From Polychytrium aggregatum (Eukaryota > Chytridiomycota > Chytridiomycetes > Polychytriales): a stretch of 64,000 nucleotides of DNA. A program made the position numbers and the translations under genes. Below the pieces are notes generated by a model. The model worked only from the letters and a program-made list of their open reading frames with translations. It ran no database searches and had not been told where the DNA came from. Below are positions 1 to 64,000 of this stretch, one piece after another. The stretch's first letter is position 1, and each line of letters starts with the position of its first letter. The stretch is taken from contig NW_026516206.1 in the NCBI RefSeq assembly GCF_025602895.1, positions 496,001 through 560,000 on the forward strand, written 5' to 3'.

Positions 1-158
1 CAGAGGCTTGCGCGATCAGCGATCAGCAGTGATCTCGCGACGGCACTCGGAATCTCTGGGATGGCCACCAGGCCAAGCGACACGATCGAGAGCGCCATGC
101 ATCCCCTCCAAAATTGGCATGATGATTGGCCCAAAGCACAGCAGGACACGGTACATAC

Positions 159-491
159 CTCCTCGGCCTTGGACGGCCCATCCATAAGCAGCACCAGCGC
201 GGCATACTTTTTCCAGTAGACAAAGCATAGGGGGAACTTTGCCAGGAAATGGTCGTATGCCTTTCGTACATTGGCCTTGTCGGCTTCGGGCGACTCGGCG
301 CTGATGGGCCCAGCAGAGGGCTGCTCAGCAAGACCAATCAGGTATTCCCACGACGAAAAGTCCTCCGGGTTCTTGGTGACAATCTCCCAGTGCTTATCCC
401 ACTCGGACTGTGGGGCGGCTGGGGTGACCGATGGCTGCGGCTCGGCAACGGTGCTGCTCGAGGCTTCAACGGAATCGGCGGTCGGGTCCAT
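159..491 (-). CDS. PRP39: Pre-mRNA-processing factor 39, first exon only (partial)
   Basis: This is the 5' coding exon of a U1 snRNP-associated HAT-repeat protein that acts in 5' splice-site recognition in the nucleus. The ATG is at 491-489 and the exon ends at 159 before a GTATGT donor; the rest lies beyond the window. After an acidic, Ser/Thr-rich leader of about 30 residues comes a HAT-type repeat with WDKHWEIVTKNPEDF and WEYLIGLAEQ, then YDHFLAKFPLCFVYWKKYA. That last stretch matches the Prp39 family pattern of a FPxCxxYWKKYA segment. No second exon can be assigned in 1-158, which reads as intron. The helicase gene at 994 is on the same strand, so 492-993 should hold this promoter. The family call rests on about 110 residues. 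Confidence 0.75.
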
Positions 492-860
492 GATCAGCGG
501 CGGAGAGAGAGAGAGGGTGGGAGTCGGGCGGGCAAGGGCGATCGGAGACTCGATGGCTTGGAGGCGCTGTGGAGGTCGGGCGTGCTCAGCAGTCGCAGAC
601 CAGGCAAGCCAGTTTGATGTGGGCAGAAGGATGGCGGGCCGTGGGTGCGTCCAGCCAGGGACAAGGCAGAAAAAAAGGCACAGCACAGGCAGGGGCGGAA
701 CATGCTGATGTAAGCGTGGCGCAGCGCATCTGTCCCCGTTTCCCGCACACTCGACCAGGGTGGTCATGTCCGCCGCGCTGCTGCTGCCACGGGGAGAATG
801 GTCGCTGCGGACGTGTGTGTATTCCATTCAAAAACAGGAGCGACAAACACAGGGCCCCAT

Positions 861-894
861 TTCATTTGATTTCATTTGATTTCATTTGATTTCA
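861..894. repeat. Short 10-bp tandem repeat
   Basis: The 10-base unit TTCATTTGAT is repeated about three and a half times between the PRP39 start and the Dbp5 stop codon. The surrounding 500 bases hold no supported gene and should contain the PRP39 promoter and the Dbp5 3' end. Confidence 0.8.
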
Positions 895-993
895 TTCTGC
901 GGCCGCTGAGGCGGACTGGTCCCGTTCGGCAGCGCCGCTGCGATGCAGCCCGACGGCATACGACGCCGGATTCTGCGATAGTTCGCCCTTGAT

Positions 994-2966
994 TTACTTC
1001 ACAGCCTTCTTCAGGATCTTCTCCACTTCCATGTAGTCGTCGGTCGGGACTCGGGTGATCTCCCGACCAAAGTGGTTCGAGATCTTCATCATCTGATCGT
1101 AGCTCTTTTGGTCGTGACAAAAGTTGATGCTCACGCCCGTGCGGCCAAAGCGGCCTGTTCTGCCGATGCGGTGGAGGTAGGTTTCAAAGTCGGGCTGGGG
1201 ACTTGTGCCCAGCAGGGGAATATCGTAGTTGATGACGAGATTGACCTGCAGAATGTCGATGCCGCGGGCAATCACGTTGGTTGTGATCAGGACCTTGCAC
1301 TTGCCCGAGCGGAAGTCGTCCATAATACGGTCACGCTCCTGGGGCATGTGCTGTCCGTGGAGACAGGTGACGGTGTGTCCCTGGGAAACCATCATCCGCT
1401 CGAGGCGCTCGGCAACATCGCGGCGCTGTAGAAATAACACAAGCTCGTTAGCTCGACAGCCATACACACGAGCTCGACAGTCATGCACACGAACTCGACA
1501 GCATACACACGAACTCGACAGTCACGCATGTGTACTCGACAGCCATCGCTCTTGACAGCAAATCAAGCCAGTGCCAGCCGCACTGCCGGGCCAGCCTGCG
1601 CACCCAGCAACTATGCTAACGCAGAGCACGGATACTCACGTTGACAAAGATGATGCTCTGTCCGATGGTAAGCAGACCGTAAATGGCGCACAACACCTCG
1701 GCCTTGTGGTTTTCGTTTTTGCAGTCCATGTAGAACTGCTTGATGCCGTCGACCGAGAGCTCCTCGCGTTTCAGCGAGATTGAGTTGGCGTTGGGGGCGA
1801 ACCGGTTGGCAAAGGACCGGATTTGATCGTTGAAGGTAGCGGAGAAGAGCACAATTTGACACGAGGGCGAGGCACGGACGACAAAGCTGGATCAAATCCA
1901 AGCAGTTAGTGCCAACATTAGCAGCGTGTCCCAGTCGTGATCGCGAATCACCAATCCAAAAACCCGCATCGAACCAATCGATATGTCAGATCCGAATCAG
2001 TGGGAGGTAGCTCGGCGGCATGACCAGCAAAGGTCAGCCGGTCAAAGTCGAGCTGACCGAGCTGAGAATGTGATTCTCGAGGTGCAGCTCACTTGCTCGA
2101 GGTGCAGCTCACTTGCCCGGCCCGATCGGTCCGATCGCCGCATATCTGCGGCTGCATCACTCATGCCAGCCGCTGCGACCACCGAATCGAGGCCAGGGAG
2201 CAGATGACGAAAAGATAGCTACGCACTTTTTGGCCTTCAGACTTTGCTCCTGGAGTCCCTGTCCGTCAAGCATGTTGTCTGCCTCGTCGAGAACAAAGAT
2301 CTTGACGTTCTTGAGGTCGACCATGCGCTTCTGGATGAGGTCGAGGAGAGTGCCGGGCGTACCGACGACGATCTGGGCGTCGACCTTCTGGCCCTTGGGG
2401 ATCGAGTCCTTGACGGCGTACGCAGTGGTGACGCCCGTGAACTTGCCCATTTGCGTCAGGTTGTCCATGATCTGGCCGGCCAGCTCGCGGGCAGGCGCAA
2501 GACAGATGGCTTGCGGGCTTTTGAGGTCAAAGTTGACCCGCGAGAGCATCGAGAGGACAAACGCCGCGGTTTTGCCGGTTCCTGACTGCGACTGCCCAAT
2601 CATGTTCTTGGGGGGATTCGAGAGCAGGAGCGGAAGAGCCTTCTCCTGGATCCTCGATGGCTTCTGGAAGCCCATTCCGTAGATGCCCTTGAGGAGGTTG
2701 GGGTTGAGTCCAAGATCCTCAAACGACGACACGGCGGTGTAGAGAACGCTCTGGTCTCCGTCCGCCAGGCTGACCTCGACCTGATGCTCGCCACTGTCCT
2801 CGACCAGGCCACTGTGCTTGGGGCGGCTCGGGACTTCGGGCTCGTCTTCGGCCGAGGCGGTTGTGGAGAGCTCTTCAACCTTGTTTGCAAGCTGCTCGAC
2901 GGCGGCTGCTCGAGGCAGGAATGTGTGGAGCCGGCGAAACAGACGGGAGATAGGTTCCGACCCCAA
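994..2966 (-). CDS. DBP5: DEAD-box ATP-dependent RNA helicase Dbp5/DDX19
   Basis: This helicase remodels mRNPs at the cytoplasmic face of the nuclear pore during mRNA export. Three exons are clear: about 2966-2227, 1886-1640 and 1425-994. The motifs appear in family order: F-x-D-L-G-L with a Q-motif (GFQKPSRIQEKALP), AQSQSGTGKT-like motif I (GQSQSGTGKT), PARELA, GTPGT, DEADNML (DEAD box), LFSATF (SAT motif), FVN then the TTNVIARGID and HRIGRTGRFG helicase motifs, ending in a VPTDD..EVEKILKK tail typical of Dbp5. Exon phases fit (phase 2, then phase 0). The 5' end is unresolved: the frame is open to 2966 but the first codon there is TTG. A small upstream coding exon is likely, probably spliced near 2905, but I could not identify it. 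Confidence 0.93.
1441..1546. repeat. Intronic minisatellite in DBP5 intron 2
   Basis: About five degenerate copies of a roughly 23-base unit containing CTCGACAG and ACACACGA lie between the donor at 1639 and the acceptor at 1426. It does not enter an exon. Confidence 0.7.
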
Positions 2967-3945
2967 GCGGATGGACGTTGATTTGGAGGAGCAATACCGA
3001 GTGCCCGAGACACGCAGTCGGGACAGGACGCCGAGGAGCGGCGACAGAGATGAGCGACGGCATGAGTGCGGGTTGACGAGCAGAGGATCGATGAGCGGCG
3101 GATTGATGAACAGAGGGCAGACAGAGGCCGATGCTTAACAGGCGGTGCAAGCGAGACGAGCGAGGCATGGGATCGCAAGTGCGTGCGGCTTTGAAGCTGC
3201 TGCATGGCTCGGCTGCTGACCGGCTCGATATCGCCGTCGGTGCCTGCCAGCGACCAGAGTTCGCTTCAATCGTGTCTGGGCGCTGTTTGGCAAGGGAGAC
3301 TCGCCGGAGGCATACCGTTTTGCTTAGCGGGATCAATCGGGGTCAGCTCGGGCGGAGCCGACCAGCTCGAGGCAGCAGTGGGGGCCTTGCCCCATCCGGA
3401 GTCTTCCGATGCCATGTGTGCGGTCGCTTGGGTGGTGGTCGGTGCGGGGGAGAGGCAGATCAGTGCAGACAAGCGACGGATGCGGAGGCGAGCGGCCCAG
3501 CAAGCAGCCAAATCCAGGCGTGGGAAAGGCCTGGTGCGACAGCGACGGCAATTTTTTCGCACGCGCTAATGAAATTCATTGTTGCGAGGTCGTTCCTGGC
3601 TGCATTGCCAGGGCCATGCCGCCGACCATGCAGATGCCGATGGATGCAAAATGAGGTACGGGATAGTCTCGGCGATGCAGGGAACGCTATCGGATGGCGC
3701 TAGTGTGGTTGCGCTGTGGGTGCAGCGGCGGCTCGTTGCGGCCGCACATCCATCGCAAGCAAGGCAACACGGCAGCGAGCGAACACTGTCCATGACGGAA
3801 GGCAACGGCATCGAGCCGCCAGCGAAGCGACCGCATTCCAGAGATCCGATATGCCCTCCGCAGCACGCTGCCGAGCCGCCGCGCAAAAGTAATGGTGGGT
3901 GGTGGCGGCGGCGGCGGCGTCGGGATGCTGGACGGGACCGATTCA

Positions 3946-3977
3946 GCGAACTTGGTTTGAAACGGGACACCTTCACA
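3946..3977 (+). mobile_element. Solo terminal-repeat-like sequence of the Fanzor/Tc1-like family
   Basis: Bases 3957-3977 match 26434-26454 at 20 of 21 positions, with core TGAAACGGGACACC. The same core (TGAAACAGGACACC) is the left terminus of the 300-bp deletion derivative at about 42.3 kb, and a diverged form (AAAACGGGACACCC) is the left end of the full Fanzor element at 34.04 kb. No matching opposite end was found nearby, so this is a solo end or a badly decayed copy. Confidence 0.45.
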
Positions 3978-4489
3978 TGTAGATGGCTTGTGTATTGGTT
4001 GATGTTGATCGATCTGGCTGAGCGACTTTGATCGGTACCCAAACCAGCGATATTGCTCTTTGCCCTGTGTCTTTCTCCCTCATCCCAGGTATGTCTTCGT
4101 GCCCTGACCTGCAGTGACTACATCTGGAGCGGCTCGCTGGTCCCGTCGTGCCCACTCGCTGCATCCATCTCTCCCACACAGGACACCACAGGCCGGGGCC
4201 CCGCCTCGGATCCATGGCGGTGAAGGATTCATCTCAGGCAGCAAGCATCTCGGCACTATCCAATGAGGCCTGAAGTAACAACCTTATCTGTCACTGGGGA
4301 GTCGAGCGTGGCCTGCCTTGACTGTTGTGGTGGACTCTGTCGATGAGATATCGACTGCAGATATTGGAGGCATGGACGGACTGACACCATGAGGCAGACC
4401 GACTCCATGGGACGGCCACAGGGAAATGGTTAGATCCACTTGTGATATGATCCGACCACGCCGTGTTTGTCCGTGTGGGACGATGTGTC

Positions 4490-4960
4490 TCATTCTTTCT
4501 CCAACACGCTGTACGAATCGTTCTTGCAACGCTCCTGGCAGGAGACTCGCCAAATGTGGGATCCAGCACCGGTCAGCACGGAGTCCAATGTCGCAGGAGG
4601 ATATTGCCCGGCATTGTCGAAGAGGAAGGAGGAATACAGGTCTGGCCCGCCAACGACCGTGGGAGCCGGTCCCAGCAGCCAGCAAAAGTACCTGGAGAGG
4701 TGTGCGTGCGTTGGAGCCGAAGATCGCTTCTCGTTGATATCGCAGAACAACACAGCCAGATACTTCCAACCGCTACCCAGGTGATTCGCAAACAATCGAA
4801 CCGGCATCCAACGGCAGTCCTGCCGGGCAACAACTGGACTGCTGCCGGCCTCAATAGCACGGCCGCCTGAGGGCGGGGCTTGCATCAAGAGCACTGCAAA
4901 TGCCGACAACACCGAGACGATAGCACTGCTCGCCCTGATAGCATTCCTCGCTGATAGCAT
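4490..4960 (-). CDS. Possible small hydrophobic-leader protein (doubtful)
   Basis: I do not recognise this. The single open frame runs from an ATG at 4960 to TGA at 4490, about 156 residues. It opens with a hydrophobic stretch (about residues 9-30) that could be a signal peptide or signal anchor, and has several scattered cysteines. The start codon sits in a degenerate tandem repeat, codon use is not distinctive, and no splice pattern supports it. It could be a chance open frame or a decayed gene. Confidence 0.22.
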   Translation of the reverse strand: MLSARNAIRASSAIVSVLSAFAVLLMQAPPSGGRAIEAGSSPVVARQDCRWMPVRLFANHLGSGWKYLAVLFCDINEKRSSAPTHAHLSRYFCWLLGPAPTVVGGPDLYSSFLFDNAGQYPPATLDSVLTGAGSHIWRVSCQERCKNDSYSVLEKE

Positions 4961-5022
4961 TACTCGCCCTGATAGCACTGCTCGTCCAGAACATTACTCG
5001 TCCAGAACATTACTCGTCCAGA
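4915..5022. repeat. Degenerate tandem repeat
   Basis: Several copies of a unit like GATAGCATTACTCGCCCT are followed by copies of TCCAGAACATTACTCG. It lies in the intergenic region upstream of the LAMMER kinase. Confidence 0.65.
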
Positions 5023-5945
5023 TCCACCTCGCCCCCGTCGATCCGTCTTGCCCAACCACTTTTGCGCAACAACCCTTTCCCACCGGGCTCGTCGCCACAG
5101 CCGCCTCCCCCGTCCAAACAGCAAACAGTCAGGCCCCGTGTGGACTGCGTTTGCACAGAACCGCCTGTTGCGGCCTTCTCTGCAGGATCCGTCGATCCGT
5201 CTTCTCTTTTCCAGAGGCCGACCGCCGGATCTGCAGACCCTCCCTCCCTCTCTCGGAGCAAGCCGTCTCTCCTCTTTCCGGCCCTCGCTTCACAGTCTCT
5301 TCCCCCCCCCTTCCCGGCCCCGCTGCTGCAAGCCTTGGACCTGTGCCCTGCTTGGCTTGACCCGGTGCTCGCCCCTCCCCCTCGCCCTCCGCATCTCGCC
5401 CCTCGGCTCCATCCCGCCCTTGCCTCCCCAGCTTTTGCGCTTTTTTGTCCTTGGTGGTCGTCCGGCTGGCATTCCTGGCTGGAAGTTCTTTCTCTGCGCA
5501 TCAAACCGCTGGCCTCAATCTCCCCCGATAATGCTCGGACCTCCCTCTTGCGACTGACCCTGCTCTGCTTCAATCCTGTCAAGAGAACTACCTGCGCTCC
5601 CGTCGACGCTGACAAAGCCTGCTTCGTTGCTCTCTTGCTCTTTCCGGCCTGCCCACACTCAGAACTGAGTCAAGCAGTCCGCCTGTTTCCCCTCCCTCCA
5701 ATTCTTCATTCCCAAGCCCAGTCCCCTCCCCCTCATTTGCTTTCGCTCTTTCGACTGCACCTCCCTCTCGGTCTGCAGCCATTCTTCTGGAACCGCTTAT
5801 CCGCCCCCGGCTTCGGCTTCCGAGTTACGAGTTCCTGATCAGTCCCGCCTCTGTTTCAACCGACATTCTGTATTCCTCGTCCAGCCTCCCAGCTTTCTCC
5901 GGCTGACATCAACACCTTCTTGATTTTCATAATTGCGTATTCGTT

Positions 5946-8900
5946 ATGTCTTCGTATAATACCGTTAATCACATTTGCTCTGGTTCTTCCCAAAACCATG
6001 TCATGGGTCCGCATCCTGGACAATCCTACTTCCACCCAGGCTCGCATCCGTCGACCAACTCGTCATCAGTGCACATCTTGCTGAATCAAGAACAAGCCTT
6101 CTCGTCAATAGCCTTGAGCCCATACTCGAATGGGAGCCTCGACCCAGCCCATCGCCACTCGGATCCGTCGCAGTCCTTCATCGACTCTTCCGACCCTCTC
6201 CGGCCATCCGGCAAGCTACCGCAGACTGCATTTCTGCCCGTGCGCATTTCCGTCACCGGCTCTCATCCAGACGACTCGCCCAAGCTCCAATCATTTTCGC
6301 GATCACAGCCAAACCCGCTGGATTCGTCGCTGCTCTCGTACGAGAGCGCTTTCCCGCTTTCGTACCCATCAGACTTTCAACCGGCGAACGGTGTTCCGTC
6401 CATCGACATCGAAAAAAGCAGCCAGCATCTTTCCCCGCCGTCGTCCCATGAAGCTCTGGTTTCGCTGCTGTATCCGACTTCGGTTCCTGTCTCGGTGGCC
6501 GCGCTGGTGGCCAACGTCCCACACACACCATCGTTCTCGGGCCCAGGAGCATCGACACCGCTGTTCAACCACCACGACGCCGCATCGCCGTCACTGTATC
6601 ATCGAGGCGGTGCTCCATTCTCGCCCATGCTGCCCTCGGGCCATCCTGCACCATCGGCGTCAAGACCACCACCGTCGCAGACGGGCTCGCTCCAGCGCCC
6701 CTTCCACCGCGGATCCATGAGCACCATATCGATGGAGGGCGGCCTCCACAACTCGTCCATGATCGGCTCCAGCCGGTATAGTTCGCCGTGCTTCCCCCGA
6801 AACTGCAACGCCGAGCTGCTGTCGTCGCCCGCCCCCGTGGCCATGAACTGGGGCCACAGCCCGTACTCCTCGCCGCTGGGGTACACGGGATCGGAGCCGG
6901 GCATGCAAGTCTATACCCGCTCTGGGGCTCCATCGTACAACACCACCCCCGTCGACTCGCACCTCTCCTCCAACGTTACATCCCCGCACAGCTTTCTCCA
7001 CCGTACGCCCTCACGCAGCGAAATCCTGGCAAACCCGTCAAGCGTGCTTCCTCAAGGTGTCAAGCGCGGCCGCAGCCCGGGCATGGTGTTTGATGGCCGG
7101 CCGCCGTTTGTGTCGACTCCCGGCCACCCGCTTCTTCCGACATCGTTGGCGAGCGACGCTGCCCCATTTGGCTACATTCCCAGTCTGGAGCCATTCGACG
7201 GCTCGGTGCCTGTCAGCGCTCCTGTTCTGCCCCCCGGTGGCTCGTATCAAACGCAAGGCCGCCGACGGTCCATTCGGCTGCTCACCCGAAGCCTGCACAT
7301 GGGCCCCACATCCGGCCTGGCGGGTCTCCGGGCCGACCATCCCGATCTTGCCTCGGCGAACGATGCCCGCGAGCCTGTCCCGAGCCACGGTTCGCTGTCG
7401 TCGTATTATCCACCATCGGTGCCCATGACCCAGCTGCCAAGCTCGATCTCGCACCTGGTGTCGGCCCAGTCGCCGACGACACTCAAGTTTGTCGAGTCTT
7501 CGATGTACCCAGAGCCTTTGTTGAACCTACCGCTGCCAACGACACTGCAGTCTCAGCCGTACCCACAGCGACAGTCACAACAGTATCCTGCGACTCTCTC
7601 GGAGCTACAGACGCCGTCGTATCCGATGAACCAGCAGCCTCTCGTGTCTGATCCCCTGTTGGCCCAGGGCTTTGTGGACTACGCTGGCTCGGGCCGCATG
7701 CACACAAAGGCCTCGCAGTTCGTGTCGCTGGCTTCCCCAGGCTCCCAGCGACTGACAGGTGACGGGCATGCGTCGCAGCTCTACCTCTACCCCAAGGGTT
7801 CCGGCTCTGTCAATGCTGGCTCCTCGAACCTTACTTTGATGCCCTCTGCGCCGGTGGGTTCGACGACATCAAATCCATCGTCGATGAATGCTTCTTCGCT
7901 CGGGGTGCCCTATGCATTCCCAGCGCCGCCATCGCGAGTGTACGCCAAGACGGACCCCCACATTGTCCCGCTTCCCAAAGCCCTGGAGCTGCACCACGCC
8001 CCTGCGATGGGCCTGCCGCCGACCACGTCCTATGTTGTCAATCCATTCCCCTATTCGGGCAACAGTGTCGCCTCGCAAAAGTCACTCCTCCTCGCCAGCC
8101 GCCCATCCGACCACGGGATCTCCACCTCTGACTCGGGCTCCAAGCCCAAGCGACGGAAAAACAGTGGCCCTACCTTCTACCCACCCAACCACGTGCGTCC
8201 GGCCTCCCCACAGGTATGAGGTGTCGGCTGACGTTAGAGCGCTGAACCGGAGCGCCAGTACATGCAGCAGCGCCAGTACATGCAACAGCAACAGCACATG
8301 CAACAGCGACAGCGACGATCAGCGAGCAACAGTCATACGCACGTAGAGTTGTGGGCTTTTGGACTGGTACCTGCTGGTTCGAGCGCCAGCAGAGCGATAT
8401 CCACCGCTAACCGCCAACGCCATCCTATGGGCTGCCCTGCCACTCGCCAGGCGCTCAAAACACCGGTACAGCAGTCGTGTGACGACAAAGATGGCCACTA
8501 CATTGTCAAGCCAAACGACATTTTGGCATCGCAGTGTACGTACGACTGCAGGCGGCGTGCGTGTGTGTCTGTGCACGCAGACTTGGTATCGGGTGCCTAA
8601 TAATTGCACCGTGGTTTTGCTGCCACAGACCGCATTATCCGTCTCCTGGGCCAGGGCACCTTCGGAAAAGTTGTCGAGGCGACCGATGGCGAAGGCAAGA
8701 AGTACGCAATCAAGATCATTCGTTCGACGCCCAAGTACAGGGAAGCCTCTCGCGTGGAGGTCCGCGTGCTCGAGCACATCAAACGCGAGGACCCCACAAA
8801 CTCGATGTAAGCGGCAGGACCGTTTGGCCAGCCCTGTGACTGCGGATGAGCCATCTGCTGCAGCTTGAAGTCTAACGACGCCACCTTTCGGGATAACCGC

Positions 8901-10449
8901 CCAACTGACAGGCAATGCATCCAGCTGCGGAAGTTCTTTGAGTACAAGCACCACAGCTGCATGGTGTTTGACCTGCTGAGCCAGAGTGTCTTTGACTTTC
9001 TCAAGGACAACCACTTCAATCCTTTCCCGCCAGAGCACATATTCCGATTTACGAAACAAATCGTGACCGCGGTTGCGTTTCTGCATCGGAACGAGCTGGT
9101 TCACACGGATCTCAAGCCAGGTTGGGCACACTGCGCTGACAGATGCGGTGGGGAGGCATTAGGGAATTGGAGCACAGTTGTTGGTCCGTCGATCATGCTG
9201 TTGATGGAGCGGCAAAGAATGTCGACACTAACTGCTGCACTGGCTTGCTTGTGACGTTTCCTGCGGCTCTTGCTCGACAAACCCTCAAGAAAACATCATG
9301 CTGAACGACAATTCTTACACGCTCTCGACGACCGATATCGGGGTGGGTCTCGTTGGCTCTAATGGCCCATCGTTAGGATCGGGAACATTGTCAGCCAGGT
9401 GCAGCCTGGCGAAACCCAAATCGCACCGCTCGTCGCTGATGCCCTTACTCTCGTCCACAGCGTGACAAGAAACCCAAAAAGCTCCTCAAAAACGCCACAA
9501 TCCAGCTGATCGATTTTGGCAGCGCAGTCTTTGAGCGCGAGTATCACTCGACTGTCGTCAGCACGCGCCACTACCGAGCGCCCGAGGTGATTCTGAATCT
9601 CGGATGGTCATATCCGTGCGATATGGTAAGCAGAGTCAAGACTGAACGGGCACGAGACGAGCCCGACCGCTTGTATATCTGAGGCTTGTTGCTTTGGATG
9701 TCTGAGGTTGAAAGTCCCGGTTGCAAGATGCTGTTTATCCTACGGTGGTGCGTCCAGAACGGTTGCCAGACTGGTCAGTTTGGGTTGAATATCGCAGTGA
9801 CCGCGCTAACAACGCTTGCTCGATGACATCAGTGGTCCGTCGGGTGCATCCTGGTCGAGTTCTGGACAGGCGACGCGCTTTTCCAGACCCACGACAAGTA
9901 AGTCTGGGGGGGGGGTAGATGTGGTGCAGGCGGTCTGTTCATGTCAAACTACTCTCGGCGGACTGTATACTCACGATGTGTGATGCGGTCGTTCAATCCC
10001 AGTCTGGAGCATCTGGCCATGATGGAACAGGTGCTTGGTCGATTCCCGCTGTCGATGATAGAAAAGTCTTCGGTCTTCCAAAAGTATTTCAACGCCGATG
10101 GATCTGTTTCCCATCCAAAGGAAGACACTACCAAGACCAGCATCAACAACGTGCGGCGAATGAAGCGAATAAGCGTAAGCGGCGGGCCGGCAACCAAATC
10201 CCACATGTTGGCACAACCCTGCACCAGGCTATATCGCCGGATCCCTCTGAGGCGGTCGCCGAACTGATGCCGATTGCACCCCGCTCTCCCCATACTCTGC
10301 AGGATATCATCAAGGTCAAGCGCAACGACGACTTTGCGTTCCGCTTCCTGGATCTCGTGTCGCGCATGCTCACACCCGATCCAAAGGAGCGCATTACGGC
10401 CCAGGATGCCCTGCATCACTCATTCTTTTCCCTGTATCCAGGATGTTGA
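5946..10449 (+). CDS. LAMMER (CLK/Kns1-type) dual-specificity protein kinase
   Basis: LAMMER kinases phosphorylate SR proteins and other targets to control splicing and growth. Nine exons: 5946-8213, 8451-8535, 8629-8806, 8912-9120, 9290-9342, 9461-9625, 9833-9897, 10003-10174 and 10303-10449. They sum to 1114 codons and every phase agrees. Residues 1-756 are one Ser/Pro/His-rich, low-complexity exon, probably disordered. The kinase domain starts with [15 protein letters not shown], then glycine loop [17 protein letters not shown] (VAIK lysine), HTDLKPENIML catalytic loop, IDFGSAVF (DFG) and [12 protein letters not shown]. The LAMMER signature reads [11 protein letters not shown]. The first intron (8214-8450) holds CAG/CAA repeats and a CTAAC branch-like site. 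Kinase identity is very secure; the second exon's left edge is inferred. Confidence 0.93.
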
Positions 10450-11404
10450 CTGGCGAGATCCTCCCCCCCCCTCATTCCTCCCACCCCTCCCTGCGACCAA
10501 CACCAACTGCGCGTGCGCATCTGCCGATGCAAAAGCAAGCGATAGAACGCCGAAAATAGACTGCGCCCTCTCTCCCCTCCCGCTCCCCTGTCTGATCTCC
10601 CTTCCTCCGCCTCTCCATGTCTCGCCTGTCTCTCTTCTGTCGTGCCTTGTGCCTGCCTGGCACTGTCCGAGCCAGGGGCACACAGCCGCCCGGTGCCGCC
10701 AGCAACCACCACAATAACACCGATCCCTGACCCACGATCTGTGCGATGTGCCCTGCTTGCTCTGCTGCGTGTGATGTCGCCATCGGCAGATCTGCCTGTT
10801 TCATGGGCGCCCATGGTCGATCTTGGCGGCTGACAAACACCTCGATGCAGGACCAGCAGTCGATGCTCGCTCGACCAACCAGCAAACCCTGGCAATGCCT
10901 CGCCCTCCCTGCATGTGGAGTTGCTGATTCTCCCGAATATCCTTTGTCGGCCTTGGCGAGACCCTGCCCCAAATACCGCTTGTGATGTGGTTTGTTGGGG
11001 CCCAAGAAGGAAGGTGGGCTTGGCAGCACGGGAACAGTCGCGCCGGTTGAACTGGAGGCCCCCGTTGGCCGACCAGGATGAATGCGAATACTGGCCGATT
11101 GCCACCGTGGCAGCAAGCCAAGTGTTTTTGCCGTGGCCAGGATTGTCCCCAAAACCATCTTGGTTGTTGCGATCGGGCTTGCTCTTCCCCCCACCACCAC
11201 CACCACCACCGCCGCCTATATAGATGCTGCAATGGTACCCCGTCCCGCCGCCGCTCTGCTCTCTGCTCTCTGGGCTATCGCAAACACACTCCAAGCCGAC
11301 TGCATTCGACTCTGCGCGCATCCTGCCAAAGCTCCAGCACATCCCTCGTCCTCTGCCATTGCGTCGTTCTCCCGTGAAACCACAGCAGCTCTCTCAGCAC
11401 CACC
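10450..11404. other. Intergenic region between kinase and hydrolase
   Basis: This holds the 3' flank of the LAMMER kinase and the promoter of the alpha/beta hydrolase. It is C-rich, with a CCA-repeat run at about 11191-11213. No coding exon was recognised. Confidence 0.5.
11217..11223 (+). promoter_or_regulatory. Candidate TATA box of the hydrolase gene
   Basis: TATATAG follows a CCACCACC-rich run and sits about 185 bases upstream of the ATG at 11405. Spacing to a transcription start is unknown. Confidence 0.35.
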
Positions 11405-12733
11405 ATGAGCACAAGTACCGCCACACAGCCCCAGACCGGCGCCGTCGAGATTCCTCTCACCCGGGGCATCACCGTCCGGGCCAAGACCTGGGGCAACCCC
11501 GACAACGAGCGCATTCTCGCTGTTCACGGATGGGTAAGGCGTCTGTGCTTCAACGGCGGCATCGAGCTTTTTTTTTGGAATTGCGCAACGGAGCTCGGAA
11601 TGTCACTTTGCAACGCTAATGGTGTGATGTATCGTGGCGGCCTCCTCTGCCGTTCCCCCCTCTTCCCCACTTCTCTTCTCCTCCTTTGGCCTCCCAGCTC
11701 GATAATGCCAACTCGTTCGATCTGATTGCCCCGCCGCTGGCCGAGAACCACTATGTCGTGTGCATTGACCTGCCCGGCCACGGCGAGAGCGATTACTACC
11801 CGCCTTACTCCAACTACTACCTCTGGGAAGCAGTGTCGGACCTGTCGCAGGTGGCCGAGGGCCTCGGCTGGGTCCAGCGTCAGGATAACGGCCAGCTGGC
11901 GGGCAAGTTCACGCTGCTGGGCCACTCGCTCGGCGGCCACATCAGCTTGATGTATGCCGGCACCTTCCCGGAGCACCTCAAGCGGCTGCTGGTGATCGAG
12001 AGCCTGGGCCCAACCAACTTTTTGAAAGGTGAGGTTTGATTATGGTTCCCTCCCCTCCCCCGAGTCCGATGGGTTGCTTGCTCGCAGAGCTATGCATGAA
12101 AGCCACCTGGATTCCGTCGTGCCCAGACCCTAACTAGATCGTCCTTCCTGTCACCATCCCTCGGTTTCCATTCGACCCCCCCCCTCAGATGAGGCCGAGG
12201 ACCTCGAGAATTTCATCCGGACCCGACAGGCGGCCGAGGCCTCCCTGGCCAAAAAGGCTCTGTACAAGTCGATCGAGGAGGCTTGCCAGGCCCGAACCCG
12301 CGGCCTGACCAAGATCAGCCTCGATGCTGCCAAGGTCCTCTGCGAGCGAGGTCTGCGCGAGGTTCCGCTCGAGGACAAGGACAAACGACAGCAGGACGGC
12401 GGATCCGAGACCGCCGTCGACGGGCCAGAGACTTCCCAGGTTGCCTATACCTGGACGAGCGACAAGCGGCTCCTGCTCCGTCAGTTCTTCAGGTGGAGCG
12501 AAATCACTGTGCTGTCGTTCCTGAAGCGCATCTCGTGCCCGGTGCTGCTGATCATGGGCGAGGACTCGATCCTCTGGAAGGCGAACCAGGAGTCGTCCGA
12601 GTGGACCGACCGCCTCCGGGCCATCGAGCAGCTCACCAAGGTTGATCTCCCCGGCGGCCACCATCTCCACCTCGAGGCCGATACCAGTGCGGCCGTCGTC
12701 GAGAGTCTCCTGCGGTACCTCCAGTCGGCTTGA
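11405..12733 (+). CDS. Alpha/beta-hydrolase (serine hydrolase-like family)
   Basis: A 334-residue hydrolase from three exons, 11405-11533, 11698-12028 and 12189-12733; phases agree and the sum is 335 codons. The fold markers are in order: ILAVHGWLDNANSFD (oxyanion HGW), VCIDLPGHGESD, the nucleophile elbow LLGHSLGGH with serine in GHSLG, PVLLIMGEDS (acid-residue strand) and GGHHLHLE (catalytic histidine). The HGWLDNANSFD segment resembles the SERHL/kraken-type serine hydrolases. No signal peptide is evident, so it is probably cytosolic or peroxisomal; the C-terminus is QSA and is not a clear PTS1. The substrate cannot be told from sequence. Confidence 0.88.
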
Positions 12734-13322
12734 GTGCAGCACAGCATCGCGGCTGGATTGGATTCCTCAATGGTCCTGAATGGCCATATCCCTCGCACAC
12801 TCCTTCTGCCGTCGGTACTTGGCGCTCTGTTCTTTTTGGCAATACAATGTCCCCCATTCGTCCACTACTTTTGCCTGTGTGCTTGGGTCCATCATCGTCT
12901 GCGGTCGTCCGCTCGCACGTGCACTCGGGGATCCGGCGTCCTCAGCAGGGTTTTTGGTATTATTGGGATGAAATATTGCGATGAAAAAACTATCTACAAC
13001 CTCTTCACGCAAACGGATCATCAGAGAAAGAAAGGCGAGGAACGGGACAGGGAGGAGGGAGCCTTCCCTTGCAGAGCTGACCGTCTCAGCGTCATGCTCG
13101 ATCCAAAACGACGGCACCCAAGCGATAGACAAGCACAGAGAGCAGTCCCCACCGCTACCAGCGGTTGGTGGGAAGGTCGCCTGCCTGTTCAGTCTACGAT
13201 CTAGATGCACATCGCATTGCCTCGGAAACAAGACGGCCGAATCGGCCAGCTGAGCCGTTCCTCGAACGAAAATGAAGTCGGATGGTTTGGTCTATAGATC
13301 GCTGAGGCACATGCGCCGAGAT
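12734..13322. other. Convergent intergenic region
   Basis: About 590 bases lie between the stop codons of the hydrolase (+) and Snu13 (-). I see no gene and no notable repeat. Confidence 0.5.
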
Positions 13323-14220
13323 TTAGACAAGCAGCTTCTCGATCTCGTTCTTGATGGCAATGATCTGGGACTTGAGCTCCGAACCCTCGTTGGTGGTGAC
13401 GGAGGCGGAAATGACGGGGCGAGAGACACCGCAGGCACGGCCGAGGGCCTGCTTGGAGGGAACAAAGACGTATGGGACGTTCTGGAGAGCAGGGCAGAGA
13501 CGGGGGCAGCATATTGTTAGCGCAACACAGAAATGGAGCCCCACAGGGACCCAGAGCGAGATCGCACGACGCCATGCCCGACAGCCCGACTCGCTTCGCC
13601 AGAGCTTTCCACCCAGACATGTGGGTCCTACCTTGTCTTCGCAGAGGAGGGGCAGGTGGAGCAAGATCTCGAGGGGCTCGGTGTCGGCGGCCATGATGAT
13701 GAACTCAGAAATACCGCGGTTGAGGGTCTTGGTTGCTGGCAGGACCGAATCGGGATTTGCAACGCGGGCCACAACAGGATCGTCGGAGAGAGAACAGCAG
13801 CAGGCGTTAGAGCTACGGCTCCCACCTCTGCGGACACAGATCGAGGGCAGAATGGCACGAGAAAGCGAGGGATCGCACGGCAGCCGAGATGGCAGTCGGA
13901 TTTAAGCGCAAGGTAGACGGCCCAACACTCGCAAACACTTCTCACCCTCGTTGGCACCCTTCTTGAGCTGCTTGTAGTGGGACGCCTGCTGGACCAGATC
14001 AAGGATCTTGGTGGTCAGCTGGGAATCAGAGAGAGGGAAGGCCATGGGGTTGACGGTGCCGGACTAGACAATCGTTCCCGGATCGCAAGATTGGAGGGTG
14101 GTTAGAATGCAGTCAGTGCCCAGGTCCACGACAAGTCCATTGCGACAAGTCTGTTGTGGCGGTTTTGCTGTCGAGGAGCTTCGGGAGATTGAATGAATGG
14201 CATAGTCGTCACCCTACCAT
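13323..14220 (-). CDS. SNU13: Snu13/NHP2L1 (15.5K), U4/U6.U5 and box C/D snoRNP protein
   Basis: This L7Ae-family protein binds kink-turns in U4 snRNA and box C/D snoRNAs. Four exons (14220-14218, 14063-13946, 13735-13632, 13481-13323) give exactly 128 codons, so 127 residues, the family's usual length. Exon 1 codes only the initiator ATG, directly followed by GTAGGG; exon 2 resumes at [13 protein letters not shown]. Diagnostic stretches are [50 protein letters not shown] and [11 protein letters not shown]. These match the RNA-binding core closely. The separated start codon is the only oddity; an internal Met at the eighth residue could in principle serve instead but would shorten the conserved N-terminus. 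Confidence 0.95.
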
Positions 14221-14948
14221 GTTGCTGGGAGGTTGGGGGATGCGTGGGGATGCGCGATGCTGGGTGCTGGTCGGGGGGAGGTGCAGATCAGGACGGCCGT
14301 CGGGTGCAGATCAGGTCGAAGGTCGGATGCGGAAGCGGATGTGCTTTTCGCCAAACACCAAAGAAAAAAATGCGCAGCCGCTTAATGGACACACGTGATT
14401 TAATTGTAGATGACACATAATTCCGTGTAGTGCGAGCTGCCGTTTCTGGCGATTGTCGGTGTGGCAGTGGCGGTGCAGTGCAGCGCAGTGGCGGTGGCCG
14501 CTGTGGCTGGCTGCGGAGCACAAACGTGACCAGAACAAGATACAGCGAGCAGGACAGGGACACCGAAACATCATCGAGAACGACGGGGCAGACCAAGAGG
14601 AGTTCATAGGACGAGACAAAACTAGAGAGGGGTTGGCGCAAGGTGTGTAGATGCAAAGGTGCGCGAGAATGAGAAGAGCGGGTGCATTACCAACATGAGA
14701 CTGGCCGCATTCAAGACAAGCCGGAGGTGGGAGGGAGCAGCAACTGACAGGCAGAGAGGCAGGCAGGCAGGCAGACAGGCAGGCAGGCAGACAGGCGGCC
14801 AAAAAAAAATAGATTTGGGTGGTAGTGGTGGCGGCGGGGATGACGATGCGGTGACGATGACGAGGCGGAAGCGGCTGCAAGCCAGGCCAAGCTGCGCGAG
14901 CGATTACGTTGGATATGGGCAAGATGGACGAGACCCGAATGGTGGGTT
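14221..14948. other. Intergenic region with GGCA microsatellite
   Basis: About 730 bases hold the Snu13 promoter and the 3' flank of the GATA factor. At about 14756-14803 there is an interrupted (GGCA)n microsatellite broken by GACA units. No gene is seen. Confidence 0.55.
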
Positions 14949-17565
14949 TTAAGGAGCCAGAGGCTGCGTCCGCGCACTGGGGAGGGACGAAACGGCCAAG
15001 CCTGCTTGACTCGTTTCCGACGGCCGGCCGTCAGAGACATGCTCTGAGGGCGTCGGCGAGGCGCTCTGGCTGGTCCTGTCTCTGCGAGGGACCGACTTGG
15101 ACGAGCCGTTGTCGGTGGGCGAGCGGCCGGGCTCTCGTCGGTGCACACCAGCGTCCGCAAGGCCGCCTCCGCTCATGTACCGCGCGAGCTCCTCGTTTGT
15201 TGGGATGGACCCGTCCTGGCGCTTCTTGACGAGCTTGGAGAAGTGCAGCCCACAAGCCTGCCCATCAAGGAGACAGAAAGTAAGACCCGTCAGCATGGTC
15301 GGCATGGGAATGGGGCACCGATCAAGCGTGGCCCCACCCGCGCCACCAAGGCAAGCCGGACCTGCGCCAAGGGAGGAGCGCAAAGAGCCACTGGCAGACG
15401 AAATGAGGGAGCAAGATCGGGGTACTCACGTTGCAGAGCGTCCGGGCGCCATCGGGGCCACGCCGCCACTCGGGCGTCTCGCTGATGTTACATGAATGGC
15501 ACCGGCCGGGCTCGGATGCCGTCCTCTGGAGATAGGATGGACCATACAAGACCGTGGGAACGCTGATTAGTGTGCATCTTGTGGCCAAGGACGACGCAGT
15601 GGGTCGGGGTGGGGCCTCGTGCGCGGGGTCGCTCGTCGTCCGCCGCGGGATCAACGGATCTCCCAGGCACGCGGGGTCGCCAATCTCTGTCCTCGATGCT
15701 GGGGTGTCGGCGCTCAGTCGCTCGCTCGGCGGCTTGGGCAGAGACGAGTCCGCCGAATGGTCCTCGCAGTGGGTGACGGGTCGTACTGTGGAGCCACCAG
15801 AGATCCCGAGGGAGGAGTCACGGCAGCGCCTGGCGACCAGGAGCCAGAGACAAGGCGGCTGACAAGTGAGGTTGCTCGTTGCCACTTACGCTTCGCTTCT
15901 TGTATGTGCTTCGAGATCGCAGCTGAAAGTCTTTGGTCTGCTTCTCCTTGAGCATCTCCGAAACCGAGAGGGACTGAGCGCACGAACGACCCAGACGAGA
16001 CGCAGGACCAGGATAAGCGAGCCGATCAAATGCCCAGCAGATCGGTCAGATCCAAATCCGGATCCAGATCCGGATCCAAATCCAGCTCTAGAGTAGTCCC
16101 AGCCAGTGGTGAGAGGGACAGGCCCCGCTATGAACCCATGCAGTTGGACAGACCAGCATGCCAACTGCAGCGACAGGCCCGAGGCGTGGCTTACCTGAGT
16201 GCTCGTGCCCGGCGCTCCCGTCGAGTCGAGGGTCTCGACCAGGTTCTGGAGAAGCACGTTAATCTTTTCGGACTTGTTCCATAGGTGGACATGCTGCTCC
16301 TGTTTGGCAGACTTGAGTTGGCGCTGGCACTCCATGGCAAAGTCTTTCAGCACCTCGCATGTGCTGGCAATCTATTGGGGGAGAGAGTAGTGTGGAAGGG
16401 CCAACGAGCTTCGATTGAGCCAGGTGGATACGCGGTGCAAAACAAGCTCCGGAACCAACTTTGGATCCGGGAGCCAGGGACCAGCGGGAGCTGCTGACAC
16501 TATCGGCGACCACGACACACGAACGAACGGACGGAATCAAACATCGGCACCACCTACATTCGTCAACAGGGTTTCAAGAGCACCGAGGTGCGAGACATGC
16601 TCGTGGGCGATGACCTTTTTCTCGGTGGCACGGAGCGACGGTGAGGAGCTAGCAGGCGATGCGCTGTGGCCGGGCCAGGACGGCGTAGAAGCACGAGGAT
16701 GAAAGTGGGATGGGACACTATCGGGGACAGGTCGGAGCTGCGGCTTCTGCTGCTGATGCTGATGTTGTTGCAGTTGCTGATGCTGATGCGGTTGCTGATG
16801 TAGTTGGTGTTGATGTGACTGCTGTAGTTGATGTGGCTGCTGTGGCTGCTGTGGTTGCTGTGGTTGCTGTGGTTGCTGTGGTTGCTGTGGTTGCTGTGGT
16901 TGCTGTGGCTGCTGAGGCTGTTGGAAGGACCAAGGCCCCTCAGGGCGAGAATAGACACCGTGCTCGGGGGCCAGTGGTTGGGGATGGCCAAAGTATCGGC
17001 GCTTGGAGCGATCGTGTTCTTCTGCCGACTCACGACGATGATCGTCGTATGGCGGTGCGAAAGAGTCGTACGCCGACCGCTTGAGAGGGGAGAGGCTGTG
17101 ACGGGAGCCACGCCGATTTGGCGGGAAGGATGGATGGGAAGTCGGAGAGGAGGCAAAGGGCGATTCGGCCACGAGCGGAGCCGGAAAGCCTCGAGACGGC
17201 GTAGCCGGGTCGGGAGAGGGTGGCCGGAGGACCATGGAAGCTTCCGGTCGCTGGAAGGACACAGGCTCGTTGCGGAGATCGAGGACGGCAGCGCCCGAGG
17301 GCCCAGCAGGGACGTGCGGGTACTGCGGCGAGGTGCGGGTATGCAATGGCGAGTTGCCGGGTTCCTGAATCCGCTTCTGGGCAAAGGGCTCAGAGGGAGG
17401 CGGGTAGGGAAAGGATGGGGCGCTCGCGTCCTGGTTCCTTGGCCACGGTAGACTGCTGCCAAGCAGGGCCTTGAGCGGCGGAAGAGGAGTATGGTGTCTC
17501 GACGAAGCTTGTTGGGACGGTGTCGGGTTGGGACCGCCGGGCATGAGCGAGCCTGGGTGCGACAT
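14949..17565 (-). CDS. GATA-type zinc-finger transcription factor
   Basis: A 557-residue nuclear DNA-binding protein from five exons: 17565-16558, 16371-16195, 15973-15890, 15525-15430 and 15257-14949. All phases are 0 and the sum is 558 codons. The single zinc finger begins CHSCNISETPEWRRGPDG and ends LCNACGLHFSKLVKKR, a C-x2-C-x18-C-x2-C finger of the 18-residue-loop class shared by white-collar and plant GATA factors. An intron splits the finger between the two C-terminal cysteines' codons (LCN|ACG). The N-terminal 336 residues are Pro/Ser-rich and include a QQP and Q/H-rich tract. Exon 2 (EVLKDFAMECQRQLKSAKQE onward) is predicted coiled coil. No PAS or LOV domain is visible, so a light-sensing role is not supported. 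Confidence 0.9.
16718..16921 (-). repeat. In-frame QQP / Q-H coding repeat in the GATA factor
   Basis: On the coding strand a 9-base unit (CAACCACAG type) encoding Gln-Gln-Pro runs about ten times, then passes into a mixed Gln/His/Leu tract. It lies in exon 1 and stays in frame. Confidence 0.85.
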
Positions 17566-18812
17566 TGCGGATGCGGGGCAGAGAGAGGGGGGAGGCCAAA
17601 GCCCAATTTCAGGAGAAGCGGGGCTGCCGAGGGGTGGATGGCGGAGTGGAGGGGGGGGGACAGGAGAAGGTCAAAGCGGAGAAGGTGAGGCGGAAGGGGA
17701 TCGGCGATGGAGAGTATCGGCGATGATCGAAAATGTCGCGGGATGTCTGGGAAGAGCCCAATCGCCGAAGCAAGTGCCGGGAGAACAATCCAGAGCAGAC
17801 GCTGGGAGGTGGAGGCTGGAAATAAGGATGAGGAGCAGGAATAGACACAGGAACAATAGCAGGGACAGAGGCACGCCAGCGGCAGCGGATCGACGGCAGA
17901 GAGGTGGTATCGGGCCTGTGGACAGGGGGCCGGTCGATGCGAGAGACGAGCAAGTAAGATCCGGCGGATCCGGCGGTGGAAAAGCGGAAAGACGTGCGAT
18001 GGAGGACGGGGGTGGGCGGCACAAGCTTATTTAACAGATCTTGCACGGATCGGAATCGGAAGGGTCGGGAGGCTCCAGTCGCAACGGCCGCAGCGACTGG
18101 TGGACAGTGGCATACAAAGGCGGCCTTGGGAGCAAAGCGCCGGCGGCACATTAGGGCAATAGGCGGGGCCGGCTGAAGGGGCAGGCGCCCGCGGGGCGGA
18201 GCCCGATGGGACGGGCCTTGGGACGGGCCTTGGGAGGGGCCTTGGGAGGCAACAAGATCGGTGTTTACATGATCACGAACAAGCGCGAAGGACTCGGGCG
18301 GTGTCAGGGCCGCTGGCGGGTGGGGCCGTCGCACCGCGGACGAGCGAGCCATGTGCGGGCAAGCGACATGGTTTGCGGGAGGGGCGCTCAGCTGTGCATC
18401 GGTGTGTTTGGACACACCGCGAGATGTTTTGTGGTCGCTGTTGCTGCTTTGGCGGTGGGACTGGACAGGCAGTGCATTCGGCCGACTGAGCATTGGGACG
18501 GGGGAGATATGCGGGAGGGGGGTAGACATGCTGCTTGGGTGTCTCTGGTCGCGCTGGACACGGACCCACATGCCCGCACACCGATCGAGCCGATCGAGCC
18601 GATTGCACCCGATGGACGGCGATCGAGGGCGATCGACGAGTGATCAACAATCGATCAACAATTGATCAACAATTGATCCACGAGTGGTCGACAAGTGGTC
18701 GCCATGTTGGTTGGATAGTGGCGACACGGCATCGACACAACTCCAATGTCAGCAAAAGCATTAACATCCATGTCAGCCCCAGCCACAATGTGACAACACC
18801 ACTGGCGATGTG

Positions 18813-18871
18813 ACAACAGCAGCAGCAGCAACAACAACAACAACAACAACAACACCACCACCACCACCACG
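18813..18871. repeat. CAG/CAA/CCA trinucleotide microsatellite
   Basis: An uninterrupted trinucleotide array moves from CAG to CAA to CCA units. It is not inside a supported gene. Confidence 0.85.
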
Positions 18872-20889
18872 ACCACACCCGCCAATGTCGGCCGCGCAAA
18901 GTGAGAAGACCTTGCTGGCGAACTTTCTTTGGAGTGAGTCTCCACGGCCGTCTCTTGTTGCCCTCCACGCCCGATACAGCGATGCCGAAGCGCTGCTGCC
19001 TTGAGTGGGAAAACGGCAGTACTCTTATTTGGCCTGGTGTTATTGCCCTGCCGACCCCGTGCAGAGCCGAGAAGGCCGCCAGAGAACGCTGAGGAGTCGC
19101 TGCGACGCTGGTGTGCTTTGGAGCGACACTGAGGACACACCGAGGACACACCAAGCAGCATCAAAAACATCAATCAACACTAAAAAGCGGCAATCAACAT
19201 CAACCAACATCAACCAACTCCATGCCGAATCGGCGAGGGTGGATCCGCCGCCAGCCCGTCCCGCCCCATCTTTCCCATCTTGCCCTCCCCACTGCCGATC
19301 TTGTCACCATCGATCGCATCAGCACAAGCACCGGCACCCATCAGCGCCGGCTGCCGCTTGCCACTTGCGCCCACGGGGCGTTGCTCGGCCCTTTCTTCTT
19401 GCCGTGTTTGTTTGCGTCCGGGCAAGGTTGTGTTTGCGGTGTGTCGAAGCTTTTGCATGGGTTGTCGAGGGCCTCACGAGCGCGAGATGCCATGTCTGCC
19501 GAGCATGGCCAACGATGCTGTTGCTGCTGGTGGCATACCAATCGCATGCTAACAATATCCAGACCACACCGTCACCGATCACCACGGATCGCCCACACTG
19601 CCAACAACCACCCGACCGAGGCCCATCATGGATCGCAGACAGCCTCGCCGCTCCGCGGTGCTGTCCATGGCCGGGTGCGCTCGGCTGCCGTCTGCTGCCC
19701 AGGCATGCCTCTCCGCTCGCTCACAGCCCGTGGTCCTGCCTTGGATGCCGTTCACTGCCGCCCCGTCCTTGCCGGCGCTGCCCAGTCGATCCGCCCACTG
19801 CGCTGCCCGCGCCCGTCTGGTCGTGCAAGATCCGATCGAGCGCAAGGCAAGTACCACACTCTCTGTCGCGACCGCAATCTCGAAGCCATCGCCTGGTGGC
19901 CCCCTGGCCCAGCCAAGCACAAGCCCGTCGTCCCACAAGGCCACTGTTGCACCCATGGTGGCACCGCCCTTGGCCAAGCCCTCCACTCGGCGGTCGCGTC
20001 GCTCCCGTTCCCACCTGCCCCCACCATGTCCGACAGGGAATGGTTTTTTTGGGGGGGGGGCTTGATCTCGATCCCGGTCTTGCGCTTGATCTCGATCCCG
20101 GTCTTGCACTTGAGCTCCAGCCCAATCCAGTCCAATCCCGTCAAACAGCTGCCTTCTTGTTTGTTGTCCACCATGAATGGGCAGATCTCGCCCGCGCTCG
20201 CCAGCCAACCTCGGAACCCAGTGGGCCCGTTTCTGCCTATTCTGAACCAGCCGCGGCTTTGTCGGCGTCGCTAGTGAAGGTGGGAGCCACCATCTGCCAT
20301 GAATGCGGGACAGCCTTCCCGCATCGGCGGATCCTCGGTGGCTCCCACAGCGCCTATCCCTTCTGGGCAGCCCCTCGCTGCCCTGCTGCTGGCATGTGCC
20401 CAGCTGCAACATGTCCCCGTCCGGTCCGATCCGATCCGGTCCGGCCTGTCTCAGCCCAAGTCCCCTGGTCCCCCCATGTCAGCCCGTCCCCACGATGCTT
20501 CCACCAGGCCGCCACATCTTGCCCTCTGTGGCCCTGATCGTCTTTCCGATCGGGCCCGAACCAGCCTTTCCTCTGCTTCCTTGTGTCGGGCCCATCCTGC
20601 ACCGGCATTACTCTTTTTCCTTGCCTCGCTTCCAGCTTGACTACAGCATCGTGGTAGGGCTTGCGCCTCTGCTTCCCGTCTGAGACGGTCGCCGCTGCTG
20701 TCCCGCTTCCGCATTGCTTCGCCTTGCCTCGTGTTGAACATGCTATGATGGTGGGAACCGCCCGAGATACTTGAGAAACCCCAACCGACGGAGACCGGAG
20801 GCATATCCCGCGCCCTGCATCCATAGAGTCGATAGCCATTGTGGATGATGGATGTATTCCATTGAAAAAAGAGGTCTCTTGGCTCGGAC

Positions 20890-20971
20890 AGACCACCCAG
20901 ACCACCCAGACCACCCAGACCACCCAGACCACCCAGACCAGGCAGACCAGGCAGACCACGCAGACCAGGCA
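20890..20971. repeat. 9-bp minisatellite (GACCACCCA family)
   Basis: About nine tandem copies of GACCA(C/G)(C/G)CA; the first five are identical GACCACCCA units and the later ones vary. It starts about 60 bases beyond the branching-enzyme stop codon. Confidence 0.85.
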
Positions 20972-21028
20972 GAGCATGCATCCGCAGATGCGATATCAGG
21001 CGCGGCCATGATATCTCCCCGGCTCGGT

Positions 21029-24000
21029 TTAGTCGTGGCTAAGAACGAGGGCAGTTCGGCTGGGGATGTAGACCTGATGGACGAGGGCAGAGACAAGTGG
21101 CGGCGTCAGCACAAACATTTGCTCGAAGGCCAAGCGCATTTCACTTCAGGCTTCTCTCTCGACCTGATTGCGGAGAGTCATGTGGAGCTGCTCTCGCTGT
21201 CGAGCTGATTGTCGCCATCCCATTCATCCTCTCCCCTTCTACACATTGTGTCTGTCTCGGCCTCAGCCGCCGGATTCAAGGCCCTCGCTGCAAACGAACG
21301 ACACCTCCATCGACTTGTTCTCACCTGGATAAAGTTGTCACGGTCGTTCCATCCCAATGGGGTGGTAAAGTACTCGCCCCTCTTGTCGATTCGCTCCTGG
21401 CCACCAAACTCCTTCTGATCAGTGTGGAAGGCCACTCGGTGGCTGGAAAACATAGCGGAAGAAGGATGTAGCAATCGTCAGGAACGCAAGCCACAGCAGC
21501 AATTCATCCGCTGGACCGTCTCGCCCCCAGAGGCGAAACAAGACGAGAGACGAGCCTGCACCAAGTCTACTTGCTCTGGTGCGCTCAGTACGCGGTTGCA
21601 TATCTAGCCTTTGGTGACGAGGCACACCAGATCGACTCCGAAGCTGTACTTACACTCCGGCCCACGAGGTGCCCACGCGGTAATCCGAGTAGCTGTTGGT
21701 TGGATGGAAGTTGAAGATCCAGAGCAGGTTGCCGCGCTCAAAGACGATAACCTTGTCTCCTTCGTGCTTGAGGCTTACGAACTGGCCATCGCCCCACAAA
21801 AGCATCAGGAAGCTGTGAGAATCGACGTTGTGGGCTCCCACCCCACTTCTCTCCTTGCAGCCTCAGAGTGCAAGCCGTGACAATGGATCCATTTGTCTCC
21901 CTAGCCTCTTGGCGACAGGAGCTTACCTGACTCGACTCGAGCCAGCCATACTTTTCTTCGGCATGCTGCATAGCTCGGTCAAAGTTGTTCAAGTACTTGT
22001 AGCGCAGCAGGTTGTCGTCGACCAGATTGAACTGGCGGCGGGCATAGTGAAAGCTGTCGGTGGTGCAAGGAGTCAGTATCGCAGGTTCAGTGGGACGGAA
22101 GCTACGTCCAACGATAATCTGTTGCCATCATCCCGACGACGCTGCACTACCAGACCAGACACACAACCGCTGCGTGTTTCAAACTGCGAACCGTACCTGT
22201 TGCCATTGCCGAAGCGAGGAAAGTCCTGTACACAAAGCCGAGGCGGGTCGAGTCGTCGTTAGAGGGCTTGGGTTTGAGACTCGTCCGACATGGCCATGAC
22301 ACATGGCACTAAAGTACAGAGCAGGGCAGCGCTTTATCCTTGGTTCGAGCAGCAGCATGGTACTTACGAGCCACTCGGGATGGCCAAACTCGTTTCCAAT
22401 AAAGTTGAGGTATCCCTCACCGCCAAGGCCGTGAGTGACGAGGCGGATCATTTTGTGGAGGGCAATGCCTCGATCAATGATCGGAGTCATCGGGCTCAGA
22501 TCCGACATGAAATCGTACATCTCCTTGTCCATGAGCCAGAAGGCCAGGGTCTTGTCTCCGACAAGGGCCTGGTCGTGAGACTCGGCATAGGAAATGACCG
22601 GCTCCTGAGAAACGCGTTGGCAGGTACGGGTCAGCATCGACCGAATCGCTGGATCGCTCGTCCTCTGGTTATCCTCGCCCTCTGGTTATCCTCGCCCTCC
22701 GGTTATCCTCGCCCTCCGGTTATCCTCGCCCTCCGGTTATCCTCGCCCTCCGGTTATCCTCGTCACTCACTCACCTTCCAGCGGCGGTTGGTCAGGGTAT
22801 GAGCAATGTGGCCCATCTTCCAGTCGTCATCCTGTGGCAAACATGGAATGTATGAGAGGGCTTGCGAGCATACACGGCCGCCATGCCCGCACTTGGAGCT
22901 ACTGCAGCACGAGCCTGTACCGACTGCTCCTTGAGCATCTTGATCCACATGTCCGGGATTGACATGGCCAGACGATAGTCAAAGCCGATGCCACCATCCG
23001 AGACAGGGCGGCCAAGAGTGGGCATTCCAGAGACATCTGTGCGTTGCATAAAACGATGCCAAGCAAATATCCAACAGATGCGTCAGCAACATGGCCGTAT
23101 GGACAGAGATACAGAAAGCGGCCGGCACCGTGAGCCTCCAAGGTACCTTCGGCAATGGTGATGATGTTCGGATGGAGCTCCTTCATGATGTAGTTGGCCT
23201 AGACGCAAGCCGACGAGCATGCAGGTAGTGTCAGTCCGACGCCCGAATGGATGAGCCACCGGGCTTGTGAAGCGTGCCGGATCGAAAGCTTTGGCAGAGT
23301 GTACCCACCAACATCAGATAAACAACGGCCTCGTTGTCGACGGCGCTGCCAAAGTACTCATCGTAGTGCCCGCTGAAGCCCGTGCCCATGCCGTGGTGGT
23401 AGTAGAGCATGCTGGTCACGCCATCGAAGCGGAACCCGTCAAACTGGTACTGGGTAAGCCAGTAGCGCAGGTTTGAAATCAGGAAGCGCATAACTTCGTG
23501 GTGGCCGTAGTTAAAGAGTCTGTGGGACGGAAGCGGTGCCAAGTGAGAGGGTCAGCGCGTGTCCATCAAGCCCATACGTCACGGCGCCTTTGATGTACCT
23601 GCTATCCCAGAGATCGTGGTTGCCGCGCCCGCCGGCGTGGAAGTAGTGGTGATCTATTGTACATGGAGGTGCGCAGGCAAAGGGAGAGAAAACGCGAGTG
23701 AGCGAGTGCCGCCAGCACGACGAAATCCAGAAGCAACCCCAGATTAGTTGTGGCTCCTCAAGAGCCGTCGCTGCAGAGGCGAGCACTGCTTACCGGTGCC
23801 ATCAAAGTTGTTCAATCCGTCGAGGACATTCTTGCACGCGTGCGAGTGGACGACATCCAGCAGCACAGTGAGGCCGTATCCATGGGCAGCATCGACCAAG
23901 GCCATCAGCTCCTCGGGGGTGCCTGGTAAAGTCTCAAAGCGTGAGCCAGGGCATCGATGACGGACCATTGTCGCCACAGCAGGCTCCTGTGGCGTTTATA

Positions 24001-25569
24001 ACCTCACTGAACCCCCAATCCGCTCTCAGTCCAGGAGTGCTGTCGTTGCCTTCGCTCTGCATTGCTTCCATCACTCATCGACCGGGCCTGTGACATCGCT
24101 TGAACGAGGTACTCACCAAAGCGGCTCGATGGAGCATAAAAGTTGGTCACTTGGTAGCCGAAGCTGGCGTAGTAAGGATGCTCCATGATGGCCATGAACT
24201 GCACAGAGTTGTAGCCCAGATCGGCGATTCTCGGGAGGACATTGAGCATAAACTCTTTGTAGCTGGCGCACTTGCCCTCGGGACTGGCAATGCCAACTAA
24301 AGCGATGCAAATCTGTCAGCAGATCTGGGCGAGGAGGAGCTGCAGAATGCTACTCTCGGCAGAAGGAGGCCGCATCGCACCCACCGTGAGACTCGTAGAT
24401 GCGGAGCTTCTTGGGCTTTGGAGGAGCCTTGTTCTTGAACACGTACTTCTCGGGAGGATTCCAGAAGATGCCGTCGTAGGTGGCGCTGACGCTCAGGTCT
24501 TGGGTTGCGCGTCGGATGAGGGCCGGGATGCGATCGATACGCTCACCGCTGGGGGTCGTCATGGAGATCTTGCGGGTGGATATTCAAGCGCCAGCCAAGT
24601 TATACGGGCGATATGAGTGTCAGAAATCGGTGGTTGTGGCAAGCAGCAGCAGTAACAGCAGCAGCAGTGACCGGGCGACTTCAGCAAGTGTAACAGCATT
24701 GCGTCCAAATATCACCAGGCACAGATGTGCCTCCACACCGACTCAACGGCGAAGATTTGGGGCCAAGCCCCGGCAGACACAGGCCACCAGAAGATGAGCC
24801 CCCTGTTTCGGAAGCGAGGAAACAGGGCTCCACAGCGATCGCCAGCACTGACCCAGGGGGTCGCGGCTTACCTTGACTTTGGTGTTGTGGGGGATGGCAG
24901 GCCCGCTCTCGGTGTTGGGCAAGAAGATCTCCCAGACACCATAGGGATCCCGGCTCATGGGGTGGCTGGCTGTGTCCCAGTTGTCTGGAAGCGGCAACAG
25001 AGGCAGAGACGAGTTGAGGACAACCAAGAAGGTGCAGCCCCCGACCACTCAACCATGCTAACGACCTCGCCGTGTCAACCGCTCGACTGTGCCAACAGAC
25101 CCGGTCGCAGTCTCCCGTTGCTACATGCACTGACAGGCAAAGCCAACATCCCCCTGGATCCCCCCCGTCAGAGCCCAAAAAACTTACTGAACTCTCCGAT
25201 CAGACTCGCGGTGCTTGCTCCGGGAGCCCATTCGCGGTAGAAAATGCCCTCGGGGGTAGCGTTGAAGCCGAGTTTTTCGTATCCGCGTGAGAACTTGTCG
25301 ATGCCTCCCTCGTGCTTGTTGATGGCATCGACCCACTCGTGAACCTTTTTGTATCTGGGCGAGAGCAGCCGGGGGGAAAGGCACGATTGGTGGTAAGCAT
25401 CCCACCAGCACGGTCGACAGCCGAATATCTGACAGGAGCGACCATGCATCTCTTCAAGCAAGTACACCTACCGGTATGCGATCGTTTCGCGGTAGGGAGA
25501 CAGGTACGGATCGGTCTCAAACAGGGCCTCGACGGGGCTGGGTTCTTCGACGGGGTTGCTGTTGGTCAT
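21029..25569 (-). CDS. GBE1: 1,4-alpha-glucan (glycogen) branching enzyme
   Basis: This GH13 enzyme makes alpha-1,6 branches in glycogen. I place 17 exons: 25569-25472, 25354-25188, 24984-24872, 24568-24385, 24296-24117, 23922-23794, 23653-23599, 23519-23309, 23198-23147, 23036-22921, 22831-22775, 22604-22368, 22225-22197, 22053-21927, 21781-21654, 21442-21325, 21073-21029. They give 682 codons (681 residues), the usual fungal size, with every phase consistent. Order: N-terminal CBM48 region ([19 protein letters not shown]), then the barrel: [19 protein letters not shown] with nucleophile Asp341, ITIAEDVSG with Glu396, [12 protein letters not shown] with Asp465, and GNEFGHPEW. The C-terminal domain has [12 protein letters not shown] and ends [14 protein letters not shown]. 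Two acceptors (AAG) are unusual but required by frame. Confidence 0.96.
22661..22762. repeat. Intronic 17-bp minisatellite in GBE1
   Basis: Six tandem copies of the 17-base unit CCCTCCGGTTATCCTCG (first two with CTCTGG) fill most of the intron between exons 11 and 12 (22774-22605). Confidence 0.9.
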
Positions 25570-25702
25570 CGTTGGCGAGAGTGGGAGCTGAGTCGGCCGG
25601 GATCGGACAAGCGAAGCGGACAAACGAACGGGCAAGCAAGGGAGCGGGCTTGCAGGAGAAGCGATGGGGCGGAGGCCAAGCTGCAGGGCGGTGGAAGGAC
25701 GC

Positions 25703-25708
25703 TTTATA
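25703..25708 (-). promoter_or_regulatory. GBE1: Candidate TATA box of GBE1
   Basis: TATAAA on the minus strand lies about 135 bases upstream of the GBE1 ATG, immediately downstream (in gene orientation) of the GGGCT array. Confidence 0.4.
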
Positions 25709-25730
25709 GAGGGAGCGTCGGGAGATAACG

Positions 25731-25762
25731 GCTGGGCTGGGCTGGGCTGGGCTGGGCTGGGC
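25731..25762. repeat. GGGCT pentanucleotide array (G-quadruplex-capable)
   Basis: About six tandem GGGCT/GGCTG units give six closely spaced GGG runs on the + strand. It lies about 165-195 bases upstream of the GBE1 start codon, just beyond the candidate TATA box. Confidence 0.8.
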
Positions 25763-26736
25763 GATAGCTTGCAAGCCGGCGGCGACAGCAACCGAAGCCG
25801 GCGGGCATGGGGGACTTGGATGTCGTGACGGCGGCGGCGGCGGCGATTGGCTGCGGACGTGCACCAATGGGCGCGCGTGTGGCTGGGATCCTCTGTCTTT
25901 CGGGCCCTCGACAGCGCCGCCGACGGTGCTGGTGCGATGGCCGTGCGATGACATGCGATGGCATGCAAGGGTCGGTGAGACGGGAGGACAGCGACATGGC
26001 AGTCGACGGCCGAAACAATAAACAGTATGGGGTGTGAGGGATAGCGGGGTGATGAGCAGTGGCCACATCCGCGGAGGGTGTCGATGGTTGTCTCGGCGGA
26101 CGATGCAGGCGACAAACCCAGCAACCGACACCGATGAGGAGATGCACCAATGCCGGCGGGGTTGGCACAAACGGACTCGTCGGCGCCTCTTCGTGCGATC
26201 ACATCCACCACCAAGCGTGCGGGTGGTTGCCAGAGGGGCCAATCTGCGTCTGGCGCTGTCCGGCGCTTGTGCATCGGGCGGTGTCCGGGAGGGCCCCAAG
26301 GAAAAAAAAAATGTCTCGACAAGCGACTGGGGCAGCGGTGCTGTGGTGACAACACCCAGCGAGGCCAGAAAAAAAGTCCCTCATGGCGATCGTTCTCGAG
26401 GAAGCGCTATCGCGGGAGATACGCAGGCTCATCTTGAAACAGGACACCTTCACACCCGCACACCATCGCCGGCCCTCTCGGCGTCTCCTGTGGCGACGAT
26501 CAACTGGCCTTGATGTCTCGATGTGGGAGTGTAAGAGCTACTCGGCCTTCTCGAGTCGCCCCGCCTCCCGTCTCTTTGGACACACCGTTTGCCCGTGGCG
26601 GACGATGGATGGATGTGTATTCAGGACCCAGACAGGCGACAGCCCCGACTCAAAACAGGGGTGTCACCCGCTCGGGTCCGTTGTAAACGATGTGTCTGCA
26701 GGCGGGGCTGCTTCCCCTCCTCAAACAACCGGCCTG
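25763..26736. other. Intergenic region upstream of GBE1
   Basis: About 970 bases between the GBE1 promoter and the stop codon of the next minus-strand gene. I see no gene. A transposon-end-like sequence is at 26434-26454. Confidence 0.45.
26434..26454 (+). mobile_element. Solo terminal-repeat-like sequence of the Fanzor/Tc1-like family
   Basis: TTGAAACAGGACACCTTCAC differs at one base from 3957-3976 and shares TGAAACAGGACACC with the left terminus of the deletion derivative near 42.3 kb. A TACG lies about 14 bases upstream, as in that terminus. No partner end or coding remnant is recognisable nearby. Confidence 0.45.
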
Positions 26737-27912
26737 TTAAAACCCAGGTCCGTTCGCCAACATAGCCAGGAGATTGGCCTGGTCGGTGTCGAGGCCCTTG
26801 GTCGGATCGTGGCCAGTGACGATATTGTATCCGGGAGTTCGAGCCTGCAGAGAGATCCGGGTTGGGCGGCCGAGTGTCAGAGAAGCCCCAGATGCAGGGT
26901 TGTATCTTGTTCGCCTCGTTGCAGGTATATCGAGAGGCAATGCGATTCTTGTGCAGTCCACTTACGTTCGTCACAGCGTCGATGTGTGCAAAGCTCTCGA
27001 TCACCGCACGGCGGCCCTCCTTGTAGCCCGAGTAGGGCTCGCCCGTCGGATGGCCTGACTCGGCGTTCGGAGATGAATATCAGCGGCGATGTGGATGACA
27101 GTGTGTCTCGCATCTGGGCATACTCTGCACAATGCTGTCAGGGGACATCAGCCCCGCTGTCGCCTTCCCACTCCAGGACAGGCAACTTGCATGTACCTGT
27201 GATGATGTTGTAGCGATGTCGGAGAGACTGTCCCCCGCTCTGTGGGACGCCGCTGACAATCCTCCTTCTGGGATAGTGCTCGCCGGTCTGAGGTAGATGG
27301 TCCAACATGCCTGGAAGCGTCAGGGACGTGTTGAGCGACCTGCCGTTCATGGGCGGCGGTTGCTGGTACGCCGGGCAATGGACATGGCGGTTAACCAACA
27401 TTCGATGGCAGCACATCCAGCAGATTCTCGAGATACTGCGACTTGCAGGCGCTGTTTCCCTGCGGATCCGCTGCTCTGTATTGGCCGGCGAGCAGCATGG
27501 TTCTCACACCCTCTTGACCACGACAAGCAGCCAGCCTGTCGACCACCGCCGACTGAACCAACCTGGCCTCCTAAAAAATGTTAGTCTGCACCAAGCGTCT
27601 TACCCAGATATCCTTCTTTCGGGACTGAACTGCAGCATACATGTACACATCCTTTTCTTGCGTTGCAATATTGGGCAGATTGGACGGCTGTCCGTGGTTC
27701 TGGTGGTACGCCTCGGCTCCGCCCGAGATGGTTGCTGTTCTTCGAAACGACTTTGCATTTGTGCCGGCAGACTTGCCTGTCTTGACAACCGCCTTGGTGG
27801 TCTGATGCCCCTTTTGCGAAGCTGGAGTGGGGTCTTTGAACGAAAGGCGGTACTCGGTCATAAAGGGCTTGTAGGCCGATGCGGATGTGGGATCGTTGGA
27901 CTTTGATCGCAT
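26737..27912 (-). CDS. Uncharacterised protein with repeated YNI(I/V)TG motif
   Basis: I do not recognise the family. Five exons, 27912-27604, 27570-27400, 27362-27197, 27054-26966 and 26844-26737, sum to 281 codons with consistent phases. Two copies of a motif (RHRYNIITGHPTGEPY and TPGYNIVTGHDPTKG) stand about 40 residues apart. The protein is basic, rich in Tyr/Gly/Arg, and has no membrane segment. Such short tyrosine- and glycine-rich repeat proteins include ciliary and sperm microtubule-inner proteins, so a flagellar role is possible in a zoosporic fungus, but this is only a guess from style. The exon 2/3 junction is uncertain: the 37-base intron I use is very short, and a GTGCTG donor 15 bases earlier also keeps frame. 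The start may lie further upstream. Confidence 0.6.
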
Positions 27913-28839
27913 TGATGAGCCCACCGTAGCGGTACTATGGCAAGTGTGGGGGATAGCAGCGGTCTTGGCCTGCTCTCGTTGATTGTGACCAGGAACTACT
28001 TTGGCGGCGTTACCGGCCGCTGGACCCTATCTTGAGAGGGTCGGCTAGGGAGTCTTGCGGATACCACGGGCGCTGCTCCTTCAAGACTGGTCGGCACCGC
28101 CTACTTTTGCTCGCTATCGAGATGAGAGGAACGCAGTCGATGACTTCAAAAACTGGCCGCTTTTTCTCTGGAGCCAGGATCGGCGCCGGCTTTGTTCTGT
28201 CGGTGAGCACACAATACCCTTCGCGCCCATATGTGCTTCGAGACAACTGATTGGCAAACATACCCTTCTCCCGATTGACCAAAGGCGCAACCCATTCACT
28301 CACTGGAAAATGGCGTGGTCAATCGATGTGTCTGCTCTTTTGTCGGCCTGCTTCTCTGCTCCGGACGCAATGGGCCGCACAAGCAGGCAGGCAGGCCGAC
28401 AGAGTCGGTTGGCGAATACACTCCCACACCGACCTTGCCAATGCAAGACTGGCTCTTTGCCGACCGCACTGATGCATGGCTGGACGAGATCTTTCGCAGC
28501 GCCGCATCGTCTGCATCCTGCGCGTCTGAATACCACTGTATCGCTCACCACCTCTCTCGATCGGGTAGTGGCCGACCTGCTTGCCCCACGTCCCTCCCGG
28601 TTGCCCCTTTCCCACGCGCATCACGTGCCACTGCGCCACGCTGCTCTGTCCGTTTTTTTTCTCCCTGGCCACCAGCAGGCGTCTCTTGGGCCGGCGTCCA
28701 ATAGCAGACGCAACTCCTCCGTCTCTGATCGCAGCCGCATCCACAGCAGCAGCCCAGCCCAGCTCCAGCAGGACCGGCGCAATCCACACCGCATCGCCGC
28801 ATACTCGTGCCTCCATCTCGCACCGCCGGATCAGCCGCC
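27913..28839. other. Divergent promoter region
   Basis: About 930 bases between the YNI(I/V)TG gene (-) and eIF3f (+). Upstream of eIF3f the sequence is C-rich and purine-poor. No gene is supported. Confidence 0.45.
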
Positions 28840-30981
28840 ATGACCGACTCCTTCAACTCCAACTTCCTGCACCTCAACCTGCCCTCGAGCACCGGCTTTG
28901 GCGTGTCAGTAGCCCCTCTCGTCCTCTTCTCCATCCTGGATCACCACCTCCGAAAGGACGATGCACAGCCCCGAGTCATTGGCGCTCTGCTTGGCTTCCG
29001 CTCCGAAGACGGATCTGAGGTCGAAGTTCGAAACTGCTTCCCTTTGAGCCACAACGAGGCCGAGGACCAGCAGGTACCTATCCCAACGCATCTCCGTCCC
29101 ACTGCCTTTCCGAGTCGCTGTTGCTGGGATCTTCGATTGTGCACGCACGATCCTGCAATGATTGCGATATCCTGGACTGCAAATGTATCGGCTCCCTGAG
29201 CCCACGGCGCAATCGGATCTGGACACACCAGATCATCGGCATTCATGAGGAGGAGCACCGAGGAGAGCCAAGAGGAACCGAAACATGAGGCTGGCACGAA
29301 CCCAAGCCGTGTATTGCTGTTGTTATGTGATTCTGCCAGACCTACCGTCCTGCGGCCAGACGCAGATCGGCTTCGTAAGGAAGTTTGCCAACTTTGTTGC
29401 TGACCCGATTTGAATTGCTCCTTCACGATCCCTAATCTGTCCCAAGGTTGCTATCGATACCGAATACCTCGCACAAATGTACAGTCTTCATCAGCGAATC
29501 AACACCCGGGAAGTCATTGTTGGATGGTACCGTATCGACTATTGAGCGATGAGCAAGTCCTCTGGATGATGGGGATGTTCTGGACGATCAGCTCGCCTCT
29601 CTTCAAGCAGCCGAGGGCATTCGATATAGACATGGTCGCATGGCAGATCGACCCATCCGACTGGCTGTGCTGATCGATTCCGCCGCAATGGCTCTCTACA
29701 GGTACTCGAGCGGTGTCGAGATCAACGAAAACTCGGTCTGGATCCACGAGTTCTTTGCCAACGAAACAGCTCCCCTTGCCCCCGTTCATCTGGTGATGGA
29801 CACCACCCTTTCGAATGACAAGCTTGGCGTTCGCAGCTACATCAGGTAACGCCTATATGATCCTTCAGCCGGCAATCCTTTTGCGCTACCACGGCTTTCC
29901 TGTCCATGCCGCTCATATCAAGTGGCTCTGCTCTGCTCTTGTTGTCAGCTCCCCCATCGGTATCTCCGGCGGCCCCGACCAGACCCCCGGAAGCATGTTC
30001 ACCCAGATTCCGTGCGAAGTCAAGTACTGCGACGTCGAGCGAAGCGGCCGTAAGTGTGCTCTGCTGTACTGCCGAGTCGGCTCTCGGAGAGCTGTATGCA
30101 CGGCGGCGAGCCCTGGCTCCAGATTTCGTGCATGGTGCGGAATGGCCCGTCGCTGACTTCATCCTCACTTCATCGCATCCGTGCCCACTCCTGCACTCTC
30201 CCATCGCGCCAGTGGATGTAATCTCGCTGGCCAAGTCCAACCCAGACTCGGCGTCAAGCCTTCTCTCGGATATGGACAACCTGGAGCGCTCGATCTACCA
30301 AATCCAGGATATGATTGAGACCGTTGCGAACTATGTCGACCGAGTCCTGGTAGGCAGCCCTCTCTTCCCCCCCCCAATTCTCATCGGCACCTTCCTTGGC
30401 GCGCTGCCATCGCAAAGTATCTGTCGATTTTTGCTGACGCCGATCCAACCGCATCTTTGTAATCGTGGGGTGCTATGTGAACTCGTACATATCCTGGACA
30501 ACATCGGGCCTCGACGACCGACATTCGTGCTCGGCAAACACCCATGCGCAAACTGGGACTGATTCTGACCCTGCAGGACAGATCGGAGGTCGAAAACAAC
30601 GTTATTGGTCGGCACCTGATGGACATTATCACGGCCGTGCCGCGAATCGATGCCGGCGAGTTTGAAAAGACCTTCAACAGCCACTTGCAGGTGCGTGTAT
30701 GCCAAAGATTGAGCGCCTGGGAGGGGGAAGATTCAGGATCCGTGCATCGAACCTTTGCATGGATGTCAGCCAGTCCGTGCACGCACACCCGGCGTCCATG
30801 GACGGATGGCGAATGAATGGATGGATGTACCGTTTGAAGAAAGCGCCACCGGTTTCATCGCCTGCCGTTTTGCGATACTCATCGACTCACAACCCCACAG
30901 GATCTGCTCATGGTTGTCTATCTGGCCGGCCTCACAAGAACCCAACTGGCTATTGCCGAGCGTCTGCAGAACCTGGTTTGA
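28840..30981 (+). CDS. EIF3F: Eukaryotic translation initiation factor 3 subunit F
   Basis: An MPN-domain subunit of eIF3, which assembles the 43S preinitiation complex in the cytosol. Seven exons (28840-29073, 29447-29526, 29702-29845, 29949-30049, 30213-30349, 30577-30690, 30901-30981) sum to 297 codons with all phases agreeing, so 296 residues. The MPN part includes APLVLFSILDHHLR, RVIGALLGFRS, VRNCFPLSHNE and REVIVGWYSSG; it has no intact JAMM zinc site, as expected for eIF3f. The second half has helices around YQIQDMIETVANYVD and the C-terminal LLMVVYLAGLTRTQLAIAERL. Upstream in-frame codons before 28840 lack an ATG, so this ATG is preferred; the preceding GCCGCC fits a Kozak context. 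Confidence 0.93.
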
Positions 30982-31270
30982 AGAAGAGGAGGTGCGGAGC
31001 GGCGAGGGATAGGCGGCCCACTGACTCGACGGTGTCGTTTCCGGCCTGTGCTGCTGGTCCTTGGCAGCTAGCGGCCATGCGGAGCAAAGCAGCTCTGCGG
31101 TTCCATTTCAGGCTCAAGCGTGTGAATATATATTTGTCAAATGCACAGGAACAGCGCAAGGACGTGGGCCCCACGCCGCGGTACAATACATTTAGTGCCA
31201 GGCCGCGGTCGCGCAGCCATCCCAATCCCATCTTACATCTGTCAAAAAAAGGCAGAAATCGCTTCGGCTG

Positions 31271-33685
31271 TTAGAATCGCTTGAAGGACTTGCTCTTCTG
31301 CTGCTGCACCACGTTCCAGACAACGTATGCAAGCACGAGGATGCCGACGATCACAAGGAGGGCGGTCAAGAGCGCTGAGCCGACGCTCCCCTTGGACTGG
31401 ACGGGGTTGTAGGGCTTGGGCTGGGACACTGGCGAGCTGGCGCTTCCGCGGGCGGGAGGGAGGTTGCTGCTGCCCGACTATTGGGGGCAGAGATACAAAG
31501 CGAGGGTGAGAATCGGCAAGGCAGCAGCAGCATCACCGCGGGGCTCGGTGATGGCATGGCCGAGGTTGGGTCAATGTCTTCGCTGCGCCAGTCAACTTAC
31601 ATTGACGAGTCCAGTCGTGGTGATTCCGAGAATGTCGTGGGCATCTGTACAGCAGCGCCAGGATCAGCACGCCGAGCAAAGTTCAGAGGATACGACGGCA
31701 GTTGGCCGAGCTGCTGCTCACGGCAGAACGCAGACATGCCCTTAAAAGCTTGGACGTACCATGAACATCACCAGTGTGGGCCGTGAAGCCCATGTAGCCA
31801 ACCGAGGGGAGGGTGACGTTGGTCACGGAGAAGCAATCGTTCCACATGAGCACGCCGTTGTTATCCGTGACTCCAGTGGTGGTCCGAACCTGTGGCAGAA
31901 CAGACATGGACCAAGCGCCAAGAGTCAAACATTGTATCCAGAAACGATGGTGCGAGCTTATCGGGGACTCCAGTGCAGATGTCAGCGGCCATTTTTGAAG
32001 CGGAGGCCAAGGACCGAGTCGCCGTACCTCCAGCAACTCGCCGCGGATGTACTTGATGGTGGCCCGGGCGCTTTCGAGGCCTTGGAAGTGGAAGGAGCAT
32101 GAGGCAAGCTGGTTTGACCTTCCGTCGTTGTTGTGATCATAGTAGGTTTTTCCGTCGCCGACCATAGCGCTGACGATCGGGAAAGGCTCCTGTTATGTTT
32201 GAGACAATAGAAGTCAATACTCGGCCCTGCCTCGATCTGCCCACCTAGCCGACAGGAGCCGTCCGGTGGCCGCCGCTGGAGAGCGATCTCCGCTGCAGAT
32301 TTGGACGGGCCTTACTCGATGGCGGCCGTTGTTGTAGGTGTCAAAGAAGATACCGAGTCCATTGAAGTAGTCCTTGCTTCCAAAGACGGGACCTGCGACG
32401 AGACGACTGCTCAGAACAGATCGAAGTGGCAACCAACCGAGGGCAGACCATCAAAGCCCGCCGAGGATGCAGAGCAACGATGGCAGCAGCATAGACATCG
32501 CACACACCTTGGATTTCCTTCTCGGAGGTGTACCAGAAAGCGAATCCGTCTCCGTACAGCGAGTTCTCGCCATGGACGTGGAACTGAATCTCGCAGATCC
32601 ATCCGGCGGCCGTCAATGGCTGCGTTCATTCGGGAGTATCCGCATTCCGACCGGTGTAGAGGATGGGATTGCTGGGGGTGAGCTGGTTTGCTATGCACGG
32701 CCTTCTTCGACTAGGACGGTTTGGCTCCACAGCAACCGATGCAACCGATACACCCGCTCTATTCACAGAATGGCGCAGGAGGGAGACAGTCTATACGAAA
32801 AGCCCGCAGCAGAGGGCCGTCCAACCGCCAGCGGCCATGCAGCGAATGCGATCATACCACTTTGCCCCAGAGCCATCCTGACTGAGACGGCCTGTCGGAG
32901 GTCAGACGAATGAACTTGTTGGACTCAACGATGGTGTCTGGAGGCCGACGTCGTGCGTTAGGATGATGCGTATGTGTTGGGGGCTGCATCGAAGCCCAGG
33001 GCACGGCACTGCATATGCACTCGCAAGGCTGGATGACCGACGATCAGCAGTTCAGGAGCATCCTCGCTGTGCCAAAGCTGGCTCCTGTCATTGAAAGTAC
33101 CTCCTCCAAAGTTCCACCATCTGCGGACCAGGAAAAGAGATATGGATGAGGATCGATACATAGCGACGGAATCTGGGCTTGGTGCAGGTGGTCGACCAGG
33201 GGCCGTCGTAGATATATATCCGCCCAGATAGATCTATTTGGTTCTCGCGGTTTCGAGTCTAGCTCGGTTGCGCACCTGTTGTTAAGATTGTCCTCTGTGA
33301 TTTGATCGTATTGCCGAGGTTCGTCGTCGATCGCATTCGTTTGCGTTTCGGAGAGGGCCAGGTTCGCCGACCGGGTGGAAAGGCAGAGCAGACAGATCAG
33401 CAACCTCGCTTGGTCCAGCACCGGCAAACAACGGTGCCTTGGAAGAAATACGCTGCCAACATCGCACTTGCGTGCACGCCTGACGCATGTATATCGGAAG
33501 TATTGCACGACAGACCGCCAGCTACAGCAGGAACATGTCTACCAACCAATAAACGGAGGATGGAGCGAGAACGAGTAGAGCGGGATGCGGGTGGGCTCCT
33601 GGGACTGGCCGGGCTGTCCTCTTGCGGCGACTGCCCAGATGCACAGGAGAAAGACGAGGACTGATTTGTCTGCCGGGAATACCAT
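31271..33685 (-). CDS. L-type lectin cargo receptor (VIP36/ERGIC-53-like)
   Basis: A type I membrane lectin of the ER-Golgi pathway that binds high-mannose glycoproteins. The start at 33685 gives a signal peptide (VLVFLLCIWAVAARG), then YSFSLHPPFI, NNRWWNFGGD, FIRLTSDRPSQSGWLWGK, HGENSLYGDGFAFWYT, GPVFGSKDYFNGLGIFFDTY, the carbohydrate and calcium loop NNGRHREPFPIVSAM, and PSVGYMGFTAHTGD. A stalk, one membrane span (ALLTALLVIVGILVLAYVVW) and a short basic tail ending KSKSFKRF close the protein. Exons: 33685-33547, about 33329-33276, 33120-33101, 32937-32858, 32619-32508, 32392-32316, 32189-32028, 31889-31760, 31644-31601, 31477-31271. The exon 1/2 junction is unresolved because no AG precedes the expected start of exon 2. 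Confidence 0.9.
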
Positions 33686-34108
33686 GGCGGTGGAGGCTGC
33701 TACTGCTGCTGCTGCTGTTGCTGCTGCAGATGCAGATGCTGGTGCTTCTGTTGCTGTCGCTGCCGGGAGCAAGTCTGCAGCCATCGGCGGACTGGGCAGC
33801 GACCCGTTTGTTTCTCTCGGGCACGCCTCGCCCGCGTCTCGCGTGCCTCTCGGCGGCAGCGAGAGCCCAAGCCACAGCGACGTGGATTTCGGGCACGGGC
33901 TTGGGCACGCGCGAGACAATGGGGCTGGACATTGCCCCGGTCATGTGCAAGTCACGCGCATACGCCACAGCCGGTCCAGCCCGGCGCGTCTGGTCGGTGC
34001 TGTCGCAGCCAGCCCTCCGAGTTACAGGCAATCCAATAAAAAACGGGACACCCGGGTTTTTGACCATTCATCGAATATTTTGTTACCCAATGCTATCGCG
34101 CGCTGGCC

Positions 34109-34829
34109 ATGACCATTCGCCACACATCCGACTTTCGCACCGCCGCATTGCGATGCTACGACCTCATCCATAGCCTGCGTAAGGTCGCCTCCATATTCAG
34201 TGTATCCAAGAGCACCATCCATCGATGGCACCGAGGATGCAAGCTGGATGACCCATCCCGGGTCCCAGCTCGCAGATCCACTTTCTTCGAGCAGGCATGT
34301 CCAGTCATTCACACCCTGATTGAACAGGACCCGTTCCAGACTGGTCCTGTGTTGCGATGCAAGCTCGAGTCCATCCTCCAGAGGAAAGTATCACTCTCAC
34401 TCTGCCACACTGCCATCCACCGAGCAGGTCTCTCACACAAGAGGGCAACACACCTCTACAAGTCCAAGCGACTGGATGAGCGAGTGGCACAGTTCAGGGA
34501 CCAGGTCCGCTCCATCGACCCACGACGATTCGTTTTTGTCGATGAGACAGGGATCAGGAAATCCATTTTCCCTCTTTACGGATACTCACCGAAGGGTGCT
34601 CCGCTTCGCCAGCGCAATCACATGAAACACAAGTCTGTCTCGGCTGCATTTGCCATCAACCACTCTGGTGTGCTGCATCGAGCGCCGAGGATGGTCAGTG
34701 ATCTTCACCCCACCTGCCTCGCCCGACATTCAGAGTCGGGATGGTGACCCTGTTTGAGTCTGCCGTGCGGAGAGTGCTTCCAGATGTCTTCCCACGGCTG
34801 ATTGAGCGAGCGATGCGCTTCTGGGGTTG
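34109..34829 (+). pseudogene. Truncated Tc1/IS630-type transposase
   Basis: The open frame from ATG 34109 to TGA 34747 gives 212 residues. It starts with an HTH region (TSDFRTAALRCYDLIHSLRK, FSVSKSTIHRWHRG), a spacer (HTLIEQDPFQTGPVLRCKLE), a second helical domain (LCHTAIHRAGLSHKRATH) and RRFVFVDETGIRKSI, where the Asp is the first catalytic acid of the DDE domain. After VSAAFAINHSGVLHRAPR the family sequence breaks. The remaining two catalytic acids are not found; only scraps in other frames follow to about 34829. It therefore cannot be an active transposase. The start region reappears, joined to Fanzor 3' sequence, in the derivative at about 42.2 kb. Confidence 0.8.
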
Positions 34830-35078
34830 AGTTCCCTCCAATCAAGCCGCCATTTTCACGTTCACATCCCTGGCTTGAACCTCTCGGCGATTTTTGAACA
34901 GGGTCGCTTCCAACCAGCCCGCGCAGACTGGTTCCTGCTCTCGGGTATAAATGCCACACCTTCGTCCTGCTGCTTTCTTCCCTCATCTCGCCTTGATCTG
35001 ATCATCGCGCTATTGTACGATAAAAAAGTCTCTGCTCTGACCAGTACCACTGGCAGGCATCCAGCATCCTCTGCCCCC

Positions 35079-37475
35079 ATGCCTCCGAAGCGTAAGGGTA
35101 CCGGTGATGGCCAGCCTCGGCCACCCAGGCCCAAGAAAGCCAAGTCACAGTCGGAGCCTGTCTCTGGTTCGTCTTCTGATCCCACGCATGCTTGGTCGTC
35201 TGTTGCTCCGTCGCTCACCACCACTGCTTCTGCAGATCCAATGGATGTCGATCCCACCGAGCCTGGTCCATCTACTTCCTCGAGTACCGGCAAGCGATGT
35301 CGCCAGTGCGATGGCACCGATCACGAGCGAAGCAACACCAACAGGTGTCCCAAATACCGGCCCCTCAAGAGTTCTGTCGTCCCACTCGTGGATGGAAGGT
35401 CATCCGCCCCTCAATACAGCTGCTTCAAGCAGACCATGGACGGCATCTTCTGGAAGAATGCAAAGAAACAGTGGCTCAATCCCGACCTCTGGGGCAAGAT
35501 CCAGGCCACCGTCGCAGCCATGACCCAGATCCAGTTCGAGGCATCCAGGCTGCTCAACCTGCACATCCTCCGGTGCATCGAGCAGGATCTTCCCGTCCCT
35601 GTCATCTCCAAGACCACCCCTGCTTTCATCCGCCAATGCTTCACGATTGTCGAGGCCGATGCCCTCTCGCCGACCGGGGACAATGAGAAATACAACGAGC
35701 ATCTGGTCGCTTCCTTTCGCGACTACCAGACCACTCGGCACGCAGACCTGCCTCCGACCCCTCGTCTGCCTGATGGTGCTCACAGTCAGCTTCTCACACT
35801 GGCTGTCAATGCCTATGCCACCAACTGCACCACCCACCTCAACCTGGCCTACTGGCGACTCCTTCGCCGCTTCTGCGCTGCCGTCTTCCCAGCCAACAAG
35901 CATAAGCACGAAGCCATCGAGGCCTGTCTCGAGCTCTTCGAGAAACCAGGGCAGACTCCACCCAAGGCCGATCTCGAGTTCCTATATCCCGACTTTGGTC
36001 ACGTCCTGGACGAGTTTCGGTACAGCAACGACCAGGACCGCTTCCGGGCCCTCCATCGCCTCTCACACCATGTGGGGATCATCGCCCGGGACAAGATGGT
36101 CGACAATGTCCACAAGTGGATCGACTGTGACATGCCCGCCCTCCGAGTCACCGAGCTGCAGCGCCAGGCCAAGCTGGACGAGCTCACTGCCCAAGGCATT
36201 CCCTCCGACGACAAGAGGTTCACCAAGGCCAAGTCTGAGCTCGGCACCACCAAGTCCAAGATCAACAAGCTGGCCGCCAGGATCAACTGGGCACTCAAGC
36301 AGCTCGCTCTCGACACTCCTCCGGCCGTGTGCACGATGGTTCCTCTATGCACTGCAAGGGCCAAGTATGTCAAGATTGACACGGTCACTCTTTGACAACT
36401 CCTTGACACCGAACATCGTCTTGGACTCACCAGGGACAAGCTCAAGGATGAAGGTGATGACGGTGTCAACAACCAGGATCGTCTCTGGCGCAGTTGCTTC
36501 AAGCTGCGTCGTTCCCTCTTCCAAGAGCGGGACGTGAACAAGAAGCTGTTCAACTACGAGATCAGCACCGATGGCATTGGATGCACCATCGGCCTCGTCA
36601 AGTTTCTGCCTCGAACCGATCGCTCCGAGACCTCCGAGCCTCCTCCGACTGCCGAGCAGCGTATCCAGGCCCACATCGGCGACCCAGACCCCGATCGCAC
36701 CACTTGGATTGGCATCGATCCTGGAGTCGGCTCCATCTTCACGGCGGTCATCCAAGCACCGGGCCACCAAGACGAGGTGGTCTCGTTCTCCAATGGCCAC
36801 TACCAGCACATGTGTGGCCATACGTCCAACACCAAGTGGCACAATACCATGAAGTATCGACTCGATATCGAGACCTGGATGTCAACCACCCCCTCGCCCA
36901 AGGTGTCGTCCTCGGAGGCTTTCAAGGTCCATCTCACCCATGTCCTGCGACCGGAGCTGCGAGTGCAGCTCGACTTCCACCTTGGCAAGAAGGCCCGTCA
37001 CCATCGCTTCACAGGCCACAAGAGGCGCCAAGTGGCCGTCGACAGGATGTGCAAGGCCGTCCTGAAGCACGCCCCGATACGGACCGATGTGGTCATCGCC
37101 TTTGGCAATGCGTCATGGCGACAGGGCAAGGGCTATGCATCCAGCCCTCGGAGGCAGCGGTTTGCTCGGTACTTTGAGCAGTTCGAGCACCACCGACGCC
37201 GTCCCAATCACCATCATGGAAGCGTCAAGGTGGCCTCGACGAACGAGTTCAACACCTCGCAGGTGTGCTCCAAGTGCCTGGAGCCAGTTCGGTTGGAAGG
37301 ACTCGATGCGCCCAGCGTTGCGAATTCCCACTTTGTCAGGAGCTGCAAGAATCCCAGCTGCCGGACAGTGTGGAATCGCCAAGTCAATGCGGCGCGCAAC
37401 ATGATCACAGTATGCAGGTCGATTGTGGAGACCGGAGAGCGACCGGCGGTCTTCACTCGGAGGCTGCCAAAGTGA
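35079..37475 (+). CDS. Fanzor RNA-guided endonuclease (eukaryotic TnpB homologue), one in-frame TGA
   Basis: Fanzors are eukaryotic relatives of TnpB that cut DNA guided by an omega RNA. From ATG 35079 the frame has 798 codons with a single TGA at codon 439 (36393-36395); both halves share one frame. Visible parts: a basic, low-complexity leader (PPKRKGTG), a zinc-knuckle-like C-x2-C-x4-H-x7-C near residue 85, a helical middle, then RuvC-I TWIGIDPGVGSIF with Asp547, the alternative RuvC-II glutamate Glu723 in STNEFNTSQVCSKC, a four-cysteine zinc ribbon beginning at that CSKC, and VWNRQVNAARN, where the usual RuvC-III Asp is Gln768. A possible 69-nt intron (36365-36433, GTATGT to CACCAG) would remove the TGA in frame. 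Without it the gene is a pseudogene or needs read-through. The open frame continues upstream of 35079 without an ATG. Confidence 0.88.
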
Positions 37476-37577
37476 TCTGTTTTATTTCTTGTGGCTTTGC
37501 TTGACGCAAGCACAGCACATACTACATGTTCATGGAAACGGCTATATTGTCCCTTTTTTTTCTGAATAAAGTGTATT

Positions 37578-37594
37578 TGTCTCGCCTGGAGACA
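37578..37594 (+). other. Hairpin just outside the element's right end
   Basis: TGTCTC, loop GCCTG, GAGACA forms a perfect 6-bp stem about 10 bases beyond the inferred right end of the Fanzor element. An AATAAA lies just before it at 37565-37570. Confidence 0.5.
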
Positions 37595-37731
37595 GAAATC
37601 CCTCGGATTGGCGTGCGATTCGGACTGGGTGCGCCGGGCCCATAGCCTTACAGTTGAGGGCACTGGGTGAGTTGCCGATTTGCCACTGGACTCGCCCAAC
37701 GTCGACATCCGTTCAAATCGTCACGCCAGCC

Positions 37732-37759
37732 GCATTCACCCCTGATTGGGGCTGAATGC
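37732..37759 (+). other. Strong hairpin downstream of the Fanzor element
   Basis: GCATTCA-CCCC pairs with GGGG-C-TGAATGC across a TGATT loop: 11 base pairs with one bulged C. It is about 165 bases beyond the inferred right end and about 350 bases upstream of the RGS gene. Confidence 0.55.
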
Positions 37760-38111
37760 ACAGACAGGCACTCGCACCAGTTGGCTGCGTTAAGCGGTCA
37801 TCCATTTCCGATCAGTGCATAGCCGACACCCAACGAATCCGAACCACCCTGCCCATTCGCGATCATCCACATATCCTGCTCCCAAGACAGCGAAGGACAT
37901 ACGTAATCGGACAGAGGTTTGCTCAGCTTCGTCCCGCAGACTCGAGCACGATGGGGTCGCTCATCGGCCGGTAAAACGGTGGCTGACGCCGCAATTTGAC
38001 TTTGGGTCATCCTTGCGCTCGACATTCGCATGGTCTCTGCCTGATCCCTCAGGATTGTCGCTGTCCTTTCGGAATCTTCCCCCAAGCCCCACGCGTCGGC
38101 TGTCGTCAAGG

Positions 38112-40103
38112 ATGGATTACTCGGATGAGCTGGACAAGATCTACGAGAAGATGTCTGGCATCCATCTCATCCTGCTGGTCGTCTATATCGTCGTCGCCTT
38201 GTATGTATCCCGGACTCTGCCGGCTATGCTCGATGTGGCCAGAATCCACAGAGGCACCGCTATCCGCGTTGGTTGCATGCCCTTGGCCGTGCTGGTACCG
38301 AACGAGTCGGGCTGTCCATACCGGCTGCAGAAAGGTTGTGTCGTTTGTCGGCCAGCTCTCTAATCCGGCAAATGCTGGCGCGTCGTCAGTCTCGTATGCT
38401 CTGTACATATCCTCCAGATCATGCGCAACAGGCTACTGTTTCGCAACATTCCGTTAGCAGTCATCCAGCACATTGGAAACATTGCCCTGGTGGGCTCGCT
38501 GCTGGCCTCGTTTCTGCAGGGCGGTCTCTGTTTGCCCTCGCTGGTCTTCACCTTTGTCGGCAATGGATTCGTGCTGTTCTCGACCAACTATCAGACCATT
38601 CTGTTCAAAGCACTCAAAAAGTCTCAAAAGAACAAACTACACCTGTCACCTTCCGCTCAAACATGGGCGGTGGAAGCGGAGAGAGATATCAAAAGCTGCG
38701 CAACATGCATGCACAGCAATCTCGAGCCCGAATCCGCCACAATGCAACTCATCCTGCGCCGAGACGTCATTTTCATCTATGGCCTCCCAGCGCTTATCTG
38801 CGTCATCGGCGTTGGGTACGGTCTTGTCGTGAACTATCTTTCTCCGAGTCTTGCCGCGCCAAACACCATGACCAACTCGTGCAACCTGTCGACTCCCGAG
38901 TTCTGGCCGGTGCTGGTGATTGCTGCCGTCAACTCTGGGATCGTCAATCCGCTGTGGATCTATTTGCTGTGGTCCGAAGACGACAACTTTGGCATCAAGC
39001 GAGAGCTGATGCTCTCGAGCGCGCTCAAGGTGGTGTCATTCATAGCGTAGGTATCGAGACATGGATCTGCCAGGATCGCCTTGTTGCTAGTGCATGCTGC
39101 TAACTCGTTTCTGCATGGTGCCTGTCGCACTCTGATCCCTCCACTCTCATTCCCTCCTCCACTCTGATTCCCTCCACTCTGATTCCCTCCACCGCTCAGG
39201 ATTGTCGTGTGGTGGTCAGCGATCCCATTCTCGTACGGCGATATTCCTCCAACCGTACGGAACTACTTTCAGATCAACGACTGGGTGGCCGTGACCCTCA
39301 TCATCGAGAGCGTCAGCGTCGTGCTTATTCCCACGTTTCTCTCGCTAATGCCCGCAAGCTGGAGGCCGCGACGGGCCGCCAACCAGGCCAGCTACAACAA
39401 CTGGGAAACCTTCATGTTTGTGCTGGGCACGCCGGAACTGTTCCAGGAGCTCAAGAGCTTCGCTGTCCAGGACTTTTGTGTCGAGAATGTGCTCTTTTAC
39501 GAGGAGTACCAGAGAATCATCCAGAAGGCAAAGCTGTTCATGATTTCGCTGCAGTCAGGATCATCGGACACAAGCGCCAACCACAGCCGGATCGATACCC
39601 AAACCGACGACCATCCCCGGCGCTCGGATGTCTCGCGCAAGCGGCCGGCCTCACGAATCTTTTCGTTTTCGAAGGATCTCTTCGACAAAAGGTCCGAAGA
39701 CGAAAACGGCTTGGTTATCAGCATGGAGAGTCTGATCACATGCAAGAGCGACCAGTGCGAGGGGCAGCTCTGCTTTGACGAGCGACACAGCAAGAACCCG
39801 CTCAAATGGGTCCCGCATCAGTTTCGGAGCGACTTTACGCACTTTTATCGCTGCTTCATCTCCAAGAGTGGGCATTTGCAGGTGAACTTGCCCAACGCAA
39901 TCCAGCAAGCCGCCGAGAGCTACTTCTGCGAGCCTGCTCCAGAAGATGTCCCCATCAAGGTCTTTGACGATGCCAACAGCGAAGTTTTGCTCATGATCTT
40001 TTCGAATACCTTTCTGCGCTTCATCAACGCCCCGACCAACGTCAAGCTCATTCGCGAGCATCAGAGCGCTGCCCGGCGAGCCCGGCGACACCGAGAGTCG
40101 TAG
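38112..40103 (+). CDS. Multi-span membrane protein with C-terminal RGS domain
   Basis: This looks like a receptor-type regulator of G-protein signalling that speeds GTP hydrolysis by G-alpha at the plasma membrane. Three exons (38112-38204, 38418-39046, 39200-40103) give 542 codons with consistent phases. Hydrophobic spans occur at LILLVVYIVVAL, IALVGSLLASFLQGGL-LVFTFVGNGFVLF, VIFIYGLPALICVIGVGYGLVV, LVIAAVNSGIVNPLWIYLL, VVSFIAIVVWWSAIPF and VAVTLIIESVSVVLIPTFLSL, about seven in all. The RGS part starts NNWETFMFVLGTPELFQELKSF, has CVENVLFYEEYQRI, a long charged insertion, and ends VFDDANSEVLLMIFSNTFLRFI. The large insertion inside the RGS box is unusual. The topology resembles fungal and plant RGS1-type proteins, but the ligand is unknown. 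Confidence 0.83.
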
Positions 40104-40246
40104 ATGCAAGTGTAATCGGCGCTCTATTCGCGCGTCTGTGTACCAAGTTCCATGGTCTGGCCCCGCTCCGAACATCATATTTATGGCAGTCAATCGGCTG
40201 TGCCGAGTCTACCAGCGCATTTGTCGCCGCCTGTACCATCCCTCGG

Positions 40247-41879
40247 CTACTCTGCCTCCAAACCAAATAGCACCTGATCGATTTCTTGCGCCATCGGAAG
40301 CAAGCCGAACCACTCGGCTTCTTGTTTAAGTTCCAGCAATGACTGTCGGCCCGCAATGCTGCCGGGTTGGAATGTGGCTGCCGCGCATCCGATTTGACAG
40401 TCAGCATGAGAGGACGTCGTGTGGGAATGGTGTGCTTCATGTACATTTGGATCGAAGGCTTGATTTCCCGCTTCCTGGCGATCGCTGTCACCCACACGAG
40501 TATCGCACTGTACTCACCGCGCAGGTAGTTCAGGATGTGCCGAAAGTGTCTGGGGTCCCGGTCAATAAAATATGCTCCGTCGATGGTTTGTCGGGCCCAG
40601 GCCTGGGTGCCATCGAGCATCGTCTCGAAGCGGGACTGGGCTGCCTGGGGGCTGCTGAGGGTCGAACGCAGTGTCTCGAAATGGGCGCCTCCGACGTTGA
40701 GCCTCACAACCTCAGAAGCCAGCATGCCTGGTGCTGGGCCACCCGATGCCGGCGGGGGCTGTGATGGAAGAGCTTCGGCGAACTGGGTCGGGGTGTCGCC
40801 GGGGAACCGCAGCCCAGGCGGAAAAACGGGGCCGGGCCAACTGTGGGCTGTCTGAGAAAGGTGGTGGTGCCGAGAATAAAGCCGTGAGACAGTCTATGCA
40901 GCACCCTGCATGCATCGACTAGATCGCCACAGTCTCCAAAGTACCTCGCAGCCCCTGCCCCTGCACCCCCGCAGTCCCTTGGCCTGATTTCTCCTGACCC
41001 AGCGATACTCACGTCACCCAGATAGCATGCTGCAAACGACTGCAGGACAGCCGAGATGGAGAGCGCGACGAACTGGATGTGGATCCGGAGCAAGTAGTTG
41101 CCGAACTCGCTCAGCCGCCGTTTGAGTGACAGCTTGTCGATGAAAAAGTCCATAAATCGACCGGCGATAGATGGAAGGGCCGATTGCTGCAGGAACTCGA
41201 GCACCGACAGCACCAGCAGCGCCGAGAGCTCGATCGCGGTGTTGAACCAATGAAGTACATCTAGATGGACGGCATGAGATACAGAAGATCGGATATCACC
41301 ACTAGTGAGTCGATAGGCGCCGTATGTCTCGAGGTCTGACTTCTAGGAGACAGTGGATATGGTCCTTCAATTGTCGCCCTCCCTTCTCCGGGAAGATACC
41401 CCTGCCCGTTCCAGCAAGTCTCACAACAGGAAGCTGCAGGTCAGACCCGGTCCGAGCCCCGTCGGGCTGCTTTGCTCTCAGTCGCTGTGGACAGTCTTAC
41501 GAGTCTGGAGAGTCCCACTACGCTTCAAGGCAGCAGCAGCAGCAGCCGAAGAATGGCCGTCTGGACTGGCGGCTCGATGCTGGCGGCCAACCGAGTCCGA
41601 ATACCTTTGGCCGGCTTCATGTTTGGGCACAGACGGACGTCTTGGGTCTGCATCGACGGCGCAATCGGCCGGCCGGGTATGCGGCGCTGTTGCGGAGTGG
41701 TTGGATGAGCGACAGGACGCAGCGGCCCTGGCATCGGAGAGCAGGGCGTCCAGACCAGGGTCGAAGAGGGTCTGGCGATGGCACGGCTCCATCAGTCGGT
41801 CGCGGCCGCTTCGTGGGATGGTTTCGGGGTCGGGGCTTGGGCAAAGTCTGCGGGTCCGTCGCTGGAATAGAGGGGACAT
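40247..41879 (-). CDS. BTB/K+-channel-tetramerisation (T1) domain protein with hydrophobic N-terminal half
   Basis: The T1-type BTB domain is clear: VVRLNVGGAHFETLRSTL, GAYFIDRDPRHFRHILNYLR and, after an intron, LLELKQEAEWFGLLPM. Four exons (41879-41501, 41260-41013, 40851-40518, 40377-40247) sum to 364 codons and all phases agree. Exon 2 codes a hydrophobic region (IELSALLVLSVLEFLQQSAL and IHIQFVALSISAVLQSFAACYL), possibly two membrane segments. Exon 1 is Arg/Ser/Ala-rich and is the weakest part; the start could be the Met at 41879 or one 31 codons downstream. KCTD proteins act as cullin-3 adaptors or channel partners; which applies here is unknown. Exons 3-4 are firm, exon 2 is likely and exon 1 is inferred from phase. 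Confidence 0.68.
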
Positions 41880-42022
41880 CCGATCCAAGCCCTGCGTCTC
41901 GGGAGCCAAGACGGCTGCAGAGCGCTGGCGGCCTATTGTCGGCCTCGCCATCGAATCGGCCTCGCCATCGAATCGGCCGACGCAAAGGCAGTCCGCGGGA
42001 TCGCCGGCGAATTCGTGCACTA

Positions 42023-42322
42023 TATTCAGGGGAAATGGGACACCTGCCAACAACCCATTTGTCGGTGTCGTATGCGATGGCATGCGTCTAACTATGCCAT
42101 AAGAAATAGAACAGATCACTTTGGCAGCCTCCGAGTGAAGACCACCGGTCGCTCTCCGTCTCCACAATCGACCTGCATACTGGTCTCGGAGTGCAGCGAT
42201 GCGGAAATCGAGGGTGCTGTGTTTGGTCATGAATGCAATGAGTGGATGGGTGTATTCAGGTTCCAGAAAAAAGCCCTGTCATGGCTCAACGGGGTGTCCT
42301 GTTTCATTGTGGAATCGCCGTA
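42023..42322 (-). mobile_element. 300-bp internal-deletion derivative of the Fanzor element (MITE-like)
   Basis: Read on the minus strand it starts TTACGGCGATTCCACAATG and AAACAGGACACCCC, aligning with the left end of the full element at 34.02-34.05 kb. About 65 bases later comes ATG (42230) and a transposase-like start (LDFRIAALR, against SDFRTAALR in the full element). Near 42180 it switches to the Fanzor 3' end: about 75 bases from AGTATGCAGGTCGATTGTGG through the stop region are nearly identical to 37410-37490, with one base missing, so the fused frame is shifted. It ends GGTGTCCCATTTCCCCTGAA-TATAG. It has no complete gene and would depend on a transposase in trans. It abuts the start of the BTB gene. 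Confidence 0.8.
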
Positions 42323-42552
42323 ATGCCGCTCGCGCCACATTCGACACGTTCGAAATGGCCAAGGCACGGACACGCCCGGCAGTATCGAGAGCGCAACGGC
42401 ATCCGAATATGCCCCCTCTGAGGGGCCTGGGCTCGCTGCTGGCGGCATCGACCTGATCTTGTTCGTGCAGACGCTGTTGCCCAGCTCGCCGGCCATCCAC
42501 TGCCCACTCGTCTCGCCAGGCCCTCTGCGTCGTCTGCACGCCGGCCACCAGC

Positions 42553-44608
42553 ATGACCGTTGCAAACATCCCACCACAAAGCCCACCGCCGTCGACAGCC
42601 CCAGCCGACAGCACCTTCCACAGCGCTTCGCTTGCCCGTTGGAACAACGATGGTGTCGACGGGGGGCCCAGCTCCCTCACCGTTATCCTGGACTGGCTGC
42701 GGACTCCCGGCAACTATGCCAAGTGAGTTGCGTCGTCGTTGGATTGCTGCTGGTCGCAGGACTATCATTATGGGCGCTCTGCCTGGACCAGCCTTCTCGT
42801 TGATTGCAACGCCAGGGCTGCTCCGGGCACCTTGCCTCAGCGATGTTGCCGGAGACTGTTGCGTTGGCATAGCTCCAGTGCTTTGCTTGGCATGCTCATC
42901 CAGGCAGTGCTGCCCATAAGCATGTGGATGCCCCTCCCTCCTCGTCGCTGCATGACCAACAGCTCTGGCGTGCTGAGCCTCTTTACCGTACTTTTTTATG
43001 GCGACGATCGCTGCCTATGCTCGCTTTTGTTTTCAATCGGTGCATTCGCCTCACCGCCTTTTCCACCAACCGATGTCATCGCTGTGCAGATGGCGAGGGG
43101 ACATTGCCGGCATCACCAAGAAGGCCCTCTCTGCTGAAATCATCGCCAAGCTGGCCGAAGTCAAGATTGTGCGATCGCATAGCCAGATCAGCAACAAGAT
43201 GATCGAATTCCAGACCAAATACAACCAAGCGGCCCATTGGCTCGCAACTGTTGGCGAAGGCCAGCAATACGACAACCAAGGCAAGATCAAAGGTGAGCGC
43301 CCATCTCCCCCAGAGACGAACCTGTTGTGCAGCATCCCTCTGCGTTGTCTCGGCAGGATGCTCGATAGCACCGACACTGGCGGCATCGACAGCCTCGACA
43401 GCATCGCCAAATTTGCAGATCGGTGGTCGCATCGCTGTGGTGGGCAGGATACCGAGTTGCGGCTCATGGGCCTGCTGCACAAGGGCTCCGTTTCGCCAGC
43501 ACCCCAGCCAGGTTTCCACGACCGGTGCGGGGGGTTGGCCCGATCGATTGCGCAGAGCAGCCAACCATATCTCTGATCTCTCACAGCAACCCTCTTGAAG
43601 CTCTGCTCGCTGTGGGTCGAGCTGCATCCGATCATGTCGATCGATGGCCCGTCACTATCGCCCCTCGCTTTGGCAGCGGCTCTGGCACACCCAGCATCGG
43701 CACCAGCACCCCTCCAGCCATCGACTCCTATGCCGGCCTCCACATCGACCCAGGTTCACGCAGTAGCATCCCAGCCCTCGATGCTGACGCCTCCCGGTCC
43801 TGTCGATCACTATCCCGAGGGCGGCAGCGGCTTCTCAAACCTTCACCTGCTCGCCGACACAGTCGAATCGGCCGCACTCACCTTCGACTGCCACGAATCC
43901 GAGCGCGACCCCGAGGAGCCCGTTGCCGATTATCCTGGATCGGCCGTTCGCGACGATCGCCCACCACCGCCGGCCGTTTTTGGCGACAAGGATTTCCATC
44001 CAGTGCCGATGGCCCTGGCCTATGGAGGCGTGGCGCCGGTGCTTCCGGACGCCCGTTCACTCGGACGGAGACTGGAAGACCGCTATACGCCTGATCGAGA
44101 GCCAGGCGACTTTGTGCCCTTGTCGTCGTCATCCAAGAAGCGAAAGCGCCCTGGCCAGCGCAAGGACAAGGACGTGGATGGCGATATCAAGTTGGACGAG
44201 TCCAGTGCCGTCGCACCGTCGTCCGTGACGCCTCCGTCGCCGCCTCCCTCGATGCCGTTCGACTGGTCGGGCCCGAGCGGCGGCAAGGGATACAGGTACG
44301 ACAAGCTCAAATGGGAGATGATCCTGGGCGAGAAGCGCCTCAAGCTGACGGAACGAGTGCGATCAAGGCAGGCCGAGGAGAAGCGCGAGATCAAGTTGGC
44401 CAAGATCGGTGAGAATAGTCGCCAGTTCCATCTGGAGCTGGCCCAGCGGAAGCGAGAGCACGAAGACTATGTCGAACTCGAGCGACAGCAGAGCCATCGT
44501 GACTATAAGCTCGCCGTTGCCCGGCAGCGCCTCGAGGTCATAGTCAAGCTGACGGAGCTGGGATACTCCAAGGAAGATATACAGGAGGAGCTCAAATATC
44601 TGTACTAG
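42553..44608 (+). CDS. Myb/SANT-like DNA-binding domain protein
   Basis: Three exons (42553-42722, 43090-43292, 43587-44608) sum to 465 codons with agreeing phases (464 residues). The N-terminal domain spans the first two exons: SLTVILDWLRTPGNYAKWRG, KALSAEIIAKLAEVKIVRSHSQISNKMIEFQTKYNQA and WLATVGEG, the trihelical layout of Myb/SANT-like proteins with tryptophans spaced along the helices. Then comes KIKATLLKLCSLWVELHPIM, a Pro/Ser-rich linker, a basic KKRKRPGQRKDKD stretch (probable nuclear signal) and a C-terminal Arg/Glu-rich coiled coil from about LKWEMILGEKRLKL to the end. This domain is common in genes derived from PIF/Harbinger transposons, so it may be domesticated or a transposon remnant; no transposase is adjacent. 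Confidence 0.72.
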
Positions 44609-45351
44609 CACACATCACACTGCCGCAGCCAGCTTGCTATTTCTTGGGCCGACTCCATGCAGCGACGGGAGCCGCCGCGCCGCGCAATCTACACGGCATT
44701 GGTGCATGGAGCGCAATACATTCATTACAGCTTGTTCGGGACAAAAGTGTTCCTGAGTGTTTCTGAGTGTCCTTCACTGAACCACTGTCTTCAGCGCAGA
44801 AATTTGTAGGCTGCGGTGAGCAAGCCATGTGAGTACACTCCAATCTTTGTGGACGGTCGAGTGGTTTTGACTGGTTTGGGAGGAGGTCTGGATACATCCA
44901 GTCGATCTCCTGTGGCGATGATCGACTCGCACCTACGACCATGCTCTTGACTCTGTCGATGTTGCGATGCTGATCTATGGTGTATCAATTTGATGGACTG
45001 CCTCGTCGACTGCATCCAGCCCAGCATGAGCACATTCTGATAGTGGAACTGCTCGAAACAGCGAATGGACCTCGGACGGCGGAAACTGGAGGCACATCTT
45101 TCACCTGTTTCCACGAGGCGAATGGTCACTGTGCATCACGGATGCATATATTAAGATGGTGAAATTTCCAGCGTCATCCATTCGGACGGCACCTTACTCT
45201 TGTCTGATATGCTTGCTGATCCCTGTGTCCAACCTTCGGACTTGACGTATACCGCCTCAAGGCGAGCCAAGACCCTGTGGGTATCCCTTCGTTTGTTCGT
45301 GTTGGTTGGACGCAAACCCTTTGGAATGGGCCTGTCCGTTAGGCAACGACA
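44609..45351. other. Convergent intergenic region with possible element relic
   Basis: About 740 bases between the stop codons of the Myb/SANT-like gene (+) and the CSC1-like gene (-). A short stretch at about 45075-45135 resembles Fanzor 3' coding sequence and is listed separately. A TTACAG followed by CGGGACAAAAG at about 44724-44747 is weakly like the element's left end. No gene is seen. Confidence 0.4.
45070..45135 (-). mobile_element. Possible decayed relic of the Fanzor element
   Basis: On the minus strand, GTGACCATTCGCC (the transposase gene starts ATGACCATTCGCC) is followed by a frame reading LVETGERCASSFRRP, against SIVETGERPAVFTRRLP at the Fanzor C-terminus. The order, transposase start then Fanzor end, repeats that of the 42-kb derivative. 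The match is short and a stop codon lies just upstream, so chance is not excluded. Confidence 0.3.
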
Positions 45352-48300
45352 TCATAGTTGTTGTCGCTCACTCTCGGGCCCATCTCCGTCTCTAACGCTG
45401 GCAGCTCCTGACGAGCCTGGAGACGAATCCGATTCGTTGTATCCCTGCGCGTCGATATCGGCGTCCTTGGCACCATCGTCGAGTAGTCTGCTGTTGGAGT
45501 CCATGGGGACGTTGTCGAGATTGCCAGCGGCCGAGATCGTGACGACGGGTATATGTGCCTCCAGCGGAACAAACTTTTTGTCGCAGAGCTCAGCCAGATC
45601 ACTGTTGGACACACCCTTGGGCATGGTGTTCCAGAACTCCGCGATGGCTGGATTGACCCAGGGCTTCTGCAGCGGCTTGGAGAACGCCGGATTGACGTAC
45701 TTGGTCATGTACCGTTCAAGGTTATGGTGCTCTGGGGACGTGACAAATTCGGTCTCGATGGGGCTGTCGGCTCCCAAGGAGTCCAGAGCGGCCGGTGTCA
45801 TTGGTGTTGGTACCAGCGGCGTGGGGGCTGCTGGTGAGATTGTCAGCGACGGGGGTGCGGCCGGCTGGGTTGTGTGGACCTGCAGCACCCCCGAACGCTC
45901 GTCTGATCTTTGTTGACCAGCCGTTTCGGTACGATCGGCTGCGATTTCTGATTGGGTTGCATTTGGGTGTCTGTCGCTCGTTCCCGAAGGCTTGGGAGCC
46001 AGTGCGTCCGCTGAGCCTGCGAGCGACTGCGCTGTGAGATCGGGGCCCTCAAACAGCTGATCGAGCGGAATGAACCGTTTGACAGTTCGTTGCTTGAATG
46101 CGATTTCGCAATATCGGTGAAACGCGACGGTGATCGGGACAAGAGCAAACACAACGATAGCTGGGATAAGCACTGCATCGGGTTTGGTGCAAGCAAGCCA
46201 CATTGAGGATAGCCGCGATCGGGATGATCGTCCATTGTGATGGGTGGAGCAAGATCAGTATCGCAGTCGATTTGGCGCCACAACCACGGTGCATTCCGAA
46301 GATATCGACAACGCGCAACGCAGCTGACCGGTACAGTGGATTCCGCATGCCATCGTGATAATAAAAAGGATTCAGGTCTCAGGCAGCCTCACGCTCTCCA
46401 AGACAAGCAGAAAGGTACTGGCGCTGGACAGAGCCCACGGGCTCTCGTTCAACTCGATAGGGGGCATGCTTACCGTTCTTTGCCATCAGCACCCCGCAAA
46501 GGGTCAACTGACCGATGACGATTCCAACGATGCAGTACGTAAAAACCTTGCACCAGTGCCTGCCATATCCTTCCCACTCCTTGACATACACAAAGAGCAG
46601 TTGGTTGCGGTATACAACCCACCCGATCAGGAAGAACAGCGTGCCCGGCAGGAGCACAAGTGGTGCAATGACTGCATAACAGGAAATGATGACAAAGACA
46701 AGCAGTGGGAACGGATAGAGCGCTCCGTAGTTGAGGTACGACGTCGTCAAGCTGCCCTCGTGAAAATCGCGCGGTGTGAAGCTGAAGAAGCGGTAGGTGA
46801 TTAGGTCGTAGATGGTGGCCCCTGGGCGGATGAGTTCGAGTGAGAAGAAGTTGATCGAGTACTGAATGTAGTTGATGAAGAAGGTGCTGGCGCCCGGAAG
46901 CTTCGTGGCCAGCAATGAGGTGATGATCGTCATCGGATTCTGCCAGAACTCGACCACTATTCCAAAAAATGCGCCGCTGAGGGCAAACACGAAAAAGACG
47001 TTCAAGAACAGGAAGAAAAAGTCTGGCATCGGTCGTGGAGTGACCAGACGAGTCAGTGACTTGGACGCACTGGGCTCTTGCGAAATACCGAGTCCCGCTG
47101 GAAGCAACAGCATTCTAATGCACATGAAAGCCATGCGGGATGTGCCATCTGGATCGCGGACTCTGCCTTCAGGAGCACCAACGAGCCTCACTTACATTTG
47201 GTCAGCGTTGCCACTTCAACATCTGTGTGTGCATATCGGGCTTCAAGGTACGATATATCTGTGGTCAACAAAGCCGAGTGAGTCTCGATATCGGACCGTG
47301 TCTGGTACAATGTCGTGCGATGTTGCCAAATGCAAGGCTCAGCTACGCACCGTCAGCACAGTGCTACAACTGGGACAGCGGATGCGATGACACGGGCATT
47401 GCGCACGATCACTGGGGGCAACTCACAAATCATGATGTATGGCACCAGCAAGTTGAGCAGGCCAAGAACCATCGGGGGTCCAAGCGAGTTGATAAGGAAG
47501 GTAAGAGTCGGGTTGTCGGCGACAAGGTTGGTGATGATGTTCTTGAAGTATGGGATCTTGGCGAGATTGTCGAGGTTTACGAGTGACGACACAGCCGCAG
47601 CCGGGATGGTCCAGAAGAGGCAAAAGAAAAAGACACCGGCGCCAACAACAATGCGTTGCATGTAGCGCCTCCACAGCGGCATCGACACTGATCCCCAGAT
47701 GATGTCATGTGGAGACGGTGCAAGCAGCACCCTCATCTCGGATGGGTCCGGAGTGGTATAGGTCAGCAGTTGGGCCGCCATCTGGGCGGCGCGCTGGGAC
47801 TTGAACGTCACGAATCCGGTGCTGTTGTAGAACACGTCGTTCTCGGAGATGTACCAGTCCGGGTTGCGAGCGATTAGCCGCTGCTGCTTGATGCGGTGTG
47901 TGAGCAAGACCAACTTCTTGGAATAGAACGCAATCATGTCCTCCTGATCGGTGCGCCGGGTCTGGGTGCGTGTGAGGGTCGGACGGAGACCCTGGATCTT
48001 CTCGTCGGTCAGGCCCTCGGAGATCTCCAACGGAAGCGTATTCTCCCGATCAAGGTCGTTGGATTTCTTCAAAAAGTACACAAGCCAGCCGGGCTTGTAC
48101 CAGGGCCGCTTGGGACCAACAAGCGCATCCCGCTCTTTGACGATGCGCCGATACCACATTTCGTAGGCCTTCTCGAGCTTGGCCAGGGTGCGGTTCCGCT
48201 TCGACATGAGCTTCTCGACGCTCTTGCTGGAGCGCCGATCGATGGTGACTCGCTGCACATCGCCGATGCCCAGCGAGTTGAACCAATCCTTGAGCTGCTC

Positions 48301-49535
48301 GTCGTCTCGGATCCGGTGCGGGATGCCCTGGACCATGACGGTCCGCAGCTGGATGAGCTCGCCACGCCGCCAGCTTGGGGCACGTCTGGCGAGGACGCCG
48401 TCGTATTCCTTGAAGTACGCCGTGGCCATGTTGGCATAGAACTTGTAGTCCTTATACAGAAAGGCGAGCATCGAGGCCGTGACCGTGTAGGCGCATAGCA
48501 CATGGACCCAAAAGGCCTGCGATCCCTGCTGAATCCCTGCGACGCTGAAGCTGTCCATTTGCTGGTCCTGGAACAGAACCGTGTGGTCCGTGGTGTTGAC
48601 CATGGTGATGGTGTCGCCGATGACCGAGAGGTAATTGTTGAGCGGCGTAAGCGATGGCGTGAAGAGGACGGCGAGCAGTCCAAACATCAGGAACGATGTT
48701 CGCATGAATCGAAGAAACCTGCGGCGAGACGACAATAACAAGAAGTCAGAAGCCGGCTCCCCGCTTACGCCGCCACGCAGTGACCCGCAGGATCACTTCC
48801 ACTATCGATTCTAGCATCAACAACCCAGGCCAGCTCAGCAACATGGTTGCTGTAACCTTCCCAGGGTCGCAGGTACGATAGTGGTGTCGAAGGATGTTGC
48901 AAGCGATGAAGGGGTGGCAGACCGCAGACCGCAGAACGCACATCACAGCATCGAGGCCAATGTTTTCAAGAAAAAATGACTCGTCTGTGGTAACAGCCAC
49001 TTTGACCCAGCTCAGCCAGCCCTTTGGGATCGGCGGAGTCTGGTCCCTATAAGAAACGGCGACGGCGTGAGCACAACCTCATCTCGGGAAGCAGCGAACC
49101 CTCTGTCAGCGCGTGCCTGTCGTCTGGAAACTGGTGGTTGTGCCGGCGATGGTGAAGAGAGCCCACGCATGATCCTAGCAGACAACGAAAATAGCCTTCC
49201 GGGCGCCTTGTGCAAGCCTACTGGCTCGTAGACTACACGGCCCGCATCGACGGACGGATGAGTGGATCTTACTTTGTGGTGAGGCGCCGGGTATAGAGTA
49301 CCCGTTTCATGAACTGCCTGACCCTGATGACTTCATACGCGATCATACACAGGATAGCCACGATGGTGGTGATGCCGAGCCAGAGCAGGACTCCCTTGAT
49401 GCTTGGATCGGAGACGTTGTATATGGGGAGCGGCGACGACGACGGAGACGGGGAAGGCGAAGCGGACGGGGATGGCAGCAGACTCTCCGACGCTGTGGGA
49501 GACGGCGCCGGCTGAAGGGATGTCGAGACAGACAT
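45352..49535 (-). CDS. CSC1/OSCA/TMEM63-type hyperosmolality-gated cation channel
   Basis: A 1030-residue multi-span channel protein from six exons: 49535-49273, 49046-48930, 48718-47427, 47258-47196, 47022-46474 and 46160-45352; all phases agree (1031 codons). Order: a Ser/Pro-rich N-terminus, the first span (LLWLGITTIVAILCMIAYEV), the GWLSWVKVAVTTDESFFLENIGLDAVM region, two spans (FLMFGLLAVLFTPSL; FWVHVLCAYTVTASMLAFLYKDY), the cytosolic RNA-recognition-like loop with TVMVQGIPHRIRDD and GFVTFKSQRAAQMAAQLL, then the conserved pore region from RIVVGAGVFFFCLFWTIPAAAVSSL through KYFFFLFLNVFFVFAL and LITYRFFSFTPRDF to GYGRHWCKVFTYCIVGIVIGQL. A 250-residue hydrophilic tail follows. It probably passes Ca2+ at a cell membrane; gating here is not testable from sequence. 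The exon 2 donor (GTCTGC) is weak. Confidence 0.92.
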
Positions 49536-49907
49536 GGCGTGCGCGATCTTGGCAGAGACAGCTCCACGAACGGCGGTGGGATCGGCGACGGCAGGTCGGG
49601 ACGTGATGGAGGAGAGCTACGGGGCAGAGAGGACAGTCCGTCCTCAGGAGCCACCACAACCCAAAGAAAAACTCCGAGCGAGGACAGGCGATTGGCCGGC
49701 GGGCCCAGAACCAGCGCGCACGGCGATTGGTCGGCTGACGAGAGTTGGTTGGGCTGAGTCGGGCGGGGTTTGACGGCTCGGCTCAGCCCAGAGCGGAGAT
49801 CGGGGTGTGGTGAATGATAATTGTGGATGATGAATGTCTGGGCATTCTCCCCCCCCCAACGACAGCTGTAGCAGCAGGATGTCCCGAGTCGTGTTGCGGA
49901 TGCCATT
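49536..49907. other. Short promoter region of the CSC1-like gene
   Basis: About 370 bases between the CSC1 start and the Trf4 stop codon, both on the minus strand. No further feature is seen. Confidence 0.5.
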
Positions 49908-52840
49908 TTATTTTTTCTTGCGTTTCCCTCCGGGCCTTGGCGACAGCAGCATGTCCAGCGCCTCGTACCGCGACAGATCTGCATCTCGGGTGTCTGATGG
50001 TCTGGGCACATCGGCGGGATCATGCAAGCTGCCATGCCCATACTCCTCCTGCAGCACCTTGGAGGTCAGTTGCTGGACTTCACGATTATAGTTGCTGCGC
50101 CGCGTGTTCTCATCTCCGCTGTCGTTGCTGATCTGCATGTCGCTATCGCTGAGCTCGATGGGCTTTGGGGGCAACTTTTTCTGTACTCGCTGTCGCTTGC
50201 GGTTGCTCTTTGGCGACCAAGCAGGCGATTTGGACTTGGTGCCCGGTGGCTCCTCGTCCGAGTCGTCGATCACATAGACATAGTCGGTCTCGGCCTTGGA
50301 CTTTCCACCCTTCTTCCTGCTCCGGTTTTCGGTTTCCAGACTCCATGACAAGGGGATTTCCAGCCGAATGTTTTGATCTCCACGCACACGCTCCCAACGC
50401 TCCTGGATCTCCTGCCGATGGATAAGCACTTGCTTTGGAATCGTGAGGATTGTTCCCAGGATAGTGTTGGGCCGTCTGGGCTGCTCAAATACAGTTTCGT
50501 TCATCGACCGCCGCCGGCTTCGCTGCCATTCCTGGTGCTGTCGTTCGCGATGAACAAAGGCGCCGATGATGCCGGTGATCCGTGTGTACGCCTTTCCAAA
50601 CTCGCGGCGAATGACGCCGGCATTGTAGGATCCTCGGGTAATGTCGTTTGCTATGTCGACAAACAGGGATGAGCAAGGCAGGAGCAGGAGCAAAGGCCGG
50701 TCGAATGCGACTCAGATACAACCAACTCCATCGCCATGCCGTCATTCCACCCGCAAATGCAAGCAATGCTGTGCCAGGCAACTTACATGGATCCTGCGGA
50801 TCGAGGACGGTAAACATGAACTTTTCTCCGCCAAACCGGCGCTGCTGTCTGAACTCGTCCTGCGGGCGACAAGGGACTGCATGTGAGTAAATTGGCTCGC
50901 TGACAGGCGAGATCGAGCGATCGAGCGAGACTGGTGTTCCACTTGTATCGTGGCCGAAATTGGCGACATCTGGACAGACCGCATCGAGCGCTGTCGAGCG
51001 ATGTGTGTCTGTCAGACCGAGCCTCACCTTATTGAAGTAGTAGACGCCATCAAGAGTGACAGCCAGCCCCATGTTGGAAAAATTGAAGTTTCGGCCGTAG
51101 AGCTCGAGGAACTCAATAAGCAGGATGCCGAGGTTGCGTTTGGCGTCGATTTGTCCGCTTTGCAGCAGGGGGTGCACCTGGGGTGTTTCGCAAGAGTGTC
51201 AGCGTCCACCAGCACGGGTTCCAGTGGGCGCAACCTGGTGCCAAGCCATCTATCAAGGGCAATGCTTACCTTGAGGAAGGCTGCCACGAGCGACAGAACC
51301 GCGTAGCTGCCCATTCCTCCGGTATAGACTTCATTCAGATACCGCTGCATCAGGAATTGCTTGATGATCATCACCAGTGGTTTTAGCGCCACGGCGCACG
51401 ACGGATCCTCCATGAACTGTTTGACGATGGAGACGGATTGCACGCCGCCTGCGATGTCGAAGCTGACATCAACCGGGAAACCTGTCAGTGCGTCGACATA
51501 CTTGAGGATTGGGACCTGGGCACCGCATCCGTCGCGGGAGGAGGGATCGGGCAAAAATGCGCCCGAACGCGCGCCGAATGATCAACAGGCTGCGATGGTG
51601 GTGGACAAGCGCGCGGCTCCTCAGCGCATAAAGTGCCATCGACCATGCTATCCCGGCGTCGTCGATCGCATGGGCCGCCATCCAAGTCGTGGAGCCACCT
51701 TGGGCACATGCGCGAGTGTCTAGGAGATCTCGATTACCTTGGCGCTTGCAATCACTTCAACTTTGGAGGCAAATTTCGATTTTCGAAGCTCGCCCTGGAG
51801 CGTATATAGGCACGAGGGCGTCCGCTCCCCACAGCCGAATATAGCAATATCGACATCGCTGGACAGAAACAGCGACGATCGGCCGTCAGCGCAGCTGTCG
51901 AACGATGTTGCTTCGAACGATATCCGGTAACGCCAAGGGCATCACAGGAGCCACCGACGCACCTGGATGGGAGGTAAAGCTTGGTCTCGAAGCTGCCAAA
52001 GACGTTGACGGTTGTTTGTGGGCCCCATAGCCGGATCGCCAAATCCCGGATACGCTGGACAGTCAGCACTCTCAAAGAATGCTCGGCCTCGTTCGGGACC
52101 ATAAAATCGACAAAGTCCGTAACTTCCTCGTTCAGCCTGAATAGACAGAGCGTTTGTCAGCATAACCACTGGGCCTGGGGGTGCGGTGATTGTCTGAAAT
52201 GAATGGCAGCGCCTTACATGTCGACCAGGTTCTCAGAGTAGCGACTCGGATCGTCAACCCATGGCGGAATGGGAAGCGGCGACAGGATGTCAACGTCCCT
52301 CACACTGCGGCTCCCAGCTCGGTAGCGATCGCTGCGGGAGGTTGTGCCAACGCTATCGGCCTCAACGGGCAGGCTCTTGTTGTCGGCCGCCTCGACGTTG
52401 TCCCCGCTGGCAGCTTTGAAGGCATCGTCTCCCAGAAGATCAAAGGAGATAAAGTCGTCATTTTCGCGGATGCTTTCGTGGCTTTGTTCGAGGTGGTTCT
52501 CATCAGCTACCGATTCGCTAGTGGTTGCCGCCCGTGGTTCGCTGGGGGGTTTGGATGGCGCAACGACAGCCTGACTTTCGACTTCGGAAATCTCTCCGGA
52601 TTCTACTGACAGAACCTCGTCCACTTTCGCCGACGATGTGGATCTGCGACTGGCTTTCTCTGCAAGCCTCTTGGTCTTGGACGAGAATGTGCCCTTCTCT
52701 TCGTCGTCCGAGATGACATTTTGCGCGCGATACCAGTTATAGACCTCTTGGTCGTCGGCGTTGTTTTTTTGGTTCTGCGGGTGTTTCCCGGAATTATCAT
52801 CGACCGAGACAGGTGACTCACTCGATTCGATAATCTGCAT
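49908..52840 (-). CDS. TRF4: Non-canonical poly(A) polymerase (Trf4/Cid14/PAPD5 type)
   Basis: This nucleotidyltransferase oligoadenylates nuclear RNAs for exosome decay, as in the TRAMP complex. Seven exons (52840-52218, 52136-51963, 51858-51738, 51515-51270, 51177-51028, 50859-50787, 50650-49908) sum to 710 codons; all phases agree. Residues 1-200 are acidic and disordered. The core begins LNEEVTDFVDFMVP; the catalytic site has FGSFETKLYLP then SSDVDIAIF (Asp267, Asp269) with the third acid Asp322 in FPVDVSF. The PAP-associated domain includes LKPLVMIIKQFLMQRYLNEVYTGG and LLIEFLELYGRNFNFSNMGL, then FTVLDPQDPSNDITRGSYN. The Lys/Arg- and Asp/Glu-rich tail ends GGKRKKK, a probable nuclear signal. 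The start at 52840 is the first in-frame ATG; a further upstream exon cannot be excluded. Confidence 0.93.
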
Positions 52841-54523
52841 CACCAGAGCAACACATTGATTCTGTCAGCGGACATGGAACAGACCGATCGTAGCAGCCAG
52901 CCGCAATGTGGGCCCGTACATAAATCTCCTCGGTGGATGCTTGTGGCTGTGAAGATGGCCGGCCGCCCTGCTTGGAAGCTCTGGGGAATGAAGGGTATTG
53001 CTGTCGATGTGGCAGCGAATCGAGAATGGGAAAGAAGGCGGGATGGAATAAGCCTGGCGCACGGCATCCGTGGTGGCAGTGTCGGTTGTCTGGATCTCGC
53101 ATCGTCTGCGGCAGACCGGTCGCATGACTACCTTGCTCATGGCTACGATGCCGGCCAAAATGCGGGCTCGACGGTGCGGCTGTCGCTGCAGAAGTGGTGG
53201 GCGAAGGGCGATCTGGGGATATGCAGATGTCGCTGGTGTTGCTGTTGTTGTTGCCAGCAGACGACTGCGGTTCGATCCGGTGGCTTGGCGACGTGATTGG
53301 CCGGGGCAGATGAATTTCATTTGCGATAGATGATATATCCCTCAATTTGCCTCGCCCAGCCTTGCCCTGACCTGACCTGATCTGACCTGATCTGCTGGAC
53401 ATTGCTCCCTCCCCATCACCACCCTCCCCATCACCACCCACCATCACCACCCACCCCCACCACCCACCATCACCACCCACCCCCACCATCCACCACCCCG
53501 CACCACCCCATGTCCATTCCTCCACACCCTGAGCATCATGCCCTGCACCGTGCCAGCAGAAGTGCCGGAGCCTCGGCCCGCGCTTAGCCCCAGCGGGCCG
53601 ACGCTGCAGACTCTTTTGCCGAGCGCTGCTCCGGGACGCAGCAACCGAACCGACCCCGCAAATAGAAATTGCAGAGTATTGCCCATTGCTCTGTGATGGG
53701 ACGATGTGGGAAAACTAGCGTCACGCATCCGGGGCCGGCTATTTGAGTGCCCAGAGACCCGGTGTTTCTGGGCGCACCAGCCGTGTCCCGTACATTTCCT
53801 TTGGCTATAACGCTTGTCATATTGATCCGTCGTTGGCAGTACCGCTCGCAGAGGGCCGGCCTGTCCAGCGAGTTTGGTTTGAGTGGCCGGCGATCGATGT
53901 GGATCGCCACCACTCACCCAAAGAAGGCGGGAGGCTGTTTGAGGAACGGGAGAGTGCGCTACCGGTGAGCCTTCGTATCGGCCATCCAAGGCCGCTCTGG
54001 TACGATCATCATGGACCATGCCAATGTCCCTCCAGCTTTGAGAGCGGGAATTCAAACCTATGGGCTGCCAAGAGACAGCTGCGACCGACGTCCAGCGACA
54101 GCCTCGTGGTGTGCCGCATATTGGCGATATCAGATATCAGATGTTGGCTTCACTCCGGCACGAGGGGCTGGCCACACCCCCTGGAACGAGGCGCAAGGCA
54201 TTCTCATCATCGCCAGGTGTCCAGCTGCTCGCCTGTGTCTGGGTCCAAGCGTCCACATCCGTTTCCGTTGCGCCCTCACAGGCAGTTTGCGGCACTCCTG
54301 TGCAGCAACAATCAATCAATCACGGCGGCCCATATTCACTCACACAAGCTCGAAAGTGCCTGCCTTGGCTTCGTCGAGCAAGCCTTGCCCAAGCAGCGCA
54401 CCCAGCAGCCGCTCAGCAGCCTTCGTTCCCACACGCCGCTCGAGTGCTCTGTCCGTCTCCTCACCCAAGGGCTCTGTTTCTAAATCCTGCGGGCGTCCGG
54501 TGTCTTGCTCCATAGCTTTACCC
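52841..54523. other. Divergent intergenic region, repeat-bearing
   Basis: About 1.7 kb between Trf4 (-) and Ras (+). An open frame at 53743-54483 on + has no family resemblance, so I do not call it. The region contains the CCACC-rich repeat at about 53402-53512. Confidence 0.45.
53402..53512. repeat. CCACC/CATCACCACC-rich degenerate repeat
   Basis: Interleaved units such as CATCACCACC and CACCCCCACC run for about 110 bases on the + strand, giving a strongly strand-asymmetric C-rich tract between the divergent Trf4 and Ras genes. Confidence 0.8.
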
Positions 54524-55932
54524 ATGGCTGCCTCAGAAGTGCATGACCTGGTACGGCAGCATCAATGCATCCGCAAGGAGCTGCTCCTACGCTGAGACCG
54601 ACCCCCGAGCACAGGAATGCCCTCCGCTCTCGTTGTGTTTGTATGGTATCGTCCCAGACGGCAAAAGCACCAACTAACGGCCTGATATGTCCGCGGCTCC
54701 GGTGGATATCGCCTTGCGGATCCAAGGTTGTTGTTGGCTCTGGTGGTGTCGGCAAGTCGTGTTTGACCGTTCGGTTTCTGAAAGACGAGTTTTCAAATGA
54801 CTATGATCCCACAATTGGTATGGCAGCACACTGGCTGGTAGAAGGCGTCCGGGCCGTCATCGACAGCGATACGCTATGCGAGAGCACCTGCCGACTGTGC
54901 GCAATCTTGTCCCGGCCCCGTCTCTGCGTGCTCGGAATCGCCTTTCCAAGGCTCTCCATCATCCCGTTCACTGCCTGCTTGTTCACTTGCTCCCTGATAT
55001 CATCAATGCTATGTATTTCTTGGCCACAATGGCCCTCGGGTGGATTCGCTGCGCGTTGTGCTCGTCTATTCGCATCATGCTCCAGAGGAAAACTATCGGA
55101 AGAACATCGACGTCGACAAACAGCCCTGCATCGTGAACATCATTGATACAGCCGGGCAGGTAGGGATTGTGCACCACCCCAAGGAGAGTGTGCGAGACGT
55201 GCTCGAGCAGCTCGGGGAATGGCCCGCCCGACGCTGCTGTGCGATGACGATGTTAGCTTGGTGCTTACATCTGGCTCGATATCAATTGCGGCGACAGCAT
55301 GAGTACACATCGTTACGCGACCAGCATCTGGCTTCAGGAAAGGGCTTCCTGCTCGTATTTGCGCTGGACGACCCCATTTCCTTGGATGAAGTTAAGGTGC
55401 TGAGAGAAAAGATCATCAAGCTGAAGGATACCAAGCGTGTGCCGCTGGTCGTCTGCGGGAACAAATGCGTAAGTCTGCTCTCCCCCTCTTCGTAGCAAGG
55501 CTGCAGTACCTGGCATCCTGGCCGCAGGTCTGCATCCCATTGATGCATAACCCGTCTCATACGTCGCCACGACCTCCAGGATCTACCCCCCGACCAGGTC
55601 ACAGTCGATCGTGCCGTAGCCACCGAGTTCTGCTCGCAAAACAAAATACCCTATCTGGAGACATCGGCAAAGGTAGCATCGGGGGGCGAGGGCACAGATG
55701 GCCGTTTGCTAATGCAAGCTCTATGAGTACGCTATGCTGCATCATATATGCTGACTGCCCTTACCACCCACTGCGGCAACAGGACTCTATCAATGTAACA
55801 GAGTCGTTCCACAACCTGGTGCGAGAATGCCGCAAGTTTGCTGCAAAAACAACCGGCGGCGGTGCATCAGGCGGGACAAAGGCCAAGGGCGATGTCAAGA
55901 AAGAAAAGAAAAAGGGGTGCACCATGTTGTGA
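54524..55932 (+). CDS. Ras-family small GTPase
   Basis: A 201-residue GTPase from six exons: 54524-54550, 54727-54817, 55086-55159, 55298-55468, 55580-55672, 55783-55932 (202 codons, phases agree). P-loop GSGGVGKS (residues 13-20), effector region YDPTIEENYRK, switch II DTAGQ with the catalytic Gln64 (Ras Gln61), NKCD, and ETSAK are all present. The residue after the glutamine is His where Ras has Glu. A Lys-rich hypervariable tail (KAKGDVKKEKKKG) ends in the CaaX box CTML, whose final Leu favours geranylgeranylation. The GSGG P-loop resembles Rap/Rsr1, while Gln at position 61 resembles Ras, so the subfamily is left open. Exon 1 is only nine codons and was chosen by phase and its ATG. Confidence 0.92.
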
Positions 55933-56766
55933 TCGGCAGCGATCCACCCCGCTCGACCCTCGGGGCTTGGTCTTCCTGTGGCCGACGATGTGGCCCTCAT
56001 TCTGGCCGTGGCGTGTCCTGCCGGGACTTGTCGGGTAAAGGAGATCTTTGATTACCAAGTACAGGGAGCTGTGTTGGTGAGTGTCCGATGCCGGTTCGGC
56101 ACTTGGCTCTCCATCGACTTGCTCTCGAATGGTTGTCTGCATACGCTGAAGGACACGTCGTACTGGTTTGCTGCATCGATCTCGAGCTCTTCTATCGCAG
56201 ACTTCCCTCCGCCTTTTGCAGACCATGGACAATACATATTCCTTCGGACCCGGGGTTTTGGAGTTCAGAGCTGCCACTTTCTCTGCATTCTGAGCACACA
56301 CACACATCTACCGTGGCCAAGCAGTGTGTTCAAGGAGACGGGCGCTGTGGCTGCCTTTGCGAATGCCTCAGGGTTGATAGGGATATAGGTACACGGATAC
56401 ATCCATATTTGTATTTCCAGAATCATTGACAAAGCAAGGATACACACTTGCGAGGAGAGCAGTAGCAAAAGACAGCGACAAATACGGAAGGACGCGGGAG
56501 AAAACGGATTCACCTCCCATATCGAATGAGATCGCGGCTGTGGCCATCGCATCGCATCAAACATCACATCCCACATGGCATCGCGCTCTACACCACCCGT
56601 CGAATCCCTCGTGCCATTAACAAATCGCATCACATATTGCATCACATATTTCAAAGGGATTTGGCTTTGTACTTGAACAGATCATGCTTTCGGATGGCGT
56701 GTGGATTGTCTCGTCCGGGCTAGAGTTCGGCTTACATCAGCAAGTAGCCATGGCGATCTTGGGCGG
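55933..56766. other. Convergent intergenic region
   Basis: About 830 bases between the Ras (+) and F-box-like (-) stop codons. It contains short CATCACAT-type repeats near 56540-56650 but no supported gene. Confidence 0.5.
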
Positions 56767-58488
56767 CTACAGGATATGCGTCACCATCGATATGCGCATC
56801 GCCTTGATGGCCTCGAAGAGCGTATCGACCGAGTCTGGCGAGACATCGCATTCGTCCAGATGGCGGACGAGCCACTGGTGCAAAACCAGGGCCTGTGCTG
56901 AGTTTGGCTCGTTGGCGATCCGCTTGAGCTGAAGGGCATCCTTCCATAAGGCAGCAGCGACATGGGGGCGAATGCTTCCGTTGCGGGCGAGCTGGGCCTC
57001 AAAGGCCCTCCAATGGGCCGCAAAGAACGAGCCGCCGGCACGAGGAAAGCTCTTTGGCGCTGGGCCGTGGACCAGAGCCACAGCCGCCCCGATCGTGATT
57101 TCAAACGACTCAATACAGAGCTCGACGCCAAGCCGGGGAACCTTGGGCGGACCCGAACGGGAGGTTTGATAGATCCTGGGTCGCGACGGGCCTATGCCCA
57201 CATCATCCGCCTTGGTGGGCTGGGCATCTGGGTCCGGTACTGGACGCAGGGTGTATCGCAGGCACCACTGACCACCCTTGCTGTCGAGGATCTTGCAGCG
57301 GATGCCCTCGGCCGGCAAGCCACGCTCGACGACCTCTGCGACGGGCTCGGTCCGAACAAATCCAGCGTACCAGCCACCGCTCTCGACCTGCCACTGGGGG
57401 AGCTCGGTCGAGCGGCCGTTGAGGGCGAACGACATGAGCCGTGGGAAGGTGCGGAGTGAAGGCTCCAGACCAAAAGCGCGCATGGCAGCCACCGAAGGCG
57501 ACTGGACAGTGGGCCCTTCATAGTCCTTGATGGACGAGCCGATAACGGCGGGGGTCCGCGGGCTCTGTTGCGACACCAGATGGGCAGATGGGCAGATGGG
57601 CAGATGGGCAGATGGGCAGATGGGCAGATGGGCAGTTGGCAGGTCGCAGTCAGAAGATGCCGGTTATGCGGAATGGAGGGGAGGCGCATCGGGGGTCACG
57701 TCCACAGAAGGCAGCGATTCCTGGGCCGAGCCACCCGCCTCTGGCAATGCGATGCATGATGGTGCCGTGCAATGAGATGCAGCGCGGGGCGATAGAACAT
57801 GGCTGCGGGAATGCGCACGGACCAAGACCCACACTGCCGCTGTTGCCGCTCCAGCAGGGAGAGGGAGGATCCGTACCTGCGATGCATCCGAAACCGCACG
57901 GGGCAGAAACACGAATGTGCCGAGCTGCGAATTGACCGAGCTCAGGAACATTTGCAGCGAGCATTCGCCGATGCCGCCTGGGATGGTGAAGCTCACCAGG
58001 GCCTTGGCCCTGCGGTACCGTTGGAAGAGCGTGGTGTCGGCAGCGATGCGGAAAGTGTGTGAGACGCACCGCAGCAGCTCGAGGCTGCGGCGGTCCATGA
58101 ACCAGAAGATGGAGACGATGATCTCGAAGGGCAGCGTGGGTGTGCGCCGCTCCTTGCGGAAGGGCTTGACCTTCTTCTGGATGAACGAATAGAGCGACCG
58201 AGCAAAGTCAAGCGTGCTCTCGGGAAGCTCCAGCAGGTTGGGTTCGTTGTACTTGATGATCAAGGGCGAGTGGGGATAGGCCTTAGTCTTGATAAGCGAC
58301 AAGTTCTTGGTATAAGGCTGCTGCTGCTGCTGCTGCTGCTGCGTCGGCAAGACGCCGTTGGGCCCGGTCGACAGCGAGCGCTTCAGAGTGTGGAAAGGCC
58401 GGGGGGTTGGGGCATACGAAATGATGGACTCGACAGAGCCCCTCCGTCGCAAGCCACCATGACTTTCTGTTGGGGCCAAGGATGACAT
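56767..58488 (-). CDS. F-box-like protein of unknown target
   Basis: Two exons (58488-57877 and 57564-56767) give 470 codons, 469 residues. A polyglutamine run of about eight is at residue 50. Residues about 113-155 (TPTLPFEIIVSIFWFMDRRSLELLRCVS) follow the F-box pattern of LPxEIxxxIF and a leucine-rich helix pair, which would bind Skp1. The second half has no repeats I recognise; it includes a segment with WQVESGGWYAGFVR and GGQWCLRYTLRPVPD, possibly a beta-rich substrate-binding domain. If the F-box is real this is an SCF adaptor. The intron carries an 8-bp tandem repeat. Confidence 0.68.
57577..57632. repeat. Intronic 8-bp tandem repeat
   Basis: Seven exact copies of CAGATGGG lie within the F-box gene's intron, just upstream (in gene orientation) of the acceptor at 57565. 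Confidence 0.92.
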
Positions 58489-59277
58489 TTAGGCTGTTTG
58501 CATGATTCAGCCGCAGCTGGACGGTCGAGTGAGGCAGAAGAGGAATCGGACGGGCAAGAGGGCAGCGCCGATGTTACGGAGGGATGAGTGCGGCCTGTCA
58601 AAGAAAGCCAGGAAAGCGGTGGCCCGGAAAGTGGAAGATAAGATGGAGACAGGCCCCGCAAGGGCAGGAGAAGTGCTGGTCGGGAGAGCGGCGGGAAAGG
58701 CGGCTGAACAGGGCGCTGCAGGAGCGATATGGCGACAGCCAAGTGCAGGGCAGCGAGCCTGGAAGATGCGGGGGAGCCGCTGCACGATGGATGCGAGAGA
58801 GGGAGAGAGGGAGCAGGAGTGCCCTGGTGCGATATGGTGACCGAGCGAGCGATGCGGGCACATGGGGGCAACGGCGCCATCTCCCCCCGCCATGGCCGGG
58901 ACACCCTTTCTCCTCCTCGTCCACCTCCTTCTCTCTGTATGTGGGAGCATGCATCGGACGCTCTCGGGCGACGGGCTGTTGCAGCGACGATACCAACACC
59001 GGTGTCGCTGCGATACCCCCGAGGCAGTCGCAATCCCACACCAACCAAGTCTGCGCAATGCAGCCGAGCAGCAGGCCGCTCGTGGTCGCGTGCGGTGGCT
59101 GGGTGCAGACCTGTTTCGGCTCGCACGAGGATCGCCCAAGCCGGATGTCCAGCAGCAGAGACCCCAGGACGAGCCAGGCGGATGCGCAGGGCGGCAGCTG
59201 GACCGCGAGCGAGGCGGACCGCAGCATGATCGAGTGTACAGCATGTTCGGAACGAAACGGGACAGCAGCGGGTGGCC
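58489..59277. other. Intergenic region between F-box gene and BIR1
   Basis: About 790 bases, both neighbours on minus. It holds the F-box gene promoter and the BIR1 3' flank. Open frames on either strand here look compositional. Confidence 0.45.
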
Positions 59278-62200
59278 TCAGAGCAACGCATTGGTTTGTG
59301 GCGACATGGAGCTGGCGAGGATCTCCTGGGTGATGGTGTCGAGGCGGTCGTCCAGGACAGAGACATTGTCTCCGAGCTCGTCCAGATAGAAATCCCGAAC
59401 CATCGATCGGATCTTGTCGTCGACCACAGCCCGGCAGTGCTCATACGCCATCGCCATAAGTTCCTGCAGCGACATCCGCAGCAGCCGCTCCTTGCCAAAC
59501 GAGTCCATGACCTGAGCCACCAGCGTGGATGGGTCCAGGAACTCGAAATCCTCCGATTCCCACTCACCCTCGACACCACGGTGGTGGGCCAGCTGCACAG
59601 AGACCTGCTCTCCGAGCCATTCGATCTCGAGTCGCTCGCGGGCCTTGGCTCGGGGTGCGGGCTCTGTCTTGGCCATCGAGGTACTGTCCGGCTCCACCAG
59701 GTCCATGGCCGGCGGACGGGCGACTTCCTGTGTCTTGGCTGGTCCCGAAGCACGCTTGCGAGCCTTTGTCGGCGGCGACCGTTCGCCTGCACTGGGCAGC
59801 TTGCTGGCCGAATCAGCTTCAACGGCATGTGTGCTTGAAAGAGCCGATTCAGACTCGTTTCGGCCCCGCTTCGAGCCGCTCGGCCGACCGACCTTGGAGG
59901 TACTCGACATAGCAGGCTCTGCGGTTGTCGATGGTTTGGCCGCCGGTGCCGAAGCTTGTGTCTCGGTTTTGATCTCTGCCACGACCTCAGGGACGAAATC
60001 AGGATGCGATTCAACCTTGGGTGAGCGCTCTGGCTTGATCTCCGCTTCTGGCTCCTCGATCGCCTTGGCTGCCGCTGCCTTTGCAGCTGCCCTTGACGCT
60101 GTCTTTGCAGCGGGCTTGGGTACCACTGTGGATGTTGCTGATGGGGACGCCGTTGGAGTTTGTCCAGATTGAGGTCCGGTCAGCTGGGTACGGGAATCTG
60201 GGCTCTTTCCAGCCGGATGGGTTTGCAGGGGCTCTTCCTTCATAGCCACGTCGTCGGCATCGTCGTCTTGAGCAAGATCCACCGGGGCCCGCCGCTCAGG
60301 ACGCTCCTTACTCCGAGGCGCGGGTACGCTCGCATCGACGGTCGGTTGGTCGCTGGTAGTGTTGGTGTGCGTGTCAGTTGATGCTGGCAGTGTGTCAGAT
60401 TTTGCAAACAGCGCCGTCGCCGTTGATGCTGCACTGGGTTTCTTGAGGTTGGCCGAGCCGGCGACTCGCAGGGGACTCGCTTTGGGTGTCATGGCTCTGG
60501 CGACAATCCGCTCAAACAGCTTGGCGGGCGTGACAGGCGGCACCGCTGTGGGTAACGAGGAGCCGGGTTGAGCCGGCGCCTGTTCTGGGGCACTGGCTTC
60601 GGTCTGCAATGCAGGAGGCTGCTGCTGCGACGCTGACGAAGCCTCTCCGCCCTTGACTCGAGCCAGCCGGCCACGCTTGCGCTTGGGCTCGGGAGCAGAC
60701 GCAGGCTCTGCAGCGGGGGCTGAAGGCGCTGGTGCTGAAAGTCCGTCGTCAGCCAGGTCACCGGCATTGCTCTTGGCGCTGTCCGATCGACCGAGCTTCC
60801 TTTTTTCGGCCTCGGGCTTGTGTCGGACCTTTTTCGTCGGATCGGTTTTTTCGAGCTCATAACAGTTCAGGATTTTTTCCTGAGCCATGAGGGCTTTGCC
60901 GCGTTTGGGTCGCACTGTAGTCTTGCTGTCGGACTTGCTCACTGCACCGATGCCGCGCGGGGGTTTGCTGGCTCGGGGTTCTTCGGCCTTGATATCTGCA
61001 TGGATCTCATCCGCTGGGACTGGCTGCGATTGTTTAGCAAATTGACAGTCAGATGGTGCTCACAGAGGCTCATCGCACAGAGAATCAGCAGGCAGTTGGA
61101 TGGCATTTGGGACAGCATATCCACACCTCCTTTGTATCGCTTTCTGCGTCGGTCCTATGCTCGACTTCGGCATCCGCTTCAGCCTTGGGCTCAGGTTCGG
61201 CTTTGAGCTCGGGTTCGAGCTCGATTTCAGGTGCAGGTGCAGGTTCAGGCTCGGGCTCGGGCTCGGGCTCGGGTTCTTTGGGAGTTTCCTTTCGCTTCCT
61301 GGTGATTTGTCTCCGTTTCTTGGGTTCTTTGGTGGGCTCCTTGGTGGGTTCTTTGGTGGGCTCCTTGGGAGCTTTGGCGATTTCTTTGGCCGCTGGTTTG
61401 GTAGATGCCAGAGTAGGCGGCTCCAGAGTTGCCACGGCCGCCTTTGAGTCGCCAGCGACCAGATACTCGATCAACGGGCAAGCTATGTCACCGGATCGGC
61501 GCTTTTGATGCTCCAGGCTAGCATAGGAAGAGCGATTGCAGGTACGATGAGTATAGCGGCTCATGATCAAGATCTTTGGTGGACTGTTACCGACCAAAGG
61601 GATCTGAGGAGGAGCAAAGGGAGGGACGGTCCGATACTCACAGCGGATCGTCGTCTTCACCCCATCCGTCGAGGCCCAGGTCACAGTACAGACATTCGCA
61701 ATAGTCCATGGAGCTTGGGTTGGGCAGGTAGCACCATCCGGCCTGGGCCATCTGTGCGTGAGCGCGCAAGCGAGGGAAGGAAATGGGGTCAGGCGCCAGA
61801 GCCTCGGGCCTGTCATATCGATGGGCAACAGTTGACGGAAAGGAGCCACCCTGGATGGATCGGCCCTACCTTTTCCGGAGGCAAGAATACTTGGTGAGGC
61901 CAGTCGTCGTCAAAGGTTTTCTTGCGGCTCTCGACACAAGCCTTGGACCACGGAGCCTCTGCAGGCTCCTTGCTCAACGGCCACGACTTTTTCGAATGGT
62001 TCAAGATGGCCATGGGGCACTTTGGCGAGATTTCCCAGTGAATGTCCTTTGGATCGTCAAAGAAGCCCAGGGGCTTGGAGGTGGCCTCGTGGCAGAAGAA
62101 GCACTCGCATCGATCGGGTAGGTCGGGGGTTGGACTGAAGTAGAACCCGCAGCGCGAAAGCTGTAATGAGGATAGCCAGCGATCAGTTTCGCTTGCAACG

Positions 62201-62415
62201 GCTGTCTGCGGGCGAGAGCAAGGATCTGGAAAGCAAGAGCGTGCGCAGATGGGATGCGGCAGCTGCAGCTACAGGAAGGTGCCGGGGGTGGGAGCAGGGC
62301 TTACGGATTGGGGAGTGAGCAGGGCGCCGGCGGGGGCCTTCTTGGTGATGCGGTGAGGCCAAGTCGGCTTCTTGGTCCGCCGGAAGGACTTTTCTCTCAG
62401 CTCCTGGAACCGCAT
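59278..62415 (-). CDS. BIR1: Bir1/survivin-type chromosomal passenger protein with two BIR domains
   Basis: Bir1 targets Aurora kinase to kinetochores. Five exons (62415-62305, 62160-61870, 61751-61642, 61517-61127, 61023-59278) sum to 883 codons; every phase agrees, giving 882 residues, near the size of yeast Bir1 and Cut17. BIR 1 runs from REKSFRRTKKPTWPHRI to GFYFSPTPD, CECFFC, and IHWEISPKCP. BIR 2 has SRKKTFDDDWPHQVFLP, MAQAGWCYLPNP, CECLYC and LEHQKRRSGDIACP. Each keeps the zinc-binding C-x2-C, H and C. A KEPT repeat, an EP-dipeptide run, and a long Ala/Pro/Lys-rich middle follow. The C-terminal 130 residues (from LEIEWLGEQVSVQL) are helical and end in ASSMSPQTNALL, likely the partner-binding part. 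An IAP role in apoptosis is not implied in fungi. Confidence 0.9.
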
Positions 62416-62882
62416 CGCTGGGAAAGGACTTGGTGTGCGGTGCGTTGGAGAAACACGGGCGTCGATTCGAGGCCAGAGCGAGGGAGAGGAGACCGAGGCA
62501 CCCGTTTTCGCCAACGATCCAAGACAGGCCAAATTGAACCAAGGTCACGTGGACGGCTGTGGATTGGCTGTCTGCGGACCATGGAGCTGATGGCAGATGG
62601 AAGGAAGCATGGCAACGGGAGCATATCTATTGATGCCATGGAGAGACTGGTTTGCAGCCCGCTCATGGTGGAGCCGGATGCATCGCGGCTCTGAGTGTCC
62701 GCAGCCTGGACAGACTACTCGGAGACAGCGATGGCCTCGCAGACGACATGTGAACAGGAGCCAAGCGTCTGGCTGACCCAGTTTTGGTCCAGCAGCAGCA
62801 GCCGATTCTCACTGCCAGGTGGATAGCTTCGCGGCAATTTCTGGTTCGGAGGGCAGCAGGAGACACACGGATGAATACAACA
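62416..62882. other. Intergenic region upstream of BIR1
   Basis: About 470 bases between the BIR1 start and the Tip41 stop, both on minus. No feature is recognised beyond the presumed BIR1 promoter. Confidence 0.45.
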
Positions 62883-64000
62883 TCAGCCACGGACCATGCT
62901 GGATATCCATACTTGGGCAAACTCGACGATCGGCAGCAGTTGCTGGGCTGTGGTTGCAGAGCGATTGAACCCAGCTATTCCACACACACACACACCCAAA
63001 TCTTAAGGCCTGGTCACCACGAAAATAGAGCATAGCCGGCTGGCTCTCGGCTCTCGGCTCTCGGCTCTCGGCTCTCGGCTCTCGGCTCTCGGCTCTCGGC
63101 TCTCGCAGTGCGCTGGGTATTACCTTGGTCACCTCTGAGTACGTGGCCGCTCGCGAGGTGTATTCCCTGACGAGAATGCTCTTTCCGAATTCGTGATAGA
63201 TGCGGGTCTCGTTGATGCGGAACGTGACGTTGTCGACTCGCAAGAAGAATCGCAGCAGCACCAGGAAGCACGAGGGCATGACTCGCTGGGTATGGAGAGG
63301 CGGTACAGAGTGTCAACATGCCGAAGAACTGCAAGGACGAGGTGGGTCCCTCTTCTGGCAAGCACCGAGCTGCAAGTGAATAACAAGACTTACAATCCGG
63401 GCCGTCATACAGGAGATGCCATTGTCATGCAGTTCGTCTTCATACAAGACCAGCTCGTCATAGAATAATATGGGCTCTGGGAGCCGCAGACGGTCGAGGT
63501 CAACCCCGACCAATGACGGTTCGAACTGGAGAGGGCAATGCAACAAGTGAGCAACACTCTGGCCACGTAGTTCCGGCGCCGCTGCTGCAGGACACGGGGG
63601 GTACCTTAGCGCCAAGCGAGGAAGAGAGAGTGCCCGAGTACGACGACAAGTAGATCCAGTTGTAGGGCTTGACGACATCCTTGATCTGATCGTTGGCTTC
63701 GAGGCTGGGATCGATGGCTGGTTGTCAGCAGTCGGCGATGAGCCATGCGTCGAGATCGACAAACAGATCCGGCAGCCAAGATGCAGCCCGGCCCCTCCCC
63801 GGGTCGGAGCAATTGCCGACATAGCACCACATCGACCCCAACGGCATCGGCGTTGTGGAAGTGGAGGCGATACCTCATCTTGGTCCAGTGCTCGGCGTGA
63901 GCGACCTGGACAGACTTGTGTTCGGACTCGGGAATGCTGGCGACGTTGCGAAGGGCATCGAGGGCGCTGATGGAGTACTGGAAACCCGACGAGTGCTTGA
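62883..64000 (-). CDS. TIP41: Tip41/TIPRL-like PP2A-pathway regulator (5' end outside window)
   Basis: Tip41 binds PP2A-type catalytic subunits and works in TOR signalling. Exons seen: 64000-63874 (continuing outside), 63704-63605, 63525-63394, 63285-63124 and 62942-62883. Family stretches are SISALDALRNV, AEHWTKM, VVKPYNWIYLSSYSGTL, LPEPILFYDELVLYEDELHDNG, RVMPSCFLVLLRFFLRVDNV and ETRIYHEFGKSILVREYTSR. These match the TIP41 domain in order. The last exon (QLLPIVEFAQVW to the stop at 62883) is short and was chosen because it keeps phase and fits the family's LLPI ending. The junction after WTKM uses an acceptor at 63705. The N-terminus is missing. Confidence 0.92.
63042..63104. repeat. Intronic 7-bp minisatellite in TIP41
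   Basis: Nine exact tandem copies of GGCTCTC fill part of the last TIP41 intron (63123-62943). A short CA run lies at about 62983-62997. Confidence 0.95.

Follow-up and report, generated by a model that had tools for sequence, protein, structure and literature searches.

The window, that is, the whole stretch of 64,000 nucleotides of the Polychytrium aggregatum genome that was analysed, contains at 34023-37575 an element of 3553 bp (3.55 kb) with a TA at both ends, which by its sequence is a decayed copy of an autonomous DNA transposon of the Tc1/mariner type carrying a transposase and a Fanzor1 gene. Its boundaries were obtained by comparing it with 20 further copies in this genome, 19 of which gave the left end and all 20 the right end, and the transposon-like unit in which the preliminary description had placed the nuclease gene is real. 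The features of the element and its immediate flanks are given below by position in the window.

34022..34024, + strand: T and left TA, the predicted target motif (TAM) TTA (T in 183/189 exact left ends)
34023..34024, no strand: left TA, presumed target-site duplication (boundary against 19 copies)
34025..34050, + strand: left terminal inverted repeat (TIR), imperfect (20/28 positions common to the right end including the TA, counted by eye)
34109..34747, + strand: remnant of a Tc1/mariner (IS630-like) transposase (DDE_3 6.3e-4, below the curated cut-off)
35079..36392, + strand: Fanzor1 N-terminal (REC/WED) part (whole gene 93.6% identical to the 790-aa Fanzor of copy L010)
36393..36395, + strand: in-frame stop (TGA) interrupting the Fanzor frame (translation of 35079-37475)
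36396..37475, + strand: Fanzor1 C-terminal RuvC/zinc-ribbon part (PF07282; homologues P0001-P0013)
36567..36575, + strand: TDG motif, a Fanzor1 mark of the WED domain (PMC10711439)
36711..36725, + strand: RuvC-I GIDPG (alignment A2, window sequence)
37236-37259, + strand: STNEFNTS block (window translation)
37245..37247, + strand: alternative RuvC-II glutamate (invariant in 13/13 rows of alignment A2)
37266..37361, + strand: zinc ribbon (CSKC 37266-37277, CKNPSC 37344-37361)
37380..37382, + strand: RuvC-III catalytic position, Gln here (Asp in 20/20 fetched copies)
37476..37575, + strand: right end with putative omega-RNA scaffold, right TIR and TA (kept in 10/10 fetched deletion derivatives)
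37574..37575, no strand: right TA, presumed target-site duplication (boundary comparison)
37576..37591, + strand: right flank adjoining the element, inferred guide source (analogy with Saito 2023)

An ATG at 35079 opens the claimed frame and the gene ends at 37475. RuvC-I, the glutamate of the STNEFNTS block, the four-Cys zinc ribbon and the C-terminal NRxVNAARN block, all reported in the preliminary description, were found in the window sequence. The "long frame" mentioned there is broken by the internal in-frame TGA at 36393-36395, and the 'x' of the NRxVNAARN block, present as reported, turned out to be the third catalytic position, where the window has Gln instead of Asp. The C-terminal piece is matched by PF07282 (Cas12f1-like TNB) at 4.8e-8, above the curated cut-off; a Pfam search gave no match of its own for the N-terminal part (35079..36392), whose REC/WED domain names are taken by analogy from SpuFz1.

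The window gene is a broken, dead copy, marked by the stop, the changed catalytic residue and the truncated transposase. At the site of the TGA the frame is open in all 20 fetched copies, which rules out an intron in place of the stop; the frame is whole in 16 of them, and stops or frame breaks at other places were found in the remaining four (L015, L019, L023 and L024). With Gln at its third position the D-E-D triad is incomplete, and in SpuFz1 the residue placed there by our alignment, D606, helps to bind the catalytic metal (PMC10432273). A nuclease-dead Fanzor family, which this Gln had suggested, was ruled out, the Asp being kept in every fetched copy. From the transposase gene, compared with that of other copies, two stretches are absent, about 134 bp following 34672 and about 79 bp following 34727, the first of which copy L023 lacks as well. 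Both genes are whole in copy L010, which encodes a 790-aa Fanzor and a 310-aa transposase with matches to DDE_3 (4.4e-21) and to the IS630-family model (transpos_IS630, 7.1e-33). The right end of the window copy carries one substitution that is unique among the 36 right ends compared. Because its frame is interrupted, a catalytic residue is changed and its partner transposase is truncated, an active nuclease from the window copy appears very unlikely. The earlier proposal that this copy belongs to the RNA-guided Fanzor system holds by descent only, the three defects arguing against an active nuclease, and taken alone the copy is a pseudogene of little interest. The predicted functional candidates are the intact copies elsewhere in the genome.

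Host-like genes were also observed in the window, namely a piece of a DEAD-box helicase (2160-2966), an RGS-domain protein (39207-40100), an RSN1/PHM7-type channel (47356-48741) and a gene with a weak, sub-threshold F-box match (57667-58488).

Assignment to Fanzor1 and comparison with known elements

In an hmmsearch of the PDB with the profile of alignment A2, the three best matches were Fanzor1 proteins: SpuFz1 (8gkh, 6.9e-23) and the Fanzor1s of Parasitella (9cf0, 7.2e-17) and Guillardia (9cer, 9.3e-17). Below them came the TnpB-like L79 (4.4e-12) and then TnpB/Cas12 proteins, ISDra2 TnpB reaching an E-value of 0.13. Searches of the PDB with single sequences gave chance-level matches only, among which, down to an E-value of 1, no chain of a Fanzor appeared. 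A homologue search with the C-terminal piece returned 13 proteins (P0001-P0013), the nearest of which is from P. aggregatum itself (94% over a third of the query) and others from sources that include Quaeritorhiza haematococci and Sorochytrium milnesiophthora; the full-length protein returned no match, and a search of viral contigs found no relative. Alignment A2 shows conservation of the DPG motif, the alternative glutamate and the zinc ribbon, the D, P and G of RuvC-I each reaching at least 90%. TDG is also found in relatives P0006, P0007, P0008, P0011 and P0012, and P0013 has TNG. DPG together with the alternative glutamate has been described as the hallmark by which Fanzors are recognised, and TDG as typical of Fanzor1 (PMC10711439). 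Because these three marks are present and three solved Fanzor1s are the best matches, the gene family is, as judged from sequence, Fanzor1. At the sequence level the outcome that the preliminary description had named as refuting, no significant match to Fanzor or TnpB, did not occur. The structure prediction that was run (single-sequence AlphaFold2 on the window protein read through the stop) had a mean pLDDT of 40.6, too poor to use.

That the gene might instead be a prokaryotic-type TnpB, as the best partial match in NCBIfam could indicate (guided_TnpB, 9.8e-6, far below its cut-off), is exceedingly improbable in view of the three marks, the lead of the Fanzor1 structures in the profile ranking, the mariner-type transposon and the fungal host.

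Several aspects of the family have precedents, Fanzor1 in Tc/mariner elements with TA duplications and numerous Fanzor elements having both been published. SPu-1 of Spizellomyces punctatus, which encodes SpuFz1 (Saito 2023, PMC10432273; Bao and Jurka 2013, PMC3627910), has in common with the present family a chytrid Fanzor1 with RuvC and zinc ribbon, putative TA target sites, inverted repeats, many copies and conserved bases before the left end, and its ghosts, i.e. deletion derivatives, likewise keep the right end (PMC10432273). In contrast, Saito 2023 found no transposase inside SPu-1 elements, whereas the element described here has one; CA precedes the TA in SPu-1 and T does so here; SpuFz1 has 633 aa against 790 aa; and 42 full or partial Fanzor loci plus 134 ghosts (PMC10432273) compare with at least 127 scored copies here. 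A mariner-type transposase and a Fanzor1 are combined in one element with TA duplications, as here, in PGv-1 and PUl-1 (PMC3627910), but PGv-1 is described there as single-copy, whereas the present family is numerous, includes intact copies and resides in a chytrid genome. The Fanzor1s of Parasitella parasitica and Guillardia theta (PMC11423790; 9cf0, 9cer) belong to the same family by their profile matches, and the TAM of GtFz1, TTAA (PMC11423790), resembles the TTA predicted here; they come from other hosts and their activity was measured, whereas the family presented here is known from sequence. In the green alga Auxenochlorella a Fanzor-encoding element was reported as the most abundant repeat of the genome (PMC12633428), the transposon type being given as uncharacterised, and it is likened to ours by its description. 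About 150 copies of the Fanzor element CMe-1A have been described in a red alga. For ISDra2 TnpB (PMC8612924) a homing role has likewise been proposed, but this system is prokaryotic and has a single-strand transposase. A literature search, in which subscription journals were mostly absent, found no report of the present Fanzor family, and no mention of Fanzor was found in the literature searched on Polychytrium and Polychytriales.

Copies, selection and deletion derivatives

In the genome assembly (64.7 Mb, 418 contigs) at least 127 scored copies were found among 1310 candidates, the window copy included, and the others are 95-98% identical. A Fanzor open frame of at least 780 aa is present in 87 of the 127 listed copies, 3 of these 87 being flagged with an internal stop. 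In the 20 fetched copies, which were among the top matches to the C-terminal piece of the window gene and hence biased to good copies, 16 encode a Fanzor that, counted from the conserved start, is 788-790 aa long; a complete 310-aa transposase is encoded by 7, and 6 have both. Exact end patterns occur genome-wide as 189 left ends (183 + 6) and 211 right ends, counts that include ghosts and sites represented a second time on another contig. As a separate observation, beside an element with a whole Fanzor frame lies a remnant (L014:5324-5446) that resembles a diverged second Fanzor family, with 70.7% identity over 41 residues.

The pN/pS ratio of the 16 Fanzors is 0.30, falling to 0.11 in codons 601-700, and that of the seven whole 310-aa transposase genes is 0.25, excluding the non-whole frames of L025 (shifted end) and L028 (187 family residues only). 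The Fanzor is thus under purifying selection of about the same strength as that on the transposase, and the idea that the transposase is under weaker selection than the Fanzor was dropped on these values.

Ten short ghosts were fetched, chosen for exact left and right end patterns lying close together. They fall in size classes of about 284, 313, 385 and 1115 bp, with identical internal junctions found again at separate sites. None of the ten has lost the right end, of which each keeps at least about 169 bp, the last 28 bases having been part of the selection. The 36 right ends compared are very alike, and the stretch before the right TA could form a stem that takes in the TIR and the TA, as described for Fanzor1 RNAs. 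Folding of this putative omega-RNA was no better than that of shuffled sequences (z -0.59 for a fetched copy, -0.93 for the window). Saito 2023 (PMC10432273) describes an extension of 14-15 nt past the conserved region, and by analogy the flank to the right of the element would be the source of the guide. The right end of intact copies is predicted to give rise to an omega-RNA.

Copies at the same site and a possible homing cycle

Twelve sites were searched with joined flanks, and seven of them are present on two contigs, with the element in both. Within the element these seven same-site pairs differ at 511 of 25835 positions (0.44-3.28% per pair), against 9 of 9778 outside it (0.09%); the lowest difference noted is that of L015/L040, with 16 in 3635. 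At 349 of these 511 positions the rarer variant recurs in two or more further copies, at 53 in a single one and at 109 in none. The longest identical run exceeds that of shuffles in six of the seven pairs (p 0.025 or less), the seventh being L019/L041 (p 0.124). Of the 511 differences, 3 and 11 fall in the outer 250 columns; among 293 non-allelic pairs the corresponding figures are 1553 and 1849 out of 42999. Non-allelic copies are about 95-97% alike. In two of five ghost-site pairs, whose flanks show 0-1 mismatch, there is a class switch: a 283-bp class faces a 312-bp class, and a 1114-bp derivative faces a 3480-bp element. The other three differ at 8/383, 1/385 (L035/L076) and 0/312 (L032/L077) positions. 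Pairs chosen for equal transposase scores gave, in their left parts, 3/1198 (L044/L045) and 2/1200 (L046/L047) mismatches, and 0 over 1588 in L048/L049, where the left end was not recognised; L050/L051 and L052/L053 were dropped for unrelated flanks.

As a control, ten pairs of another repeat family (window 41994-42339) showed 2/2577 differences inside against 14/5970 outside, a weak comparison, given that this family has shorter, more divergent copies and that equal scores were the main ground for choosing the pairs. This short dispersed repeat has 43 listed matches elsewhere at 75-93% identity (39 of 1163 candidates scored). LTR retrotransposons were left out as a control, their scored domains being nearly all alike; the 150 scored integrase (rve) matches, out of 1111 candidates, belong to LTR retrotransposon-like families whose scores are almost the same, which suggests that they expanded in recent bursts.

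The pattern between same-site copies suggests gene conversion among copies, and its main competitor is an error of assembly or consensus in a high-copy repeat, an explanation which we regard as quite possible, if somewhat short of probable. Correction of noisy long reads can mix near-identical copies, and the copies are about 96% alike. At 2 of the 12 sites, L021 (C23, C81, C346, C334) and L016 (C257, C395), discordant combinations of flanks occur on different contigs, reflecting either ectopic crossover or a contig mis-join, and mis-joins at these repeats are therefore to be feared. Likewise, inverted pairs of equal-score transposase matches about 7 kb apart (C8:67818-75679 and C135:373827-381769), which may be palindromes, could be assembly artefacts. 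On the other hand, the class switches lie between flanks with 0-1 mismatch, and an insert of about 300 bp in unique flanks is easily spanned. The recurrence of 349 of the 511 variants in at least two other copies and the arrangement of the differences in blocks in six of seven pairs also argue against error, although a mixed consensus could match other copies and give blocks too.

In a TnpB scheme proposed by Karvelis 2021, the donor site left by excision is cut by TnpB and regains the element on repair (PMC8612924), and a preprint describes a gene-drive role of TnpB in plasmids (PMC11870625). The anatomy described here fits the donor-site-restoring scheme, transferred by analogy to a Tc1/mariner element. 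We hypothesize that in intact relatives of the window copy, whose genes would be expressed, the transposase would excise the element from its TA site, and that transcription of the right end would yield an omega-RNA terminating in the sequence that adjoins the element, i.e. half of the empty site. The Fanzor would then cut the empty site, which has TTA directly before the guide match, and the break would be repaired from a sister or homologous chromosome still carrying the element, such that the old site is kept while a new one is gained. An occupied site would be spared, having G and not T before the TA at the right end of the element, and repair straying onto other copies may produce the sequence swaps and the deletion derivatives. 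The window element is probably a degenerate copy of such an autonomous Tc1/mariner and Fanzor1 transposon, whose intact relatives would home by Fanzor cutting; the window copy itself cannot perform the proposed cycle. Counting against this reading are the small differences within some same-site pairs (L015/L040, L035/L076, L032/L077, L044/L045 and L046/L047), a putative omega-RNA that folds no better than shuffled sequences, and the discordant flanks at two of the 12 sites. The more far-reaching proposition, that the Fanzor retains its cut-and-paste transposon by cutting empty TTA-guide sites and that stray repair has left its record in the form of mosaics, switches of class and deletion derivatives at occupied sites, is at this stage distinctly unlikely.

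An empty site was sought in the genome assembly for 20 joined sites and none was found. The lack of empty alleles was considered as proof of homing and rejected, since old shared insertions would leave none either; if the insertions predate the split of the haplotypes, no empty sites are expected anyway.

The Fanzor could also be a passenger or serve another role, in which case ordinary ectopic recombination, or breaks made by the transposase alone, would account for the swaps. Similar repeats can undergo gene conversion even if they encode no nuclease, the transposase by itself breaks the donor site, and the conditions are given in the many copies and their similarity in non-allelic comparisons. 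Against this explanation, the pN/pS of the Fanzor is close to that of the transposase, unlike that of a pure passenger, and the other repeat family, albeit a weak control, shows no same-site excess over its ten pairs. On balance we consider a passenger or otherwise employed Fanzor a tentative but substantial possibility. Directly to the right of one Fanzor element (L010:5244-5460) a MITE-like stretch of about 200 bp was observed, with related ends and its outermost left bases seemingly missing; the 9 bases that immediately follow the Fanzor element are found again just beyond this stretch, as if a cut had been made and repaired there.

The target motif of the Fanzor is predicted to be TTA, preferably not preceded by C. 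Of the 189 exact left ends, 183 have T immediately before the left TA (the others have A in 3, G in 2 and C in 1), as do 14 of 16 distinct fetched flanks, and C stands two bases before the TA in only 12 of 183. The right flank has no preference across 19 distinct sites (G 8, C 5, T 3, A 3). The prediction is made by analogy, because in SPu-1 the conserved CA and the putative TA together spell the measured TAM, CATA. In all 36 fetched right ends G precedes the terminal dinucleotide (34 GTA, 2 GTG), and this G would then protect an occupied site. Alternatively, the T before the left TA may reflect a preference of the transposase or be part of the element end, and no empty site was found for the 20 joined sites that could show its origin. 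The target preference of Tc1/mariner elements is symmetric about the TA, yet no matching A is seen on the right (3/19), and in SpuFz1 the corresponding bases do form part of the measured motif; an origin of the T from the transposase or the element end is consequently rather unlikely.

The biological role of Fanzor activity is stated as unknown in Saito 2023 (PMC10432273). The family of P. aggregatum combines both genes, intact copies, ghosts, a sharp prediction of the target motif and signs of exchange at occupied sites, and is a concrete place to ask whether a Fanzor retains or spreads its transposon. If the proposed retention by cutting of empty sites is true, the genome would carry, in its mosaics, switches of class and deletion derivatives, a footprint of the natural role of the Fanzor.
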